Part shown: positions 1-64,000 of the stretch, one piece after another | Numbering within the stretch: the first letter of the stretch is position 1 | How the letters are laid out: each line of letters begins with the position of its first letter | Origin: Aminobacter aganoensis | GTDB taxonomy: Bacteria > Pseudomonadota > Alphaproteobacteria > Rhizobiales > Rhizobiaceae | Direction of reading: 5' to 3' | NCBI RefSeq assembly: GCF_014206975.1 | Contig: NZ_JACHOU010000009.1 | Span: forward strand, 1-64,000 | DNA length: 64,000 nucleotides | The notes under the pieces: model-generated | The model's database searches: none | What the model saw: only the letters and a program-made list of their open reading frames with translations | Told to the model about the DNA's origin: nothing | Made by a program: the position numbers and the translations under genes

Positions 1-240
1 AGAGTCTAAATCGGTCGTGCGGTTTTTACCACATATTTGCGATACAAACGCACAGCCTGTCATCCGGCAATAAAGAACGATAATGTTGAATTATCAGTCA
101 TTATAAAGTATTCTCCTAGAATGGCCCAAAACGTCGAGCAGAAGCCCGAAAATCGCCCCGCGCGACCCTCCGGACCGTCCCACAGCACGGCCGCCGAAGA
201 CGATGTTCCCACGGCACAGATGTCGGCTGAACAAAAGGCC
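1..240. other. No gene seen at left edge
   Basis: I see no convincing gene in these bases. Open frames on both strands have no recognisable protein content. The stretch lies downstream of the minus-strand GNAT toxin gene and is moderately AT-rich near its left end. It may hold the end of a unit lying outside the window. Confidence 0.4.
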
Positions 241-768
241 TCAGAGGTGGCCGGACGCCATCAGTGTCTCGGCAAAGACCGACAGCGGTACGACAAGCGT
301 CAGAGGACGGTCTTTGAGCGGCTCGGCACCATAGCTCCCATACCAGTTGGCGGCACGCTCGCTTTTGGCGTCTATGATCATGAGGACGCCTCCCACCTCC
401 GCGGTGACGCGGATACACCTCAACGCGGCCGCCACAAGCAACTGGCCGCCGAGGCCCCTGCCCGAAACAGATCTGTCTACGGCGAGACGCGCCAAAAGAA
501 ACCCCGGCACGTTGTGCCGCGCCAGACCCTTGGTCATCGCGGTCGGAACCGCGTCGTGTTCGACGGTGGCTGGCGTCAGGCTGTAGAACCCAAGCACCTT
601 GGTGGGCGTATCGTCGGTGACCGCGCAAAACGTCTTCACTGCGTTCTGCTCATGTCCCTGCCGCGCGAAGCGCTGCAGGAAGGTATTCATCTCTGCATTG
701 CCGCAGTCAAATGCCTTGCGGTCGTGCGATCGCGCGATCGCCTCCTCGCGCCAGGGCGGAAGGGTCAC
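241..768 (-). CDS. GNAT-family acetyltransferase toxin (TacT/AtaT type)
   Basis: This 175-residue protein is a GCN5-related N-acetyltransferase. In the TacT/AtaT family such proteins acetylate the amino group of charged aminoacyl-tRNA and stop translation. The acetyl-CoA loop is visible as SGRGLGG around residues 102-108, followed by a helix, and a WYGSYGA segment near residue 143 holds the Tyr usual in this family. Length fits the family. Its start codon overlaps the stop of the upstream DUF1778 antitoxin gene by four bases, the standard antitoxin-then-toxin arrangement. Family assignment is firm; acetylation of tRNA is inferred from the family and the pairing. Confidence 0.88.
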   Translation of the reverse strand: MTLPPWREEAIARSHDRKAFDCGNAEMNTFLQRFARQGHEQNAVKTFCAVTDDTPTKVLGFYSLTPATVEHDAVPTAMTKGLARHNVPGFLLARLAVDRSVSGRGLGGQLLVAAALRCIRVTAEVGGVLMIIDAKSERAANWYGSYGAEPLKDRPLTLVVPLSVFAETLMASGHL

Positions 769-1043
769 AGGGATTTTGGAAGGGCCTTTGCCGCCGCGCG
801 CAACTTCGGATTCGGCTTCGGCGGATTGTCAAGAAGTTCGAGGATGCGGCCAAGATCACGCTCCGACACCTTCAGGGCATCAGCCTCGGCAATGACGCTC
901 TCAGCCTCCCGCAGCGCCGACTGGGTGACGAAGTTGGTCAGGTCAGTATGGCGAAGTGCTGCGGCTCTTAGCAGTCGCGCCTTCACATCCGGCTTCACCC
1001 GGATATTCATGCGATCGGTATCGTCGAGGGCTACGCGCGCCAT
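765..1043 (-). CDS. DUF1778 antitoxin (ribbon-helix-helix)
   Basis: A 92-residue DUF1778 protein, the usual antitoxin partner of GNAT toxins. The N-terminal part (residues ~10-55: INVRV-like strand in MNIRVKPDVKARLL, then two helices) is a ribbon-helix-helix DNA-binding fold, and the C-terminal tail (FLELLDNPPKPNPKL-like) normally wraps the toxin. It is first in the operon and is translationally coupled to the toxin by a four-base overlap. Autoregulation from the 1044-1141 region, which also serves the divergent integrase gene, is likely; a small dyad GCATTGAATGC lies at 1111-1121. Confidence 0.88.
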   Translation of the reverse strand: MARVALDDTDRMNIRVKPDVKARLLRAAALRHTDLTNFVTQSALREAESVIAEADALKVSERDLGRILELLDNPPKPNPKLRAAAKALPKSL

Positions 1044-1141
1044 GGTCCCTGATCCAAAACAGTTTGTGCGGAATAGATACGCCGTTGGGGCACGGATTGC
1101 AACATTGTACGCATTGAATGCTCACATGAAAGGATTGCAGC

Positions 1142-2254
1142 GTGAGCCCTGACGAGGATGACCTTCCCGACATCATCGATGTGGTCATGGAGATGGGACG
1201 CACGGGGGACTCGGCGGAAGCCCCCTCCCCTCCCCTTCCGGTTGCCGCAGGCGAAGAGCCGCGCCTTCCCGGCCATCTCAAAACCCTTGCCGACAAAGCG
1301 CGCGGCTACGTCGAGGCAGCCAGCTCAGCGAATACGCGCCGAGCTTATCTTTCCGACTGGAAGCATTTTGCCAGTTGGTGTCGGCGTCAGGGCCTTTCGA
1401 CCATGCCGCCGTCGCCGCAGACCATCGGACTGTACATTACCGCCTGTGCAGCCGGCACTGTGAACGGTGACAAAACGCCAAACTCCGTGTCGACGATCGA
1501 GCGACGACTTTCTTCGCTATCATGGAACTATGCGCAGCGAGGCCTCTCGCTCGAACGGAAGGATCGCCACATTGCTACCGTGATGGCTGGCATTCGCAAC
1601 AAGCATGCTGCTCCGCCACGCCAGAAAGAGGCGATCCTGCCAGAAGACCTGATTGCGATGCTGGAAACGCTCGACCGGGGAACGCTGCGTGGCTTGCGGG
1701 ATCGAGCGATGTTACTGCTCGGCTTTGCCGGCGGTATGCGGCGCTCTGAAATCGTCGGATTGGATGCCGCACGTGACCAGACCGAAGACGGTCGTGGCTG
1801 GATCGAGATCCTCGATAAGGGAATGCTGGTCACCCTTCGCGGCAAAACCGGCTGGCGCGAAGTCGAGATAGGGCGAGGCTCTTCCGACGCAACCTGCCCG
1901 GTCGTGGCACTCCAGACCTGGCTGAAGTTCGCACGGATTGTGCACGGCCCCCTGTTCCGTCGTGTGACGGGCCAGGGCAAGGCTGTCGGATCGGAGCGTC
2001 TCAACGACCAGGAGGTCGCGCGCCTCGTCAAGCGGACGGCACTCGCCGCCGGTGTCCGCGGCGACCTGTCGGAGGGCCAGCGTGGCAAGTTGTTTGCAGG
2101 CCATTCGCTGCGTTCCGGTCTAGCGTCCTCGGCCGAAGTCGATGAGCGTTATGTTCAAAAGCAGCTTGGCCATGCGAGCGCCGAGATGACGCGAAAATAC
2201 CAGCGACGTCGCGATCGATTCCGCGTCAACCTCACCAAAGCGTCGGGGCTCTGA
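1142..2254 (+). CDS. Tyrosine recombinase / integrase
   Basis: A 370-residue phage-type integrase. The N-terminal SAM-like core-binding domain spans about residues 45-150. The catalytic set is complete: Arg200 in GGMRRSE, a candidate Lys235, His321-x-x-Arg324 in HSLRSG, His344 in QLGHAS, and the nucleophile Tyr353 in RKYQRRR. The chosen start is GTG; an in-frame ATG at 1187 is a possible alternative. It is divergent from the DUF1778/GNAT pair. It could resolve plasmid multimers or mark an integration module; no att repeats were recognised, so its substrate is unknown. Confidence 0.88.
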   Translation: MSPDEDDLPDIIDVVMEMGRTGDSAEAPSPPLPVAAGEEPRLPGHLKTLADKARGYVEAASSANTRRAYLSDWKHFASWCRRQGLSTMPPSPQTIGLYITACAAGTVNGDKTPNSVSTIERRLSSLSWNYAQRGLSLERKDRHIATVMAGIRNKHAAPPRQKEAILPEDLIAMLETLDRGTLRGLRDRAMLLLGFAGGMRRSEIVGLDAARDQTEDGRGWIEILDKGMLVTLRGKTGWREVEIGRGSSDATCPVVALQTWLKFARIVHGPLFRRVTGQGKAVGSERLNDQEVARLVKRTALAAGVRGDLSEGQRGKLFAGHSLRSGLASSAEVDERYVQKQLGHASAEMTRKYQRRRDRFRVNLTKASGL

Positions 2255-2334
2255 ACGCCCCTACCCCTGCCTTGTTGTGGCAGCTTTGGTCTTTCTATAT
2301 AGTCAAGGTAGTCACAATGGTCACGGAGGCCAAA

Positions 2335-2601
2335 ATGCTGTCTGCTTCTAAAGAGGATGCCAACTGGACCGTCGCCGGCGCCAAGGCGCGGCTATCAGAG
2401 GTCATCGAGCGTGCGCAAGCGGCGCCTCAGACGATCACGCGCAACGGCAAGCCAAGCGTCGTTGTCGTCTCGGCCGAGGAATGGCAGCGCAAGACGGTCC
2501 GCAAGGGCACGCTTGCGGAGTTCCTGCTGGAATCGCCGTTGCGTGGCGCCGATCTCGACCTTGAGCTTCAGCGCGACGAACCCCGCGATCTGCCGCTGTG
2601 A
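2335..2601 (+). CDS. Phd/YefM-type antitoxin
   Basis: An 88-residue type II antitoxin. The motif WTVAGAKARLSEVIERAQ followed by the strand pattern PQTITRNGKPSVVVVSAEEW is the Phd/YefM DNA-binding fold; the C-terminal part binds the toxin. I chose the ATG at 2335 because a GGAGG ribosome site lies five bases before it; an upstream in-frame ATG at 2317 is possible. Its stop overlaps the start of the PIN-domain toxin gene (GTGA), so the pair is translationally coupled. It probably represses its own promoter. Confidence 0.85.
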   Translation: MLSASKEDANWTVAGAKARLSEVIERAQAAPQTITRNGKPSVVVVSAEEWQRKTVRKGTLAEFLLESPLRGADLDLELQRDEPRDLPL

Positions 2602-3020
2602 GGCTACTGCTGGACACAAATGTTCTGTCCGAGGTGACGAGGCCTGCGCCGGATCCGCGCGTCATGCACTGGCTGGACAGGCTGGATGAGGATCGCTCGT
2701 TCATCAGCGTCGTGTCCATCGCCGAGATCCGGCGCAGCGTCGCCCTCATGGATAAGGGCCGGAAGCGCGAGGCACTGGCGGAATGGCTTGCCCAGGACTT
2801 GCCGCAGCGCTTCGAGCGGAGAGTCCTCCCCGTGGGCAAGCCAGTTGCTTTGGCCTGGGGCGACCTGATGGGCATGGCCAAGCGCCGTGGTCGTGGGCTG
2901 TCGTCGATGGACGGCCTGATCGCAGCCACGGCGATTGCGCAGGGGCTCACCCTGGCAACGAGCAATTTGAAAGATTTCGAAGGATTCGGGATAGAACTCT
3001 TCGACCCATGGAACGCATGA
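2598..3020 (+). CDS. vapC: VapC/FitB-type PIN-domain toxin
   Basis: A 140-residue PIN-domain ribonuclease toxin of the VapC/FitB group. The acidic active site is intact: Asp6 in LLLDTNVLSE, Glu43 in IAEIRR, Asp105 in SSMDGLIAATA, and Asn123 in ATSNLKDFE. Members cleave tRNA or rRNA using metal ions. The gene starts with GTG inside the stop of the Phd-type antitoxin gene. Pairing of a PIN toxin with a Phd antitoxin is common in alphaproteobacteria. Confidence 0.9.
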   Translation: MRLLLDTNVLSEVTRPAPDPRVMHWLDRLDEDRSFISVVSIAEIRRSVALMDKGRKREALAEWLAQDLPQRFERRVLPVGKPVALAWGDLMGMAKRRGRGLSSMDGLIAATAIAQGLTLATSNLKDFEGFGIELFDPWNA

Positions 3021-3192
3021 GCCGCTCGGCGCCAACGCGCCCGGCCGAATCCCCGTGGAAAGGCTGAAATTCGTGAGTCCCGTGCGCCGAACAACTCAAC
3101 GCCGCATCCGCATCGGCCGCGCCATATTTGGGTACGCAGTACGTTGCGGTCCAGCGTCCGAGTGCACCTGCGCTTCACACTGAGGTTTCGTC

Positions 3193-3462
3193 ATGAGACA
3201 ATCCCCGATCCGCCTGCCCGACGCCACCACGATCAAGACCGTACTGGCGAAACTAGATCCGGTCTCGGCCGACGCCGATCTTGCTCCCGTCCTGTCGGTT
3301 GCGTTCCCGGGCTTCGCTTTCTCGCGTGTTCCGGTCGATGATTTCTACTGGCTCGACGCCGGTCGCACGGTAATCGATGCTGGCGGCACCCGGCTCGGCG
3401 ACCATCGGGCCTGGGTCGAGCGCGAGCTTGCCGCGCTAGGCGATAATCTCTTGGCATTCTAG
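3193..3462 (+). CDS. Unrecognised 89-residue protein, possibly the front part of a split gene
   Basis: I do not recognise this protein. It is 89 residues, soluble, with an acidic, hydrophobic centre. It ends at a TAG (3460-3462), and after only eight more codons in the same frame the next gene begins (ATG 3487). No good ribosome site precedes 3487, so the two open frames may once have been one gene of about 360 codons interrupted by a nonsense mutation. Two separate coupled genes are the alternative. Confidence 0.5.
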   Translation: MRQSPIRLPDATTIKTVLAKLDPVSADADLAPVLSVAFPGFAFSRVPVDDFYWLDAGRTVIDAGGTRLGDHRAWVERELAALGDNLLAF

Positions 3463-3486
3463 GACCGGCATCACAACAGTGGTATT

Positions 3487-4281
3487 ATGTTTACCGAGTG
3501 GCAGGGCACCCGCGTCTTCGCCTTCGCGGCAAGCGGCCCGGGTGTGGCCGATTTCCTGCAGCTATCGCTCGGCCGCGAGATCGAGGTTCTGGCAGGCCCC
3601 GTGGTCGATCCCGGCTATCGACCCTGGAGCGTTGACGATCTGCTCGAACCATCCTGGGTCGAGCGTGAGGCAGATACCCAGGCACCGAAGCTCACAGGCC
3701 CAGTCTATCGGCTGCAACGCCGTTGTGGCTTCGTCCATATGCGCAGCTTCTTGGCGACATGCCAGCGTCTTGAACGCGCGCATCGGGAAAGCCAACGCCC
3801 GGAGATCGAGGCTCGGGTCATCCACGAGGTCGGCCACGACTACGACCGGGAGACACCGTTCCTCGAGCTCAACCCGGATTGGTTCGCATTCGCACCGCGC
3901 GAGAATCGGCTTTTCGCTGACTGGGAGCGGTCGAGTGCGGCAAACGCCCGAATCTACGAACACTGGGCGTTCGACATCAAGGACTACGAGGAGCGCGGCC
4001 GGCGCCATCTCGAGTTCATTCCTCGGCCGATCAAGATGCCAACTAAACAGCTGCTGGTCGAAGAAGGTGTCTCCGTCCATCGCCTCATGGAGCGCATAGA
4101 GGCGGTCGACGTCGAGATTGGCTTACCTTTCGCCTGGTTCTTCCTGATGACGCACGGCCACTGGGTTGATCCTAGGGTCGGCGAGGCTATCGCCGGGGGC
4201 CTGCGGGCCGGGCGCGTGCGCCTGCCTGCTCCCAACGCCGCCGTCTTGCTTGACTGGGCGGACAAGCGCTATCTGTTCTGA
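3487..4281 (+). CDS. Unrecognised 264-residue protein, possibly the rear part of a split gene
   Basis: I do not recognise a family. The protein is soluble, rich in Trp, Glu and Arg, and contains an IHEVGHDYD segment (residues ~113-121) that resembles a metalloprotease HExxH helix but lacks the second His at the right spacing, so no activity is claimed. It is in the same frame as the preceding 89-residue gene, separated by one TAG and eight codons. It lies between two toxin-antitoxin pairs. Confidence 0.6.
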   Translation: MFTEWQGTRVFAFAASGPGVADFLQLSLGREIEVLAGPVVDPGYRPWSVDDLLEPSWVEREADTQAPKLTGPVYRLQRRCGFVHMRSFLATCQRLERAHRESQRPEIEARVIHEVGHDYDRETPFLELNPDWFAFAPRENRLFADWERSSAANARIYEHWAFDIKDYEERGRRHLEFIPRPIKMPTKQLLVEEGVSVHRLMERIEAVDVEIGLPFAWFFLMTHGHWVDPRVGEAIAGGLRAGRVRLPAPNAAVLLDWADKRYLF

Positions 4282-4412
4282 AGACCGTGAAGCACGCACG
4301 CCTGCCCAAATCCGGTTCCGACGAAATGCTGCAGCACGACGGCGGCATCACGGGGTGCTCTGTGTTCCGTGCGGCAAGCCTGATCCCATAGGTGTTGTAG
4401 GTGCACTGCCAT

Positions 4413-4895
4413 TCATCCGCCGAATAGCCTGCGATCCCAGAAGACGGGTTTGTGCAGGCTGGAAGTGATCGACTTGAACTCCGGATGCAGCGGGTTGATC
4501 AGTATGTTGCTGTCGAGCCTGGCGACGACGCTTGGCACAATCAGGATCGCGCTGCGGCGCTGCAGGCACCATGTCTCGCCGAATGCCTTGCTGACGGTGG
4601 CGGGCATCGTGTCCCAGCCGGGCACTTCGACCGGGGCAAACATCTCGTAGCTTAGCCCACTCGGGATCGAGATCTCGATATAGTGCTGGTTCGGCGGCAG
4701 CCGGCCGCTGCCATGGACCAGTTTTTCCAGCAGCGCGGTTGAATAATGCTCAGCGGCATAGATGACCGGACTTCCTGGCGTGTTCCAGCGGCCCGGCGCG
4801 ATCGTCGAACCTGTCGCATCGAAGATCGACCAGGCTCCAGCCGGGTCTCCTATACGATAGGCCGACAGTGTTCGGTCGAGAATCTGAGCCGTCAC
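4413..4895 (-). CDS. RES-domain toxin (NAD+ phosphorylase type)
   Basis: A 160-residue RES-domain protein. Characterised members of this toxin family (ParT, MbcT, RES) break down or transfer ADP-ribose from NAD+. The core is visible: Arg14 in YRIGD, the GRWN motif at residues 35-38, Tyr46 in IYAAEHYSTALLEKL with Glu57, Ser115 in QRRSAILIVPSV, and the C-terminal NP segment. The start codon overlaps the stop of the upstream Xre/ParS-type antitoxin gene by four bases. Confidence 0.9.
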   Translation of the reverse strand: MTAQILDRTLSAYRIGDPAGAWSIFDATGSTIAPGRWNTPGSPVIYAAEHYSTALLEKLVHGSGRLPPNQHYIEISIPSGLSYEMFAPVEVPGWDTMPATVSKAFGETWCLQRRSAILIVPSVVARLDSNILINPLHPEFKSITSSLHKPVFWDRRLFGG

Positions 4896-5323
4896 GCAGC
4901 GCTGCCGTATTTGAGGCCCTGCAGCACCTCAAGCACCAGCTCGGCGCCGATCTCGTTCTGTATAACGACGTCGACGGGCCGGCGATCCTCCAGCATGGCG
5001 TGCGGCCGGAACAGGAAATCCCGAGCCTCATCCTCGCTGCCCCACACCTCGACAGCAAGATTCCAAACCCGTGCCAGACGGGCGACACGCATCCCCTCCT
5101 CCGAGGAAAGCCGCACGGCGCCGCGCTTTCTGCGGTCATAGGTTGCCTTGGGCACGAGCCGATACTTGAATTGGCTGTCGGCCGGTGCGAAGAGCCGCGC
5201 AATACGATCGAGCGCTTCGACCGGCAAACCGTTCTCAATCCGGGTAATCAACCCGAACGGCGACCTGACTCCTTCCCTGCCGGTCAGGCCCAGTACGTCG
5301 GCGACGTTTGCGATTGCCAGCAT
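4892..5323 (-). CDS. Xre/MbcA/ParS-type antitoxin (DUF2384)
   Basis: A 143-residue antitoxin for the adjacent RES toxin. The N-terminal HTH-like region (VADVLGLTGR) is followed by the C-terminal toxin-binding domain with the typical segment NLAVEVWGSEDEARDFLFRP and a final VLEVLQGLKYG. I start it at the ATG at 5323 because TAAGGAG lies just upstream; an in-frame ATG at 5350 would add nine residues. The pair is transcribed toward the left end, just downstream of dnaB and in the same orientation. Confidence 0.88.
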   Translation of the reverse strand: MLAIANVADVLGLTGREGVRSPFGLITRIENGLPVEALDRIARLFAPADSQFKYRLVPKATYDRRKRGAVRLSSEEGMRVARLARVWNLAVEVWGSEDEARDFLFRPHAMLEDRRPVDVVIQNEIGAELVLEVLQGLKYGSAA

Positions 5324-5391
5324 CGTTATGCTCCTTATCAGATGAGGCAATATATAGTCTCAGGTGAGGCTGTCCGCAAGGATATCCAGTT

Positions 5392-6888
5392 TCATTCCAG
5401 CTGTTCCGGCAAGCGATCGCTGTCGGCGCGGTCGAAGAAGCGGGTGAACTCGCCCTCGAAGCCGAGCTGCACCGTACCTGTGGGGCCGTGGCGCTGCTTG
5501 GCGATGATCACCTCGGCCTTGCCGCGGGCCTCCGCCATGCTCGCCTCCCATTTCAGATGTTCGTCCGTGCCGGGAGCCGGCTCTCTGTTCATCAAATAGT
5601 ACTCGTCACGATAGACGAACAGCACGACGTCGGCGTCCTGCTCGATCGATCCAGATTCGCGCAGGTCCGAAAGCTGGGGGTGCTTGTCGTCACGCTTTTC
5701 GACTTCGCGGGACAACTGGGACAGCGCGATGATCGGCACGCCGAGCTCCTTGGCCAGCGCTTTCAGGCCGGTGGTGATCTCGGTGACCTCCTGCACCCGG
5801 TTCTGCGTCGATCGATGACCGGTGCCCTGCATAAGTTGGATATAGTCGATGATCAGAAGGTCCAGGCCGCGCTGGCGTTTCAAACGGCGAGCCCTGGTGG
5901 CGAGTTGGGCGATCGAAATGCCGCCGGTCTGGTCGATGTAGAGCGGGATCTTGCGCATCGTCTGCGAGCATGTGACCAGTCGCTCGAACTCGAGCTCCGA
6001 AATTTCGCCGCGGCGGATACGCGACGAAGAAATCTCAGCCTGCTCCGAGATGACGCGGGTGGCGAGCTGCTCGGCCGACATTTCGAGCGAGAAGAACCCC
6101 ACCACGCCTCCCCTTACCGCCTTTACGGACCCGTCGGCCTGCTGGGCAGGCTCGTAGGTGCAGGCGATGCTGAACGCGATGTTGGTGGCAAGAGATGTTT
6201 TGCCCATACCCGGCCGCCCGGCCAGTACGATTAAATCAGAGGGCTGCAGACCGCCCATGCGCCTGTCGAGGTCGCGCAGGCCGGTGGCGATACCCGACAA
6301 ATGCCCGTCGCGCATGTAGGCGGCGTTGGCCATGTCGACCGCAGTTTTGACCGCATCATCGAAACTGCCGAAGCCGCCATCGTACCGGCCGTTCTCCGCG
6401 ACCTCGAACAACCGTCGCTCAACGGCTTCGAGCTGCTCGGATGGCGACATGTCGACCGGGGCATCATAGGCGACATTGACCATGTCCTCGCCGACGGTGA
6501 TCAACGTTCGACGCATGGCGAGATCGTAGATTGCGCGGCCATAGTCGATTGCGTTGATGATGGTGACGGCCTCGGCTGCCAGACGCGCCAAATACTGGGC
6601 AACGGTCATCGGCCCAACTTTTTCATTGGCCGGCAGGAAGGTTTTCATAGTGACTGGACTGGCCGTCCGGCCCATCCGGATCAAATCTGCAAGCACTTCG
6701 AAGATCCTGCGGTGCAAAGGCTCGTAGAAATGATCCGGCTTCAGGAAATCCGAAACCCGATAGAAGGCGTCGTTGTTGACCAGGATTGCGCCTAAAAGCG
6801 CCTGCTCGGCCTCGATATTGTTCGGCGCCTCCCGGTAGGCTGGAACGGGCTCAATCTCAACCTTTAGCGCTGTGTTCGAGACCCTCAT
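5392..6888 (-). CDS. dnaB: Replicative DNA helicase DnaB
   Basis: A full-length 498-residue DnaB hexameric helicase. The N-terminal domain (NNIEAEQALLGAILVNN, residues ~22-40) contacts primase. The RecA-like C-terminal domain carries Walker A AGRPGMGKTS near residue 228, Walker B LLIIDYIQLM, and the DnaB signatures SQLSREVEKR and DLRESGSIEQDADVV. Its ATG overlaps the repC stop by four bases (6885-6888), so it appears to be the fourth gene of the repABC operon. DnaB is normally chromosomal in this order; here it would be plasmid-borne, perhaps so that RepC can load its own helicase. Confidence 0.93.
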   Translation of the reverse strand: MRVSNTALKVEIEPVPAYREAPNNIEAEQALLGAILVNNDAFYRVSDFLKPDHFYEPLHRRIFEVLADLIRMGRTASPVTMKTFLPANEKVGPMTVAQYLARLAAEAVTIINAIDYGRAIYDLAMRRTLITVGEDMVNVAYDAPVDMSPSEQLEAVERRLFEVAENGRYDGGFGSFDDAVKTAVDMANAAYMRDGHLSGIATGLRDLDRRMGGLQPSDLIVLAGRPGMGKTSLATNIAFSIACTYEPAQQADGSVKAVRGGVVGFFSLEMSAEQLATRVISEQAEISSSRIRRGEISELEFERLVTCSQTMRKIPLYIDQTGGISIAQLATRARRLKRQRGLDLLIIDYIQLMQGTGHRSTQNRVQEVTEITTGLKALAKELGVPIIALSQLSREVEKRDDKHPQLSDLRESGSIEQDADVVLFVYRDEYYLMNREPAPGTDEHLKWEASMAEARGKAEVIIAKQRHGPTGTVQLGFEGEFTRFFDRADSDRLPEQLE

Positions 6889-8228
6889 TGCCAGCCCTTC
6901 CCTCTCAGCGACTTCTCCAGTGCGCTGCTGATTTCAATCGAAGCTGGATTCGCGCCCCCACTCGTGGACCGCGCCCCGTCGTCAGCACCTCCCCCCGTCT
7001 TTCTGGCTGCCGTGGTCTCCATAGTCGACATCCTGGCATTGAGCAGCGCCATGATCATCGGCCATGCCGAAAACTTGTCGTCCTGGGCCTTTTCGACCAG
7101 GCTTCGCAGGTAGCCGCCGCGGCTCCGGATATGTTCCGTCCGCTGAAGGATAGCCGCCAGCGTAATTGCGGCGTCTTGTTTGCCCATCACCTCGACAGCC
7201 TCCTGCCACGCGCTCGGGCTGACGCCCATATGCGGGCGCACCTCTTCAGCGGCGGCGACAAAATCGCGCCAGGTGCGGATTGGCCCTCCCAAGGCGTAGG
7301 TCGCAATTTCCGGGCAGGCGTTCAGGACCATCCCCAGGGGCAGATCCCGTTTTGGCAGGGTGCGCAGGTTGTCAGTTTCCGCTACGCTGAGTCCCGCTTC
7401 AGCTTCATTTCCTAAGCCATATTCAGATTCATCGTTAGAATGGAGGTTTGGGTTTGAATCTTGTATGTGAGTGCCATTTTGGGACTCATTGGGGTTCATA
7501 TTTTGTGAAATAACAAACGATTCCAACGTCTCGTGGACGTCAGCCCAAAGGTCTTCGAGGTCGTTCACGATCGCCTCCAAGAGTTCCCGTGACGGCTTGC
7601 GTGGTAGCTTAGCTATTGTCGTGTCGTAGCGCTGGCGGAACCTGCGCCAATTGCCTGGCACCGCCTCGCTGATGCCGGCATCGATCAGCTTCACCACGTC
7701 GCGCCTGCAGATGGTGAGACGTTCCTTGATTACCCGAAGTGCCTTTCGCTCGGTCTCTACGATCTCGGCGAGTTGCCGGAACTCGTCGGCGCGCGCAAGG
7801 AGTGGCGTCAGGTCAAAGCCGTAGGCCTGTTCGATGGAACCACCCTGCCCTTTCCGGGCGTATCTTTTGCCGTTCGGGCTGTCTCTCCGGATTACCAGGC
7901 CGCAATCCAAGAGAACTGCGATATTGCGGCGAAGCGTCGTGAGCGACATACCGTTAGCTCGTAGGATCAACTCTACGTTCGAGGGGAACACGACGAGATT
8001 GCAGCTCGCTGTGAGTTCGCGGTCGCGATGGAAGCTTAACAGCGCATCCAGGATCGTAAGCGCACGATCGCTTACCCCAAGCAGCTTCCTAGCTTCCCGA
8101 ATATCCCGAAAGATATTCCACTTATCGACGGTGGCGTCTTGCTCGACATTTTTGGCGGCAACCTGAGTTGCAATTAGGCCAAGTGATACCGTTCGCCGCC
8201 CGAAGGGCGTCGTTGCAACATGTCTCAT
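6885..8228 (-). CDS. repC: Plasmid replication initiator RepC
   Basis: RepC is the initiator of repABC replicons; it binds oriV, which in studied plasmids lies inside repC itself. The start MRHVATTPFGRRTVSLG (ATG 8228; an ATG at 8231 precedes it) matches RepC proteins, giving about 447 residues. The N-terminal winged-helix region (residues ~30-160) is conserved, and the C-terminal part (DLPLGMVLNACPEI onward) is also typical. A Ser/Asn-rich linker around residues 245-290 is coded by AT-rich DNA. The preceding gap to repB holds the antisense ctRNA gene that should control its expression. Confidence 0.93.
   Translation of the reverse strand: MRHVATTPFGRRTVSLGLIATQVAAKNVEQDATVDKWNIFRDIREARKLLGVSDRALTILDALLSFHRDRELTASCNLVVFPSNVELILRANGMSLTTLRRNIAVLLDCGLVIRRDSPNGKRYARKGQGGSIEQAYGFDLTPLLARADEFRQLAEIVETERKALRVIKERLTICRRDVVKLIDAGISEAVPGNWRRFRQRYDTTIAKLPRKPSRELLEAIVNDLEDLWADVHETLESFVISQNMNPNESQNGTHIQDSNPNLHSNDESEYGLGNEAEAGLSVAETDNLRTLPKRDLPLGMVLNACPEIATYALGGPIRTWRDFVAAAEEVRPHMGVSPSAWQEAVEVMGKQDAAITLAAILQRTEHIRSRGGYLRSLVEKAQDDKFSAWPMIMALLNARMSTMETTAARKTGGGADDGARSTSGGANPASIEISSALEKSLRGKGWQ
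7425..7520. other. Candidate oriV: AT-rich segment inside repC
   Basis: This segment inside repC is clearly more AT-rich than the rest of the gene and encodes a low-complexity Asn/Ser/Glu linker. In repABC plasmids such as pTiR10 and p42d the origin has been mapped within the repC coding sequence at an AT-rich block, so this is the natural candidate. The position is inferred from composition only. Confidence 0.4.
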
Positions 8229-8290
8229 CATGTTTTGTCTATCTGGATTCAGACAAAGCGAAATTGATCGCTCAAACGGCGCACAATGCG

Positions 8291-8319
8291 TTGACAAGTG
8301 ATTCGGGGAGGCTTATTCG
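8291..8319 (+). promoter_or_regulatory. Promoter of the antisense ctRNA
   Basis: A perfect -35 hexamer TTGACA lies at 8291-8296, with a TATTCG/TTATTC -10 candidate 16-17 bases further (8313-8319). It points opposite to repABC, as expected for the counter-transcribed RNA promoter in the repB-repC gap. Confidence 0.6.
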
Positions 8320-8321
8320 TA

Positions 8322-8385
8322 TCTTCACCACAAAGAAAACGAAGGCTCTCACGTCGGTTCGCCGCTTGGGGGCCTTTCTTTTTGT
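8322..8385 (+). ncRNA. repABC antisense ctRNA (incompatibility RNA) with terminator
   Basis: RepABC plasmids encode a small antisense RNA in the repB-repC gap that pairs with the repC leader and blocks RepC synthesis; it is also an incompatibility factor. Here a TTGACA promoter on the plus strand is followed by a stem (AAGGCTC at 8342-8348 against GGGCCTT at 8370-8376) that encloses a CGG-TTCG-CCG hairpin and runs into a T-rich tract ending near 8383, a rho-independent terminator. Size of about 60 nt agrees with known examples. Exact ends are estimates. Confidence 0.65.
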
Positions 8386-8457
8386 CCGTTATCCCCTTTC
8401 CTTTTCCGTTACACCAAATTCGTCAGGGCGACTGTCAACGCCTTAGTCCGCGGCACG

Positions 8458-8479
8458 AACCTTGGCATCTGCCAAGGTT
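8458..8479. promoter_or_regulatory. parS-like palindrome 1 (repB-repC gap)
   Basis: A 22-bp inverted repeat, AACCTTGGCA-TC-TGCCAAGGTT, with perfect 10-base arms, 14 bases downstream of the repB stop. The same core recurs inside repB. RepABC centromeres (parS) are palindromes bound by RepB, so this is a probable RepB-binding site. Confidence 0.75.
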
Positions 8480-8493
8480 TCCGCGAGGGTTGA

Positions 8494-9531
8494 TTAGTCC
8501 GCGTTGCGCTGAGCGAGGAACCTCTCTACCAAGCCGGGCATCTCACCTTTGAGGAATTCAGAGAAGTCATCACACTTCGGCTCGAGGGACAGCTTGACCG
8601 TTCGGCTTCCAAAAACGGCGGTACCAATCTGATTGCCGTTGCCGTCATCAAGTACGTGATCCTTGCGGTCCGTAGTCTCCTTGACCTTCAGCGCGCTAAG
8701 AACGGCATTGAGTTTGTCATCAGAGGGTGCCTCAGAAACCTTGGCAGCTGCCAAGGTTTTCTCGACCAACCGAATTCGCTCTGGTGAAGTCGCGACGAGC
8801 TTGCTCAGCAAGACCCATTTCGGGCGCCCACCCTTTGGTGCTCGACCAATCCTCTCAATGACTTCCATAGAAAGAGATGCTATGACAGCCCGATAGCGCG
8901 CGAGTTCCGGATCATCGACGGACAAGGCAGCGCGAATGTCCCGCGCCTTGAGACCCTTCGCCTCCATATCCGCGGCGAAGCGTGCCCTTTCAATCCATGT
9001 AAGCCGCTGTCTGCGTCCATCATTCTCGATACCTTGCGCAATCGCGAGGTCGCGATCCGTCAGTTCAGCAACTATGGAGCGCACCCGCAGGCCCGCCTCT
9101 CGCGCTGCTCTTGTCCGACGATGACCAAATGCAGTTTGAAAGCGCCCTGGCCTGTCTGGATTCACTCGCACAAGGATCGGAAGCTTCTGACCCTCACGTA
9201 TGAACTCTTCTTTGAATGTTCTGAAACCCTCATCGTCATCGTCTGGCAATCGGTCTCGGAATGGAGATGGATCGATCAGATCGGGATCAAGATCTTGGCC
9301 AGCTCCACCTTGCTCTACCAAAGCCTTCAGGCGATCGCGTTCTTCACGGAGGTCCGAAATAGATTTCTGCGATGCCTGGATGACCCCGGGCGTCAACATC
9401 GATCTCTGGCCTCCAGGGGAGGGGAGGGGGCTTCCCTTTGTATCGGTCGATGCCTGTTGCGCGGGCTTCAGCGGAACATTGTTCAACAGCCCGAACGCTG
9501 CAGTGATAGATTTTGACGGCCGTTTGCTCAT
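8494..9531 (-). CDS. repB: Plasmid partition protein RepB (ParB family)
   Basis: RepB binds parS and acts with RepA in segregation. I start it at MSKRPSKSITAAF (ATG 9531), which overlaps the repA stop by four bases, giving 345 residues. The ParB/Srx-like domain is visible at DPDLIDPSPFRDRLP and in GRFQTAFGHRRTRAARE (the GHRR phosphate-binding box); CTP binding and hydrolysis is known for this family. A central HTH follows (LTWIERARFAADMEAKGL). The gene itself contains the second parS-like palindrome. Confidence 0.93.
   Translation of the reverse strand: MSKRPSKSITAAFGLLNNVPLKPAQQASTDTKGSPLPSPGGQRSMLTPGVIQASQKSISDLREERDRLKALVEQGGAGQDLDPDLIDPSPFRDRLPDDDDEGFRTFKEEFIREGQKLPILVRVNPDRPGRFQTAFGHRRTRAAREAGLRVRSIVAELTDRDLAIAQGIENDGRRQRLTWIERARFAADMEAKGLKARDIRAALSVDDPELARYRAVIASLSMEVIERIGRAPKGGRPKWVLLSKLVATSPERIRLVEKTLAAAKVSEAPSDDKLNAVLSALKVKETTDRKDHVLDDGNGNQIGTAVFGSRTVKLSLEPKCDDFSEFLKGEMPGLVERFLAQRNAD
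8736..8759. promoter_or_regulatory. parS-like palindrome 2 (inside repB)
   Basis: A perfect 24-bp palindrome, AAACCTTGGCAG followed by its exact complement CTGCCAAGGTTT, inside the repB coding sequence. The central 20 bases match the site at 8458-8479 except at the dyad centre. A perfect palindrome within coding sequence that recurs nearby is unlikely by chance and points to a RepB-binding centromere element. Confidence 0.75.
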
Positions 9532-10742
9532 GACCGTCCCCAACTCTGCTTCATCAGCTCCAGAATTTGTGCGTTGACCGCATCCATAGACTCGCGGGCA
9601 CGACGCACAGTGTCTGCTCCGACCTGGCCACGCTCCAGTTCGTAGAGGCTGCGCTTCGCTAGCCCAGCAGCTTCGACGGCCGTGCTTTCGAGAACGGTAG
9701 GTACGAGTACATCAGTCTCGAACAGCAGACGAAGCATCGCTACGATCTGCGCCTGCGGTTGATCGTTTGGATCATGTCGCGTGAAAAGATAGCGGATGAA
9801 ATCCTTCTTAAGCGTGGCGCCAACCTCTGTCAGCTGATCGACCAAGTCGCTCATCATCCGAAGAAACTGGCTCATCGACGCGACATCCAGCATGGCGGGG
9901 TGAACCGTGAAAACCATACCCGTCGCAGCATAAACCGCACCAAGGGTGAGGTAGCCGAGCGACGGAGGTGTATCAAGTATCACAACATCGTAGTCAGTTT
10001 TCACCTCCTCGATAGCCAAACGGAGCCGTTCGAAGAAAATGTCCTCTATCCCTATCAGCTTGTTGGCGAGCACCATCGGAGTCTGGTGCTCATACTCCAT
10101 GATCTCGATGTTGGCGGGGACCAGATCTACACCCGGAAAATACGTCTTCCTGATCACCTCATGAAGAGGCCGACGCAAGTGATCATATCTCAGAGCGGCG
10201 TAGATGGTCTCATTCGCCCCGACCTCTGTTTCAGGTTGAGCACCAAACAATGCTGACAGGGAAGCCTGCGGATCGAGATCTATTGCCAACACCCGATAGC
10301 CGTGCAGTCCGAGATAATGCGCAAGGTGTACGCTTGTTGTCGTTTTCGCCGAGCCGCCTTTGAAATTGACCATGGCCAGCATCTGCAGATGCTCGTTCGG
10401 ACGCCTGTGGGGAAGGTATCGGAGCGCTTCCGCAGGCTTCTGCTCAGCCATCAGGAGTCGGAGCTCGTTGATCTGACTAAGAGTGTAGGAGCGGTGATTA
10501 TTGTCCAAGCGGGCGGGTTTCGGTCCCTTTCCCTGGCTTGATAGCAATTTCAGTGTCGACTCTGGGATCGACGTCAGCTCTGAAACTTCTTTGGTCGAGA
10601 ATGGCCGGAGATCCTTATGCCCTTCAGGCATATAGAGGCGCTGGCGAATCGATTGAAGCTGCGTTGAGAGAGTCTGCGCGTGGCGGACGATCTTGCCTGC
10701 AGCGTCTTCAACCGATGGAGTGATAAGTACCGGACCAGACAT
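9528..10742 (-). CDS. repA: Plasmid partition ATPase RepA (ParA family)
   Basis: A 404-residue ParA-type ATPase, first gene of repABC. An N-terminal HTH region (residues ~40-95, FSTKEVSELTSIPESTL) fits operator binding; the deviant Walker A box is KGGSAKTTTSVHLA (residues ~133-146), with DYDVVILDTPPSLGYLT as Walker B region. RepA partitions the plasmid with RepB and represses its own operon. A dyad at 10779-10801, about 36 bases upstream of the start, is a candidate operator. Confidence 0.95.
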   Translation of the reverse strand: MSGPVLITPSVEDAAGKIVRHAQTLSTQLQSIRQRLYMPEGHKDLRPFSTKEVSELTSIPESTLKLLSSQGKGPKPARLDNNHRSYTLSQINELRLLMAEQKPAEALRYLPHRRPNEHLQMLAMVNFKGGSAKTTTSVHLAHYLGLHGYRVLAIDLDPQASLSALFGAQPETEVGANETIYAALRYDHLRRPLHEVIRKTYFPGVDLVPANIEIMEYEHQTPMVLANKLIGIEDIFFERLRLAIEEVKTDYDVVILDTPPSLGYLTLGAVYAATGMVFTVHPAMLDVASMSQFLRMMSDLVDQLTEVGATLKKDFIRYLFTRHDPNDQPQAQIVAMLRLLFETDVLVPTVLESTAVEAAGLAKRSLYELERGQVGADTVRRARESMDAVNAQILELMKQSWGRS

Positions 10743-11101
10743 TGTCGCTCTGCTCTTTTCTTGGCGGGCCGGCAGCGCTTTAGCGGCCTGAACCCGCTAA
10801 AACGTAGGCCACGATTCTCCCACAGCGTCCAGCCCTTTTTGGTTAACGAAATCTTAACGACTCCATCTCTCAAATTGCTGAGGCGACTTTTCTGTACTAA
10901 TTCCGTCGTTTAGCTCGGGATACTCACATGGCGTGAGGGATTAATCGCCAAGCAGAGCTATTGGCAAAAATGGTAGTAGCAATGCGCTTCGATCACATCT
11001 ATCCAGCCGAATGAGATCTGCCGCTCGAATCGACCTCCAGATCGTATTGTCCAAGTATTCCGATTCTGGAAGACGAAATTGGCTAATTAGGCCGCTGCGC
11101 T
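10743..11101. other. repABC upstream control region
   Basis: No gene is apparent in this 359-bp gap between repA and the histidine kinase gene. It holds the dyad at 10779-10801 and, further up, TTAACGA repeated twice (around 10842-10860), an AT-rich stretch suited to the minus-strand repA promoter. The remainder to 11101 shows no recognised feature and must contain the end of the upstream signalling operon transcript. Confidence 0.5.
10779..10801. promoter_or_regulatory. Candidate RepA operator dyad
   Basis: TTTAGCGG and CCGCTAAA form perfect 8-base arms around a 7-base spacer, directly upstream of repA. Such dyads are bound by RepA/RepB for autoregulation in studied repABC cassettes. Assignment rests on position and symmetry. 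Confidence 0.5.
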
Positions 11102-12355
11102 TCACCCGCTCTGGATAGGAAGCACTACCTTAACCGAGGTGCCTTTGCCGGGCTGCGACGCAATGCTTATTTTCCCCTTGAGTGCGGCAACCATTTGGGC
11201 GCAGCCCGTCAGGCCTAACCCTGTGTGCGAGCCCGCCTTCGTTGAAAAGAAGGGATTGGCTGCCTTCTTCAGCACTTCCGAGGTCATGCCCGGGCCGTTG
11301 TCCACGACTTCCAACGACAATTTCGGCTTCCTGCTCATCGATGCTTTAGTCAGCCTTGCTAAGATTGCGACATGCGCATTTGGGCTGTCTTTTACAGCAG
11401 CCTCTGCATTCTGCAGGAGTTCATCGATCAGGAGCCGAACCTGCATAGATGGTACCGATACGGCACCAGCGTGGTCGTCTGCGAGCACCGCTGGTTTGGA
11501 TATCTTGTCAGCCATGAGCGCAGCAAGTACTGCCGAGAGCGGCTCCCGAGGGGTGTCGTCGTCAGCATACGCTATTGAATTTAGCCCGAGGGTGATCGTT
11601 TCAAGCTGCTGCACCGCCTCTTTCGCAGCAGAAAGCATCTCAGGATGGCGAACGCTCGCTTCATCTTGGTAGTCGAGGAAAAGTCTCAGTGCGGTGACCC
11701 GTGACCGCGTCATGTGCACGTAAAGTGTGGAGAAGGACCGCATTTGCTGGTCCCGCCTCCGTACAAGGACATTCCGGTAGTGAATGATGGTGTAGCCCAG
11801 TGCGGCAAGAGCCAGTGCGCTTGCGAACAGGAACCGGTTTCTGGAGGCCGAAGCTGCAATGTGCAGCGCCGTGTTCAACGTCTCAGCGTGCGCTACCGCT
11901 GTTCCCGAAACTTCAAACATGCGCTGCTCGAGATCCGGCATGCGCGAAAGAGCTAGCTCGATCTGAGCCCCATCGTCTAGCACTGGCCTCAGGCTCGTTT
12001 GGGCGATTGTCTGCAACCCCTCAAGCAATTCGATATCGCGTGGCCTTAAGAACTCCCGCGCATACTCCAGCTTCAGGAGTTGCGCGATGTTCGCCTCGAG
12101 CAGAAATATTTCGCGACCGAGACGTGCTTCTCTCGTTCCGGTAGCCCTCGCCAAACGTAGATCGCCATGGATACGCGCCAACCGTTCACGGATCTGGGTT
12201 GTCCGCCACTGAATTTCGTAGGTCTGCCCGAATCTAAGGTCCGATTCCGCTCGATATTGTTCCGAGCGGAAAAAGGTCCATCCGCACAGGACCAGCGCAA
12301 TGCCCAAACAAATGAAGGGGAGGGCGGCCCTCGAAGTAGACGAGAGGCGGGTCAT
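11102..12355 (-). CDS. Membrane sensor histidine kinase, atypical H-box
   Basis: A 417-residue sensor kinase. Two membrane segments (residues ~11-29 and ~174-193) flank a ~145-residue helical periplasmic domain. The ATP-binding domain is intact: N-box LLIDELLQNAEAA (Asn316), G1 VDNGPGM (351-357), F-box NPFFSTK, G2 GLGLTG. The phospho-acceptor region is unusual: the only good candidate is His214 in STLYVHMTRSR, without the usual acidic neighbour or distal Pro. The ATG at 12355 overlaps the stop of the upstream exported protein. It is last in a four-gene operon headed by a response regulator, its likely partner. Confidence 0.87.
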   Translation of the reverse strand: MTRLSSTSRAALPFICLGIALVLCGWTFFRSEQYRAESDLRFGQTYEIQWRTTQIRERLARIHGDLRLARATGTREARLGREIFLLEANIAQLLKLEYAREFLRPRDIELLEGLQTIAQTSLRPVLDDGAQIELALSRMPDLEQRMFEVSGTAVAHAETLNTALHIAASASRNRFLFASALALAALGYTIIHYRNVLVRRRDQQMRSFSTLYVHMTRSRVTALRLFLDYQDEASVRHPEMLSAAKEAVQQLETITLGLNSIAYADDDTPREPLSAVLAALMADKISKPAVLADDHAGAVSVPSMQVRLLIDELLQNAEAAVKDSPNAHVAILARLTKASMSRKPKLSLEVVDNGPGMTSEVLKKAANPFFSTKAGSHTGLGLTGCAQMVAALKGKISIASQPGKGTSVKVVLPIQSG

Positions 12356-12897
12356 AGTGACTGTCGGACGGCAACAACGAACCAGACCCATATTGAATTG
12401 CGAGCGGGAATATATGCAGTCGGCAGGTCCTCATAAGGCCACACTAGAAATATCGGGCCCTGTTCCTCTGGCGACAGAGGCGTGAACTCCTGCTGGGAAG
12501 TGCATCTACCAGATGCCCTGTCGGCATCCATGCACGCCCGATCGAGAGCGAAAATTGGGTTGTAGGCCTCAATCTCTTCTAACGTAATCTCGGAGGTGAA
12601 ATTATCGTAGGCGATGAACTGAACGGATTTGCCTGTGCTGAGCCCATGTTCGCGGAGCACATCGCCAATCCTCGGTCCACGAAACGTGACCATGTCTCCT
12701 GCCTTGGTCCATGGCGTCCGTGTCTCAATCTCGACATTTTCGTATCTCGAGCGCAGCTTATCGACCGGATAGTTGTCAGGTGCTTCGTGCTGCTCGTCTT
12801 CAATAGTGAGAATCGTTGGATCGCTAAACGCGGCGAACGTGGGGTTGCCCGGAAGTAGCGCCATAGATAACAAAACGGTGATCGCTCTAAACTGCAT
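12352..12897 (-). CDS. Exported molybdopterin-oxidoreductase-like protein
   Basis: A 181-residue protein with a signal peptide (residues 1-22, ending AFA). The rest resembles the molybdopterin-binding fold of sulfite-oxidase/YedY proteins (TRTPWTKAGDMVTFRGPRIGD, later GPIFLVWPYEDL and ARNSIWVW), but it is short and I do not see the Cys that ligates molybdenum in active enzymes. It may be a ligand-binding relative serving as periplasmic partner of the histidine kinase encoded next, with which it overlaps by four bases. Start ATG has GGGAG seven bases upstream, inside the FkbM gene. Confidence 0.65.
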   Translation of the reverse strand: MQFRAITVLLSMALLPGNPTFAAFSDPTILTIEDEQHEAPDNYPVDKLRSRYENVEIETRTPWTKAGDMVTFRGPRIGDVLREHGLSTGKSVQFIAYDNFTSEITLEEIEAYNPIFALDRACMDADRASGRCTSQQEFTPLSPEEQGPIFLVWPYEDLPTAYIPARNSIWVWFVVAVRQSL

Positions 12898-13591
12898 GGG
12901 CTATCTCCCAATCGAACTGCCTTTTTCCATCGTCGAGCGAGTAGAGAACGCATGGCCCACTGGAAGCTCTGGGGTCGTAGATGAGGCCCTTACGTGACAT
13001 CGCCCTCGTGATCTCCTGCACGCCGGCCAGGCCATACAAGTGGTCGTGGAGTTCAAGAAAAACCCGCTCCACCCCGGGAAGTCGAGCACGCTGCAGAATC
13101 TCAAGTTCTGAACCCTCGACGTCCATCACCACGACGTTGATGTGGTGCGTTACGACGAATTCATCTATGTCGAGGGACCTGAGCTCAAGCGCCTTTTCGT
13201 ACGGGCCTTGTTCAGCGAACTTTGAGGACATCCAGAAGTCAGGCCGCCTATAGAATGTCACCTTCGCTGGGGGCCCCGCGGACAGAACCCCATTTGAAAG
13301 GACCACGTTGCCATCGCAATTGAGATCGATGACGCGCTGCGCCAGGCGAGCTGTTCGAGGATCAGCCTCAAAGCTCCACACGCGAACGGCCTCGATCGAG
13401 GCAATAATCGACGTGATGACGCCTATGCCGGCGCCTAATTCTAGCACTCGATCTCCAGGACGAACTGCTCGTGGTATCCTCCTTGCCTCGTTTGCCTCGT
13501 AACGTCCGCTCTTGAGTGCTGCCCAAATTTCTGGTGAGACCTCATTTGAGCGTAGTGGTATGTGAACCCCATGTACGTTCAAAGTTTTCAT
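12887..13591 (-). CDS. FkbM-family methyltransferase
   Basis: A ~234-residue SAM-dependent methyltransferase of the FkbM type, a family that often methylates sugars or polyketides. Motif I is LELGAGIGVITSI (residues ~51-63), motif II VWSFEADPRTARLA, and the FkbM segment VVVMDVEGSELEILQRA is clear. I prefer the ATG at 13591 with GAGGG upstream over a GTG at 13597 that overlaps the regulator stop. It sits between a response regulator and the sensor parts of the same operon, an unusual place for this enzyme; its substrate is unknown. Confidence 0.83.
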   Translation of the reverse strand: MKTLNVHGVHIPLRSNEVSPEIWAALKSGRYEANEARRIPRAVRPGDRVLELGAGIGVITSIIASIEAVRVWSFEADPRTARLAQRVIDLNCDGNVVLSNGVLSAGPPAKVTFYRRPDFWMSSKFAEQGPYEKALELRSLDIDEFVVTHHINVVVMDVEGSELEILQRARLPGVERVFLELHDHLYGLAGVQEITRAMSRKGLIYDPRASSGPCVLYSLDDGKRQFDWEIAHAV

Positions 13592-13593
13592 GA

Positions 13594-14220
13594 TCACAAC
13601 CCTCGGGGCAACCGACCAGATCTCATCAGCTTCGCACGAGCCTGTTTGAAGTATCTTTCCGCGCTGGCTGGCTCGATGCGTAGTTCTTCTGCCATTCTTG
13701 CGAATACGTCTTTGCGTCGTTCGCCCGGCCGGCGTTGCATCATGAGTTCGGTGATGCGGCTTTCACGTGGCGTGAGACCTGAGATGTGCAATTCGGTAAA
13801 TTGCGCGTTTGCCTTCGAGTAGCGTAGCGAGAATTCGTCTCGCGCTACCTGATCCAGCACATTGCCGAGTCCGCCGCGCGAGAAGCCCGTTTTACCAAGA
13901 TAGGCCGAGACACCAAGCTCACGACAAGCAACTGCTTCTTTGTCATTGTCCGATCCCGTAATGACGATGTGAATGGCGGAAGGCGCAGCTTGGACAATGG
14001 CTTCGATCACCTTGAGGCGTTCTTCGGATGATGTTGGGTCGAAGCCTGGTAGACCAGGGTCGATTAGGACGAGATCGAACAAGTCGTCCGTTAGCGCTCG
14101 GTGTGCGAGGGCGAAAGTCTGCGCGCCGGCGATAATGCAATCGCCGAGGCTTTCCTTCAATTCGACGATCAAGGCCTGACGCATCAGGTCCTGATCTTCT
14201 ATGACCAGTGCACGGCGCAT
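13594..14220 (-). CDS. Response regulator, receiver plus LuxR-like HTH
   Basis: A 208-residue regulator. The receiver (residues 1-~125) has the acidic pair Glu8-Asp9, phospho-acceptor Asp54 in LVLIDPGLPG, Thr88 and Lys110. The C-terminal region (GLTPRESRITELMMQR through PASAERYFKQARAKL) is a NarL/LuxR-like HTH. I start it at MRRALVIEDQ (14220); a longer frame upstream has no family support. It is first in the operon and probably answers to the kinase ending at 11102. Confidence 0.87.
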   Translation of the reverse strand: MRRALVIEDQDLMRQALIVELKESLGDCIIAGAQTFALAHRALTDDLFDLVLIDPGLPGFDPTSSEERLKVIEAIVQAAPSAIHIVITGSDNDKEAVACRELGVSAYLGKTGFSRGGLGNVLDQVARDEFSLRYSKANAQFTELHISGLTPRESRITELMMQRRPGERRKDVFARMAEELRIEPASAERYFKQARAKLMRSGRLPRGL

Positions 14221-14431
14221 GGTCGACTCCGAACTTGGTGCCCCCCCCAAATGCCGTTCAAGGACATAGAACAGTAAACGGCGCAGTGGTGATAGGGATG
14301 GAACCATCCCCCCAAAAACGGGACGTGTCCGTCACTAGCAGTCGCTCGGGGCCGATGGCAGAAGGCAAGGGGATATCGACACGTGATTGGCCTCGGAGGA
14401 CTAACCCCCGAAAATCCTTGGATAAAGGGAG

Positions 14432-14776
14432 ATGCGAGCACATATCACACTGACCGCGACTTCGTTGGAAGACACGATTGCGCGGCACAAAAGCGCCCGT
14501 GCGATGCGGCTGAAACTTGAAAGCCGCGATCCAGCCGCTTGGTCAATTTTTGTTTACCCGTTGGCTTGCATCGCCAGGTCGATGGAAAGGCGGGCGCTTA
14601 AGCGGCTAGCATCGAGTTGGCCGGAAGGGCCAGAAGTCGCCCGCAGAAAGTCTCTCTACCTCATAGCGCTGCTAGTCGCAGATCGCACAACGCCAAGTAT
14701 AGACTGCCTCGAAGAGGCAATTTCTACCCTTCGTCCACATCAAGAAATGTTGCTTCATTACCTTCGACGACCCTAG
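14432..14776 (+). CDS. Hypothetical 114-residue protein
   Basis: No family recognised. The protein is basic and probably helical (ARHKSARAMRLKLESRDPAAW, later HQEMLLHYLRRP). GGGAG lies too close to the ATG to be a good ribosome site, so the start is uncertain. It is divergent from the response-regulator gene. The 14221-14431 gap between them holds the regulator promoter region, in which I see no clear box. Confidence 0.4.
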   Translation: MRAHITLTATSLEDTIARHKSARAMRLKLESRDPAAWSIFVYPLACIARSMERRALKRLASSWPEGPEVARRKSLYLIALLVADRTTPSIDCLEEAISTLRPHQEMLLHYLRRP

Positions 14777-14857
14777 TGCTCGCGCAGTCATCTTTACGGA
14801 CTGAGCGTGTGAAGCATATACCTTGTTGTAATCTTTCTCACCTCCGGCACAGCGTGA

Positions 14858-15343
14858 TCATCGATTCAAATTGAACCAATGGCGGGTGACATTGCCGTCG
14901 TCGCTTCGGATGTCGAAATAGTACGGATCGTCACGCATAGGCCGCGGCTTTGTTACGTTTTGCTGACAGCCGTCACGGCCACCAAAGCCCGATGGACAGC
15001 TGTTGCGAACCTGAACGCAGAGATCATCTTGACTGCCGCCGTGTTCCTGATTGCTGGATCCGACGCTCCATCCTGCGGGGCATTCATCATAGGCTTCATA
15101 GCCGGGTCTGCCTGTTCCGGCCTCGGGGCAAGTGGGCCATGAGAAACCCCATTTCCCCATTGCCGAGATCAGCCGGTTCATCGGAGGATGGCACGCTGCT
15201 ACACCACGCCATGACGGATTCGAGGACGAAGCGCACAGAAGCACCTCGCACCCCCATTCGCTTGCCTCTGCCTGATCTTCGAGCGAAATCCACACCGCAG
15301 CGGAAAGTGCTGCCGCGATAGCAGTCAGCCTTGCAGGATTCAT
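14858..15343 (-). CDS. TrbM-like secreted conjugation protein
   Basis: A ~161-residue exported protein: signal peptide MNPARLTAIAAALSAAVW.., then mature EWGCEVLLCASSSNPSW..AACHPPMNRL, the Cys-x3-LLC...C-x-P pattern of the TrbM/KikA family found with conjugative type IV systems. Six or more further Cys suggest disulfides in the periplasm. The ATG at 15343 has AAGGAG upstream. It is last in an operon with three SNase-like genes that diverges from the virB operon. Confidence 0.72.
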   Translation of the reverse strand: MNPARLTAIAAALSAAVWISLEDQAEASEWGCEVLLCASSSNPSWRGVAACHPPMNRLISAMGKWGFSWPTCPEAGTGRPGYEAYDECPAGWSVGSSNQEHGGSQDDLCVQVRNSCPSGFGGRDGCQQNVTKPRPMRDDPYYFDIRSDDGNVTRHWFNLNR

Positions 15344-15365
15344 GATGGAGTCTCCTTCCGTCTGT

Positions 15366-16061
15366 CTAGCGATCGGTCCGGCGGGGGCGCCTGCGTGCAT
15401 CCTCGAAAGGCGGCGCAATCTCGCTTTCGCGTTCGGCAAGCAGGTTGAAATCGGCGATTGGTCGGCGAGACAACGTCCGATCGACAGCTTTGGCGCGCCA
15501 TTCCCGCATATCGAGCACGTAGGTGGCCCACATGCCGTGCCGGGCGGACACGGCGTAGTTCTGCAACGTCATGTACTCGGTCGGCGCGAACGCACCCACC
15601 CGGGCCCAACCAACCCTTAACATCTCCAGCGCCAAGTCACGGCCCTTGACAGTGCATCGACCGAGACGAGCACCGTCTGTGTCATAGGACTGGACGATAC
15701 AGCTGACCTGCGCACTGCCCACCATGCGCTTCAACCACGCCTTCGCAAGCGGACCACACGGCACCGGCTTGGGAGTCATGCTTTCGCCGTGGCGACGCGG
15801 ATCATAGGACCATTGCGGCAGTTCGCAGGCATCGATCGAGGCGAGCCGTACCTTGTGCTGGCCTCGGGGGAACCAAAGTGTTCGACCATCGATGACCGCT
15901 GTACGCCCGGAGATTTTCATTGTGGGGCTCGCATAGGGGAAGGGTTCTGACTCCGCTGGCGAAGCTCGCTGGTCCCGCAGGGCATCCGCCGAATGGACCG
16001 GATAGGTTAGGGCGGTCATTGCCAATGCGACCACGGTCGGCGCGACGAAAGCCGGCTTCAT
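15366..16061 (-). CDS. Secreted SNase-like (thermonuclease-fold) protein 3
   Basis: A ~231-residue protein with a signal peptide (MKPAFVAPTVVALAMTAL..). The body resembles the staphylococcal nuclease OB fold: DGRTLWFPRGQHKVRLASIDACELPQ corresponds to the DGDT..R..GID.PE core, then LAKAWLKRMVG, YDTDGARLGRCTVKGRDLALEMLRVGWARV. Arg and acidic positions are partly kept, so activity is possible. Its ATG overlaps the stop of the preceding SNase-like gene by four bases. A longer upstream frame is not used because the signal peptide starts here. Confidence 0.75.
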   Translation of the reverse strand: MKPAFVAPTVVALAMTALTYPVHSADALRDQRASPAESEPFPYASPTMKISGRTAVIDGRTLWFPRGQHKVRLASIDACELPQWSYDPRRHGESMTPKPVPCGPLAKAWLKRMVGSAQVSCIVQSYDTDGARLGRCTVKGRDLALEMLRVGWARVGAFAPTEYMTLQNYAVSARHGMWATYVLDMREWRAKAVDRTLSRRPIADFNLLAERESEIAPPFEDARRRPRRTDR

Positions 16062-16594
16062 GGCGATATCCGCCCACTGTTTGCGCTCTGGCCAAGAAGA
16101 ATCGCGGGATGCTGGACATCGTCGAATTGCCAGAGACCGACCTTCTTGTCTCGCGCAGCCTGCTCCACGACCGCATAGGGGGCGTGGTAGGGCAGGCCAC
16201 GTTCGTCGAGGGAGGCGAAGGCAAAGCCTGCGGAGATCATCAGATTGGCCAGATCGAGGCGGTCTTCCCCAATCGTGGCATAGCAGGACACGAAGACCGT
16301 CTCGGCCGATTGCGCAACCTGGGCGCACAAGGGCGACGTGTCCTTGATGTAGGCTGCAAGAATGGCCAGGGAGGCCTCGCCACAGTCGCGCCGTGCGCCG
16401 GTCCTGTCAGTATAAGTAGTGCCGCGCAGACAAGACTGTACGCCATAGAGCCGGAAGTGTCGCTCGCCGTCACGCCAACTGTCGCCGCTTTCCAGCGTCA
16501 TACCCGGCTTCAATTTGAAGTAGCCCTCTGGCGGCGCTGCTATCGAAGGAGTCGACGCGCATGCCAGCACCAGGAGAAGGGCAGGGGGCTTCAT
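16058..16594 (-). CDS. Secreted SNase-like protein 2
   Basis: A 178-residue exported protein (signal MKPPALLLVLACASTPSIA). The mature part RHFRLYGVQSCLRGTTYTDRTG..CGEASLAILAAYI..RLDLANLMISAGFAFA follows the order of a thermonuclease-fold domain but lacks an obvious DGD/T calcium site, so it may be catalytically dead. It overlaps its neighbours on both sides by four bases. The paired Cys residues suggest disulfide bonding in the periplasm. Confidence 0.6.
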   Translation of the reverse strand: MKPPALLLVLACASTPSIAAPPEGYFKLKPGMTLESGDSWRDGERHFRLYGVQSCLRGTTYTDRTGARRDCGEASLAILAAYIKDTSPLCAQVAQSAETVFVSCYATIGEDRLDLANLMISAGFAFASLDERGLPYHAPYAVVEQAARDKKVGLWQFDDVQHPAILLGQSANSGRISP

Positions 16595-17229
16595 TGCCCC
16601 GCCACCCTTGGATCAGCCCACATGCCGTAGCCTTTGCGGCCGATGGCTTCAGCCTCGTCCAGATCGGTACGTGCTGGCGTCCCGTCCGGCTTTTTTGCGA
16701 CACGGTGGGTGCCGAGGGAAACCAGTTGCTCTTCGAACATGTCGACTGAGTCGAGGCTGCCCGGGTAGTTGTAGTATCCGTAGCAGGTTGCGTCCTGCGC
16801 CGGCGCGCCCGTCTCGCTGACAAAGGCGCGGCAATAAATCACACGAGGAGACTGAAGGAGGGTCGCAAGGCCCTGGCGAGCGTAGTCCTCGCACGATCCG
16901 GTGAAGCCCTCCTTGAGGTTCACCATGTCACCCTTGCAGGGCTCGATCCCATAGAGATGGACTGTCAGATTGGCGTCGACACGGAAATCGGTCGCCGAGA
17001 TGGCGCGGAATCCAGAAGCTGAGGCAAAGCCTTTCTGTCCGGTCACTTTCTGCTGCCCGTCATAGTACTCCATGACCAGCACGGTTTTTCCGGGGGCGGC
17101 GAGAGAACGGATATACGCCTCGTCGATCGGCCCGGCCGCGAAGGCCGGCAAGGCCACACTGAATGCAGCCAGGCAAACCGCTGCCCATCTCATTGGCTGT
17201 CGCCTCCAGGTTGTCATCTTGCTCAACAT
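16591..17229 (-). CDS. Secreted SNase-like protein 1
   Basis: A ~212-residue exported protein, first of the operon. Start ATG 17229 is set by AGGAGG eight bases upstream; signal peptide MRWAAVCLAAFSVALPAFA. The mature part (NLTVHLYGIEPCKGDMVNLKE, CEDYARQGLATLLQS, CRAFVSE, then GYGMWADPRVAG) has the layout of an SNase-fold domain with little of the active site. Three such proteins in tandem next to a secretion system suggests a periplasmic role in transfer; this is inference. Confidence 0.58.
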   Translation of the reverse strand: MLSKMTTWRRQPMRWAAVCLAAFSVALPAFAAGPIDEAYIRSLAAPGKTVLVMEYYDGQQKVTGQKGFASASGFRAISATDFRVDANLTVHLYGIEPCKGDMVNLKEGFTGSCEDYARQGLATLLQSPRVIYCRAFVSETGAPAQDATCYGYYNYPGSLDSVDMFEEQLVSLGTHRVAKKPDGTPARTDLDEAEAIGRKGYGMWADPRVAGQ

Positions 17230-17271
17230 TGACCTGCCTCCTTCTCCTTTGCAAGATAAAACACAATCAAA

Positions 17272-17300
17272 TTGACATTGTTTTTTGACTCGCCTAACCA
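17272..17300 (+). promoter_or_regulatory. Promoter candidate for the virB operon
   Basis: TTGACA at 17272-17277 is followed after 17 bases by TAACCA at 17295-17300, 40 bases before the virB1 start. The divergent SNase operon starts at 17229, so the 110-bp gap must serve both directions; it is AT-rich compared with its surroundings. Confidence 0.5.
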
Positions 17301-17339
17301 TTCCCGCATCCAGTGTTACAAGGCTTTGGATGCGGAACA

Positions 17340-18215
17340 ATGGCGACCCACGCATCAACTCAGACGGTAAGACCACTTCTGGCGGTGGCAATCCTCACGT
17401 GCATATGCGTCAGTCCCGCTACGCCATCGCTGGCGTCTGACCAGTTCTCCGATACAGCGCTTCAGTCAATTCGGACAGATGAAACCCGGCAACAGGGTGG
17501 CGATTTGTCACCTGCAGACAGAGTGGCCGACGCACGCTGGGCACGGTTTCCTGACGATTTCGTGCTGGGAGAGGGCGGCCAAATCGTTCCCGAACGCCAA
17601 GCGCTGGCGATCGTTGGAGTGCCGAAAAGCCATACGCCTGGACCGGAGGCAGATGACAACTATTTTGGTGGTGATATCCCTGAGAACGCAGCTGAGTGCG
17701 GGCCCTCGCCGGCGACGCCTGAAGAAATTACGCGCCTCGTTATCGAGGCGGCCCAGCGGCACAACGTCGATGTCGGCTTCGCTGTCGCTGTCGTGACCGT
17801 GGAAAGCCGACTCGACCAGCTGCGCAATTCCCCGAAGGGCGCTCGCGGCCCGATGCAGCTCATACCGGCAACGGCGGAGCGGTTTGGCGTTATAGATATC
17901 TGCAATCCGGAAGATAACATCGAGGGCGGCATACGCTATCTGCGTGAGCTGACCGACGAATTCCGCAATCCCCTCCTTGTCGCAGCCGCCTACAACGCCG
18001 GCGAGGGAAGCGTACGCGAACATGGCGGCATCCCGCCATTCGAGGAAACGCTCGCCTACATTGCCGAGATACTCAACGTTCAGATGGGTTTCGACACTAA
18101 CACCGCCCGCAAACAGAGCGCTGCTAGTGTCGCGCCCGAAGCTTCTTCCAACGTCAGCGGGGTCATCACGTTGCGCGAGCGTCGCCAATGGCTCGGCGGC
18201 GTCATGCATTTCTAG
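17340..18215 (+). CDS. virB1: VirB1-like lytic transglycosylase
   Basis: A ~291-residue peptidoglycan lytic transglycosylase, first gene of the type IV secretion operon; it opens the wall for channel assembly. A signal peptide (to about residue 33) is followed by the SLT domain: catalytic Glu in VTVESRLDQLRNSPKGARGPMQLIPATAERFG and the YNAGEGSVREHGGIPPFEETLAYI signature. Start ATG 17340 fits the signal peptide. A second transglycosylase gene lies after virB4. Confidence 0.88.
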   Translation: MATHASTQTVRPLLAVAILTCICVSPATPSLASDQFSDTALQSIRTDETRQQGGDLSPADRVADARWARFPDDFVLGEGGQIVPERQALAIVGVPKSHTPGPEADDNYFGGDIPENAAECGPSPATPEEITRLVIEAAQRHNVDVGFAVAVVTVESRLDQLRNSPKGARGPMQLIPATAERFGVIDICNPEDNIEGGIRYLRELTDEFRNPLLVAAAYNAGEGSVREHGGIPPFEETLAYIAEILNVQMGFDTNTARKQSAASVAPEASSNVSGVITLRERRQWLGGVMHF

Positions 18216-18227
18216 CCGGAGGTCACC

Positions 18228-18563
18228 ATGAACAACATTCCTCATTCGTCCGCCGCAAGACCCTCAAGGCAGCAAGTCGCGTTCGGCGCAGTGCTGTTCA
18301 CTTGTCTTCTGCTTGCAGAGCCAGCATTTGCACAGTCGACTGGTGCCTTCGCACCGCTGGAAACCGCGGTCCAGATGATCGTGGATTTCATCACCGGCCC
18401 ATTCGGCCGGTTGCTGGCAATTATCGCCGTGATCGCTCTCGGTTTTCTGGCCTTCGCTGGTCGGCTCTCATGGTTCACCGCCGGCGCTGTCGTCCTCGGG
18501 ATTGGCCTCGTCTTCGGCGCACCCGCAATTGTCGACCAGATGATCGCGGCTGTGGGGAACTGA
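18228..18563 (+). CDS. virB2: VirB2 pilin
   Basis: A 111-residue pilin precursor. A long N-terminal signal ends near AFAQSTG (residue ~36), and the mature part has two hydrophobic helices (LLAIIAVIALGFLAFAG and FTAGAVVLGIGLVFGAPAIV) around a short loop, as in VirB2/TrbC. It forms the extracellular pilus. It follows virB1 by 12 bases and precedes virB3 by 3. Confidence 0.9.
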   Translation: MNNIPHSSAARPSRQQVAFGAVLFTCLLLAEPAFAQSTGAFAPLETAVQMIVDFITGPFGRLLAIIAVIALGFLAFAGRLSWFTAGAVVLGIGLVFGAPAIVDQMIAAVGN

Positions 18564-18566
18564 GCT

Positions 18567-18866
18567 ATGATCGAGTTCACCGACGAGAAGCCGCAATTGA
18601 CGCCGCTGGTGATCGGCCTGACACGGCCACCGATGATGTGGGGCATTCCGCTCAATGCCTTCTACATCATCGTCGGAGTCACGCTCATAGCTTTCCTGGT
18701 GAGCACGAGTTTCTGGTCGGCCCTGATGGCACCGCTGATCTATCTCGCTCTCTTTGCCTTCTGCAGCCGCGACATCCGGATTCTTGATCTTGCGCAGGTC
18801 GTCGGCCGCCGCACACCGCGCACACCGAACCGGCTGTTTTGGCGCACCAACTCCTACGGGCCATGA
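18567..18866 (+). CDS. virB3: VirB3 inner-membrane protein
   Basis: A 99-residue VirB3: the typical LTPLVIGLTRPPMMWGIPL start followed by two membrane segments (residues ~25-65) and a cytoplasmic C-terminus with FCSRDIRILDL. VirB3 works with VirB4 in pilus biogenesis. Its gene lies 3 bases before virB4. Confidence 0.92.
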   Translation: MIEFTDEKPQLTPLVIGLTRPPMMWGIPLNAFYIIVGVTLIAFLVSTSFWSALMAPLIYLALFAFCSRDIRILDLAQVVGRRTPRTPNRLFWRTNSYGP

Positions 18867-18869
18867 ACC

Positions 18870-21284
18870 ATGTTGAATGTCGTCGTCGAAGAGCTGGGTT
18901 TTGGTCGCGAGCGTCGTCGCGAGCGGGCGATGTCGACCCATATTCCTTATCTGCGCCATGTCTCGGATACGGTCATCGGCCTCGAAAGCGGGGCGATCCT
19001 GTCGGTGATCAAGCTCGATGGCCTGTTCTTCCAGACCGAGGATCAGGCCGAGCTCAACATGCGCACCGCAGTGCAGAACACGATGATCCGCGCGCTCGGG
19101 TCGAGCCGCTATTCGCTCTGGTCGACTGTGATCCGCAAGGAGGTCAAGCCTGCCATCGGTGGCGCCTATTCGGACTCGTTCTGCGATCTCCTGAACACAC
19201 GCTACATGGCATCGCTGCGCGAGAAGCGCATGTTCACCAACGAACTCTATCTCGCCATCGTGCGCTCTGGAATGCGTGGCGCGCTCGGAGCCGCCGAGGG
19301 ATTTTCGCGCATGCTCGATCGTTCCTCTGGCAAAGACGTCGTCGAACAGCGCATTCACGAGCGCATCAACGAGCTCGAGGAGATCGTTGGCAACGTCACT
19401 CGTGAGCTGCAGAAGTACGGCGCACGGCCGCTCGGTATCGTCTACCGGGACGGAGAACCCTATTCGGAACCCTGCACCTTCTTCAACACGCTACTGACTT
19501 GCGGCATTTCCCGCGACATGCGTCTGCCACGCATGGGGATCCGCAGCTACGTTGGCTCATCGCGCCTGCATTTCTCGAAGCGGACATTGCAGGCACACGG
19601 TCCGACCGAGGCGGAAAACCGCTTCGGCGCCATGCTGTCGATCAAGGAATACCCGCCCTTCTCGGGACCGGGCATGCTCGACGGGCTCCTGCAGGTGAAC
19701 CACGAGTTCATCTGCACCCAGTCTTTCACCCTTGCCGACAAGCCGATCGCCCAGGAGCGGATTTCCCGGCTGCAACGCCAGATCCACGCATCGGATGAAT
19801 CGGGCAGCACGGTCGAGACCGACATCGATTTTGCGCTGAACAGCCTGCTCAACCAGGAGGCGGTCTTCGGCTATCACCATTTCAGCCTGTTGTGCCTGTC
19901 GCGCGATCTTGCCGGTCTCGACAAGGCCGCCGCGGAACTCGGCTCCTGTCTCACCGACATGAACATCAACTGGCTGCGCGAGGACCTCAACATGGAGGCA
20001 TCCTTCTGGGCGCAGCTGCCGGGCAATCATGCCTACATCGCGCGTTCCTGCATGCTGTCCAGCGCAAACTTCTCCGGGTTTTCGTCGCTGCATAATTTCG
20101 CGACCGGGAAAGCCGCCGACGTACATTGGGGCTTGCCGATCTCGATCTTGGAGACGACATCGCAGACGCCCTATTGGTTCAACTTCCATCAACGTGACAT
20201 TGGCCATTTTCTTGTGACCGGCCCGACCGGGTCAGGTAAGACCGTGGCGCTGACCTTCCTGTTGGCGCAGGCGTTCCGCATCTCGCCTGAGCCCCGCGCG
20301 GTGTTCTTCGACAAGGACCGCGGCGCCGAGATTTTCATTCGCGCCGTCGGCGGTGCCTATGAAGTGCTCCAGCCGGGCGTCGCCACAGGCTTCAATCCGC
20401 TGCAACTGGAAAACAACGCGACCAACCGCGAATTCCAGCATCGGCTCCTCAAAGCCATGCTCGATCCGGCCAATGGCAGAGGCTTCTCCCACGAAGAGGA
20501 GGACACGCTCGAGCGGGCGATCGGGCGCATCGCCCAGGAACCGTTCGAGCAACGCACGCTCGCCAATCTGTCCGGTCTGCTGATGGGCAGATCACGCTCC
20601 GACGCCAACGATCTGCAATCGCGTCTGCGCCCCTGGTACGAGGGTGAGAAGGCCTGGCTCTTCAATGCCCCGCAGGACGTGTTGTCGTTCTCGGGCCGGA
20701 GAATTTATGGCTTCGACATGACGCACATCCTCGACAATCAGGACGTGCGCACGCCGGCGCTCATGTATCTCTACCACCGGCTCGACGAGCTCCTCACCGG
20801 CGAACCGGTGCTCATTTTCATGGACGAAGGCTGGAAGCTCCTGCAGGACCCGGTCTTCTCCAGCTACATCGTCGACAAGATGAAGACGATCCGTAAGCTC
20901 AACGGGATCGTCGGCTTCGGCACGCAATCGGCGGCTGATATTGCGCGCTCCCCGCAGTCGCACACGCTGATCGAACAGTCCGCGACCAATCTGCATTTTC
21001 CGAACCCGCGTGCGGACGAAGAGAGCTACATCCGGCGGTTCGGTCTCACCGCCAAGGAGTATTCCTTCATCCGCAACACGCCACCCGAGCGACGGACATT
21101 TCTGATCAAGCACGGCAACGATTCCGTCATCGCCAGGCTCGACCTCTCGTCGATGCCGGACCTCGTACGCGTGATGTCCGGTCGCAAGGAGACGATCGAG
21201 CAATGTGCTGCACTTCGCGCGCAGCACGGCGACGATCCGGCAAAGTGGTTGCCCGCCTTCTGTGGCTGGGAGGCTGCGGCATGA
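18870..21284 (+). CDS. virB4: VirB4 secretion ATPase
   Basis: The 804-residue VirB4 ATPase powers pilus and channel assembly. The CagE/TrbE/VirB N-terminal domain is followed by the ATPase domain with Walker A TGPTGSGKTVAL at about residue 450 and Walker B VLIFMDEGWKLL near 648. The Q-rich motif GFGTQSAADIARSP is present. It overlaps the next gene by four bases. Confidence 0.96.
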   Translation: MLNVVVEELGFGRERRRERAMSTHIPYLRHVSDTVIGLESGAILSVIKLDGLFFQTEDQAELNMRTAVQNTMIRALGSSRYSLWSTVIRKEVKPAIGGAYSDSFCDLLNTRYMASLREKRMFTNELYLAIVRSGMRGALGAAEGFSRMLDRSSGKDVVEQRIHERINELEEIVGNVTRELQKYGARPLGIVYRDGEPYSEPCTFFNTLLTCGISRDMRLPRMGIRSYVGSSRLHFSKRTLQAHGPTEAENRFGAMLSIKEYPPFSGPGMLDGLLQVNHEFICTQSFTLADKPIAQERISRLQRQIHASDESGSTVETDIDFALNSLLNQEAVFGYHHFSLLCLSRDLAGLDKAAAELGSCLTDMNINWLREDLNMEASFWAQLPGNHAYIARSCMLSSANFSGFSSLHNFATGKAADVHWGLPISILETTSQTPYWFNFHQRDIGHFLVTGPTGSGKTVALTFLLAQAFRISPEPRAVFFDKDRGAEIFIRAVGGAYEVLQPGVATGFNPLQLENNATNREFQHRLLKAMLDPANGRGFSHEEEDTLERAIGRIAQEPFEQRTLANLSGLLMGRSRSDANDLQSRLRPWYEGEKAWLFNAPQDVLSFSGRRIYGFDMTHILDNQDVRTPALMYLYHRLDELLTGEPVLIFMDEGWKLLQDPVFSSYIVDKMKTIRKLNGIVGFGTQSAADIARSPQSHTLIEQSATNLHFPNPRADEESYIRRFGLTAKEYSFIRNTPPERRTFLIKHGNDSVIARLDLSSMPDLVRVMSGRKETIEQCAALRAQHGDDPAKWLPAFCGWEAAA

Positions 21285-22357
21285 CCCGGCGAAATCTGTT
21301 TCCATTGGCTCTGCTTTCGGCCTTTGCTGCATCACCGGCCATCGCCGATATCCCAACGATCGACAGGACGGTGCTCGACGAACGCGAGGAGCGCGACCAG
21401 AAAACCGGCGAGATCGAAAAGGTGGACGAGGATCGCTACGTCAACAACCAGAGCGTCACCTGCTCCATGTATCGGCCCGGCCGAAAAGAAGACCCCGTCG
21501 GCGCAGCCAACGCAAATCCGGCGATCGCCGGTCTAGTTCGCCGTATTGCCCGAGAGGAAGGAGTCGACGAAAACCAGTTCCTCGCGCTGGTTTACCAGGA
21601 GAGCCGCTTCAATCCCTGTGCCAAGTCTCCCGCTGGCGCCATCGGTCTGGCGCAGTTGATGCCGGGGACCGCCGGGGACCTCGGCGTCGATCCCTACAAT
21701 ATCGAGCAAAACCTCCGTGGTGGCGCGCGGTACTACAAGCAGCAACTGAGAAAATACAACGGCAACGTCTCGCTAGCGCTCGCCGCCTATAATGCCGGCG
21801 CCGGCAACGTAAACAAATATGGCGGCATCCCACCCTTCAAGGAGACGCAAGGCTACGTCGCCAACATAACGCAGAGATGGCTTCCTGCTTTTGGCGGCTC
21901 CGACAAGTCTGGCATGCCGATCAACTATGGCGGTGGTAGCGCCTATGAGGGTGCCCGGACCAGCACGATGAACGCTATGGGCCTTTCTGCCGCCATGGGA
22001 GAGGGGTCCGGCGACGTCATGTCCTGGCTCATGCAGTTCGGAGGACTGGGCTCAGGCACCATCCAGGACAGCTGGGATCACAATTCCGGGGCGCGCAACG
22101 CCAACATGGAGTTGATGAACCGCCTGATCCTGCTCGGCACGGCTTTCGCTGATCTCGCCAATTCCAGCAATGCCATCACGCTTGGCGAGATTTCCGGATC
22201 GAACCGTTCGACCCGCTATGACAGAAACCAGGACGATGACGAGCGACCGGTCGCGGGCTTCTGCGATGGACGGGAAGGTTTCGTCTGGGATGCTGACGCG
22301 AGGGCCTGCGTCCAGCACATCGATGCTCAGGCCGAACTGCTCCTCGAGACACAATGA
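21281..22357 (+). CDS. Second lytic transglycosylase with C-terminal extension
   Basis: A 358-residue exported transglycosylase (signal MTRRNLFPLALLSAFAASPAIA). The SLT domain spans about residues 85-200: catalytic Glu in LVYQESRFNPCAKSPAGAIG, then LAQLMPGTAGDLGV and AYNAGAGNVNKYGGIPPFKET. A ~150-residue Ser/Asn/Gly-rich C-terminal extension with two Cys follows; I do not recognise it. The ATG overlaps the virB4 stop. Its place between virB4 and virB5 is unusual, as virB1 is already present. Confidence 0.88.
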   Translation: MTRRNLFPLALLSAFAASPAIADIPTIDRTVLDEREERDQKTGEIEKVDEDRYVNNQSVTCSMYRPGRKEDPVGAANANPAIAGLVRRIAREEGVDENQFLALVYQESRFNPCAKSPAGAIGLAQLMPGTAGDLGVDPYNIEQNLRGGARYYKQQLRKYNGNVSLALAAYNAGAGNVNKYGGIPPFKETQGYVANITQRWLPAFGGSDKSGMPINYGGGSAYEGARTSTMNAMGLSAAMGEGSGDVMSWLMQFGGLGSGTIQDSWDHNSGARNANMELMNRLILLGTAFADLANSSNAITLGEISGSNRSTRYDRNQDDDERPVAGFCDGREGFVWDADARACVQHIDAQAELLLETQ

Positions 22358-22368
22358 TGGAGATCATG

Positions 22369-23067
22369 ATGAAACGTTCATTGGCAATCCTGGCCTCGAT
22401 CGGCGTGAGCGTCGCACCCGCCGCGGCCGACATTCCGGTCATCGACAAGACCAATTACGCCGTTGCGCGCGATACGGCGGAAAAGACCGGCAAGATTCTC
22501 GACACCAACAAGGAAATCCTCACAACAGTCGAGGAGACTCTCAAGGCGGTGACGGGGGATCGCGGGAGCGATGCCGGTCCGCTGAGGGACATCGCGATCG
22601 GCAATGGTTTCAGCGTGTCGTCGATGCCCTCCTTCGACAGTATTCTCAAGAGCGGGATCGTCGATTTTGGGTCGCTCGATCCGAAAGTCGTGGAAATGGC
22701 CACGCTTTTCATCAATGGCCTTCAGCTCGTGCGCTCCTTGTCCGGCAAGGAGAACAGTTCGCTCGCCAGCGACAAATCCTATGAGGAGCTCATGAAAACC
22801 GTGATGGGCGTCTCCGCCCTGATCACTGGCTCGCAACAAGCGGTCGAGACACGGCGCTCCGCGCTTGAAAGCGCCGGCGGCGAAATCGGAAAGGCCGAGG
22901 ATATCAAGGGGTCTATCGACCAGAACACGCAATTGCAGGTTCAGACTGGTCTGACGCTCAACGAGATGATCGGCGTGCTCAACGCGGGGGTGCAATCGCT
23001 GCATGCGGAGAACCAGCGCAAGCTGACCGACATGTCGAACACCAAGAAAGCACTGCGGTACGAATGA
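22369..23067 (+). CDS. virB5: VirB5-like minor pilus protein
   Basis: A ~232-residue exported protein (signal MKRSLAILASIGVSVAPAAA) with a helical body (DTAEKTGKILDTNKEILTTVEETLKAV; later QVQTGLTLNEMIGVLNAGVQSLHAENQRKL), the usual VirB5/TraC pattern. Start ATG 22369 is favoured by TGGAG six bases upstream; ATGs at 22354 and 22366 are in frame. Identity is supported mainly by position and helix pattern. Confidence 0.78.
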   Translation: MKRSLAILASIGVSVAPAAADIPVIDKTNYAVARDTAEKTGKILDTNKEILTTVEETLKAVTGDRGSDAGPLRDIAIGNGFSVSSMPSFDSILKSGIVDFGSLDPKVVEMATLFINGLQLVRSLSGKENSSLASDKSYEELMKTVMGVSALITGSQQAVETRRSALESAGGEIGKAEDIKGSIDQNTQLQVQTGLTLNEMIGVLNAGVQSLHAENQRKLTDMSNTKKALRYE

Positions 23068-23288
23068 GCAGCCGGCAATGCAGCATGGCCGCCCTCACGC
23101 TCATCCTGACCGCGCTGGTGAGCGGATGCGGAACACCGCGTGAGAAGACAGCTCCGTGCAAGCGGCCTGCAAATCTCACGAGTTACGCCGGCATGGGCGA
23201 GGATTGCGGGCTGATGCGGTCGATCAACCCGGACAAGGCAGCGGCGCTGGCGGCGATCCAGGAACTGGCGGCCGGGGACGACGAATAG
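23064..23288 (+). CDS. Small lipoprotein, VirB7-like position
   Basis: A 74-residue protein with a lipoprotein signal: hydrophobic stretch and lipobox LVSGC (Cys near residue 22). Two further Cys follow. Its position next to virB6 matches VirB7, which tethers VirB9 at the outer membrane, but small lipoproteins at this place can also be entry-exclusion proteins. It overlaps virB5 by four bases. Confidence 0.68.
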   Translation: MSSRQCSMAALTLILTALVSGCGTPREKTAPCKRPANLTSYAGMGEDCGLMRSINPDKAAALAAIQELAAGDDE

Positions 23289-23294
23289 GGCAGG

Positions 23295-24308
23295 GTGGTG
23301 GACGACTTCATTGGAGAGTTGCTGGATCGGATCGACGCTTCGGGGCAGAATTTTTCCCAAAGCGCCTATGAGGCCCTGAGTCGGGATATCGAGCCTCTCC
23401 TTCGCCTGCTCTTCATACTGGCCGTCCTGTTCTACGGCATACAGCTTTTCCTTGGAACTTCACGCCTGAGCGTCGCCGAGATCATCGGACGGCTGGTGCG
23501 TGTGCTGGTGATCCTCATCCTGGTCAGCACCTGGTCGAACTTCAACGAACTCGTCTATGACTGGCTGACCAAGGTTCCTGAGGCGGCTGGCCGCGCGATC
23601 CTGGCGGCGTCTGGCACCGGTGTGACTGAACCTACCAATGGGTTGTCGCAGATTTGGGAAACCGCCAACGTCGCAGCCGCGGCCTTTTCCGAACAGGCGG
23701 GCTATCTCTCGGTCCTGCCGGCCTTGATCGGCATGATCATCATGGTCTTCGCTGGATTGTTCGTCGCGATCGCGCTCGGCATTCTCGTTCTCGCCAAGGT
23801 TGTGCTGTGGGTATTGCTGGGCACTGCCCCGATCTTCATCGCCTGTTTCTTTTTCGATTCGACACGCAGCTATGCGATGGGCTGGCTCAATCAGTCACTG
23901 CTCTACGCAATCATCCCCTTGTTCGTTTACGTGATCGCAGCATTCCTGATCGCAGCGATGGAACCTGAGCTCACGTCAATCGACAACATCTCGGGCAACC
24001 GCGAGCTCAAGCTCAGTGACTTCGCTGCCTTCATCATGCTTTGCCTCGCCGGCAGTTTCGTCCTTCTGCAGGTGCAATCGCTGGCGCAAGGCATAGCGGG
24101 CGGTCTGGCGACACCTGTTGGCCCGCGTTCGCGGCAGCTGACCGCAAGTGGCATTTTCTGGGGTCGCCGCGCCATCGGCGTATCCACCCGCCAGACGCAG
24201 GCCGCAGTTCATCGGGTGCAGGCCCGGCTGCAACCACCCCGGCAGGACGGCGCGGGCGCCTCGATGCAGCGCGCGATCACATCAAATGGAACCCCGAGGC
24301 AACCCTGA
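23295..24308 (+). CDS. virB6: VirB6/TrbL channel protein
   Basis: A 337-residue polytopic inner-membrane protein with about six membrane segments between residues 25 and 270, including the conserved KVVLWVLLGTAPIFIACFFF region. VirB6 guides DNA across the inner membrane. Start codon is GTG (23295 or 23298). The C-terminal ~60 residues are basic and cytoplasmic. Confidence 0.9.
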   Translation: MVDDFIGELLDRIDASGQNFSQSAYEALSRDIEPLLRLLFILAVLFYGIQLFLGTSRLSVAEIIGRLVRVLVILILVSTWSNFNELVYDWLTKVPEAAGRAILAASGTGVTEPTNGLSQIWETANVAAAAFSEQAGYLSVLPALIGMIIMVFAGLFVAIALGILVLAKVVLWVLLGTAPIFIACFFFDSTRSYAMGWLNQSLLYAIIPLFVYVIAAFLIAAMEPELTSIDNISGNRELKLSDFAAFIMLCLAGSFVLLQVQSLAQGIAGGLATPVGPRSRQLTASGIFWGRRAIGVSTRQTQAAVHRVQARLQPPRQDGAGASMQRAITSNGTPRQP

Positions 24309-24353
24309 TCGGTATGGCGATGCAGGATCCAGAACGACAGGAAGCGAGCAGGG

Positions 24354-25049
24354 ATGGCCGAAAAATCCGAAACCGCGCTACGGTCCTATTTCCAGCAGGG
24401 CGACATCTGGGAGCAGGAGATCATCAAGCGGGCGAAGCGCTCGGCGCGCGTTGCCTGGTTCTTCTCGATCGTCTTTGCCGGGATCGCCCTGCTCAGCCTG
24501 CTAGCGGTGGTGCTGATGCTGCCGCTGAAGAGCTTCGAACCCTACGTCGTCGTCGTCGACAAGACTACCGGCTATATCGAGGTGAAGTCGGGTCTGACGC
24601 GGCCCTCCAATCTGACCGAAGAGGAGGCCCTCACCACAAGCAATGTCGTGCGTTATATCACCAAGCGCGAGGGATACGATCCTTACGCCGTGACCGAAAA
24701 TTTTGGTATTGCAGCACTTTTGTCGACCGGCGCTGCTGCGGGCGAACTCCAGGCACTTTACAGTGTCGCCAATCCTCAGAACCCTACGAAGATTTATGGT
24801 CGCCTAAAAAACGTCGACGTCCATATCAAGTCAGTGACCTTCCCGAATGCCAGCACGGCGATCGCCCGCTTTTCGACGAACGAGCGCAGCGAAACGGAAT
24901 CGATCGTCCGCCATTGGATCTCCGTCGTCCGTTTTCGCTACACCGACACGCCTGTTCGCAACGAATGGCGCTTCGAGAACCCGCTCGGCTTCCAGGTCTA
25001 CTCCTACCGTCGCGATCAGGAGACCGTCACGCCAGGGGACGGCCGATGA
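24354..25049 (+). CDS. virB8: VirB8 assembly protein
   Basis: A 231-residue bitopic protein: short cytoplasmic N-terminus, one membrane helix (residues ~33-55) and a periplasmic NTF2-like domain with PYVVVVDKTTGYIEV and YVTKREGYDPY-like YITKREGYDPYAV. VirB8 nucleates the channel. Its stop overlaps the virB9 start (ATGA). Confidence 0.94.
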   Translation: MAEKSETALRSYFQQGDIWEQEIIKRAKRSARVAWFFSIVFAGIALLSLLAVVLMLPLKSFEPYVVVVDKTTGYIEVKSGLTRPSNLTEEEALTTSNVVRYITKREGYDPYAVTENFGIAALLSTGAAAGELQALYSVANPQNPTKIYGRLKNVDVHIKSVTFPNASTAIARFSTNERSETESIVRHWISVVRFRYTDTPVRNEWRFENPLGFQVYSYRRDQETVTPGDGR

Positions 25050-25855
25050 AAAGCCGCGCCCTGGCAAGTGCCTTCCTTTTCGTAGGTTCCCTTTGCGATG
25101 TCTCCGCGGCACAGACACCTCGGGGCGGCGCTCTCGATGCTCGCGTGACCAGCGTCACCTATCAGGAAAACAACGTCGTCCAGGTCTTCGCCACCTATGG
25201 CATCTCGACGATGATCATCTTCGACGAGGACGAGAAATTCGAAACGATCTCGCTGGGCGACACCGAAAGCTGGCAGGTCGTGCCGGCCGAAAAGGGCAAC
25301 ATCCTCTTCATAAAACCGATTGCCAAAGACGTGACGACGAACATGAACGTCGTCACGGACAAACGCATCTACTATCTTGAACTGCACGATTTTGCGCCGG
25401 AAGCCGGCCGAAAGGTTTTCGGAATCCGCTTTCACTATCCGGAGAAAAACCTGAATGCCGCCCTGCGGCAGGAGGCGGAACAGCGCGCCGCCTGGCCGAA
25501 CATCGTCAACATCGACAAGACCAACGTCAATATCGACTACTCATTCTCGGGCGACGCTCGGCTAAAGCCGCTGATGGTCTTCGACGACGGCAACAAGACC
25601 TTCTTCAAATTCGACCGTCGGGTTCCTGCAATTTTCGCGGTCAACTCGGACTTCTCCGAAACGCTACGGAATTTCCGGAGAGAAGGGGAGTACATCGTCG
25701 TCGACGGCACGGTGACCCAATTCACACTGAGAGATGGCGATCAGTGGATCTGCATCTTCAATTTGAGAAAGCCGGATTTCGCCGCAGCCGACCCCGCAAT
25801 ACTGGGGCCGGTCGAGGACGATAAGGCAAAGCGCCGGCGTCGGAGCGGAAATTGA
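25046..25855 (+). CDS. virB9: VirB9 outer-membrane core protein
   Basis: A 269-residue VirB9. A signal peptide (residues ~1-22) is followed by the N-terminal domain (YQENNVVQVFATYGISTMIIF, VTDKRIYYLELH) and the C-terminal domain (NIDYSFSGDARLKPLMVFDDGNKTFFKF, then GEYIVVDGTVTQFTLRDGDQWICIFN) that builds the outer ring with VirB7 and VirB10. The start ATG overlaps the virB8 stop. Confidence 0.94.
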   Translation: MKSRALASAFLFVGSLCDVSAAQTPRGGALDARVTSVTYQENNVVQVFATYGISTMIIFDEDEKFETISLGDTESWQVVPAEKGNILFIKPIAKDVTTNMNVVTDKRIYYLELHDFAPEAGRKVFGIRFHYPEKNLNAALRQEAEQRAAWPNIVNIDKTNVNIDYSFSGDARLKPLMVFDDGNKTFFKFDRRVPAIFAVNSDFSETLRNFRREGEYIVVDGTVTQFTLRDGDQWICIFNLRKPDFAAADPAILGPVEDDKAKRRRRSGN

Positions 25856-27075
25856 TGAAGCGCTCGCCCGAACTCGAAGCCCTTGGTCAAGGTGACGATC
25901 CTGTCATTGCCGACAATGCCGTTCGGCGGAAGCAGCTCGTGGGCGGCGCCGTACTGGTCCTGATCGGCCTCGTTGCCGGCTACATAGTGCTTGCCGGACG
26001 GGAGGTACCGGTGCGCGATATACTCGATGGCGACGAGGAGTTCTCCACCACGACGTTTCGTCCACCGTCCTTCGTGCGCGAGGGTGAGCCGGAGCCGGAA
26101 CCCCCGGCGCCGGAGATCGTACAGATACCCCCTCCACCCCCTCCTCCGCCGCCAGCCGAAGAGATCGACACGACTGAGTTCGAGGTGCCACCCCCTCCCG
26201 TAGCGGGCTCGGCTCCACCTCCACCAGAGGTGGCCGAGACGCCTCCTGAGGAATTCCCGGCTCGCTTCCGGTCGAACCTCGTCGTAGTCGACAATCCGGG
26301 ATCAAGCGAGCCGGGGAGCCTCACCGGCGGGAAGGGCGAAGGGCTCACCGTCGCCGGTGAGGATCGCAGCAGCAAGTTTCTGGCCGCCGCCGCCAGCATC
26401 GGTGACCGCAGCGCCAAAGCAAGGAAGATCGAGAGGATCGACGCGCTCGTTCCGGAGGGCACGCTGATCCCGGGCATTCTGGAGACAGCCATCGTCAGCG
26501 ACCTGCCGGGGCAGGTGAGGGCGATCGTCTCGCAGGATGTTTACTCCTTCGACGGTCGGCGCGTGCTGATCCCCACCGGCACGAGGCTGGTTGGCGAGTA
26601 CCAGTCCGAGATCACGCGTGGTCAGACGCGGATCTTCGTCGTCTGGACCCGCCTGCTGCGCGATGACGGTGTAACGGTGCGGCTGAACTCGATCGGCGCC
26701 GACAGCCTCGGCCGTGCTGGCCTGGCAGGGCGCGTTGACAAGAAGTTCCGTGAACGGTTCGGTGCGGCCATTCTGCTCTCGATCGTCGGCGCCGGCGCCA
26801 GCTACCTGACAGGTTACGGCAGCCAGACGGCGAGCGGTGACAGCGACGATGCACAACGCGCCGAGGAGCTCGCCCGTGAAACCCTAGCCCAGACTTTCTC
26901 GGACATGGCGAACCAGGCGCTTGGCGACTCACTGCGCATTCCACCGACAATCAGCGTGAGCCAAGGCGAGCGAATCTTCGTCTTCGTCCGTCAGGACCTG
27001 GACTTCTCTGCCATGTATGAGGATCCCGTAACCGAAGCATTGAGGGAGATCCGGCGTGAACGCGGCCTCCCCTGA
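25855..27075 (+). CDS. virB10: VirB10 core-complex protein
   Basis: A ~406-residue VirB10/TrbI. One membrane helix (residues ~23-43), a long Pro-rich periplasmic stretch (runs of Pro near 75-120), then the beta-barrel domain with GTLIPGILETAIVSDLPGQ, RVLIPTGTRLVGEYQS and the antenna region. ISVSQGERIFVFVRQDLDF is the usual end. ATG 25855 uses the last base of the virB9 stop; a TTG one codon earlier is possible. Confidence 0.95.
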   Translation: MKRSPELEALGQGDDPVIADNAVRRKQLVGGAVLVLIGLVAGYIVLAGREVPVRDILDGDEEFSTTTFRPPSFVREGEPEPEPPAPEIVQIPPPPPPPPPAEEIDTTEFEVPPPPVAGSAPPPPEVAETPPEEFPARFRSNLVVVDNPGSSEPGSLTGGKGEGLTVAGEDRSSKFLAAAASIGDRSAKARKIERIDALVPEGTLIPGILETAIVSDLPGQVRAIVSQDVYSFDGRRVLIPTGTRLVGEYQSEITRGQTRIFVVWTRLLRDDGVTVRLNSIGADSLGRAGLAGRVDKKFRERFGAAILLSIVGAGASYLTGYGSQTASGDSDDAQRAEELARETLAQTFSDMANQALGDSLRIPPTISVSQGERIFVFVRQDLDFSAMYEDPVTEALREIRRERGLP

Positions 27076-28087
27076 ACTTGCCTCGGACAATCGGCACTAC
27101 TTCCTCTATCGGGCGCTCGCTCCGCTGACGGCGTTCCTTGAGGACCGTAACGTCGTCGAAATCTCCGTCAACCGGCCGGGGCAGATCTATGTAGAGCGTC
27201 TTGGCTCCGCCCACATGGAGTATATCGAAATTCCGGAGCTCACGACGGCCGAGATCGTCAACATCGGCGAGCGCGTTGCGGCCAGCACCAACCAGTTCGT
27301 CAGCTCGGCCAATCCAATCCTTAGCGCAGCACTCCCCACAGGCGAGCGCATCCAGGTCGTGCTGCCACCCGCCGCACCGGATGGCGGAACGCTGTCGATC
27401 CGAAAGCAGGTCATCAGCAACTTCACGCTCGAGGACTATCGCGACCAGGGATCGCTCGACCAAGTGGCGGTAGCCGTCGGCGGGCTCAGCGAAACCGACC
27501 AGGCGTTGATCGACCAGCTCTCGGCCCACGACATTTATGGCTTCATCCGTACGGCGATCGTCAACCGCGTCTCGATTCTGATCAGCGGCGGCACCTCCAG
27601 CGGCAAAACGACATTCCTGAATGCATGTCTCAAATCTGTTGATCCGCATGAGCGCATCATCACGTTGGAAGATACGCGTGAACTGTTCCCACCCCAGAAG
27701 AACGCTGTGCATCTGCTCGCGTCCCGCGGCGATCAGGGAACGGCGAGCGTTACGATCCAGTCGCTTCTGGAGGCATCGCTGCGGATGCGGCCGGACCGGT
27801 TGTTCGTAGGAGAGGTGAGGGGATCGGAAGCCTTCGCCTTCCTGCGCGCAATCAACACGGGTCATCCGGGCTCGATGTCGACCGTTCACGCCGATACGCC
27901 GCTAGGCGCCTATGAACAGCTCGCTATGATGGTCATGCAGTCCGGCCTGTCGGCCGCCTATCCCAAGGCAGATCTCATCTCCTACATCCAGAGCGTCATC
28001 CCAATCGTCGTGCAATTGCGCAGGGAAGGGGGCCGGCGTGGCATCTCGGAGATTTTCTTCGCGCGGGAACGGATGGGCGCGCCGTGA
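27056..28087 (+). CDS. virB11: VirB11 hexameric ATPase
   Basis: A 343-residue VirB11-family ATPase. N-terminal domain LTAFLEDRNVVEISVNRPGQI; Walker A SGGTSSGKTTFLNA near residues 178-191; Asp box TLEDTREL; His box TGHPGSMSTVHAD. It energises assembly and substrate passage. GTG start lies 20 bases inside the virB10 end. Confidence 0.95.
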   Translation: MNAASPELASDNRHYFLYRALAPLTAFLEDRNVVEISVNRPGQIYVERLGSAHMEYIEIPELTTAEIVNIGERVAASTNQFVSSANPILSAALPTGERIQVVLPPAAPDGGTLSIRKQVISNFTLEDYRDQGSLDQVAVAVGGLSETDQALIDQLSAHDIYGFIRTAIVNRVSILISGGTSSGKTTFLNACLKSVDPHERIITLEDTRELFPPQKNAVHLLASRGDQGTASVTIQSLLEASLRMRPDRLFVGEVRGSEAFAFLRAINTGHPGSMSTVHADTPLGAYEQLAMMVMQSGLSAAYPKADLISYIQSVIPIVVQLRREGGRRGISEIFFARERMGAP

Positions 28088-30105
28088 CTGGGTCGCTACG
28101 CATCTTCTACATAGGCTTTTGTCTGACCGTAGCCTTCGCCGTCTGGTTGCTGGCCTATGGCCTCGGACTGCAACTGCTGTATGGCGACGGTCGGATCCTG
28201 CAGGTCACCATCACCACGAATCCTTTGGCCCCGTTTCAGCAGCTCGTCGTCTATGCCGACAGTGGCGCGCTTCGCGTCGTGGCGCTCGGGGCCCTTCTGC
28301 CAGCCGGCATGGTTGCCGGCATCGTCGCCTATGCCGGTCTTCGGGCAAACACGAGCCCGCTCGGTGACGCCCATTTCCAGACTGTGATGTCGCTCCGGCG
28401 CGACGGTTGGTTCAAGAAAAGGGGAAAAATCCTGGGCCGATTCGGACGGCAGATTCTTCGCGTCGACGATGACCGGCATCATCTGGTCATCGGACCGACG
28501 CGCTCTGGGAAGGGGGCCTGTTACGTCGTTCCCAATGCGCTTTGCCATGAAGGTTCGATGATCGTCACCGACCTCAAGGGGGAAATCTTCCGTAGCACCG
28601 CCGGCTATCGAAAATCGAAGGGCAATCAGGTCTTCCTGTTCGCGCCGGGATCGGAACGGTCGCATCGCTACAACCCGCTAGACTTCATCCGGCCGGATCG
28701 TGGCGACCGGACCACCGATATCCAGAACATGGCCGCGATCCTCGTCCCCGAGATCACCGAGTCCGAAAACTCGATCTGGCAGGCGACTGCTCAGCAAGTC
28801 ATTGCCGGCGCGATCAGCTACGTCAACGAGAGTGTCTACTATGAGGGGCGTCGCACCCTTGGCGAGGTGACGAGCTTTTTCAATAGCGGCGTCAATTTGC
28901 AGGCGCTGATGACCTTGCTCAAGGAGCGGGAGCCCAATCTATCCCGCTTCACAGTGGAAAGCTTCAACGCCTATGTCGCTCTGTCGGAGCGGGCCGCTGC
29001 GTCTGCACTGCTCGACGTTCAGAAGGCTCTGAGGCCGTTTCGCAACGAACGCGTGGTGGCGGCGACGTCGGTCACGGACATGGATCTGCGTGCGCTGAAG
29101 CACCGGCCAATCTCGATCTATCTCGCCCCTAACGTCACCGACATCACGTTGCTGCGGCCGTTACTCGCCCTTTTCGTGCAGCAGACACTGGACACGCTCT
29201 TGCTCGAGCACACTGAGCGATCGGTGCCGGTCTATTTCCTGCTCGACGAGTTCCGGCAGTTGAAGAAGATGACCGAGATCACCACCAAACTGCCCTATGT
29301 GGCCGGCTACAACGTAAAGATGGCCTTCGTGATCCAGGACTTGAAGAACCTGGACGAAATCTATGGCGAGACATCCCGCCACTCATTGATGGGCAATTGC
29401 GGTTACCAGCTCGTGCTCGGAGCCAATGATCAGGTCACCGCGGAAACCGTTTCGAAGAGCTTAGGCAAGCGTACCGTCCGCTACAAGACCGAATCCCGCA
29501 CGATCGAGCTGATGGGCCTGCATCGCCGCACCAAGGTGGAGCAGCTTCGTGAGCGCGACCTCATGATGCCTCAGGAGGTTCGGCAAATGTCGGGTGACAA
29601 GATGATCATTCTTGCCGAAGGGCAGGGCCCGATCTTCGCCGACAAGCTGCGCTTCTTCCGAACGATACCATTCAGGGAGATGGAGAGGTTTTCGCGGAGC
29701 CATTTGCCGGAAGTGCCCGCAACGGAATACCTCCCGCAACGGCCGGTGCCGGCGACAACCTCGGGATACGCAGGCGAGGATGAGGGCGCTCAGGCGAAGC
29801 ACGAGGTGACGAAGAGCGCAGAGAAACAGAAAGCCCCTATTCGCAGTTTGGAAACCGATAGCGAGTTGCCGCGAAAGATACCTGTCGACCGGAGATCAGC
29901 GAGCGTCATGCACACCGTACCAGCCGCAAGGGCATCTCCCGATTCACTTGAGGCCCGCTTCCTCCCGGCGGCGCGCAAGCTGCGGGCACTCGTCCAGGCA
30001 CGGGCCAACGCGGCCAAAACAGGCACCAGGGACATCGATTGGTCCCGGATATTCGATGAAACCGTGCCCGACGCGATGGAGATAGCGGAGGCTGGCGCGG
30101 GTTGA
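28084..30105 (+). CDS. virD4: VirD4/TraG coupling protein
   Basis: A 673-residue type IV coupling protein that brings the relaxase-DNA complex to the channel. Two N-terminal membrane helices (residues ~7-30 and ~62-88), Walker A IGPTRSGKGACYVVPN near 137-152, DLKGEIF, Walker B FLLDEFRQLKKM. The ~130-residue C-terminal tail after the ATPase domain is variable and may bind accessory proteins. The GTG start overlaps the virB11 stop. Confidence 0.95.
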   Translation: MTGSLRIFYIGFCLTVAFAVWLLAYGLGLQLLYGDGRILQVTITTNPLAPFQQLVVYADSGALRVVALGALLPAGMVAGIVAYAGLRANTSPLGDAHFQTVMSLRRDGWFKKRGKILGRFGRQILRVDDDRHHLVIGPTRSGKGACYVVPNALCHEGSMIVTDLKGEIFRSTAGYRKSKGNQVFLFAPGSERSHRYNPLDFIRPDRGDRTTDIQNMAAILVPEITESENSIWQATAQQVIAGAISYVNESVYYEGRRTLGEVTSFFNSGVNLQALMTLLKEREPNLSRFTVESFNAYVALSERAAASALLDVQKALRPFRNERVVAATSVTDMDLRALKHRPISIYLAPNVTDITLLRPLLALFVQQTLDTLLLEHTERSVPVYFLLDEFRQLKKMTEITTKLPYVAGYNVKMAFVIQDLKNLDEIYGETSRHSLMGNCGYQLVLGANDQVTAETVSKSLGKRTVRYKTESRTIELMGLHRRTKVEQLRERDLMMPQEVRQMSGDKMIILAEGQGPIFADKLRFFRTIPFREMERFSRSHLPEVPATEYLPQRPVPATTSGYAGEDEGAQAKHEVTKSAEKQKAPIRSLETDSELPRKIPVDRRSASVMHTVPAARASPDSLEARFLPAARKLRALVQARANAAKTGTRDIDWSRIFDETVPDAMEIAEAGAG

Positions 30106-30167
30106 GCGATGCCGCGGTCTCGATGTGGACTATGGACGCCTAGGCGATAGGAGTTGAGGAGGGACAC

Positions 30168-31491
30168 ATGCGAACGATGACGCGTCCTGAATTCGAAGCG
30201 TATGAAAGACGTGTCGAGGACGTTCTGACCAAGGTCGGGAAATTAATCGACGAGGCGGATCTGCAAGATTTCGGGGAGGTGGTGGCGGCGGCGCGCGAGG
30301 TCGTCGAAATGAGGCGGGCACATTTGGAAATCACGGAGCAACAGGTTGCCGGCGAGCCCGCACAGATCAACCAGAAGGCGCAATCTCCTAACGCCGACGA
30401 GAGGTACCATCACCAGACAGCTGACGCCGCGAATGAGGCGCTGAACGAAATTCGGATTGCTCGCAATGCGATCAGCAGGATCGCAGCGAGCGAACACTCC
30501 ATCTTGCCGGTGGCGGCCTACCGTGATGATCTCGACCGTGGCCTGGAAATGGCGGCAAATCTAGCGGTCCATTGGAATAATAAACACGTTCTCGAATTCG
30601 CCAACAATGACACGGAGCTCGTGGAGAGGATCGAGCGCCTTGAGAAAATTCGGGATGAGCATGGCATATCCTATTCGGCTGGTTCCGATGGAAGCCCCAT
30701 CCCGGAGGTCGCCAAGAGCGACGCTCAGTTGCTCGGCTACTACAAAGAAGGGCTGGAGCACCTCAAAGCCGAACTGGCGATTGCCGATCACGAGAGCGGT
30801 TTGGCCATCGGAGGCTGGGGGCCTGCTGCAGAATATTGGACCGAACAAGATTCTGACGCCGCTTGGGCGAGGTATGATCAATTGCGCGCTGATCTGCTTG
30901 AAGCTGAATCGAATTTGGCGCGAGCGATGGAGAAAACTGAAGTGGAAACGCCTGCGGTGGAGGTAGTGAACGCAGCAGGCGAGTCTGCTTCCGACAGAAC
31001 TGCCCGTTCATCCGACCAGACGGCTGAAGCGACATTTCAGGATTCAGCCAGGGACGATGCTGTCGCCCGGCATGGGGAGAAAGCCGTCGCGGCCGGAGAA
31101 GCTCTGCTCGAACGACTGCTCGAAGCCGGCCGCGAGATGCGCGATTCAGAGGCGCGCATGGGTCGTCATCGCGAAGGAGATAGAGAACAAGATACTCGCT
31201 CGGAGAAACTGGTGGAGGCAACCGCCAACTACAATCAGATCTTGCGTCAGGCGGCGCGCGAGGTTGTAGCCGGGAATGGCTATATTCGCGATGGAAGACT
31301 TGCGTTATGAACAAAGAGCCCAGTTTTATGTTCATAACGAAACGCGGCCGAGCGAGGCCGCTGAACAGGCAATCCGGACTGAAGGCACTCTTCGCCCTGA
31401 GGGGTCTCTGCAAAACACAACGCGCTTGCGTCAGATAGAGCAGGAAATCCAGGATCGGGGGCGTGCGAACCGAGACGATCGGGATTCCTAG
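30168..31491 (+). pseudogene. Stand-alone paralogue of the relaxase C-terminal tail, apparently frameshifted
   Basis: The first frame (30168-31310, 380 residues, strong GAGGAGG ribosome site) matches the tail of the relaxase coded at 38136-40973: MTRPEFEAYERRVEDVL against residues ~537-553, AAAREVVEMRR against ~574-583, then ARHGEKAVAAGEALLERL and AAREVVAGNGYIRDG against the tail repeats. It stops shortly after GNGYIRD, but the overlapping +1 frame (31276-31491) carries on the likeness, ending TRLRQIEQEIQDRG..DDRDS against relaxase PRLRQVELEVEERQ..DDRER. So one gene with a frameshift near 31285-31300, or programmed slippage, is likely. It has no relaxase domain. It directly follows virD4. Confidence 0.72.
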
Positions 31492-31541
31492 CTACCGATG
31501 TCGTAGCCTGTCCTGAATCGGAAGTTGGGGCAATCGGCTTC

Positions 31542-32474
31542 CTACTCCTCTCGGGGCTCGATGCTTCCGGGACGATCAACCTGGACCGTCACATGGTGAA
31601 GTGCGTACTGTTTCTTCAGCCAGTCAGCGACGATTGGAGGCAGTTCCAACGGATCGACATTTGGAGCGGGGCTGACGTGAACCGTGGCGATGTTGGTTTG
31701 GTCCGTGAGGGTCCAGGCGTGGAAATGTCCGGCTTCTGAAATACTCGAGAGCCCCATCAGACCCTTCTCGGCTTCACGCGCGTCGACACCCTTTGGAACC
31801 GCCTGGAGAAGGACACGGATTGAATCAGTCACGAGTCCCCAGGCGGAGCGGATAACCAAACCGGCGACCAAGATCGAAAGGATTGGGTCCAGGAGAACCC
31901 ATCCCGTGAGCATGATACCGACGGCGGCTGCGATCGCGCCAACCGAACCAAGCAGATCTCCAACAACGTGCAACAATGCACCACGGAGGTTGCCGTCATT
32001 GCGATTGCCCGACCACAGCACATATGCGCCTGCTACATTCACACCGAGGCCGATGACCGCAACTATCAGCATGGGACCAGCCAGGATTTCTATAGGCTGG
32101 CTAACACGCTGTGCTGCCTCCCATGCGATCCATGCGACCAGCAGCAGTAGCGTCCCTCCATTCGCAAGTGCTGCCAGCACCCTGACGCGGTGGTAGCCAT
32201 ACGTTCGCGTCGCGTCAGCGGGACGGCGTGCAATTCGGTAGGCGATCAGGGCGAGCAACAGAGCCGCGGCGTCGGATACCATGTGCCCCGAATCTGCAAT
32301 GAGGGCCAGCGATCCCGAATACCAGCCGCCAACTGATTGGATCAGCGCGTAGGCAGCCGTAAAGATGAGAACGAAACGGATGCGCCGCTCATTCGCTTCG
32401 GTCACAACCTCCGAATGGCTGTGATCGCTCTCCGCGTCTTGTGCGGGCTGATTGTCTTTTAGTGCGACGCTCAT
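31542..32474 (-). CDS. Cation diffusion facilitator (CzcD/ZitB-like metal exporter)
   Basis: A ~310-residue CDF transporter that exports Zn2+, Co2+ or Cd2+ in exchange for protons. Six membrane helices; metal-site motifs HMVSD in TM2 and HVVGD in TM5 are intact; the His-rich SDHSHSE lies at the N-terminus; a C-terminal cytoplasmic metal-sensing domain (FHAWTLTDQTNIATVHVSP) follows. Start ATG 32474 is chosen because family similarity begins just after it; the longer upstream frame has none. Confidence 0.88.
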   Translation of the reverse strand: MSVALKDNQPAQDAESDHSHSEVVTEANERRIRFVLIFTAAYALIQSVGGWYSGSLALIADSGHMVSDAAALLLALIAYRIARRPADATRTYGYHRVRVLAALANGGTLLLLVAWIAWEAAQRVSQPIEILAGPMLIVAVIGLGVNVAGAYVLWSGNRNDGNLRGALLHVVGDLLGSVGAIAAAVGIMLTGWVLLDPILSILVAGLVIRSAWGLVTDSIRVLLQAVPKGVDAREAEKGLMGLSSISEAGHFHAWTLTDQTNIATVHVSPAPNVDPLELPPIVADWLKKQYALHHVTVQVDRPGSIEPREE

Positions 32475-32580
32475 GGCGTTCTTTATCCATGTCGTGAGAC
32501 GGTCTTCGAGCGAGGTTGGCCTGTCGAATATTTCTAAAGCGTCAAGCCCCCAGAGAGTAAAGCGCATTTTACGATCGAGG

Positions 32581-32602
32581 CTTGAACCTCCAGTAGGTCG
32601 AG
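32581..32602. promoter_or_regulatory. MerR-type operator candidate
   Basis: On the minus strand this reads CTCGACCTACTGGAGGTTCAAG, an imperfect dyad of the kind bound by MerR-family metal regulators. It is about 107 bases upstream of the CDF start. No merR gene is seen nearby. Confidence 0.4.
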
Positions 32603-32707
32603 ATTGCACGTTGAAATGCGCCTTTCGTTCTGGGCACAGTTGGACAGGCATCAGAGGTCCGCGTATCGATTGAAAAGGTGAGACACAGTTGCGGTGATAC
32701 CAGTCGA

Positions 32708-34003
32708 ATGAATACGAACAATGCTGATCCCCCTGAGGGCCTTGCCAAGTCACTCGGCCTGGTGCGGCTGTCGCTCTACGGTGTCGGAACAATCATCGGT
32801 GCCGGCATTTATTCGGTGATCGGGCCGGCGGCCGGCGCGGCGGGTGAAAGCATTTGGCTTAGCTTCCTGGTCGCCGCGATCATTTCTGCATTCTCAGGCC
32901 TCTCTTACGCGGAGATCGCCACGGCGCTGCCCGGTGCTGGTGCAGAGCATAATTTTCTGCGGAAGACCTTTCCTGCCATTCCTGCACTGGCTTTCACTGT
33001 AGGCCTGTTCATCGCAGTGCACGGGGCTGCCACCTTGGCAACCGTGGCGCTAACCTTTGGTAACTATGCACAAGCGTTTTTGCCGTTCTCCGCAGTTGTG
33101 GTCGCACTCGCCCTGATGGGCGTTGCCACAGCTATCAACATCGCCGGTATAGGCAAGGCTTCATTCATCAGCGCGGGGCTGACGGTAGTTCAGGTCGCGT
33201 GTCTAATCGGGTTCGCATCCGTAGCGGTTCCATCAGGCAACCGGGGCCTTCCTGACTTCACAGCCTGGTCTGAAAATCTCGACGGCATGCTCCAGGGTGC
33301 AGCCATCCTCTTCTTTATCTATTCCGGCTATGAGCATATGGCCTCTCTGTCGGAAGAAGCGAAGCGGCCGGACCGCGATCTGTGGCGCGCCTTCATGATC
33401 GCACTCGGCGCTACCACGGTCGTCTACCTAATAGTCATTCTGGGGGTGCTGAGCCTTGTAACCAGCGATAGCCTCGCCGGTTCGCAATCCCCACTGGCCG
33501 ATGCTGCAAGGCAGTTGGGCGGACCGTTCGGCATCATAATCGTCGCCGCAGCTCTGATGGCAACAGCCAATGCTGTGCTGAGCTCATCGCTATCGGGCAG
33601 CCGCTTGCTGTTTGGGATGGCACGCGAAGGTGACCTCCCAAAGCTGCTTGCACGGACGTTGGGGGCAAGCCGAAGCCCGTGGATCGGCGCGCTGGCGTTC
33701 CTGGCGGTGGCATGCGGTTTCGCCGCCGTCGGGGAAATTGAATTCGCCGCCAGCCTTTCCTCGCTTGGTGTCACACTCGTATTCGCCGCGATCAACACCG
33801 CAGTGATCGTCCTCCGCTACACGCAACCGAACCTCGATCGGCCATTTCGCCTGCCGTCAATCGGCCGCGTCCCTCCAACAGCAGTCCTTGGCGTTGTCAC
33901 TTCGCTGCTGCTGGCAGCGCAGTACGACTGGGCTATCTACACAGCTTTCGCCAGCGTCTTCCTGGTTGGAGCAATTCCCTACGCGTTTCTGCGGCGGAGC
34001 TAA
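32708..34003 (+). CDS. APC-family amino acid permease
   Basis: A ~431-residue permease with about 12 membrane helices. The APC signature GVGTIIGAGIYSVIGPAAG is in helix 1, and the TM6 break FFIYSGYEHMASLSEEAKRPDRDL is typical of amino acid/polyamine transporters. Substrate cannot be told. Start ATG 32708 is chosen over an upstream GTG (32678) because helix 1 then has the usual spacing. It diverges from the CDF gene across a 233-bp gap. Confidence 0.88.
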   Translation: MNTNNADPPEGLAKSLGLVRLSLYGVGTIIGAGIYSVIGPAAGAAGESIWLSFLVAAIISAFSGLSYAEIATALPGAGAEHNFLRKTFPAIPALAFTVGLFIAVHGAATLATVALTFGNYAQAFLPFSAVVVALALMGVATAINIAGIGKASFISAGLTVVQVACLIGFASVAVPSGNRGLPDFTAWSENLDGMLQGAAILFFIYSGYEHMASLSEEAKRPDRDLWRAFMIALGATTVVYLIVILGVLSLVTSDSLAGSQSPLADAARQLGGPFGIIIVAAALMATANAVLSSSLSGSRLLFGMAREGDLPKLLARTLGASRSPWIGALAFLAVACGFAAVGEIEFAASLSSLGVTLVFAAINTAVIVLRYTQPNLDRPFRLPSIGRVPPTAVLGVVTSLLLAAQYDWAIYTAFASVFLVGAIPYAFLRRS

Positions 34004-34386
34004 CAATTGCCCAAAGGCACGGATCCTCGGAAGCCTACGTAGCGCTACCATCATTGGCGACCAAGCCATCACGTCCTATCGTAGCTTTAATCCGACCTGT
34101 GTTATCTGCCCGAGTTACGCCAAGCCGGGAAAAGCTTACTTTCCGGCGCTTGACTGAGCCACCCATCGGTGTGCTCAGAACGCTCTCAAGGCTCTCCTTC
34201 CACTGATCGCGACGAACTCTCCTGGGCCGTGACCTGCCGACCGAGCGACTCGCTTACCCTCCGGCGGGAGGCCCCAGTCCGCGATTTGCGGAACGCTGAC
34301 ATGAGAATTCACTTGTCACTGGATTTCCCTTAAGAACGCATTATACTGCGTCGCTGTTTACTGCGCATTCTGGTCCGTCTCCGGCT
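34004..34386. other. Gap without gene
   Basis: No coding frame with family content is seen in these 383 bases between the permease and HTH genes. No hairpin or repeat stood out. The last ~60 bases are AT-richer and may hold the HTH-gene promoter. Confidence 0.4.
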
Positions 34387-34650
34387 ATGAAGCTGAAGAC
34401 GGTAGTGGCGCAGAACCTGCGACGGTTGCGTCACATCAAGGGTATGTCGCAGGAGGAACTCGCCGAATTGGCGGACGTGTATCGTACCTATGTCGGTCAT
34501 TTGGAGCGAGAGATTCACTCTCCGACGGTCGACATGCTGGAGAAGTTGGCAGAGATTCTGGACGTTGCCCCGACAGACTTCTTCACCAACCCACCACCGC
34601 CGATCCCTCCCCCGCCGCCTCGAAAGCGACGGCGATCGCAATCTCGTTGA
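34387..34650 (+). CDS. Xre-family HTH regulator
   Basis: An 87-residue Cro/C1-type regulator: helix-turn-helix in RRLRHIKGMSQEELAELADVYRTYVGHLERE (residues ~12-42), then the usual second half to about residue 66 and a Pro-rich basic tail. A second HTH coding stretch follows immediately in another frame, so this may be one half of a broken two-HTH protein. Confidence 0.8.
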   Translation: MKLKTVVAQNLRRLRHIKGMSQEELAELADVYRTYVGHLEREIHSPTVDMLEKLAEILDVAPTDFFTNPPPPIPPPPPRKRRRSQSR

Positions 34651-34993
34651 TGTAGTTGTAGGACGGCGTCTACGCGCGCAACGTCAAATGCTGGGCATGA
34701 GTCAGAGAGCCATGGGGGAACTCCTCGGCGTCACCTTTCAGCAGGTGCAAAAATATGAAAGCGGAGCCAATCGCATCGCCGTTGCGACGCTGGTCCGCGC
34801 GGCAGAAGCGCTGGGCAGCCCATTATCCTTCTTTCTGGAAGGGCTTGGCCCTGGCGAAATAGGGGGCCAACGCAAAATGCATAAACGCCATCCTCGGCTA
34901 TCGCCCGAATTTTTTGAGGCCATCGAAGATAGGAAGTTGCGTGCAGCGCTTAGGACCATTGTTCGGGCTCTGGTGGCGCACGCGGATCGATGA
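34637..34993 (+). pseudogene. Second HTH (Xre) coding stretch without a clear start
   Basis: From about 34637 the frame encodes VVVGRRLRAQRQMLGMSQRAMGELLG..QQVQKYESGANRI.., a good Cro/C1 HTH with a ~55-residue C-terminal helix, typical of rhizobial phage-type repressors. No ATG, GTG or TTG sits at a sensible place before VGRRLRAQR; the ATG at 34490 lies deep in the previous gene and would give an out-of-family N-terminus, and a TTG at 34565 is weak. A frameshift joining it to the HTH gene at 34387, or start loss, is likely. Confidence 0.6.
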
Positions 34994-35218
34994 ACCATCA
35001 CTAATCTTTGCGCCGTTTGAATATACGAGTTCGGGACGACGTAGGAGAACATCGGGGCAATCACGGATAACTTGGCGACCGCCATTCTGATTCCGATGAG
35101 GTCCCAGAGAGAACCTACTTTCGGCGGTTGCCTTCGGCGACTGGCAATCTGTGCAACAGCAGTGATCGCCAAGCTGAGTCGCGAAGAATGCTTAACGCGG
35201 AGTCGGCAGCAGGAACCG

Positions 35219-37129
35219 TCATCTCAAGCGCAGCCTAGCCGTCGCCGCAGAATCGGCGGGCACCGCTTGCTGCGCTGTATTGAATGTGGTCGCAGTACTG
35301 GCGGGATCCTCAAACCTTACCTGACGCTTTTGTCTCATTAGAAACGCGGTCGTATCGTTCCAGGATAGGGGCCGCGCGAAATGATAGCCTTGGCCGAGCA
35401 CGCAACCTATGCCGTGCAATTGCGACGCCTGAAGAGGCGTTTCTACGCCTTCAGCCACAACACGAATGCCAAGATCTCGCCCTATGGCGATCAAGCCCTT
35501 TACGATCGTGAAGCTGGCATTTTGTGGTTCCATGCCGTGGATAAAGGATTTGTCGATTTTTATCATATCGACGGGTACGTTCAGCAGATGGGTGAGAGAT
35601 GCATATCCCGTTCCGAAGTCATCAAGGGCAACGCAAACGCCCTGCAACCGCAAGTTATCGATCTCCTGGGCCATGAGCTCGTCGCGATTGTCCAGATAGA
35701 CGGACTCATTGATTTCGATCACGATGCGGTCAAGCGACACATTCACCTGCTCAAACGCGGCAGCCACACGGCTTCCAAGCTTGCCGTCGTGAAAATCCGC
35801 GGACGTAACATTGATCCCGACCTGCTGAACCGAGATGCCCATGTCGAGCCATCTGCGCATGTCTCGAGCTACCAGCGCGATCATCCGCTCCGTGAGCGTG
35901 GAGGCCACAAGAAAGTCCGAGGTCGCCTCGTGAAACTCAGCTGCGGGAATCATCCGGCCATCGTGCCCCACAATGCGGCACAGAGCTTCAACGCCGTTGA
36001 CCCCCGCGGTGTCGAGTCGCACGATTGGCTGATAAAAGGCCTCGACTCGCTCTTCTTTCAGCGCGTCAGTAAGCAGCCGGACGGCGTCAAATCGTTTCGT
36101 GATCGTACTTCTCAGGCCTTCCTCATAGAGGACAAATCGACCACGCTTAGTTTCTTTTGCGTGGTAGAGGGCAAGGTCGGCGTTTCGCTTGACATCATCG
36201 GGCTTCTCGTCCCTTTCCGACAATATCGCACCCCCAATCGTCGCGCGCGCCGCAATCGCGTGGCCTGCGCAATTCATTGGAACTTTTAGTGCCTCAATGA
36301 TCCTCGCAGCGACTGCGGCGACGCATCCTCGACCGTCTTCAAGCCGCACGACAACGGCAAACTCGTCGCCGCCCAGTCGGAAGGCTCTGTCTCTTGGCAC
36401 GATCGACGCAATGGCATTCGCTACTCCCATGATCAGGTTGTCGCCGGAATGATGCCCAAATGTGTCGTTCACCTTCTTCAGATTGTCGAGATCGGCCAGA
36501 AGAAGACCCCATCTGCCTGGCTCATCACAGCCGAGCTTGGCAATCGTCAAGTTGAATCCGGCTCGATTGGAAAGGCCCGTCATCTCATCGGTGAAAGCAA
36601 GCCGTTGGTGCTCGACTTTCTGTGCATTGCGTTCGATGGCGATGGCACAGAGGTGGGCGCAGGTTTCGACCACCTGTTCTTCAAGCTCGGTCGGCCCTCG
36701 ATGCTCGCAAAAATAGAACGCAAACGCCCCTAGTACGCGCCGTCGGGAATCGACGATAGGGCTGGACCAACAGGCCACTAAATCTTCCGGCAGAGCCGTG
36801 ACGTCGCAATCGGCCCACAACGGGTCAGATCGGATGTCCAGAACGGCTACCGGCTCTCCACAGAAGGCAGCGGTACCGCATGAACCGCATGCCGGGCCGA
36901 TTGGTGCGCCATCAAGACAAGTGGAAAAGGCCTTCGGAAGATTTGGGGCCGAGAGCGGATGAAGTCTCCCAGCGCCGTCGACGGTTACTACCGAGCAGCG
37001 TATATTGGGGACAAGCGCTTCGACTTCTCGAAGAAGCCTATCCATCGTAGCACCTAAGGGCTCGCCCTTGGCGATCATTTTCAGCACGATGTTCTGAAGG
37101 CGGATGAGCATATTAGGAATAGACGTCAC
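35219..37129 (-). CDS. GAF-GGDEF-EAL cyclic-di-GMP protein
   Basis: A 636-residue cyclic-di-GMP enzyme. A GAF domain covers about residues 8-170 (with APIGPACGSCGTAAFCGEPV, a small-molecule pocket). The GGDEF domain (~175-335) keeps FRLGGDEFAVVV. The EAL domain (~350-600) keeps EALCR, NESVY, DDFGTGYASL, KIDKSFI and VAEGVET. Both activities look possible. No membrane segment was seen. It stands alone between HTH genes in the cargo region. Confidence 0.92.
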   Translation of the reverse strand: MTSIPNMLIRLQNIVLKMIAKGEPLGATMDRLLREVEALVPNIRCSVVTVDGAGRLHPLSAPNLPKAFSTCLDGAPIGPACGSCGTAAFCGEPVAVLDIRSDPLWADCDVTALPEDLVACWSSPIVDSRRRVLGAFAFYFCEHRGPTELEEQVVETCAHLCAIAIERNAQKVEHQRLAFTDEMTGLSNRAGFNLTIAKLGCDEPGRWGLLLADLDNLKKVNDTFGHHSGDNLIMGVANAIASIVPRDRAFRLGGDEFAVVVRLEDGRGCVAAVAARIIEALKVPMNCAGHAIAARATIGGAILSERDEKPDDVKRNADLALYHAKETKRGRFVLYEEGLRSTITKRFDAVRLLTDALKEERVEAFYQPIVRLDTAGVNGVEALCRIVGHDGRMIPAAEFHEATSDFLVASTLTERMIALVARDMRRWLDMGISVQQVGINVTSADFHDGKLGSRVAAAFEQVNVSLDRIVIEINESVYLDNRDELMAQEIDNLRLQGVCVALDDFGTGYASLTHLLNVPVDMIKIDKSFIHGMEPQNASFTIVKGLIAIGRDLGIRVVAEGVETPLQASQLHGIGCVLGQGYHFARPLSWNDTTAFLMRQKRQVRFEDPASTATTFNTAQQAVPADSAATARLRLR

Positions 37130-37410
37130 CGGTGATACGCCACTATTGCTGATTGATATGAAAGCCGCGTGAGCCCTTCAATGCTCACTTTATTAAAATG
37201 TTGCGAAGCTATTTACGCTCGTTGCCTATGTGCTCGACGATGGGAGACGAGCATTTCAGGCGCATCCCTGCTTTGGGCAACCGCATCCAGCTCGCTTACC
37301 AAAGACAGCGATCAGGACTGCCAAAGTCGTTCAGAGAAAACTAATCGCCAACTCATTAATGATGCTTAAAACCCGTCGCCTTAAAACCGTCAATCGCGTG
37401 ATCTCTATGC

Positions 37411-37677
37411 GTGAAACGTACGCATCCTGGACAGCTTCGATCGATCGTAGCGGCAAACATCCGTCGATTCCGCAAAGCTCGCGGCATCAGCCAGCAGGAT
37501 TTTGCCCTCGAAATCGAAATGGACAGGACGTACTTCGGGGGAGTGGAGCGAGGGGAGCGTAACGTTTCAGTCGACAATATCGAGCGGATCGCGAACGGCC
37601 TGGGAGTTCCAGCATCTGAACTTCTTTGCGATCTGGAAGGGGATGGCGCGAGGAAAAAGAAGAGCGAAGCTCCTTGA
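37411..37677 (+). CDS. Xre-family HTH regulator
   Basis: An 88-residue Cro/C1-type protein: ANIRRFRKARGISQQDFALEIEMDRTYFGGVERGERN is the HTH, followed by SVDNIERIANGLGVPASELL. Start is GTG. This type of short regulator is common on rhizobial plasmids. It lies beside the relaxase operon and could regulate a neighbour, but no operator was seen. Confidence 0.82.
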   Translation: MKRTHPGQLRSIVAANIRRFRKARGISQQDFALEIEMDRTYFGGVERGERNVSVDNIERIANGLGVPASELLCDLEGDGARKKKSEAP

Positions 37678-37904
37678 TTGCTTGCAGATGACGGTAGCTC
37701 GGATCCCCGAAGCCTGACGGATTGGAGGCTGCTCATCTTGGGCAGTTCATGTTGGGATTCTCGCAGCCCAAAAGAAACAGCGGCAAACTGGCGAAGACCA
37801 GAGAGACAGAATGCTGCTAGCCGCGCTTAGGTCCATCGCGGGAGCATTCATATTACGCGACATCTTGTGGCGGGAGCAGCGTCTTAGACTTCTCACCTGG
37901 CATG

Positions 37905-38135
37905 CTATCTACCATCGCCGAAGAAAAGCTCCCTCAACGGCGCAATCCACTGGTCGACTATCAGATAGATGTCGACAAACCACGCCTCGACGGCACCAAG
38001 CTGAGGGCCGAAAAAGATAAGCGGAGCTACAAGAACGAAGGCAAGAATGGCAACAGAGATAAACCCGTCCGGTCGATCGTCAGTGCTATCTGGCGGAGGA
38101 AGCTGGTTGTTTCGCCAGTCGTTCTTCATTGCCAC
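37905..38135 (-). CDS. Small membrane protein after the relaxase gene
   Basis: A 76-residue protein with one strong membrane helix (GFISVAILAFVLVAPLIFFG, residues ~24-43) and a second weaker one. It starts (GTG 38135, or ATG 38129) immediately after the relaxase stop, so it is probably cotranscribed. Function is unknown; a link to transfer is inferred from position. Confidence 0.62.
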   Translation of the reverse strand: MAMKNDWRNNQLPPPDSTDDRPDGFISVAILAFVLVAPLIFFGPQLGAVEAWFVDIYLIVDQWIAPLRELFFGDGR

Positions 38136-40973
38136 CTACCTTTCCCGATCATCGCGTTCGCGATCCTGACGCTCTTCAACCTCCAGTTCAACCTGGCGAA
38201 GTCGCGGCACATGCTGCTGAGGCGGATCTGCCCTGCTTTCCTCATGAAGCCGTGCGGCACCCTCTTCACGCTCAGGCGAGCCAAGTGGGCGGGGTTCGTT
38301 CTCGTCACGTCCCTGCTCCGCTTCTACACGGCGCCGGCTTTCCATGTGGATCTCGTTGTTCAAGTCGTGCCTGATCGTTGCCTGGTCGCGAATGTAGCCG
38401 TTGCCGTCGAGGGCAGCTTGCGCAGCCTCGCGCAACAGATCCGTGTGCCGGGCCTCGGCCTCGCTCAACTTTTCGATCCGGCGGCCATGCTCGGCTTGGG
38501 TTTCGACAGGATCGGAAAACGCTGCTGAACGACCATCCAGTCGTACCGGCTCATAAAGGCGATCAACCTCTCGCCGCGCGGCATCGATCCGCTCGAAGAG
38601 TTCGTCGCCGGCGCGAACGGCCTGCTCATCATGTTGCCTGGCCGGGAGGTTCCTCGAGGGGTCATGCATGTCGATGGCGCGACGGGAAGCGCGGTCTTGA
38701 GCTTCTTCCTTCAACGCCTCCTGCAGATTTTCTTCTCCCTTCGATTGCTCGTAGAGATAGGTATTCCCGTCGAGGGCATCCCTAGCATAGGTTTTGAGCA
38801 CGGTGTCGTAGCGATTTGAAGCCGCAAAGTAGTCCGCACGAATGGCTTCACGCTCGGCAGCGGATACGTCCCTGCGAGAATTCGAGAAACGGCTCGTAGC
38901 ATGATCGAGCGAGCGGAATGCCGCGTCGTAATCCGCCAGAATCTCGTCTCCTTCACGCACTGCCCGTTCGCCATGGCGAGTGACGGCATCGTCGAACAGA
39001 TTGTCCCGAGCGATGCGCGTCTGGCCATCGGCCCTTTGCCGGTCCTGATCGCCCCAGGGACCCTCCGTGACCGCTTCACGTCCGGCATGCCCTGCCGACT
39101 GGGGATCGGCCGCATCGCGAAGGTGATGCGACTCCTCCCGACTTCGCATGAGACGATCACGATCATCACGAGAAGGCCAACCAACACCGAAGTCGGCCAG
39201 CCGTTCCGACTGCTCAAGATACTCCCGGCGGATGTCCACCACCTCACGCGCGGCCGCAGCAACTTCGTTGAAATCGGCACGATCGGTTGCGTCGACCGTC
39301 TGCGCCACGGAGGCAAGGACGGCTTCCACCCGCTTTTCGTAGGCCTCGAACTCCGGACGCGTCATCTCTCGCATCTGTCCATCCTCACCTTTCACGAACG
39401 CACTCAACTCTACCATATTTGTCACGTTTTCGATAGATGTAGCGCATTTCTCCTCAAAAACCTGATCCTTTTGATAGATTTCTGCGAAGGCTTCGAGGCG
39501 GCCTCGCTGCTGTCGTGCGAAGGCCCCTTCCCGCGTGCCATGTTCCTCATTGGCGAGATCGTTCCAGGTCTCGACCGCCGCCGCGACATACTGCCTGCTG
39601 CGTTCGGACGTCGCCAGGTGGATTTCGTTCGCTCGTTTGGCCTGATACCGGCTATGTGCGGAAGGACTGGTGCCCTCATGCTCGGTGCGACCGTGATAGC
39701 TGACTGGCCGTACCTGATTGCGCGTATAGGCCGGCGCATTGGCGAACTCACGTCGGTCCGTCAACTCCATGTCGATGCCCTGCTCGCGGGCCTTTTCAGC
39801 CATCACGGCGCGCCAGTCCCGGAACAGTTGTGGACTGGTGACGATGCGCTCTCCCGTCTCCGAACGCATGGTGACGATCGCATGGGCATGGATATGCGGA
39901 CGCTTGCCGCCTTCCGCCATGTCTTTCGGGTCGAGCGCCGGATCATGGACGGCGAAGACATAGCGATGTCCTGCAAACTGCTCGCCGAGGAACTCGCGGA
40001 CAGCACCTTCGAATGCAGCCGCATCCGTGCCGGCGCGTGCCGACACGATCAAATGCATGACGTCCCTGCCCTTGCGACTGTGCAATTCCCTGCGCCATTC
40101 CTTCTGGACCAGATCGCCGGCCTGCGTCGCATCGCCGATCAACCGTCCGGTATTGTCGCGGACATCTCCCTCGGATGACGCGACCAGCTCTCGCACACGG
40201 GCTGTGCCCCATTCCACGCCGTTGCCATAACCGTGGAAGCGGAACCGTGCCTCGACATCCCGCCCGACCTCGGTGTCATCATAGCGCTGCCGGATGATCT
40301 CGGCTGCTTTCCGGTCACCGGTCAGTCTTTCGCCAGCGCCGTCGCGCAGAACGACAACGCCACTGACGTGGAGCTCGTCTTCGGCCCGTTCGCGCGCGGC
40401 ATACACAAACCGTCGGTCGCCAAAGCCTGTCCGCAGAATCTCGCGAAGCTGATCGTCCTGGTCGACGTCGTCGCGAAGTGAACGGGCATCGACCGAAACA
40501 TGAAACGCGCTGAGGTCCCGGCTCGCGGCACGATTGTCGAACAGATGTTCCCATTCGGCCCGCTCCCCGGCGAGCGCATCCCGGCCTGATATGCGCTCGC
40601 CACGCTCGTTCTCGACCGCCAGTTCCCCACCCCGCGACGTGTAGTTCATCATCGCGGCCGCGCGGCCGCCGCCGCCATAGGAGGCAAGCTTGACCACGGC
40701 CGGCTGACTACCACGCGCCAGCGCCGAGAAACGCTGCCGCATCGGACGGCTGCCTGAGCCTGCGCTGCCACCCATCGACCGCAAGCCGCCGCCACTGCGA
40801 CGCCGCAGCGCCCGGCCAAAGCCGCCAAACCCCTCATCGCCGATCCGCGCCACCCCTCCCCTTCGCGGCTCATCCCAGTCGCCACTGTCGGCCTGGCCAA
40901 TCTGCATCTCGTGCTTCAGCACGGCGCGGCGGCGTTCCCATTCCTTTTCGAATGCACCGGGAAGGATTTCCAT
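38136..40973 (-). CDS. VirD2-like conjugative relaxase
   Basis: A 945-residue relaxase that nicks oriT and pilots the strand. The catalytic domain (~90-420) shows MHLIVSARAG, the metal-binding HIHAHA (His360, 362, 364), and candidate nicking Tyr99 or Tyr111 in KLASYGGGGRAAAMMNY. The tail (from ~525) is Glu/Arg-rich and contains two related units (RHGERAVREGDEILADYDAA.. ending ALDGNTYLY, and QHDEQAVRAGDELFERIDAA.. ending ALDGNGYIR). Similar units occur in the protein coded after virD4. It sits downstream of the MobC-like gene with its ATG abutting that stop. Confidence 0.92.
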   Translation of the reverse strand: MEILPGAFEKEWERRRAVLKHEMQIGQADSGDWDEPRRGGVARIGDEGFGGFGRALRRRSGGGLRSMGGSAGSGSRPMRQRFSALARGSQPAVVKLASYGGGGRAAAMMNYTSRGGELAVENERGERISGRDALAGERAEWEHLFDNRAASRDLSAFHVSVDARSLRDDVDQDDQLREILRTGFGDRRFVYAARERAEDELHVSGVVVLRDGAGERLTGDRKAAEIIRQRYDDTEVGRDVEARFRFHGYGNGVEWGTARVRELVASSEGDVRDNTGRLIGDATQAGDLVQKEWRRELHSRKGRDVMHLIVSARAGTDAAAFEGAVREFLGEQFAGHRYVFAVHDPALDPKDMAEGGKRPHIHAHAIVTMRSETGERIVTSPQLFRDWRAVMAEKAREQGIDMELTDRREFANAPAYTRNQVRPVSYHGRTEHEGTSPSAHSRYQAKRANEIHLATSERSRQYVAAAVETWNDLANEEHGTREGAFARQQRGRLEAFAEIYQKDQVFEEKCATSIENVTNMVELSAFVKGEDGQMREMTRPEFEAYEKRVEAVLASVAQTVDATDRADFNEVAAAAREVVDIRREYLEQSERLADFGVGWPSRDDRDRLMRSREESHHLRDAADPQSAGHAGREAVTEGPWGDQDRQRADGQTRIARDNLFDDAVTRHGERAVREGDEILADYDAAFRSLDHATSRFSNSRRDVSAAEREAIRADYFAASNRYDTVLKTYARDALDGNTYLYEQSKGEENLQEALKEEAQDRASRRAIDMHDPSRNLPARQHDEQAVRAGDELFERIDAARREVDRLYEPVRLDGRSAAFSDPVETQAEHGRRIEKLSEAEARHTDLLREAAQAALDGNGYIRDQATIRHDLNNEIHMESRRRVEAEQGRDENEPRPLGSPEREEGAARLHEESRADPPQQHVPRLRQVELEVEERQDRERDDRER

Positions 40974-41365
40974 CAGCTGTCCCCGCGCCTGGCAGCCGCA
41001 GTCCGCCTGGTCATGTCGGCAAGCTCGGCTGCGAGAGCAATCGCAACCCCATGGGCATCACTGATGCTGCCGGCGACGTCTTCGTAGGCAGGCACCTTGC
41101 CGGTGTTCACAGCACGGGCGATCTGGTTGAGGTTACCGCCGATCGCCCGCATGCCATCGGCAAGCAGCCTGAGAACGGCATAATCCTCCTCGCCCAGGAA
41201 TGGACGCACTCCGGCGCCTTCCATCGATAGCGACCGCACGAACGCAGAAACGGTCATTCCGGCCGCGCTGGCCGCAGTCTCCAGGGCATCGAACTCGGCA
41301 CCGGAGAAGCGGACATGCGCTACCCGGTCCTTCCGCTTCGACGCTCCTGATCGACTGCCGGCCAT
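40973..41365 (-). CDS. MobC-like relaxosome accessory protein
   Basis: A ~130-residue ribbon-helix-helix protein of the MobC type. The segment RVAHVRFSGAEFDALETAASAAGMTVSAFVRSL is the RHH fold, and GGNLNQIARAVNTG is the MobC signature. It assists the relaxase at oriT and often represses the operon. I prefer ATG 41365; TTG 41383 and GTG 41377 are in frame. oriT lies just upstream. Confidence 0.87.
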   Translation of the reverse strand: MAGSRSGASKRKDRVAHVRFSGAEFDALETAASAAGMTVSAFVRSLSMEGAGVRPFLGEEDYAVLRLLADGMRAIGGNLNQIARAVNTGKVPAYEDVAGSISDAHGVAIALAAELADMTRRTAAARRGDS

Positions 41366-41410
41366 CAACGAACGCACCTTCAATCATGGTGGTTGCGGCC
41401 GCAGGCCGCG

Positions 41411-41470
41411 GATCGAGGGCCTGTCCCTCGATCGTCAGGAAAAATGTATCACATTTTTCCGTATCCTGCC
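41411..41470 (+). other. oriT: Origin of transfer (oriT), P-type nic site
   Basis: Two hairpins precede a nic sequence. GATCGAGGG/CCCTCGATC (41411-41419 and 41425-41433) have perfect 9-base arms. GGAAAAATGT/ACATTTTTCC (41438-41447 and 41451-41460) have perfect 10-base arms around ATC. Two bases later comes TATCCTG-CC (41462-41470), the core shared by RP4 oriT and Ti borders, cut after the G. The hairpin-then-nic order is the classic arrangement. Relaxase and MobC genes lie to one side and the VirC1-like gene to the other. Confidence 0.85.
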
Positions 41471-41638
41471 AACAAATATGATAGCGATTTATCCAGCTTG
41501 ACCACAAAATACCGCCTTTTCTATATCTATATGATTGTGTTTTTCCATATTCGTGTGTTTCTATATCGACATGAATCCACGTCCACACAGAAATGGATTC
41601 GTGTGTGAGTAGAAACACATTTTCGTGGAGATGAGCCG
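41471..41638. promoter_or_regulatory. AT-rich oriT flank with dyad before the VirC1-like gene
   Basis: An AT-rich stretch with repeated CTATAT/TATAT tracts and an inverted repeat GAATCCA (41573-41579) against TGGATTC (41594-41600), plus repeated TTCGTGTGT. It may bind the RHH or ParA-like protein coded to the right, as VirC proteins bind overdrive, and holds their promoter. Confidence 0.5.
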
Positions 41639-42340
41639 ATGACCGTCGTGATCGCCGCCATCAACGGCAAGGGAGGCGCTGGCAAGACCACGTCGCTGAT
41701 GAACATCGCCGGTGAATATGCCCTGCGCGGTGGAACCGTCGCCATGATCGACATGGACGCCCGCAACAATCTGATGAAGTGGTGGATGGATTGTCAGGAG
41801 AAGGATGCGCAGCCCGAGGGCATCGAGGTCTACAGCCACAAAACGGCACGGGGGCTTGAACGCTGGATGGAGGACAACGCCAGCACGTTCGATCAGGTCC
41901 TGATCGACACGCCCGGCGAGGACACGTCGATCATCGATCCGGTGATCGCGGCGGCCGATCTGGTGATCTCGCCGATCCAGCCGTCCAAACGCGAGGTGAT
42001 GGGAGCGATCGACAGTTTCGAGAGCGTGTTGCGTGTGAATGAAGCGCGAGGCCGGACTTGCAAGCACGGTGTGCTGCGGACTCGGATCACGGTGACCGTG
42101 CGCCACACTGAACTCTATCGGAAGGTGCGGCCGATCATCGAGGACAAGGTCGGCACCTATCTGTTCCGCACCGAGGTGTTCGAGCGCAATGTCTACAAGG
42201 ACATCCACAACGGCATCGGAACGCTTCAGATGCAGGAGGTGACGGAAGCGATTGCCAAGGCGCGCCGTGAAACGCAGGCGCTGGTCGAGGAGGTCGACGA
42301 AGTGCTGGCTGGCAAGATGGCTGCGGGAGGTGCGGCATGA
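41639..42340 (+). CDS. VirC1-like ParA-family ATPase
   Basis: A 233-residue MinD/ParA ATPase. Deviant Walker A NGKGGAGKTTSLMN at residues ~9-22, DMDARNNLMKWW, and VLIDTPGEDTS. The short form without HTH and its place beside oriT match VirC1, which binds near the nic site and helps bring the relaxosome to the coupling protein. repA already supplies partition ATPase, which favours the transfer role. Confidence 0.85.
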   Translation: MTVVIAAINGKGGAGKTTSLMNIAGEYALRGGTVAMIDMDARNNLMKWWMDCQEKDAQPEGIEVYSHKTARGLERWMEDNASTFDQVLIDTPGEDTSIIDPVIAAADLVISPIQPSKREVMGAIDSFESVLRVNEARGRTCKHGVLRTRITVTVRHTELYRKVRPIIEDKVGTYLFRTEVFERNVYKDIHNGIGTLQMQEVTEAIAKARRETQALVEEVDEVLAGKMAAGGAA

Positions 42341-42693
42341 GTGTGAGGGACAAGCTGTCGCTGGACGAATTCGCAACCGCGCCGCGCAGACAGCGCCCGG
42401 TAACCGATTTAAGCCCGGTGCGTGCCGAGAGCGACCACCCCGCCGATGAGGATGCAGCCCTACAGGGAACGGTGGAGAAAGATCAGGGAAGATCGGAGAG
42501 CACGAGCGAGGCAAGCAAGGCGCTGCGGCGAATGAAACGGGCGCGCATGAAGGGGGCAAGCCATTTCGTCAACGTCAATCTCGACCGTGACACCAAGCGG
42601 CGGCTGAAGCTTGCCTCCTTCAATTTGGATACGTCCATGCAGGCGATTATGGCGAAGGCCATCCGGCAGTATCTCGATACGAACGGCTATTGA
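42337..42693 (+). CDS. RHH protein, VirC2-like position
   Basis: A 118-residue protein with a disordered N-terminal half and a C-terminal ribbon-helix-helix (HFVNVNLDRDTKRRLKLASFNLDTSMQAIMAKAIRQYL). It overlaps the VirC1-like gene by four bases, as virC2 does virC1. It probably binds DNA near oriT. Confidence 0.78.
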   Translation: MSVRDKLSLDEFATAPRRQRPVTDLSPVRAESDHPADEDAALQGTVEKDQGRSESTSEASKALRRMKRARMKGASHFVNVNLDRDTKRRLKLASFNLDTSMQAIMAKAIRQYLDTNGY

Positions 42694-42859
42694 GTGTGAA
42701 AAATGCAGCCTGCTTGATTGGCGGAGTTGAACCTGAGTCCGAATCCCTGCTAGGTGCAGCACCGATTTAGCGTGGATTTTAACCATCCAAGGCGGATCGG
42801 CGGTATTTCCAACGTCAGTTTGATCACAACAGGGACTGGCAGGCAGGCTCCATATTCAG

Positions 42860-43363
42860 ATGGCCATCAAGGACATCCAGACATTCATCGACAAGCACGG
42901 CCTCGTCGAGACCGAAGATTCCGAGGTCGACAAGCCGATCTGGCGCAAGCCGGGTTTTGACGGCGTTCGCAGCCTGCTGGACATGGAGAAGGAGCTGAGC
43001 CGGTTTCTGCGGGAGCGACGGGATGCGCTCAACCTGAACCGAGAGCAGGTCGGGATGATGATCGGCATCCATCAGGAGATCTATGCGCGCCATGAGCGGG
43101 CGGACGCCAAGTTGCGGGTGACACGGCTGCTGCATCTGGCCGAATTGCTTGAGTTCTCGCCCTTTGAGGCGATCTATGCGGCCGCGCCGCATTTTCTGGG
43201 CGAGACGCAGGAGGAGGCGGCGGTGAAGAACAAGCTCGTCAAACGCATTCTCGATCTGCCGCCGGCGACGGCGCAGAACCTGCTCATGCTTGTCGAGGAA
43301 TTGTCGCCCGACGATCCGGGCGACGCGCCGTCGAGAGCGGCGAAGAAGGGGCGGGACGACTGA
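42860..43363 (+). CDS. HTH-domain regulator with ParD-like C-terminus
   Basis: A 167-residue protein. The central region ELSRFLRERRDALNLNREQVGMMIGIHQEIYARHERADAKLRVTRLLHLAELL is a Cro/C1 HTH. The N-terminal 45 residues and the C-terminal TAQNLLMLVEEL segment are not recognised. It is convergent with the next gene, and a bidirectional terminator separates them. Confidence 0.72.
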   Translation: MAIKDIQTFIDKHGLVETEDSEVDKPIWRKPGFDGVRSLLDMEKELSRFLRERRDALNLNREQVGMMIGIHQEIYARHERADAKLRVTRLLHLAELLEFSPFEAIYAAAPHFLGETQEEAAVKNKLVKRILDLPPATAQNLLMLVEELSPDDPGDAPSRAAKKGRDD

Positions 43364-43377
43364 GGTTCTCGAAGGAA

Positions 43378-43407
43378 GAAGGGAGGCAGGACAGCCTGCC
43401 TCCCTTC
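43378..43407. terminator. Bidirectional terminator hairpin
   Basis: GAAGGGAGGCAGG (43378-43390) and its exact complement CCTGCCTCCCTTC (43395-43407) form 13-base arms around ACAG, between two convergent genes. There is no long T-run, but strength and position fit a shared terminator. Confidence 0.7.
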
Positions 43408-43411
43408 GATG

Positions 43412-43876
43412 TCAGCGGCGGCGGATGAGCCGCGCCGCCTTGATGTTGACGCCGATCTTCTGCCTGATCTCGGCGAAGAGCTCGTCGAGCCCCTCCAGCT
43501 CCGACGCTGGCGCATCCGTGTGGCCGAGCGTCACGCCGCAGGCAATGCCGGGCTCGTCTGCGTAGACCGTGACGCTGATCTCGTCGAGCACTGAGTGCGG
43601 CCCTTCGTCGATCCAGCGCTGCTCGAAGCAGGGCCGCATGAAGTAGAACACGAACAGGGACTCCTCCATCTCGGACCTGTGCCGCTTTTCGTTCTGCTCG
43701 ATCCAGTACGGGACCTCTTTCTCGACATCGGCGCGCATCGCGTCCAGTTTCTCCACGAGGTTGGTGTGAAGCGTCCGGGCAAATTCCGTCCGGCATGCAT
43801 CGCGACGGATGGTCACCTTGCTGCGGATGGCATCGATGTTGTCGAGGGCGATGTAGGGATTGAAGATGCGTGTCAT
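43412..43876 (-). CDS. Conserved hypothetical protein (accessory block)
   Basis: A 154-residue soluble protein, acidic (MTRIFNPYIALDNID.., VPYWIEQNEKRHRSEMEESLFVFYFM, later ISVTVYADEPGIACGVTLGH). I know similar proteins from rhizobial plasmids but not a function. ATG 43876 has AAGGAG upstream. It is preceded at 53 bases by a ~195-bp structured leader that is homologous to the one before the gene starting at 44813, suggesting common regulation. Confidence 0.75.
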   Translation of the reverse strand: MTRIFNPYIALDNIDAIRSKVTIRRDACRTEFARTLHTNLVEKLDAMRADVEKEVPYWIEQNEKRHRSEMEESLFVFYFMRPCFEQRWIDEGPHSVLDEISVTVYADEPGIACGVTLGHTDAPASELEGLDELFAEIRQKIGVNIKAARLIRRR

Positions 43877-43928
43877 GATGAACTCCTTTTCGTCTGACGC
43901 GTTCCCGGCGACGAGGAAGACCACAAGG

Positions 43929-44121
43929 GGTCAAGGATCGCGGCACGCGACCGCCGGAGGCGGCAAGCGGAGGAACCGGTTTTCTGATCCGGCCCGAGAG
44001 GGCTGGAGCTGAAAACTGGAGGGGCCGCGCAGTCCTTGAGGCCGCGTGGGCGAGCGTAGACTGGGACGTCAGGGGAAGACCCCGCGCCCGCAGGGCGCGT
44101 CCTTATCCGGCGACCAGCCGG
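43929..44121 (-). ncRNA. Structured leader, copy 1
   Basis: A ~195-bp non-coding element in the 5' region of the gene starting at 43876. Long-range helix TCAAGGA (43931-43937) with TCCTTGA (44033-44039); helix CCGGTTTTC (43976-43984) with GAAAACTGG (44011-44019), capped by CCGGCCC-GAGA-GGGCTGG; hairpin GCGCCC-GCA-GGGCGC (44084-44098); hairpin CCGGC-GACCA-GCCGG (44107-44121). A further CGCCC/GGGCG hairpin follows to ~44149. The second copy at 44871 keeps these helices with changed bases. Transcription in the minus direction is inferred from the downstream gene. Confidence 0.7.
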
Positions 44122-44252
44122 CTATGACGGCGAGTCCGCCCTGGGGGCGCATCTCGATTGGAACGGGCTGAGCGATGATGTCGCATGGCTGTGCGATGAC
44201 ACGCCGGACATGAAAAGATCGAGGCGGCTCGCACCGTCTCGATCCCGGGCCG

Positions 44253-44813
44253 TCAGTCGCGGCCGGCGTCCTTTGTGGCAAAGAACGTCTCCGGGTCCTG
44301 CCCGATGCTTTCCCACCACGCAGCCTCTGCTTCGACTTCGCTGTAGTAGACGTGGTCGATGGTGAACCTTGCGCCGGTGATGTCCTCGACCTCGGTGATG
44401 ATCTTGGCGAGACCGCTGAGTTTTTCAGCCGGGACCGGCAGTGCGATCGGCACCTCGCTGTCGCGGTAGTGCCAGCTGCCGGTGTTGTAATTGTAGTATT
44501 CGCGCGTGCTATCGTCGACCAGATACTTGTCGAGAAGCGCGATCGGCTCATCCAGCCATGTCCCATACCAAGCGGCATGGCAATCGTGCTGGTCGAAAAA
44601 CGCATCCTCTTCATCCACCGTTCCGCGTGCTGCGGCAAGCGTGCGGCCGGCGGCAAGGATCCTGCGCTGCGCTTCGATCATTTCGGCGAGTTTCGCCGCC
44701 AGCCTGTCATGGACGCCGCGTGCGAGATCGGTGTCGCAGCCGAGACGGTTGGCGAGAACGAGGATGCGCAGGCCCGAGAGCTGCGCGACAAGCATGAGAG
44801 TATCGTGTGCCAT
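44253..44813 (-). CDS. Conserved hypothetical protein (accessory block)
   Basis: A 186-residue soluble protein (MAHDTLMLVAQLSGLRILVLANRLGCDTDLARGVHDRLAAKLAEMIEAQRRILAAGR.., later TREYYNYNTGSWHYRD and ITGARFTIDHVYYSEVEAEAAWW). No function known to me. ATG 44813 has AAGGAG upstream. Leader copy 2 lies 58 bases before it, the same layout as for the preceding gene of the block. Confidence 0.72.
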   Translation of the reverse strand: MAHDTLMLVAQLSGLRILVLANRLGCDTDLARGVHDRLAAKLAEMIEAQRRILAAGRTLAAARGTVDEEDAFFDQHDCHAAWYGTWLDEPIALLDKYLVDDSTREYYNYNTGSWHYRDSEVPIALPVPAEKLSGLAKIITEVEDITGARFTIDHVYYSEVEAEAAWWESIGQDPETFFATKDAGRD

Positions 44814-44870
44814 GTCATGGTCTCCTTCATCTTGATGACGGAGGCCCGGCGACAGGCAAGTCGAGTATCG

Positions 44871-45071
44871 GGTCAAGGATCGCGAAGCGACCGCCGGAGG
44901 CGGCAAGCGGAGGAGCCGATTTTCTGGCGGCGCCCTTCTTCAGGGCGACGGCTGAAAATTGGAGGTGCCGCGCAGTCCTTGAGGCGATGGGAGCGGCCAG
45001 TAGACTGGGACGTCAGAGAGATAGACCCGCATCCCCGCCAGGGGATGCGTCCTTGTCCGGCGACCAGCCGG
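44871..45071 (-). ncRNA. Structured leader, copy 2
   Basis: Homologue of the leader at 43929-44121. TCAAGGA (44873-44879) pairs with TCCTTGA (44976-44982). CCGATTTTC (44916-44924) pairs with GAAAATTGG (44954-44962), so the G-C pair of copy 1 is A-T here. CGCCCT/AGGGCG caps that helix. GCATCCCC-GCCA-GGGGATGC (45029-45048) replaces the GCGCCC hairpin by different sequence of like shape. CCGGC-GACCA-GCCGG is unchanged, and a CGAGGGG/CCCCTCG hairpin follows (45081-45097). These changes favour RNA (or single-strand DNA) structure as the selected trait. Confidence 0.7.
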
Positions 45072-45097
45072 CGGGGTGTGCGAGGGGATGCCCCTCG

Positions 45098-45398
45098 TGG
45101 CATTGGGGGGCGGTCGATCCGGTCCACGATGCCCTGCGAGAGGCGATCGTTACCGCAGGCGGAGACTGCGTCAGCAGGCTCCGGGAGCGGCGCGCCAGCG
45201 TCGCGAGTAGAGCGCGGTCGGCCGCAGGCCGGCTCGCCCGGACCTTTCGCATCGAACGACTGGATAAGGATAGATCGTTGAGCTTGGTCGCGTCCTGAAC
45301 CGGGCCACCCCCTTATCGCCGGCGTCGCACGGCAGGCATTCTTGAGCTTTGATGCAGCCCGCTGCTTCCCTGCATAGGCTGGTGATTCATCAGCCATG
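45098..45398. other. Gap without gene
   Basis: Between leader copy 2 and the repeat upstream of the WGR gene I see no coding frame with family content. It is GC-rich up to about 45240 and then ordinary. It may contain the promoter for the minus-strand leader. Confidence 0.4.
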
Positions 45399-45456
45399 TG
45401 AATCGATCCCCGGCAATCGATTCAGAAAAGGCGTTGGACCGACCATATCCGCTTCG
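45399..45456 (+). repeat. Short repeat A (upstream of WGR gene)
   Basis: A ~57-bp sequence starting TGAATCG and containing ATTCAGAAAAGGCGTTGGAC then TATCCGCTTCGC. It recurs with about 70% identity at 58386-58441. Both copies end a few bases before a GATCATG, so they may be promoter/leader elements; TTGGAC could act as -35. Confidence 0.5.
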
Positions 45457-45469
45457 CGAGAATTGGATC

Positions 45470-45727
45470 ATGCAGAAGCCCGACATGCTCCACCTCCATC
45501 GCATCGACCCTGCCCGCAACATTGCGCGGTTCTACGTATTGTCGGTCACACCAACGCTGTTCGGTTCCGCCTCGCTGGTCCGCCATTGGGGCCGCATGGG
45601 CACGTTGGGGAGAACACGGATCGATTTGTTCGGCGCGCATGGCGATGCGGAAGCAGAGCTTCACCGCATGGCGCGTATCAAGCGCCGCAGGGGCTATGTC
45701 GATGTCGAACGGGAATCTGGCATGTGA
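45470..45727 (+). CDS. WGR-domain protein
   Basis: An 85-residue protein consisting of one WGR domain: the fold's name motif appears as HWGRMGTLGRTRIDLFG, followed by AEAELHRMARIKRRRGYVDV. WGR domains occur in PARPs and bind nucleic acid; small stand-alone versions are common in alphaproteobacteria. ATG 45470 is chosen because the domain begins a few residues after it. Confidence 0.83.
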   Translation: MQKPDMLHLHRIDPARNIARFYVLSVTPTLFGSASLVRHWGRMGTLGRTRIDLFGAHGDAEAELHRMARIKRRRGYVDVERESGM

Positions 45728-45865
45728 GGAGGGCCCGGCAGGAGCCTTCTGGCTCCATATCCGCGCGGCTTGGGCATGCTGCCGGCGCATCGCCGCGGCC
45801 GGGACAGGGCGGCGATGCCAGCGTCGTTGTCGCCGCTGGCGAAAGTGAAAAGGATGGCGAAGAGG

Positions 45866-46195
45866 TCAGGCGTTCAGGCTGATCTCCGTGATGCGGTGAA
45901 GCTGGGCGGACCATCGCCCCGGGAACTCCGGCGATTGCCAGGCCACGCCTGAGATGCGCTTGCCCGCCGGGTGTTCGATGAGAATGGCGATGTAGGGGAT
46001 GCGCTCCTTGGCGCTGAGCATGGTCCAGCCATATCCGAAGTCGACGCGGTCGCCGCTGTCGATGCGATAGTCGGGCGCGTGATCGTCCGTGCGCTCGACG
46101 CGCCGCAGCGTCATCGGCAGCTTCAGCGCGATTTGCAGTTCGATGTCGGGATCGATGGTGCCCGACAGCAAGGCGTGTATCAGATGGACAGTCAT
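45866..46195 (-). CDS. DUF736-like protein
   Basis: A 109-residue protein with a DUF736-like layout (DAPDYRIDSGDRVDFGYGWTMLSAKERIPYIAILIEHP..GVAWQS). It shares the D-APD-R motif with the true DUF736 protein coded next to it. The role of DUF736 is unknown; it is widespread on alphaproteobacterial conjugative elements. ATG 46195 has AGGAG upstream. Confidence 0.72.
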   Translation of the reverse strand: MTVHLIHALLSGTIDPDIELQIALKLPMTLRRVERTDDHAPDYRIDSGDRVDFGYGWTMLSAKERIPYIAILIEHPAGKRISGVAWQSPEFPGRWSAQLHRITEISLNA

Positions 46196-46223
46196 TGTGG
46201 TGCTCCTGATCGTGACGCAAAGT

Positions 46224-46249
46224 GAGCCGGTCCCTTGCGGGACCGGCTC
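46224..46249 (-). promoter_or_regulatory. Strong hairpin between the two DUF736-type genes
   Basis: GAGCCGGTCCC (46224-46234), loop TTGC, then the exact complement GGGACCGGCTC (46239-46249): 11-base perfect arms. It lies 9 bases after the DUF736 stop and 29 before the next start on the minus strand, so it could be an attenuating terminator or mRNA stabiliser. There is no T-run. Confidence 0.6.
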
Positions 46250-46257
46250 GCTGCGGT

Positions 46258-46581
46258 TCACTCCGGGTTGTTCCAGAGAATGACCTTCTTGTTCTCTTCG
46301 CCGCCGGGGGCCGGTGCGAGGTTGCCGAACACGACCCCGATCTCGGGCGCCTCGAGCTTGAACGAGACGGTCTCCTTGCCGGAGCGCTGCGAGATGTGGA
46401 ACCAGCCGGCTCCGATCTCGAAGCCCGTGCGCTTGTTGAGCACGCGGAAGTCCGGGGCGTCCTGATGGGACTTGTTGGCGTTCGGGACGACGGTGATCGG
46501 GGCGTTGACCCGCAGCGTGGCGAACACGCCGTCCATCGAGCCATCGGCCTTGGTGGTGAGGTTTGCGATCGTGGTGGCCAT
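46258..46581 (-). CDS. DUF736 protein
   Basis: A 107-residue DUF736 protein: MATTIANLTTKADGSMDG, NKSHQDAPDFRVLNK, EIGAGWFHISQRSGKETVSFKLEAPE, then VFGNLAPAPG. The family is almost confined to alphaproteobacterial plasmids and ICEs; no biochemical role is established. ATG 46581 has AAGGAG upstream. A long leader with a three-part hairpin precedes it. Confidence 0.9.
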   Translation of the reverse strand: MATTIANLTTKADGSMDGVFATLRVNAPITVVPNANKSHQDAPDFRVLNKRTGFEIGAGWFHISQRSGKETVSFKLEAPEIGVVFGNLAPAPGGEENKKVILWNNPE

Positions 46582-47314
46582 GGTACTTCTCCTTCGGTTG
46601 CATCGGGACCATTCCCGATGGCGCCAAAGGAGAGGGCCGTCCTGCTGCGGACAGCTCGGCCAAAAATTTCACGAAATTCTATTTTCCGCAGATGGCGGGC
46701 CGCACTTTTCAGGGCCCCGCTTGCGGGACGGAAAGTGCCTGGCCCGCGAACAAAGACCGAAATCGGATTTTGCTTAAATTTTTGCCGAGTCTTACCCCGT
46801 CAGGGGTTGGCCGCAGTAAGCAGGCGGTCCTCTACAAAGGCGACATGACACGGGATTGGTCCGGATGTGAGCGAAGGCGACGCCCCCCGGCCACCATCGC
46901 AATTCCCGCCGCCGGTACGCCGGTCGCCGTCAAGCCTTTGCCGTGGCTGCGGCCAGCCTCACCATCGCCTCACCCGAACCCGGCCGTTCCGCGCAGGAGT
47001 CCGCACAGGCTCCGTCCGTCATCATGCACGCGGATTTCGCGATCCGAGCCGGCGGTGCCGGTCGAACTCCGCTCCGGCGGATGATCTCCCGCTCCGGCGC
47101 GGCGGCCGGGAACGCGCAGCCTGATCTGCGACCGCCCGGCCCTTGGCGCGACGGACATGCGTGCCGATCCTCTGAAATCTCCGGCGCGGCCGCAGGGGGC
47201 GGTTTCGCGAGGGCCGGCGCGCGTTCGTCGCGATCTCGACGAGCGCCACTGGTCGGCCTTCGGCCGGATTGGGTGGGTGGCTGTCGCCGGCTGGTTCGGG
47301 AGGGCACGCTGGGA
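46582..47314. other. Long gene-free stretch with DUF736 leader
   Basis: I find no credible gene in these 733 bases. The first ~170 are the leader of the DUF736 gene and include the hairpin at 46695-46747. The rest is very GC-rich with purine- and pyrimidine-rich runs; the open frames there have Arg/Pro/Ala-rich, out-of-frame character and are left out. Confidence 0.5.
46695..46747 (-). ncRNA. Three-part hairpin in the DUF736 leader
   Basis: Nested complementary blocks: GCGGGCC (46695-46701) with GGCCCGC (46741-46747), GCACTTT (46702-46708) with AAAGTGC (46732-46738), and CCCGC with GCGGG (46716-46727) around TT. The result is a ~53-nt structure about 115 bases before the DUF736 start. AT-rich runs flank it. 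It may be a cis-regulatory RNA; function is not known. Confidence 0.6.
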
Positions 47315-47848
47315 TCAGGCCGCCAGCGCCAAACGCTCATCTTCGCTCATGCGTGCCTCGATGGCGCGGCGGACCTCGCCGCCGGCTTCGTCGAGCATGG
47401 CGCGCGCGTCCCCGATGGTGTGGACCGTGGCCACCCGACCCCGCATCATGTCGTAGACGACGCAGGGACTGCCGATCACGGCAAGGCGCAGTATGTTGAG
47501 GCAGGTGCCGGGCGACGCACCGTCCCACACCATCAGGCCGAAATCGGCGCGGCGGGCCATCTCGCGGTCCTTCTCGGCATGGATCGCGAAGCCCTTCGCG
47601 CCGTCGGGCGGCGGTATATGATAGGCGGCCCAGTCGCCGAGATTGTTGCGCGGTTCGGCCCGGGCATGGAAGACGCCGACATGCTCGTAATTGTAGCCCG
47701 CGAGCAGGCCCTGCATCTCGGCGTCGGATCCGGGCGCATCGCCGATCAGCACGCCATGCTCCTGTGCGACGATCGAGCCGATCCGCTCGATGGCAGGGGG
47801 TGGCAATTCGAACAAGTCGCGTGACCCTCCGAGGAATATCATCGCCAT
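47315..47848 (-). CDS. SLOG-like nucleotide-binding protein
   Basis: A 177-residue protein: MAMIFLGGSRDLFELPP..IVAQEHGVLIGDAPGSDAEMQGLLAGYNYEHVGVFHA.., then FGLMVWDGASPGTCLNILRLAV. The GGSR start, GDAPGSD and later LMVWDG..GT pattern matches the SLOG/LOG Rossmann superfamily, which binds or splits nucleotide-type ligands. ATG 47848 has AAAGGAGAG upstream. Role on the element is unknown; SLOG proteins are found in several defence systems. Confidence 0.72.
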   Translation of the reverse strand: MAMIFLGGSRDLFELPPPAIERIGSIVAQEHGVLIGDAPGSDAEMQGLLAGYNYEHVGVFHARAEPRNNLGDWAAYHIPPPDGAKGFAIHAEKDREMARRADFGLMVWDGASPGTCLNILRLAVIGSPCVVYDMMRGRVATVHTIGDARAMLDEAGGEVRRAIEARMSEDERLALAA

Positions 47849-48149
47849 GGCCGCTCTCCTTTCTCTCATAACGCAGCAGCCCCCTCCCCAGCCCTCCACT
47901 CCCTCCCCGCCGCCCAAGCATCGGCTCAACCCAAATGATAAGAGGGGCACGATCCGCGCTGGCGATATCGATAGACGATGCGTCGATCACGCCCGTCGAC
48001 TGGCAGAGCTGCGGCTTCGCCGGCAAGTCGTCAGATGGCGGACCAATCAACCACGTGCAGCGGCGGGATGTAGTCGGACCGAGGATTGCCTGAAGGACAA
48101 CCGTATCAGCGAGGGTGAAAAGCCGCATACATCGTCTGGTGGGGCGGTG
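47849..48149. other. Gap without gene
   Basis: No gene seen. On the minus strand the first ~90 bases are a purine-rich leader (GGCGGCGGGGAGGGAG-type runs) of the SLOG-like gene, in the style of the leaders before 55608 and 56966. The rest shows nothing I can name. Confidence 0.4.
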
Positions 48150-48569
48150 TCAGTCCAGACGGCTGACACGCCGCCCGGATGCCTGCGCTTCGATGAAGGC
48201 GGTGGCGATTTTCATGACGAAGGCCTTGCTGAATCGGCCGTGGATCTTGCTGTGTGGTTCGAGATGAAAGGAGCGCTCGGCAATGTCGTAATTGTATTCG
48301 TCGGCGACGATCCAGCACCGCCTGATATTGCTGAGACCAGCGCGCCTGCATTCGATATCGGAGACCTCGATCGAGACGCGACCGGCCTGTGGCGGTTGGG
48401 TGGTGATCGCCAGCAGCGCCAGATGGGTGAGACCATCCTTTGCACCTCGAATGGCGACGATGACGCAGCTTGGTCGGACCTTGCGGCCTTCGGTCTCGCC
48501 ACGCTCGTGCTGCCATGCCCAGAGATAGGGATAGTCGATGACCTGGCCGGGCAGGAACTCAACGCTCAT
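48150..48569 (-). CDS. PemK/MazF-like toxin
   Basis: A 139-residue protein with PemK/MazF features: FLPGQVIDYPYLW at the start, GRKVRPSCVIVAI (the KxRP..V motif), LTHLALLAITTQPP, and RRCWIVADEYN. Members cut mRNA at short sites. It follows and overlaps a Phd-type antitoxin gene by 11 bases. Confidence 0.8.
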   Translation of the reverse strand: MSVEFLPGQVIDYPYLWAWQHERGETEGRKVRPSCVIVAIRGAKDGLTHLALLAITTQPPQAGRVSIEVSDIECRRAGLSNIRRCWIVADEYNYDIAERSFHLEPHSKIHGRFSKAFVMKIATAFIEAQASGRRVSRLD

Positions 48570-48819
48570 CGTCGTAGCCCTCCCCTTGCGACAGCCGGTC
48601 GATCGCGTTCAGGAACATCTCGCGATGGTCTTCGGGCATCTCGGATACATGATGGGCGCGCCGTGGATCGCTGCCGCGGCGCATCCGCTCGTAATGTTCA
48701 AAGCTCATCAGCACGAAACGGGGTTTTCTGTGCTTGGTGAGCACGACCGGTTCTCGGGCGGCGGCATCGGTGACGTCGCCGACCTGCTTGTTGAGATCGC
48801 CTGTCGTGAATTGCCGCAT
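48559..48819 (-). CDS. Phd/YefM-type antitoxin
   Basis: An 86-residue antitoxin: MRQFTTGDLNKQVGDVTDAAAREPVVLTKHRKPRFVLMSFEHYERM is the Phd/YefM fold. ATG 48819 has CGGAG eight bases upstream; longer in-frame starts (48843, 48852) are less likely. It pairs with the PemK-like toxin rather than the usual Doc or RelE. Confidence 0.84.
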   Translation of the reverse strand: MRQFTTGDLNKQVGDVTDAAAREPVVLTKHRKPRFVLMSFEHYERMRRGSDPRRAHHVSEMPEDHREMFLNAIDRLSQGEGYDDER

Positions 48820-48881
48820 GGCCGTACTCCGTAAAGTCTCCATAATATCCATATTTTCCAGATTTGCAAGAAAACCGGCGC

Positions 48882-49823
48882 TTACGCGCCGGCCTCCGTG
48901 AAGCGCCAGACGGGAATACCGAGCTTGCGGGCCTTGTCGGTGAGGTTGTCCGTGATGCCCGAGCCGGGAAAGACGATCAGCCCGTAGGGCATTGCCGTGA
49001 GGAGCTGGTCGTTGCGCCGGTAAGGAGCGGCCTTGGCGTACCTGTTCCAGTCCGGCTTGAAGGCGATCTGCGTGACCTTGCGGGCATCGGCCCAGCACGC
49101 TGCGATCCGCTCTGCGCCGCGTGGGGTGCCGCCATGCAGCAGCACCATATCGGGATGCTTCTCGCGCGCCTTGTCGAGGGCGGCCCAGATCCGGTCGTGG
49201 TCATTGAAGTCCACGCCCCCGGAAAAGGCGATCTTGGTGCCGGCCGGCACAAGAACCTCTGTCTCGGCATGGCGGCGCGCGGCGAGGAAGTCCCGGCTGT
49301 CGATCACCGCTGCCGTCATGGCCTGATGGGAAACCTTGGAGCCGGTGCGTGGCCGCCAGGCCGACCCTGTCTGCGCCTCGTAGAGGTCGGCGGCTTCGTC
49401 GCGCATGATTTCGAGTACGTTGCGGCGCTCGATATAGGTGACGCCTTCGGCCGTCAGCCGCTCCAGCTCGACAGACTTCACCTCGGAGCCGTCCTGCTCG
49501 TTCTGGCTGGAGCGTTGTGCCACTTCGTTGCGGTCGAGGTTGCGCGCGACGCGCTCGGCGGCACGGTGAAAGACATTGGTGAAGGACCAGAGCAGGTCGT
49601 CGAGGTCGGGTTCGAGCCTGGTGTCGCCGAGCATGCCGGCAAAGGTCTCGACGATTCCCGCGAGGCCAGCGCGGATCACGTTCTCGTCGGGCAGTGGCCG
49701 TGGGTCCGGCTCGTCCTGATGCGGACGATGGCCGTACATCTGCAGTTCGAGGATGACGCGGTCGGTGGGCGATGAGGCATGGTAGGGTTCGTAGGCGTCA
49801 TCGAAGGGAAGTTCGTAGGTCAT
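48882..49823 (-). CDS. DUF2493 (SLOG-superfamily) protein
   Basis: A ~313-residue protein with a C-terminal DUF2493 domain: KIAFSGGVDFNDHDRIWAALDKA..MVLLHGGTPRGAERIAACWA..YGLIVFPGSGITDNLTDKARKLGIPVW. This is a Rossmann-like nucleotide-binding fold. The N-terminal half (ENVIRAGLAGIVETFAGM..) is conserved on rhizobial elements but uncharacterised. ATG 49823 begins MTYELPFDDAYEPY. Confidence 0.85.
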   Translation of the reverse strand: MTYELPFDDAYEPYHASSPTDRVILELQMYGHRPHQDEPDPRPLPDENVIRAGLAGIVETFAGMLGDTRLEPDLDDLLWSFTNVFHRAAERVARNLDRNEVAQRSSQNEQDGSEVKSVELERLTAEGVTYIERRNVLEIMRDEAADLYEAQTGSAWRPRTGSKVSHQAMTAAVIDSRDFLAARRHAETEVLVPAGTKIAFSGGVDFNDHDRIWAALDKAREKHPDMVLLHGGTPRGAERIAACWADARKVTQIAFKPDWNRYAKAAPYRRNDQLLTAMPYGLIVFPGSGITDNLTDKARKLGIPVWRFTEAGA

Positions 49824-50076
49824 GGTGGGTCTCCGTCGGTTGGGGCCGCGCCCATCGCGGCCTGACAGCGCATCCCGGCCGCGCCCCGGGCGCGGCCGCA
49901 CCGAAGGCCGCAGCGAAGCGGAGGACAGCGGGCTTGCCCGCTGTTGCGGCCGTGCCCGGGGGGTGGCAGGGATCGCCTCTCAGGCAGGCCGCGGGCGCGG
50001 CCGCTTCCGCCGGACCTTCCTCCTTGCCTGCGGGCCTTCCGCTGACGCCGCCCACCCACCTGCCGGCCCAGCCCGT
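49824..50076 (-). promoter_or_regulatory. GC-rich structured leader of the DUF2493 gene
   Basis: A 253-bp gap with very high GC and several self-complementary blocks, including ACAGCGGGC-TT-GCCCGCTGT (49925-49944) and GCGCGGCC/GGCCGCGC-type repeats. No gene is seen. Folding into a large leader RNA is likely; function unknown. Confidence 0.5.
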
Positions 50077-51135
50077 TCAGCCGGACGGCAAGAAGAGACG
50101 CGCATCGTCGGGGAGGAGCTGATCGCGAAGCCACGCGATGAGCGAGGCGGGGCCGAGATGGCGCAGATCGTCGTTGAAGTCGCCGAGTTGCGGCCGCAAC
50201 GCCAGGGCGAGGATCCCGGCTTCGCCGGCGCGCTGGCTGAGCCGCTCGATGCCATGCCGGCCGGCAGCGTCGGCATCGGCCGCGATGTAGAGGCGACGAC
50301 AGCCGGGCGGGAAGGACAGGCCCGCGAGGTGATTGGCCGAAGTGGCGGCCGCGACCGGAAGCGCTGGCATCACCGTGCGCAGCGACGCCATCGTCTCGAA
50401 GCCTTCGCCGGCGGCCATGACCGGCACGGGCGTGCCGGGCTGCAGGCCGAGCCAGATGGCGTTGCCAAAGAGACGCCCGAGCGAGCGGCGGGGATCGGCG
50501 AGCGCGGCCTTGCCCACTGGCCCGCGAGGATCGAGCCCATGGGACAGATAAGTGCGTTGCAGGCCGGTGATCTGCCCGTCGAGACTGGTGACGGCAGCGA
50601 TCAGGGCGGGCAGCGTGAGCGTCTCGCCGGTCAGCAGATCGCGGTAGTAGCAGCCGGGATGAAAACGCAGGGAGCGCTCGCGGCTGCCGAGCAGGATGCA
50701 GCGGCCGGCGAGATAGCGTTCGGCCGGCGTGCCGGCGATCGGCTGCGACATGGCGAAGAGGCGACGCGACGCGTCGGGTGAGCCATGCGCCACCGCAGGG
50801 TGGCGCTGCGCGCCGGCGCCTTGCACCTGCGGACGCGGCAGGGCGAGAAAGCGACGCGCTTCATCGGCGACATCGCGGAATTCGACGAGGCCGCAGCTTT
50901 CGCGGATGACGTCAAGAAGATCGCCGAACTCGGACGTGGCCTCATCGACCCATTTGCCGGCCGGACCTTTGGCGTTGGCCTTGAGCCGGACATGCATGGA
51001 GCGGCCCCGCGTGTTGCGCACATCGCCGACGATCCAGTGATTGCCCGAGCGATGGCCGTTTGAGAGATATTCGCGGCACACCGCCTCGGCATCTTCGCCG
51101 AGACGGCGCGCCAGCTCGGAGGCCGAGCCGGCCAT
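50077..51135 (-). CDS. Toprim-domain primase-like protein
   Basis: A 352-residue protein: N-terminal ~110 residues (NHWIVGDVRNTRGRSMHVRL, a zinc-free primase-like region), a middle part with RYLAGRCIL..LRFHPGCYYRD, and a C-terminal toprim domain (VMAAGEGFETMASLRTVMPALPVAAATSANHLAGL, RRLYIAADADAAG). This matches plasmid primase/toprim proteins of alphaproteobacterial elements. It may prime the transferred strand. Located 15 bases after the large methylase-helicase gene. Confidence 0.85.
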   Translation of the reverse strand: MAGSASELARRLGEDAEAVCREYLSNGHRSGNHWIVGDVRNTRGRSMHVRLKANAKGPAGKWVDEATSEFGDLLDVIRESCGLVEFRDVADEARRFLALPRPQVQGAGAQRHPAVAHGSPDASRRLFAMSQPIAGTPAERYLAGRCILLGSRERSLRFHPGCYYRDLLTGETLTLPALIAAVTSLDGQITGLQRTYLSHGLDPRGPVGKAALADPRRSLGRLFGNAIWLGLQPGTPVPVMAAGEGFETMASLRTVMPALPVAAATSANHLAGLSFPPGCRRLYIAADADAAGRHGIERLSQRAGEAGILALALRPQLGDFNDDLRHLGPASLIAWLRDQLLPDDARLFLPSG

Positions 51136-51150
51136 GATCGCCTCCCACGC

Positions 51151-54100
51151 TCAGGCCGGTGCCGACCGGTCGGTGACGCCGACCAGCGTGTGGCGTTCGA
51201 GGAGGGCGGCGAGCATGGACGGTCCCTGCGCGCCAGTCGGGATGAACAGCCTGAGCTTCCAGGAGATGATCTCGGAGATCAGGCCCAAAGCCTTCAGCCG
51301 CGGTACCATGGCGTCAGAGAAGCCGATCAGCTCGACGCGGTACGCGTTCATCACCCGGCTGCGGCGCAGGACCAGGCCATCGGCAAGCTGCACCCCGATC
51401 CGTCCGTCGACCAGTCCGGCCCAGGCGTCCTCCGGAGCCAGCGACGGTACATTGTCGATGCCGAGGTTGCGCAGCATGGTCGCGACCACCGTTGGCGCGA
51501 TGTGGCGGCCAATGATGCGTTCGCCCGCATCGGTCTGGATTCGGTAGACCTGGCAATCATGATCGGGCAACCGCCGCCAGATCGGCAGCAGCAGGCCTGT
51601 GACGATGTGGAAGGTGCTGGTGGTAAACTCGGGGACCGCGGCAACTTCCGCTTGCCAGAGTTCGCTAAACAGCTTTCGGTCGGCCGGCTGCCAATGGGTT
51701 TCGGCAAGGGCATCGAGGCCAAATCGCAGCTCGTCGGTCGGGCGCAGCAGACGCACGCGGTGCTCGATCGCGCCATCGTCGAGCATCAGGCTTGCCGTCG
51801 GCAGCTGGATCGATGCACGGTTCGACCGTGTATTGACCAGCAGGACCGACTGCGGTTCCGCGCGAACGATTGCCAGCGCTTCGGGCAGACCAAGCGGGCG
51901 AATCCGATCCTTGCGCGCAACGGTCAGTACATGCGACTGCGCGCCCGAGACCGGATGTGTATAGACCGTTCGACGATCGGTGACGGTGATGCTCTCCGCT
52001 GTGATCGTTTCAAGGCCCTTGTCGTATGTGCCGGCCGCGATGGCGCCTTCGACCTTGGCCGTCATCAGTTGCTCGAAGACTTCGAACAAAAGGTTCTGGG
52101 TTTCGATCCGCAGCGCCAGCAGCCGGTTGAGCCAGGTGGTGATCGGCGGCAGCTCGTCGCGCAAGCCGCCCTCTTCGGTGGTGAGCGACAGACCGGTGAC
52201 CGCCTCGAAGGTCGTGAGCGAGCAGCCGTCGATCTTGCCCTGGTAGAGCAGGTAATAGAACTGGCGCAGCGCCGCGCGGGCATAGGGGCTTTCGAGATTG
52301 TCCTCGGCCCGAAACAGCCCTGCCCCGCCGGTCTGCCGCTGGCCGCGTGTGATCGCACCCAGGGTGTCGAGCCGCCGGGCGATGGTCGACAGGAAGCGCT
52401 TTCCCGCCTTCACATTGGCGGCCATGGGTCGGAACAAAGGTGGCTGCGCCTGGTTGGTTCGGTGGGTTCGGCCGAGCCCCTGGATGGCATTGTCGGCGCG
52501 CCAGCCAGCCTCAAGCAGATAGTGCTTGCGCAGCCTCTGGTTCTTCGCGCCGAGATCGGCGTGATAGGAGCGGCCGGTGCCGCCGGCATCGGAAAAGATC
52601 AGGACGCTCTTGTCGTCATCCATGAAGCTTTGCGTCTCGGCGAGATTGGCCGATCCCGAACGATTTTCGACCGCGAGCCGGTCGACGCCGTCGCGGCCGA
52701 TCTTCCTGACGATACGGCGCGAGCGCCCCGTCACCTCGGCGACGACATCCGTGCCGAAATGATGGAGGATCTGGTCGAGCGCGCTGCCGACCGGCGGCAG
52801 CGAGGCGATCCTCTCGATCACCTCGTCGCGGCGGCGTACCGCCTCGCGGCATTGGACGGGATTGCCGTCGGCGTCATGCACGGGGCGCGAATAGACGTTT
52901 CCTTCCGCGTCCGAATACTCCTCAAAGAGCTGTGTCGGGAAGGAGTGCATCAAATACCCGCCGACATATTCGCGTGGCGTCACGTCGACATGGAGGTCCG
53001 ACCATTCCTCGGTCGGGATCTCGGCCAGCCTCCGTTCCATCAGGGCTTCGCCGGTGGAGACGATCTGCACCACGGACGAATGACCGTCGGCCCGGTCCTG
53101 CTCGATCGCGCCGATGAGGGTCGGCGTCATCATCGAGGTGATCAGGTGGGAAAAGAACCGCTGCTTGGTGCTTTCGAAGGCCGAGCGCGCCGCAGCCTTG
53201 GCGTTGCGGTTCAGCGTGCCGGTCTCGCTGGTGATGTTGGCCGCCTCGAGCGCGGCTGTCAGATTGTTGTGAATGACCTGGAAGGCATCGGCATAGGCAT
53301 TGTAGATGCGGATCTGCTCGTCGGTCAGCGCGTGCTCGAGCAGGTCGTATTCGACGCCGTCATAGGAGAGCGAACGCGACGTATAGAGCCCGAGCGATTT
53401 CAAATCGCGGGCAAGAACCTCCATCGCCGCCACCCCGCCGTCCTCGATAGCCGCGACGAACTCGGCGCGGTTGGCGAAGGGGAAATCCTCGCTGCCCCAG
53501 ATGCCGAGGCGTTGGGCATAGGCCAGGTTCTCGACGGCAGTGGCGCCGGTCGCCGAGACATAGACGACGCGCGCGTCGGGAAGCGCATGCTGGATCCGCA
53601 GGCCGGCCTTGCCCTGCTGGGACGGCGCGACATCGCCGCGTTCACCTTTGCCACCGGCGGCGTTCGCCATGGCATGCGCTTCGTCGAAGACCACGACCCC
53701 GTCGAAGTCCTTTCCGACCCAGTCGATGATCTGCGCGATGCGCGACTTCTTCCCATCGCGCGCCTGCGAGCGCAGGGTCGCGTAGGTGGTGAACAGGATG
53801 CCTTCGGCAAGACGGATCGGCGTGCCCTGTCGATAGCGCGACAGCGGCTGGACGAGCAGGCGTTCCTGGCCGAGTGCGGACCAGTCACGCTGGGCGTCCT
53901 CCAGGAGTTTATCCGACTTGGAAATCCAAATGGCGCGCCGGCGACCCTGCAGCCAGTTGTCGAGGATGATGCCGGCGACCTGCCGACCCTTGCCGCAGCC
54001 GGTGCCGTCGCCCAAAAACCATCCACGGCGGAAGCGAACGGCGTTTTCGGCATCTTCAGGTGCAGCGGAGACGACGTCGCAGGTCTCGTCGACGGTCCAA

Positions 54101-55608
54101 CTTCCAGCCAGATGACCGGAATGGGCTTCGCCGGCATAGATCACGCTTTCGAGCTGACCATCGGACAGCTGACCCTCGTCGATGATCGCATCGGGCAGGA
54201 GCGGCCGGTAGGACGGTTTTGGCGGCGCGACCGCGGCCATCGCCGCCGACTGGACCAGTGGCGTCGGATGGGCCCTGGCGCGCGGGATTTCGATCGACTG
54301 CAGCGCGTAGGGCTCGTAGATCGCGTCAGTGAGACCGCCGCCCTGTTCGGGCATCCAGTCGCGCAGCTCATAGGTGAGCGGAACGGCCGGGCGGCTTCTC
54401 GACGCGAGCGGCCGGGCGGGCTTCTCCCGGTGGACAGGACGGACCGGGCTGGCGGCTTTCCGGGAAGCTACCGAGACGGTGATCGGTGCCGACCGCCCCG
54501 CGGATCGGGCTGCCATCTGCAGGGTGGCATTGCGCAGGATGCCATTCGACAGCGCGCCGATCGAATCCGGAAAGCCGCCCGGTATACGGGGCGGCAGATC
54601 CGAGATCCACGAGAGCAGCGTCTCGACATCCGGCGCTCTGCCGGTCGACGTAACGAATCCGGACGGGTCCGGCGCCGGGATCTTGTCGATGATGGTCAGA
54701 CGTGTTTCGGCGGTGGTGCCATGGCGGGCATAGACGCGGCCGTCGATCGCCGTGGTGAAGACCACCCTGCCCTGCTGCTGCAGCCGCTCGAAGGCAGGCC
54801 GCCATTTCGGGTTTTCAGGAGAAAGGCCCGTGCCGGTGATGGCGACAAGCCGGCCACCGGGCTTGAGGCGGGCAAAGGCCGAGGAGAGATGCCGCCATGC
54901 CGCGTCGGAAACATGGCCCTCGACATGCGCGCCGACCGTAAAGGGTGGGTTCATCAGCACGACCGAGGGCTCGATCGCGGGGTCGAGGTGGTCGTCGATA
55001 TGGGCCGCGTCGTGGCGGGAGACGGCAATTCGGGGAAAGAGCAGGCCGAGCAGATCGGCGCGTGTAGGGGCCAATTCGTTGAGCGCAAGCGACGCCCTGG
55101 CGAGTTCGGCATGGACGGCGAGGAGGCCGGTACCGGCCGAGGGTTCGAGAACCGTGTCCGACAACGCGATTGCTGCCGCATGGGCGGTGACGAAGGCGAG
55201 CGGGAGGGGTGTCGACAACTGCTGCATGGCCTGGCTTTCGGCAGAGCGCCGCGTATGGGTGGGCATGAGATCGGCGATGCGTTTCATCATCGCCAGGGCC
55301 GCCTGCGGCGAGGTCGACCGGGACAGGATGGCCGATCCGTAGCGGCGCAGGAAAAGGACCTGAGCGGCTTCAAGCGCCTCATAGGCATCCTTCCAGACCC
55401 ACCGCCCCTGTGCATCGCTGCCGCCGAAGCTCTCGCTCATGAAAGTGCGCAGTGCGGCCGTGGTGACGGGTTCGCCTTGTTCGAGGAAGGGAAGAAGGAG
55501 CAGTGCCGCCTGATGGATCGCGGCAGCACTTTCGGCAGGGCTGGATGCAGGCGTGACGATGGGAGCTGCCGTCCGGGTGACGGCCGGGGTGGACGTGATG
55601 ATGTTCAT
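51151..55608 (-). CDS. Methylase-helicase fusion, strawberry-notch type
   Basis: A ~1485-residue protein. Near the N-terminus is a SAM methylase-like domain (LEPSAGTGLLAVHAE at ~154-168, VLMNPPFTV near 220). A superfamily-2 helicase follows: Walker A GDGTGCGKGRQVAG near 535, VVFDEAHAMANA near 640, helicase C-terminal half with VLIFSDAGGTGRSYHAD and QGLGRTHRTNQAQPP. This order is that of the strawberry-notch-like proteins of rhizobial plasmids and ICEs. Possible roles are anti-restriction, DNA remodelling or regulation; none is proven. Start ATG 55608 has AAGGA upstream. Confidence 0.9.
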   Translation of the reverse strand: MNIITSTPAVTRTAAPIVTPASSPAESAAAIHQAALLLLPFLEQGEPVTTAALRTFMSESFGGSDAQGRWVWKDAYEALEAAQVLFLRRYGSAILSRSTSPQAALAMMKRIADLMPTHTRRSAESQAMQQLSTPLPLAFVTAHAAAIALSDTVLEPSAGTGLLAVHAELARASLALNELAPTRADLLGLLFPRIAVSRHDAAHIDDHLDPAIEPSVVLMNPPFTVGAHVEGHVSDAAWRHLSSAFARLKPGGRLVAITGTGLSPENPKWRPAFERLQQQGRVVFTTAIDGRVYARHGTTAETRLTIIDKIPAPDPSGFVTSTGRAPDVETLLSWISDLPPRIPGGFPDSIGALSNGILRNATLQMAARSAGRSAPITVSVASRKAASPVRPVHREKPARPLASRSRPAVPLTYELRDWMPEQGGGLTDAIYEPYALQSIEIPRARAHPTPLVQSAAMAAVAPPKPSYRPLLPDAIIDEGQLSDGQLESVIYAGEAHSGHLAGSWTVDETCDVVSAAPEDAENAVRFRRGWFLGDGTGCGKGRQVAGIILDNWLQGRRRAIWISKSDKLLEDAQRDWSALGQERLLVQPLSRYRQGTPIRLAEGILFTTYATLRSQARDGKKSRIAQIIDWVGKDFDGVVVFDEAHAMANAAGGKGERGDVAPSQQGKAGLRIQHALPDARVVYVSATGATAVENLAYAQRLGIWGSEDFPFANRAEFVAAIEDGGVAAMEVLARDLKSLGLYTSRSLSYDGVEYDLLEHALTDEQIRIYNAYADAFQVIHNNLTAALEAANITSETGTLNRNAKAAARSAFESTKQRFFSHLITSMMTPTLIGAIEQDRADGHSSVVQIVSTGEALMERRLAEIPTEEWSDLHVDVTPREYVGGYLMHSFPTQLFEEYSDAEGNVYSRPVHDADGNPVQCREAVRRRDEVIERIASLPPVGSALDQILHHFGTDVVAEVTGRSRRIVRKIGRDGVDRLAVENRSGSANLAETQSFMDDDKSVLIFSDAGGTGRSYHADLGAKNQRLRKHYLLEAGWRADNAIQGLGRTHRTNQAQPPLFRPMAANVKAGKRFLSTIARRLDTLGAITRGQRQTGGAGLFRAEDNLESPYARAALRQFYYLLYQGKIDGCSLTTFEAVTGLSLTTEEGGLRDELPPITTWLNRLLALRIETQNLLFEVFEQLMTAKVEGAIAAGTYDKGLETITAESITVTDRRTVYTHPVSGAQSHVLTVARKDRIRPLGLPEALAIVRAEPQSVLLVNTRSNRASIQLPTASLMLDDGAIEHRVRLLRPTDELRFGLDALAETHWQPADRKLFSELWQAEVAAVPEFTTSTFHIVTGLLLPIWRRLPDHDCQVYRIQTDAGERIIGRHIAPTVVATMLRNLGIDNVPSLAPEDAWAGLVDGRIGVQLADGLVLRRSRVMNAYRVELIGFSDAMVPRLKALGLISEIISWKLRLFIPTGAQGPSMLAALLERHTLVGVTDRSAPA

Positions 55609-55712
55609 GGAGATGTCCTTCGCGGGAGAGAGTGAGCGCCCCGCCGGCACTCTCTCTGCGCCGGCCGGGCCGCACCCCTCCCGGCCCCGCTCTCCCTCCG
55701 TCGGCATGTACG
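55609..55712 (-). promoter_or_regulatory. Purine-rich repeated leader, copy A
   Basis: On the minus strand it contains GAGGGAGAGCGGGGCCGG, then AGGGG, CCGGCGCAGAGAGAG and GCCGGC, directly before the methylase-helicase start. A related sequence (copy B) precedes the gene starting at 56966. Paired GCCGGC/CCGGC blocks imply a folded RNA. Confidence 0.55.
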
Positions 55713-55744
55713 AAGAGACGACGATGCGCGTCCTGGATCGGCCG

Positions 55745-56167
55745 CTACCGGTTGCCGATTTCCGGCAGGCTGGAACGTGGCGGAACGTCCGGTGTGATCT
55801 GGCGGGCTTTCCGCACGAGGTCGGCGAGGAGTCGGCGCAACTCGCCCTCGCCGCTCACGAGATCGAGATGAAGGTCTGCCAGCCGCACAATCAGGGCGGC
55901 TGCCTCCGGAAAGAGCCGACAGGCGCCGTCGAACTCGACGGCCTCGGCGATTTCATTGCGGCCTTCGGAATCGAGACGGTCGATGTAGGAGATGAGCCCC
56001 TCGCGGCGCTCATCGGCTTCGATGGATTCTGGAAAGCCGGAGCCAAGCATCAGCTCGCGCGCGACATGCTGTGCGATGGCGATCGCGTCGGCATCGCTGG
56101 CTGCGTCGATCGTCATGCTGTCCCAGCAGCGCAGCCAGAAGCGCAGTTTGACAATATAGTCGGTCAT
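55745..56167 (-). CDS. Conserved hypothetical protein
   Basis: A 140-residue soluble protein (MTDYIVKLRFWLRCWDSMTIDAASDADAIAIAQHVARELM.., EFDGACRLFPEAAALIVRLADLHLDLV). No known function. It is the second of two genes overlapping by four bases. Confidence 0.68.
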   Translation of the reverse strand: MTDYIVKLRFWLRCWDSMTIDAASDADAIAIAQHVARELMLGSGFPESIEADERREGLISYIDRLDSEGRNEIAEAVEFDGACRLFPEAAALIVRLADLHLDLVSGEGELRRLLADLVRKARQITPDVPPRSSLPEIGNR

Positions 56168-56442
56168 TGTCCCACCTTCCCTGTGCTGTCCATCGTCCAG
56201 GAAGTGGCGTCGGCGACATCGGTCTGCGTAACGTCGATGACAATTGTATCGTCTTCGATCCTGTAGGCCTGCTCTCCGGTGAGAAGACGTCGAGCGCTAT
56301 CGGCCGGAAGGCCGGGCCAAGTGTCGGTGACGACGCGGAGGATCGCGGCACGGTCGCGCGGAAACACATAGGCGTTGATCGCCCAGGCGATCAGGCCCGG
56401 CGCATGGACGAGCGAGCTCGATCCGAGTTTGTACGTCGGCAT
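56164..56442 (-). CDS. Conserved hypothetical protein
   Basis: A 92-residue protein (MPTYKLGSSSLVHAPGLIAWAINAYVFPRDRAAILRVVTDTWPGLPADSARRLLTGEQ). No family recognised. Overlaps the next gene (ATGA) and probably forms a two-gene unit with it. Confidence 0.65.
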   Translation of the reverse strand: MPTYKLGSSSLVHAPGLIAWAINAYVFPRDRAAILRVVTDTWPGLPADSARRLLTGEQAYRIEDDTIVIDVTQTDVADATSWTMDSTGKVGQ

Positions 56443-56513
56443 GGAAACCTCTTGAGCTTCGGAAAATGGGAAGGATTGGTCTGGGCAGGCCGCATCTATG
56501 GCGCTGCGTGTTG

Positions 56514-56966
56514 CTAGTAGAGACGGCGGAAAGCTTGCCGGTCGACGTCCTTGCTGTGGCCGGAAAGGAGGAAGACCCTGCCCTGAACGTCGATGTTCAG
56601 GATTCCTTCGGCGTCGAGCGCCGAATTCCAGGCATCACCGAGCAGATCGTCCAGCATGCGGGAAAGTGCTGCGATCAGATGCAATTTGCGGTGGCGGAAC
56701 CGTAGTCGACGACCCGGCTCTGCATAGCGTAGCTGCAGGGCCGGCAGGATGAACCGGCCCGCATCGCCATAGGCGTTGGCGCTGTGAATATAGCAGCCGA
56801 AGGGAAGATCCTCGAACTCGATGTCGGCGCGCGCGATGCGGGCGGCGGCGAGCGTATCCAGGATGACGGTCTTGTTGCGCAGAAGTGCGGCGCGCCGCCA
56901 AGGAGCAAGAATGCCGGCTTCGCAGGCGAGCCTGTCGGTGGTCGCTGTCGAGGAGTGGGGAAGCAT
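56514..56966 (-). CDS. Conserved hypothetical protein
   Basis: A 150-residue soluble protein (RRAALLRNKTVILDTLAAARIARADIEFEDLPFGCYIHSANAYGDAG.., later VQGRVFLLSGHSKDVDR). No function recognised. Preceded by leader copy B. Confidence 0.62.
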   Translation of the reverse strand: MLPHSSTATTDRLACEAGILAPWRRAALLRNKTVILDTLAAARIARADIEFEDLPFGCYIHSANAYGDAGRFILPALQLRYAEPGRRLRFRHRKLHLIAALSRMLDDLLGDAWNSALDAEGILNIDVQGRVFLLSGHSKDVDRQAFRRLY

Positions 56967-57065
56967 CGTGGTTCTCCGAGAGCGGCCGGGTGAACGACAG
57001 CCGGCAACCCGCTCTCTCCGCGCCGGCTCTCACCCCCTGCCGGCCGCCCTCTCCCTCGGACGATG
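56967..57065 (-). promoter_or_regulatory. Purine-rich repeated leader, copy B
   Basis: On the minus strand it has GAGGGAGAGGGCGGCCGG, AGGGGGTG, CCGGCGCGGAGAGAG and GCCGGC in the same order as copy A before 55608. About 70% of positions agree by eye. Confidence 0.55.
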
Positions 57066-57150
57066 CTCGATCCCAGGGTTGCATCCTGCCCGAAGCCGTG
57101 ACTCAATACGAATACAGGGGATGCGGCGGCGACCCGGAGCAAGGGAGGTA

Positions 57151-58341
57151 ATGCGGCGATTTTCGATTGGCGGTGACGTCTTCACCGATGAGGTGCCGGA
57201 ACTGCAGGCAGCGCTTGCAGCAGCCTACACCCGCAAGGAGCGGCCGCTGTGCCTGTGCCGCGATCCGGGATGCGCGATGTACATCGCGCAGATCGGCGAT
57301 CTTCACGTGATCAAGCGCATGCCGCTCAGTGGCGGCGAGCACGATCCCTCCTGTGAGTCCTACGAATCTCCCTATGCGCTGTCAGGTCTCGGACCTCTGA
57401 TGGGAAGTGCTATTCAACTCGACGCTGAAAGTGGCACGGCGGCGCTCAAGCTTGACTTCAGCCTGTCGAAGACCGGCAGTCGGGCACCGCCCGTCGCGGG
57501 CGACGGCGGTCCGGCCGGCGTAAGCGCCGACCAGAGGAAACTGTCCTTGCGTGGCCTGCTGCACTATCTGTGGCACGAGGCCGAGCTGACCGTCTGGACC
57601 TCAAGGTGGGCGGGGAAACGACATTGGTGGAACGTACGTTGGCATCTGCTCGAGGCGGCGAAGCAGATGACTGTGAAGGGTGGCCAGCTTTCGGACATTC
57701 TGTTCGTCCCTGAGCCGTTTCGTGCCGACAACAAGGAGGCCATCGAGCAGCGGCGCAGCGTGGCGCTCGCCGCCGCGTTGCCGCCGAAGACCGGGCCACG
57801 CCGGCTGATGGTGCTTGTCGGCGAGGTGAAGGAAGTCGCGCCGGCGAGATCGGGCCAAAAGGTCGTCATCAGGCATCTGCCGGGATTTCCGCTACTGATC
57901 GACGATACGCTACATCGGCGGCTGCTGGCCCGCTTCGAGCGCGAATTCTCGCTGTGGGGCGCCGATCCTTCTTCGCATTTGATCGCCGTTGCAACGTTCG
58001 GACTGAATCCGGCGGGGCTGGCCATCGTCGAGGAAGTCGCGCTGATGATCGTGTCGGAAAACTGGATCCCCTACGAGACGATGTACGAGAAGCGGCTGGT
58101 CGATGCTCTTGCCCGGTTCCGTGAAAAAAGCATCAAGGGCCTTCGCTACAATCTGCACCCGGATCAACCGATCGCGAACGCGCTTCTTCAGAACAGGAGG
58201 GAGCCGTTCGCCCTCTTCATCGTTCCGGCCGGAGCGGATGAGGACTTCGAAGCGTCCTTGCAGGACATGATTGCGGCACGCCCGGAAATGAGGCCGTGGA
58301 TATGGCGTGTCGCCGACGGTGACATGCCGGCGTTGCCCTGA
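57151..58341 (+). CDS. DUF1173 protein
   Basis: A 396-residue DUF1173 protein. ATG 57151 is fixed by GGGAGGT just upstream. The N-terminal part has a Cys/His-rich segment (CLCRDPGCAMYIAQIGDLHVIKRMPLSGGEHDPSCESYE) that could bind metal; a long conserved body follows (GLLHYLWHEAELTVW, MVLVGEVKE, GFPLLIDDTLHRRL). Function is unknown; the family is found on alphaproteobacterial plasmids. It is one of the few plus-strand genes in this block. Confidence 0.85.
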   Translation: MRRFSIGGDVFTDEVPELQAALAAAYTRKERPLCLCRDPGCAMYIAQIGDLHVIKRMPLSGGEHDPSCESYESPYALSGLGPLMGSAIQLDAESGTAALKLDFSLSKTGSRAPPVAGDGGPAGVSADQRKLSLRGLLHYLWHEAELTVWTSRWAGKRHWWNVRWHLLEAAKQMTVKGGQLSDILFVPEPFRADNKEAIEQRRSVALAAALPPKTGPRRLMVLVGEVKEVAPARSGQKVVIRHLPGFPLLIDDTLHRRLLARFEREFSLWGADPSSHLIAVATFGLNPAGLAIVEEVALMIVSENWIPYETMYEKRLVDALARFREKSIKGLRYNLHPDQPIANALLQNRREPFALFIVPAGADEDFEASLQDMIAARPEMRPWIWRVADGDMPALP

Positions 58342-58385
58342 TCCGGTTTGTGGGACCGTGTACTGAAGCGCTTCCATCAACGTGG

Positions 58386-58441
58386 TGAATCGGTTCGCCG
58401 CCATTGATTCAAAGAATGCGTTGGACGGCCTTATCCCTCGC
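58386..58441 (+). repeat. Short repeat B
   Basis: Partner of the repeat at 45399-45456: TGAATCGGTTCGCCGCC, then ATTGATTCAAAGAATGCGTTGGAC and TATCC..TCGC. It ends 7 bases before a GATCATG that would start only a 14-codon frame. Confidence 0.5.
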
Positions 58442-58456
58442 AGCGATCATGACGGC

Positions 58457-58690
58457 ATGGCGGGGAAAGAGCAGCAATCGTGCATCAGGGTGAGCATCCT
58501 GCGACCTTCGGGCGAGCAGTCTCGGAGTGCCGATATCCGTTTGATTGTCGTCGCAGTTGATGTGGACGGTGGGAATGGCCGGGTCGATTGCCGCTCGGAC
58601 CTACGCGGGGAGCCTCTTGCCAACTGGCTTGCGCGCCGACATCATCCGGTGGATGCACGTATTCTCAAGCCTCGTGCGGGTGGACGGTAG
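58457..58690 (+). CDS. Hypothetical 77-residue protein
   Basis: An open frame (MAGKEQQSCIRVSILRPSGEQSRSADIRLIVVAVDVDGGNGRVDCR..) after short repeat B. I recognise no family, and a ribosome site is weak. It may be a real small gene or chance. Confidence 0.35.
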   Translation: MAGKEQQSCIRVSILRPSGEQSRSADIRLIVVAVDVDGGNGRVDCRSDLRGEPLANWLARRHHPVDARILKPRAGGR

Positions 58691-58757
58691 AACGTGGCCG
58701 ATGTAGGTGGGCCCGGTGATCCGGTCCACGGATCGAATCCTGTCCAGGACGCCAATC

Positions 58758-59156
58758 ATGAAGCGGCAGACCCGACCCTTCGTCGTCGAGGTGAAGAAGA
58801 AGCGTGGCGACGGTGCCCGGAAGCAGTCGATATGGGGCGGACTGGATCTTTCTGCGATCGCCGCCGAAGCGAACAACGAACTGCCAGATTCCGCGCCGTC
58901 GCAGACGGAGGCGAAGGTCATGGAACCCGCTGCGCCAGAAAATGTGGCGGTCGCTCCGTCCATAATCGCGCCTCCCAGGGCGCAGGGCTATCCGGATATC
59001 GAAGCGAACGATCTCGCGCATGCGCCGGGTGACGTGGCTGACATCGACCCGGCGAGTCCGAAACCATCTCGTAGACGACGCGGAAGCACCGAGAGCCTTC
59101 CGCGGGGCCAGCGATGGAAGCGGCGGCTGCCTGAGGTGCTTCGCAGGAAGAAGTAG
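58758..59156 (+). CDS. Conserved small basic protein
   Basis: A 132-residue basic protein starting MKRQTRPFVVEVKKKR and followed by SIWGGLDLSAIAAEA, a pattern I know from many rhizobial plasmids without a function. The rest is Pro/Ala-rich and likely disordered, ending in a Lys/Arg cluster that may bind nucleic acid. Start 58758 is where the conserved part begins. Confidence 0.65.
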   Translation: MKRQTRPFVVEVKKKRGDGARKQSIWGGLDLSAIAAEANNELPDSAPSQTEAKVMEPAAPENVAVAPSIIAPPRAQGYPDIEANDLAHAPGDVADIDPASPKPSRRRRGSTESLPRGQRWKRRLPEVLRRKK

Positions 59157-59166
59157 GCCGAACGGC

Positions 59167-59454
59167 CTATTCGTAGCGAGGCCGGGTTTCGGGATAGAAT
59201 TTTGGAGCGAAGTCCTCGTAGACCGAGACCGAATAGCGGCCGCCTGCATAGACGACTGACCTCACATCTGGTCGGTGCTGCTGCAGGCGCTCCAGAAGAC
59301 GGTTGGCGCGATGGGCGACGGCGAATGCCTTTTCTTTGGTCTTGAAGGTGCGCCAGACGCGCACGATCTGGCCAGTGTCGTACCACCAGCCGCCCTCTTC
59401 AGGCCCCCCACAGACCCTATTGATCTCGTAGAAGGCCAGGACATAGTTTGTCAT
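59167..59454 (-). CDS. Hypothetical protein
   Basis: A 95-residue soluble protein (MTNYVLAFYEINRVCGGPEEGGWWYDTGQIVRVWRTFKTKEKAFAVAHRANRLLERLQ). Uncharacterised; recurs on related elements as far as I recall. It overlaps the upstream gene by four bases. Confidence 0.7.
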   Translation of the reverse strand: MTNYVLAFYEINRVCGGPEEGGWWYDTGQIVRVWRTFKTKEKAFAVAHRANRLLERLQQHRPDVRSVVYAGGRYSVSVYEDFAPKFYPETRPRYE

Positions 59455-59876
59455 GACGATGCCTCCGGCATGGATCCCTGATCGGGATCGCGGCGTTCTT
59501 CGATGATGGCTTTCGCCTTTTCGACGGCCGCGACGGCTTTCGGTAACCAGCGCTCAAAATCAATCCGAGAGAGCCCCATGGGCTGGGCCGGACAGGCGAG
59601 CAGGTCGAGCAAGACGGGGAAGTGATCGACCATGCGCTGCGTCGTTTCCTCGAAATGCGACGGTATCGCCAACGCCTCGCCCCTGTAGGCGCAATCCGCC
59701 CCGCTCCAGATGCCGGTGATGTAGGTGTGGCCCGCGCATTCGAAGTCGGGCAGTTCGCCCGACCAGTCCGCGTCCTCGATGGCGAGACGGCACGCGTCCG
59801 CTGGCGTTGCGGCATCGTAGGTGCGCTGCCGGTAGTAGGGCATGCGGTAGGTGGCTTCGATGGTGAACCTGGGCAT
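59451..59876 (-). CDS. Hypothetical protein
   Basis: A 141-residue soluble protein (MPRFTIEATYRMPYYRQRTYDAATPADACRLAIEDADWSG.., GIWSGADCAYRGEALAIPSHFEE). ATG 59876 is favoured by AGGAG upstream. Coupled to the next gene by a four-base overlap. Confidence 0.7.
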   Translation of the reverse strand: MPRFTIEATYRMPYYRQRTYDAATPADACRLAIEDADWSGELPDFECAGHTYITGIWSGADCAYRGEALAIPSHFEETTQRMVDHFPVLLDLLACPAQPMGLSRIDFERWLPKAVAAVEKAKAIIEERRDPDQGSMPEASS

Positions 59877-59894
59877 GGGATTGCTCCTGTCATG

Positions 59895-59922
59895 AAAAAC
59901 GATGCCCGGCACGAGGCCGGGC
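59895..59922 (-). terminator. Intrinsic terminator after the DUF4326 gene
   Basis: Read on the minus strand: GCCCGGC, loop CTCGT, GCCGGGC, then ATCGTTTTT. It lies 50 bases after the DUF4326 stop and separates it from the next pair of genes. Confidence 0.7.
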
Positions 59923-59972
59923 GGAAAATGTGATAATTCGGTGATTGCCGAACGATCAGCGAGGCATGCCGA

Positions 59973-60281
59973 TCATCCGCCCGCTTTGACGCTGCGCCAC
60001 CAGGCGATGCGCTCCTCGCGCGTGGCGTTCGCCAGTCGGATCAGAAGATTGCCGTGACATAGCTTGGGTCGACAAAAGCAAACGAGGTCACAGCCCTTCA
60101 ATTCGTCGAGCGATCTGAGCAGGTCATGCTGATCGGCGAGCCAGTGCTCGTGCTTCGCGACCACGGTCTGACGATCGCCGTCGCGGCCGATGACGAAGCG
60201 ATTGCCCCATTTCGATCCACGGCCGATGTATTTGGCTTCCGGCGCGATGACGTCTGTGTGCTTGTTGAGGACTCGGCACAT
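59973..60281 (-). CDS. DUF4326 protein
   Basis: A 102-residue DUF4326 protein: KYIGRGSKWGNRFVIGRDGDR near residues 18-38 and CDLVCFCRPKLCHGNLL, the two hallmark motifs (RGSxWGNPF and CxCxPxxCHG). The Cys/His pattern suggests metal binding. Function unproven. Its start lies inside the rear of the DUF1419 frame. Confidence 0.87.
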   Translation of the reverse strand: MCRVLNKHTDVIAPEAKYIGRGSKWGNRFVIGRDGDRQTVVAKHEHWLADQHDLLRSLDELKGCDLVCFCRPKLCHGNLLIRLANATREERIAWWRSVKAGG

Positions 60282-60657
60282 TGTTGCGGTTCCCGTTCAT
60301 GAAGGTTGCGTGGCAATCGTTAGAATCGTGATGCCGGTCCCCTCTCCCGAAACCCGACACCACCTCCCGCCGCCCTGCCTCTACCTCCCGCGCGCAACCC
60401 CGGCCGAAACCAGCCGCTGGGCGCGTCGAATGTTCGATATGGACATGGCGGATGGCCTTCGCGGACGCCTTGCATCTTGGCAGGCCGAGCATGAAATGGT
60501 AGTCTGACGGGCTTATCTCGAACCATTCGCACGCATATGGCGTGCCGGACAGCGGATCGAACGCCGGATTGTCCTGGTGGTGGTTGAACAGCCGGAACAT
60601 CTGCTCGCGCGTGGCGACCCCGTCGAACACCTTCCTGAAGGGAGGATGTGAAGTCAT
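60124..60657 (-). pseudogene. DUF1419 gene, truncated
   Basis: The first ~57 residues (PFRKVFDGVATREQMFRLFNHHQDNP.., YACEWFEISPSDYHFMLGL) are typical of DUF1419, with a good AGGAG before ATG 60657. After that the frame turns low-complexity (Arg/Gly/His-rich), and it runs through the DUF4326 start in another frame. The usual ~150-residue remainder of the family is missing, so I take it as a remnant whose front part is still coding. Confidence 0.6.
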
Positions 60658-60770
60658 GGCGGTTTCTCCTGGACGCAGACCGGCATCGCGCGGCGTGGAC
60701 CGCGGCGTGTGACGGCATGCAGTTGGTGGTGGTTGGATGCCCGACGGATGGATCGGGAGGTTATCGTCTG

Positions 60771-61432
60771 CTAGTCGAGGCCGAGCTTACGTGGCGATGT
60801 CGCCTGCAACATCCAGCGCTCGGCCTTGATGCGCCTGAGCACGTCGATCGCGGGAGGGATCGAACCTACTACGGTTTGAACATGGCGTTCGGCGACGATC
60901 CGTGTCGGCACTGTGGTGCCACTATCCGACTGTAAGACCGGACCGAAGCGAGTCTCGGCTTCGAAGACGCCGAACGAGTGATGGCGAAACAGCAGATGCT
61001 CGATCCCGTCGCACCAACTGGACGTTGCGAGGAACCAACCGTGGAGCGGCAGATAGAGGCTTGCATCGCCGCCGAAACGGCGAGCGCTGTCCTGCGCCAA
61101 TTCTTCAGCATCGATGTTTACGGAGCGAAGCCAATCGGGGCGTTGAAAGCCAAGCAACCAGTCGCTTGCCGACGGGATCATGCCGCAATCTTCCTCGAGA
61201 TGCAGCAGCCCGAGTGTGCGGGTGTCGACGGCAATGCCGTCTCCATTGGCGATGGTGGCGCCGAAGAGCAGAATTGCCTCTTCGACGCCCTGCAGGTGGT
61301 GACGAAGTGCGCGATGCGTGAAGCGGCACTGTATGGCCTTCGTCGAGTCGAACCATGTATGGAACTGGAAAAAGTCGCTCCAGCAGCCGCCATGGATTTC
61401 GCTGACGAACGCGCATGGTCGTAGGGATGCAT
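60771..61432 (-). pseudogene. Duplicated-domain hypothetical protein (DUF6915-like), frameshifted
   Basis: ATG 61432 with AAGGAGG opens MHPYDHARSSAK, the usual start of this family as I recall it, but similarity then moves to another frame: EIHGGCWSDFFQFHTWFDSTKAI.., on to MIPSASDWLLGFQRPDWL (the ATG at 61181) and to the stop at 60771. So a base change near codons 11-13 seems to break the gene. The protein has two like halves: FFQFHTWFDSTK..FTHRALRHHLQGVEEAILLFG and YLPLHGWFLATS..IEHLLFRHHSFGVFEAETRFG. The family name is from memory. Confidence 0.6.
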
Positions 61433-61448
61433 CGTACGGTCCTCCTTC

Positions 61449-63260
61449 TCAGTAGGGGATTGGGGCGCCCGGATCGATCGGGCTGGAAAGCGCCACGATG
61501 GCGCGATCGACAGCATGGGCGAGGCCTGTCTTTTCGCACCATGCGTCGAGGCTTCCCGGCGTATTGCGTGGCAGCAGCGGCAGGTAGAACGGAAAGACCT
61601 CACGGGCATGCGCGATGGGCAGTGTGTGGGAACTCCACACATAGTCACCTTCCCGTTGCATTCGCTTGCGATGGGCGGCGAGCTGCGAACGGAAGATCGG
61701 GTGTCTGCGGCAGTTCAAATCGCTGAGGAAGGCGCGAAGCACATCATGCAGTTCGTCGTCGGGTCGCTGGTTGCGGCGTGCCTTGAACTGTCCAACCTGG
61801 TAGGAGAGCGTGTCAGCGGTCGTGCCTGACAGTTTCAGCTCGATCGTCGCGACATGACTACCACCACGCTTCAACGACAGGATTTGCACGGCGCCGGAGC
61901 GGCAAGGTTGGTAGTAGCCGCCAACGCAGTGGTCGAGGCTGTTGCCCTCCTCGACGAGGCCGCCGGCCGTGGTGATTGGAACGATGTCGTGGAGTCCTCG
62001 TGGACATTGCCAAGGCGGGCAGATCGACGGCCAACCCGGGCGGTCGGTTCTGTGTTCATGGCGAACCGCCGAGAGCGTCGCGACCCGACGGTGCCAGAGT
62101 TCGGCCGCTTCATGAAAGGCCTTGATCCCGCGGGTTCCGATGATCGCCTTGTTGAGGATAGACAGGAAGGCGCGGCGATCCGGACTGTCGCGCAAACCCG
62201 TCGGGAACGCCAACGAATGGAGGAAGACGTTGGCGACGATGGAACGGTTTGCCAGCACGAGCCGGTTGGCGACGACCGGCCGCAGAATATCGTCGGCAAG
62301 AGAACTTATGGCGTCTGTAGCGTGCTGGTTGGCGCTGACATAGTCGACGCGGATGATGTTGTTGCGATGATACGCCGCCCATGGTGACAAGGACCATGCA
62401 CTGGGCTGGTCTGGTTCGCCGCGGCCGGGCCATTCCGCAAGGGGAACGCCATGGGCTTTGAGTTCGGCAATCGTCGCCTCGAAATCAGTACCGATCCGCA
62501 GTGCAGTGGTAAGGGATCGCGCACCACGAAGCGCCCTGAGTTCAGGTGTCGTGATGTTGAGCCGATCCATCAGCACGGGTTTGAGTGGAAGGCCCTCATC
62601 GATGGTTGCGGTTATGTTCGGCTCGCGCAGGACCGTGGAAAGCGAGGCGTAGATCCGGAGCGCCTGCCAACGTCGGGTCAGCAGGATCGGCCGCCTCGGG
62701 TCACCGGAATGATCGACAGCAAGCAGCCATTCGAGTGTCGAGCATGGGCTGGTCGGACGCTCTTCCAGACCGGGAATGTCGCGACGTAGCAGGCGTTTGA
62801 GATGCATGTCGGTCAGATGACCCACCTGCAGCGCAACCGTTGCGATGGCTTTCGAGATCATCTCGGCCATGGTCTTCAGGGCGATCTCGCGCGCACCGGC
62901 CTCGACAGCCTTTGCAAGCAGATCGATATAGCCGTAGCGATCCAGCCAGGTTCCGAGATCGAATTGCGGTGTTGAGCCGGCGCGACAGGCATTGGCCGTG
63001 ATCGCGGCTTCCATGTCCTTGACGAGCTGCGTGGCATGGGGATCGTCCTGGAGCTTCGGCTTGACGGAGACGCGGGCCTCGACGCCGTTGACCGAACGTC
63101 TGGCTGTGATCGTAGTCCTCGCGAATGCCGAGATCGTCACCAGGGCGTTGATCGCTGGATGCGTGCCGAGCTTCGCGAATGCCGGTACGTGCGAGAGAAG
63201 TTCTGCCGCTGAACATGCACGCAGATGGGTCCAGCTGGTGGATGGAGATGTGGCGTTCAT
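61449..63260 (-). CDS. PcfJ-like protein
   Basis: A 603-residue protein with a PcfJ-type domain in its C-terminal third: GGLVEEGNSLDHCVGGYYQPCRSGAVQILSLKRGGSHVATIEL. The HCVGGY motif defines the family, named after a protein of a Gram-positive conjugative plasmid. The N-terminal 350 residues are not recognised. The start overlaps the upstream DUF6878-like gene by four bases, suggesting a pair. Confidence 0.82.
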   Translation of the reverse strand: MNATSPSTSWTHLRACSAAELLSHVPAFAKLGTHPAINALVTISAFARTTITARRSVNGVEARVSVKPKLQDDPHATQLVKDMEAAITANACRAGSTPQFDLGTWLDRYGYIDLLAKAVEAGAREIALKTMAEMISKAIATVALQVGHLTDMHLKRLLRRDIPGLEERPTSPCSTLEWLLAVDHSGDPRRPILLTRRWQALRIYASLSTVLREPNITATIDEGLPLKPVLMDRLNITTPELRALRGARSLTTALRIGTDFEATIAELKAHGVPLAEWPGRGEPDQPSAWSLSPWAAYHRNNIIRVDYVSANQHATDAISSLADDILRPVVANRLVLANRSIVANVFLHSLAFPTGLRDSPDRRAFLSILNKAIIGTRGIKAFHEAAELWHRRVATLSAVRHEHRTDRPGWPSICPPWQCPRGLHDIVPITTAGGLVEEGNSLDHCVGGYYQPCRSGAVQILSLKRGGSHVATIELKLSGTTADTLSYQVGQFKARRNQRPDDELHDVLRAFLSDLNCRRHPIFRSQLAAHRKRMQREGDYVWSSHTLPIAHAREVFPFYLPLLPRNTPGSLDAWCEKTGLAHAVDRAIVALSSPIDPGAPIPY

Positions 63261-63757
63261 TGTGCGCCCTCCCCATCTGCGAGGACAGCGTCATGCTGAT
63301 GCGGGTCGATGGCCGCAGGGTCATCGTCATCATCGAGATCGTCTTCCTCAAAATCGTCCTCGCTGTCGTCCTCATCGTGGTAGGTCATGTTGCATTCGAA
63401 CCAATCCTCCTCGTCCGCCCTCGGCCTGATGAAGACTTCACCGGAACCGCCTTCATTGTTGATCCAGTCGCCCTCCGGCAAATTGGATGCGAGGTCGTCG
63501 AGATAGTGCCCGAGCGTGTGGATCTCGCCACGAGAGGAAAAACTGATCGGAAGCTCCGGGAGGTGCGTATCTTCGCGACCATCGGCATAAAGGATGCGTT
63601 CGAGATTGGTGTCCCCGGAGTCACCGCCACCATCAAGGTGGTACTCTATCTCTTCGATGCCGAGGGCTCGAAGGAGGTTCATCACCTGCTTGTCTTCGCT
63701 CGCCGGAACACATTGATCCGGCACGTAGCCGGCTGGGTTCGCTTGTTTAGCGTCCAT
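63257..63757 (-). CDS. DUF6878-like acidic protein
   Basis: A 166-residue protein with YHLDGGGDSGDT (residues ~39-50) and GDWINNEGGSGEV, as in DUF6878 proteins of alphaproteobacterial elements, and a very acidic C-terminus (runs of Asp/Glu near 128-148). AGGAGG lies before ATG 63757. No function is known; the acidic tail recalls DNA mimics used against restriction, which is only a guess. Confidence 0.75.
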   Translation of the reverse strand: MDAKQANPAGYVPDQCVPASEDKQVMNLLRALGIEEIEYHLDGGGDSGDTNLERILYADGREDTHLPELPISFSSRGEIHTLGHYLDDLASNLPEGDWINNEGGSGEVFIRPRADEEDWFECNMTYHDEDDSEDDFEEDDLDDDDDPAAIDPHQHDAVLADGEGAQ

Positions 63758-64000
63758 TGTTACCTCCTGAAACGACGAAGCCCGGCGCGATGGCCGGGCT
63801 CGGTTGAAAATTGCAGATCGATATCGGCCCCTCGAAGGGCGAGAGGCATGGCAGCGATTGTCGGGATCAGTTTCGATCGTCGAGGTTCACGAACCGCATG
63901 CCACGCCGCAGCCGGCAGGGCCCTCCCCGCCCCGCCAGCGCGCACCCAAAACCGGCCCCTCTCTTCCTCTGCGGCCGGAACTAATGCGCGGATCGGATAG
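63758..64000 (-). other. Leader region at the right edge with hairpin
   Basis: No credible gene. AGCCCGGC (63779-63786) and GCCGGGCT (63793-63800) form a hairpin that on the minus strand is followed by TCGTCGTTT, probably the terminator of a unit beyond the window. Further right is a GC-rich stretch with GAGGAAGAGAGGGGCCGG on the minus strand, similar in style to leaders A and B. Confidence 0.5.

Follow-up and report, generated by a model that had tools for sequence, protein, structure and literature searches.

Proteins of the Pfam family DUF6915 (PF21866) are the closest described relatives of the gene analyzed here. Neither this family nor DUF6878, which is often encoded upstream of it, is named in the literature that we searched. 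A publication dealing with restriction counter-measures and with strawberry-notch-like ATPases coupled to adenine methylases (PMC5512222) makes no mention of PcfJ, the third protein of interest below. DUF6915 was found in 112 of 50,697 phage records, 90 of them belonging to Streptomyces phages, and in 215 of 72,556 plasmid records. Scanning viral contigs with single-domain proteins gave 527 candidate stretches, 465 of them with DUF6915, and the best 80 were kept; a scan of viral contigs with an alignment of two-domain proteins yielded none among 17 stretches. The family was present in 15 of 394 genomes of the bacterial family studied here, our own genome included, and in none of 14 control genomes, while a protein query matched 4 of 151 relatives and 9 of 385 genomes of the class, again with our own genome included. 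G018, which belongs to the same bacterial family, carries a DUF6915 frame of 84 codons (L039, 1498-1749) that matches profile positions 40-102 only and is perhaps a truncated copy.

We analyzed the first 64,000 nucleotides of contig NZ_JACHOU010000009.1 of Aminobacter aganoensis, referred to as the window. The single-domain DUF6915 proteins collected from viruses comprise 107-141 amino acids, whereas the window gene consists of two diverged domains and has its N-terminus out of frame. It is located on the minus strand (61432..60771); the initial annotation had given its coordinates without a strand. The following features were identified:

61441..61447, minus: ribosome-binding site AAGGAGG preceding the ATG at 61432, read from the sequence
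61397..61432, minus: first 12 codons including the original start, MHPYDHARSSAK, in a different phase from the body; the starts align in four of four relatives
61394..61401 (about 61397-61400), minus: frameshift site at a short A run with a net one-base loss, from the DNA alignment against four of four relatives
61110..61397, minus: half 1, a DUF6915 domain (Pfam PF21866, match at 61128-61400)
60774..61109, minus: half 2, a diverged DUF6915 domain (Pfam PF21866, match at 60810-61097)
60771..60773, minus: stop codon TAG of the body frame, from the sequence
60771..61181, minus: longest remaining open reading frame of the body frame with an ATG, GTG or TTG start, 136 amino acids covering the end of half 1 and half 2, from the ORF list

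The frame starting at ATG 61432 encodes MHPYDHARSSAK, continues into unrelated sequence and reaches a stop after 84 codons. A second frame, offset from it by one base (60771-61430, minus), is open up to the TAG and carries both halves quoted in the initial annotation, so that the ribosome site and the MHP-type start are indeed shifted by one base relative to the remainder. All of the first 12 codons (61432-61397) are identical to residues 1-12 of the Pseudaminobacter manganicus protein (L006), and the remainder after 61397 matches the same protein in the other frame (59%). The DNA alignment shows the same ribosome-site stretch in P. manganicus and places the net one-base loss close to codon 12, where the shift had been suspected. 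Since this loss sets a frame that ends after 84 codons, ordinary translation does not yield the complete protein; no more than the second half could be produced, from the internal ATG at 61181.

Besides P. manganicus, two-domain relatives were collected from Sphingobium subterraneum (L007), from the plasmids pRW412a of Sphingopyxis granuli (L011) and p1 of Sphingobium fuliginis (L012), and from the genomes G637, G645 (two genes, G645a and G645b) and G512. This count of eight covers the collected genes; a further match, on a Rhizorhabdus plasmid, lies outside this set and equals the Sphingopyxis match in identity and coverage. An alignment with relatives, the check proposed beforehand, demonstrated that all eight other genes start at the matching place and continue in a single open frame. 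Seven of them begin with M[HN]P[YF]DHARSS[AV][KR][IL]HGG and the eighth (G512) with MTHTYFHAKSSARIWGG. Relatives starting within the second frame without an MHP-type N-terminus, the outcome that would have spoken against the initial annotation, were thus not encountered among these genes. In the DNA alignment of the window with four relatives, the net one-base loss is restricted to the window (one of five rows). Compared to the P. manganicus protein, identities are 60% for the window, 63% for S. subterraneum and 59% each for S. granuli and S. fuliginis. All four relatives share the two-half layout of the window gene as well as its PcfJ and DUF6878-like neighbors, but their genes are intact whereas the window copy is frameshifted. 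Because the relatives are read in one frame and the loss is found only in the window, the gene was formerly whole and is now split, unless the sequence contains a reading error.

The body matches DUF6915 with an E-value of 6.6e-54 and 180.8 bits in two stretches, compared to a curated cut-off of 27 bits. In the genome search, each half exceeds this cut-off separately, with 103.8 bits for half 1 and 80.1 bits for half 2. Aligned with each other, the halves are identical at 29 of 88 residues and score 114 versus 25.7 ± 4.4 for 500 shuffles, i.e., 20 standard deviations above. Both the resemblance of the halves and their matches to DUF6915 are therefore far beyond chance. The intact P. manganicus protein also matches PHROG 8143 (phrog_8143) in two stretches, while NCBIfam gave no match for the seven proteins submitted. 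In the numbering of the viral single-domain protein L103, half 1 retains the family residues D30, K33, R42, E82, D83, and W93. Half 2 retains E55, R73, E77, and M103 but lacks D30, R42, E82, D83, and W93. We then considered 39 conserved columns, defined as those conserved in at least 95% of 36 single-domain proteins and counted from column 16. Over eight two-domain proteins, 16 of these columns are kept in both halves, 9 in half 1 only and 4 in half 2 only; 3 are lost from both halves and 7 are mixed. This asymmetry is largely constant across the eight proteins. A composite site arising from complementary loss of residues was not supported: three columns lost in both halves compare to 2.67 expected (P(<=3) 0.76), which is no better than chance.

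The duplication had been described as intact, and the two halves are indeed preserved and similar. The layout, however, is not private to the window gene. A tree was built from 59 rows (16 halves from the eight clade members, the two halves of G512 and 41 single-domain proteins). In it, the eight first halves group in one branch (100/100) and the eight second halves in another (100/99). It follows that the two-half layout is older than the clade and common to its members. The bootstrap of this tree was not fully settled, and long branches make the deeper joins unsure. Without constraints, the tree keeps the two sets of halves apart, but holding all 16 halves as one clade was not rejected (p-AU 0.208), and long branches meet. 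The layout may thus have originated either from a tandem duplication or from the fusion of two family members, and neither is favored. The two-domain gene of G512 (L015, about 1501-2181) has closer halves, which are identical at 53 of 100 residues and might point to a separate origin of its layout. However, the tree joins its second half, by a long branch, to the other second halves (96/84), and holding both G512 halves together was likewise not rejected (p-AU 0.368). With the other second halves removed, the G512 second half is most similar to its own first half (49% identity) but takes no supported place.

Two further genes precede the window gene on the same strand:

61449..63260, minus: intact gene with a PcfJ domain, directly upstream (Pfam PF14284, 33.2 bits, residues 423-505, cut-off 25)
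63257..63757, minus: DUF6878-like gene upstream of the PcfJ gene, with a 4-base overlap

The gene order is DUF6878-like, PcfJ and the double DUF6915 gene, which is the last of the operon. The PcfJ protein is 75% identical to that of P. manganicus over 594 of 595 residues in one frame. The product of the first gene reaches 23.5 bits against PF21798, just below the cut-off of 24.3; since the counterpart in S. subterraneum passes with 25.5 bits, we refer to the window gene as DUF6878-like. It shares 75% identity with P. manganicus over residues 3-146, with the GDSG and NNEGG motifs aligned. A PcfJ gene is located upstream in all eight clade members, window included, and the DUF6878-like gene lies ahead of it in all five clade loci that reach that far. 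For G512, no PcfJ match was found within its 3.6-kb locus. The complete contig (186,027 bases) carries genes for VirB2, B3, B8-B11, VirD4, ParA and a strawberry-notch protein resembling those of an Aquibium plasmid, and long stretches of it resemble Aminobacter and Chelativorans plasmids. Based on these genes and stretches, the contig probably represents all or a large part of a conjugative plasmid, and its similarities suggest a relationship to plasmids of Phyllobacteriaceae. Taken together, we regard the window gene, with good though not full confidence, as a recently inactivated two-domain DUF6915 copy, the third gene of a DUF6878-like - PcfJ - double DUF6915 operon on an apparent conjugative plasmid.

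The age and the reality of the break were addressed by analyzing selection on the body and the state of its surroundings. Over 208 codons, dN/dS was 0.176 versus L006, 0.205 versus L011, 0.191 versus G645b and 0.160 versus G637; comparisons with L007, L012, and G645a were saturated at synonymous sites. The GC content by codon position of the body resembles that of the relatives. The body has therefore been under purifying selection and has spent little time without it, which indicates either a recent break, in agreement with the initial annotation for these four unsaturated comparisons, or a reading error. The window departs from 7 of 79 columns that are invariant in the seven other clade members, compared to 0 to 12 when each of the others was left out in turn. 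Three of 12 relative-rate comparisons exceeded a chi-square of 3.84 (4.0 to 4.8), with the window evolving faster. These mixed results may hint at a somewhat older relaxation of the window gene.

Downstream of the body, a second gene is disrupted:

60481..60657, within the frame 60124-60657, minus: stump of a DUF1419 gene with 59 codons conserved; a single continuous match to two intact relatives covers 59 of about 210 residues

After these 59 codons the DUF1419 gene continues into unrelated sequence, and a DUF4326 gene comes next at 59973-60281. On the Aquibium plasmid, four genes lie between DUF1419 and DUF4326. The genes following DUF1419 in P. manganicus and on the Aquibium plasmid were not found at positions 56001-64000 of the window. 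From the Aquibium record (51000-90000, 42 annotated features), 35 proteins were tried against the window; 33 of them match and two do not. No frame break was detected in any of these 33 comparable backbone genes. The match is wholly in one frame for 29 of them. For three (the relaxase and two lytic transglycosylases) the second frame comes from a match located elsewhere, and for one it is an upstream stretch ahead of the conserved start. Within the relaxase match, residues 609-793 are unmatched and the flanks are in the same frame. A second frame break suspected near 44050 (window 43433-44235) was discarded, as it looks like an over-extended start annotation in Aquibium. The annotated start of the Aquibium gene concerned (L128, 11577-12470) seems far too early, its conserved part beginning at MTRIFNPYIALD.

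The truncation of DUF1419 together with the 33 unbroken backbone genes favors a real local decay. The strongest alternative is a sequencing or assembly error at the short A run, which would leave the gene intact in the cell. The genome is a draft of 52 contigs, the event concerns a single base in a short run, and the body is little decayed (208 codons without a stop, dN/dS 0.16-0.21), all of which are compatible with such an error. Nevertheless, we consider it clearly the less probable explanation, given the absence of frame breaks from all comparable plasmid genes and the disruption of the downstream DUF1419 gene in a manner that no base-call error produces. Furthermore, short A runs are not a usual weak spot of short-read data, which, if such data were used here, also counts against an error. 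A second alternative, that the locus survives as a one-domain gene expressing half 2 from ATG 61181, appears improbable to us. It could draw on the 136-amino-acid open reading frame and on a GAGGAAG upstream of this ATG, but the methionine at 61181 is missing from the four aligned relatives, and half 2 lacks several family residues in all eight clade members. Programmed -1 ribosomal frameshifting, which would join both frames to make the full protein on purpose, agrees with the direction of the shift (that crossed by a -1 slip) and with the open and conserved body, but was rejected as highly implausible, because no X XXY YYZ slippery heptamer is present between 61432 and 61381 and all eight other collected two-domain genes do without a shift. 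Overall, the gene is read as a pseudogene of recent origin, unremarkable as such, or with lower probability as a sequence error, within a known family. The initial annotation holds in what it observed and, for the most part, in its interpretation.

The pseudogene itself is ordinary; the unstudied pair of DUF6878 and DUF6915 is the better lead, and the gene matters a little in that it points to this widespread pair of mobile-element genes. In 70 of the best 80 viral loci, which represent 58 different proteins and are not independent, a DUF6878-like frame on the same strand lies no more than 2.5 kb upstream of DUF6915, and in 51 of these 70 the gap is at most 27 bases. Among the viral loci with at least 600 bases upstream, such a frame precedes the single DUF6915 in 69 of 74, with the profile built from the same viral loci and thus leaning towards detection there; three of the five missing loci have it overlapping or just downstream. 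A regular-expression count on greedy gene calls (22 or 32 of 69) was too crude and has been superseded by this profile count. Pfam confirmed DUF6878 in L088, L010, and L007. A DUF6878-like gene is also located upstream in the Solimonas, Stagnimonas, and Phaeobacter loci, as in most of the best 80 viral ones, and in Phaeobacter DUF6915 follows strawberry-notch and DUF6878 genes. The two-domain clade differs from these phage and plasmid pairs in that PcfJ lies between the DUF6878-like and DUF6915 genes. When 88 loci were clustered, 32 contained an AAA-ATPase cluster and 19 a DUF2201 metallopeptidase/VWA cluster, with one member serving to name each cluster. The viral contigs (L046-L125) as well as L010 and L013 mostly have a DUF6878-like gene near DUF6915, and some of them an AAA-ATPase or DUF2201 metallopeptidase/VWA gene nearby. 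Our search found no literature linking DUF2201, MoxR and phage jointly.

Structure models were obtained for the viral single-domain protein L103 (pLDDT 90.1, pTM 0.75), which is helical with a short pair of strands, and, with poorer quality, for the two-domain protein of P. manganicus (pLDDT 78.2, pTM 0.51). By eye, the order of helices and strands appears similar in both models. Foldseek returned no match in the PDB at an E-value of 0.001 for either model, and a sequence search of solved structures gave a single row (E 2). The best row of VIA-align, a filamentous-virus entry (Z 4.8, rmsd 3.8, 79 aligned), may merely reflect a common arrangement. Two BFVD entries matched at E 0.001, one a phage protein of the DUF6915 family and the other an unnamed protein. 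These negative fold searches are no proof of a new fold. No PADLOC-DB family was matched at E 0.01 by the DUF6915, PcfJ, and DUF6878 proteins given.

The conserved His, Arg, Asp and Glu residues would be compatible with a site for metal or nucleic acid. The occurrence on phages and conjugative plasmids and the position in Phaeobacter recall early-acting helper proteins of such elements. From this distribution and the strawberry-notch/DUF6878 context, we tentatively propose a role in establishment or counter-defense. Judging from the neighboring genes, we suggest, equally tentatively, that an intact DUF6915 protein would work together with the DUF6878 product, and in the two-domain clade also with PcfJ, acting early in support of the incoming element. 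Loss of the gene would be tolerated once the plasmid has settled, which fits the neighboring DUF1419 gene also being cut short. In a broader and equally speculative form, DUF6878 and DUF6915 might constitute a so far undescribed module of two proteins, carried by phages and conjugative plasmids and acting early on incoming DNA or RNA, with one plasmid lineage having recruited PcfJ and combined two DUF6915 domains in an asymmetric pair with different fixed roles; the window gene would then be a natural knock-out. Such a natural break in one partner provides a handle on the function of the pair. In Streptomyces phage Warpy (L126, 1900-4381), neither direct neighbor of DUF6915 matches DUF6878 in Pfam; the gene belongs to a tRNA-rich region and lies two small genes away from one encoding a Ro60-like RNA-binding protein.
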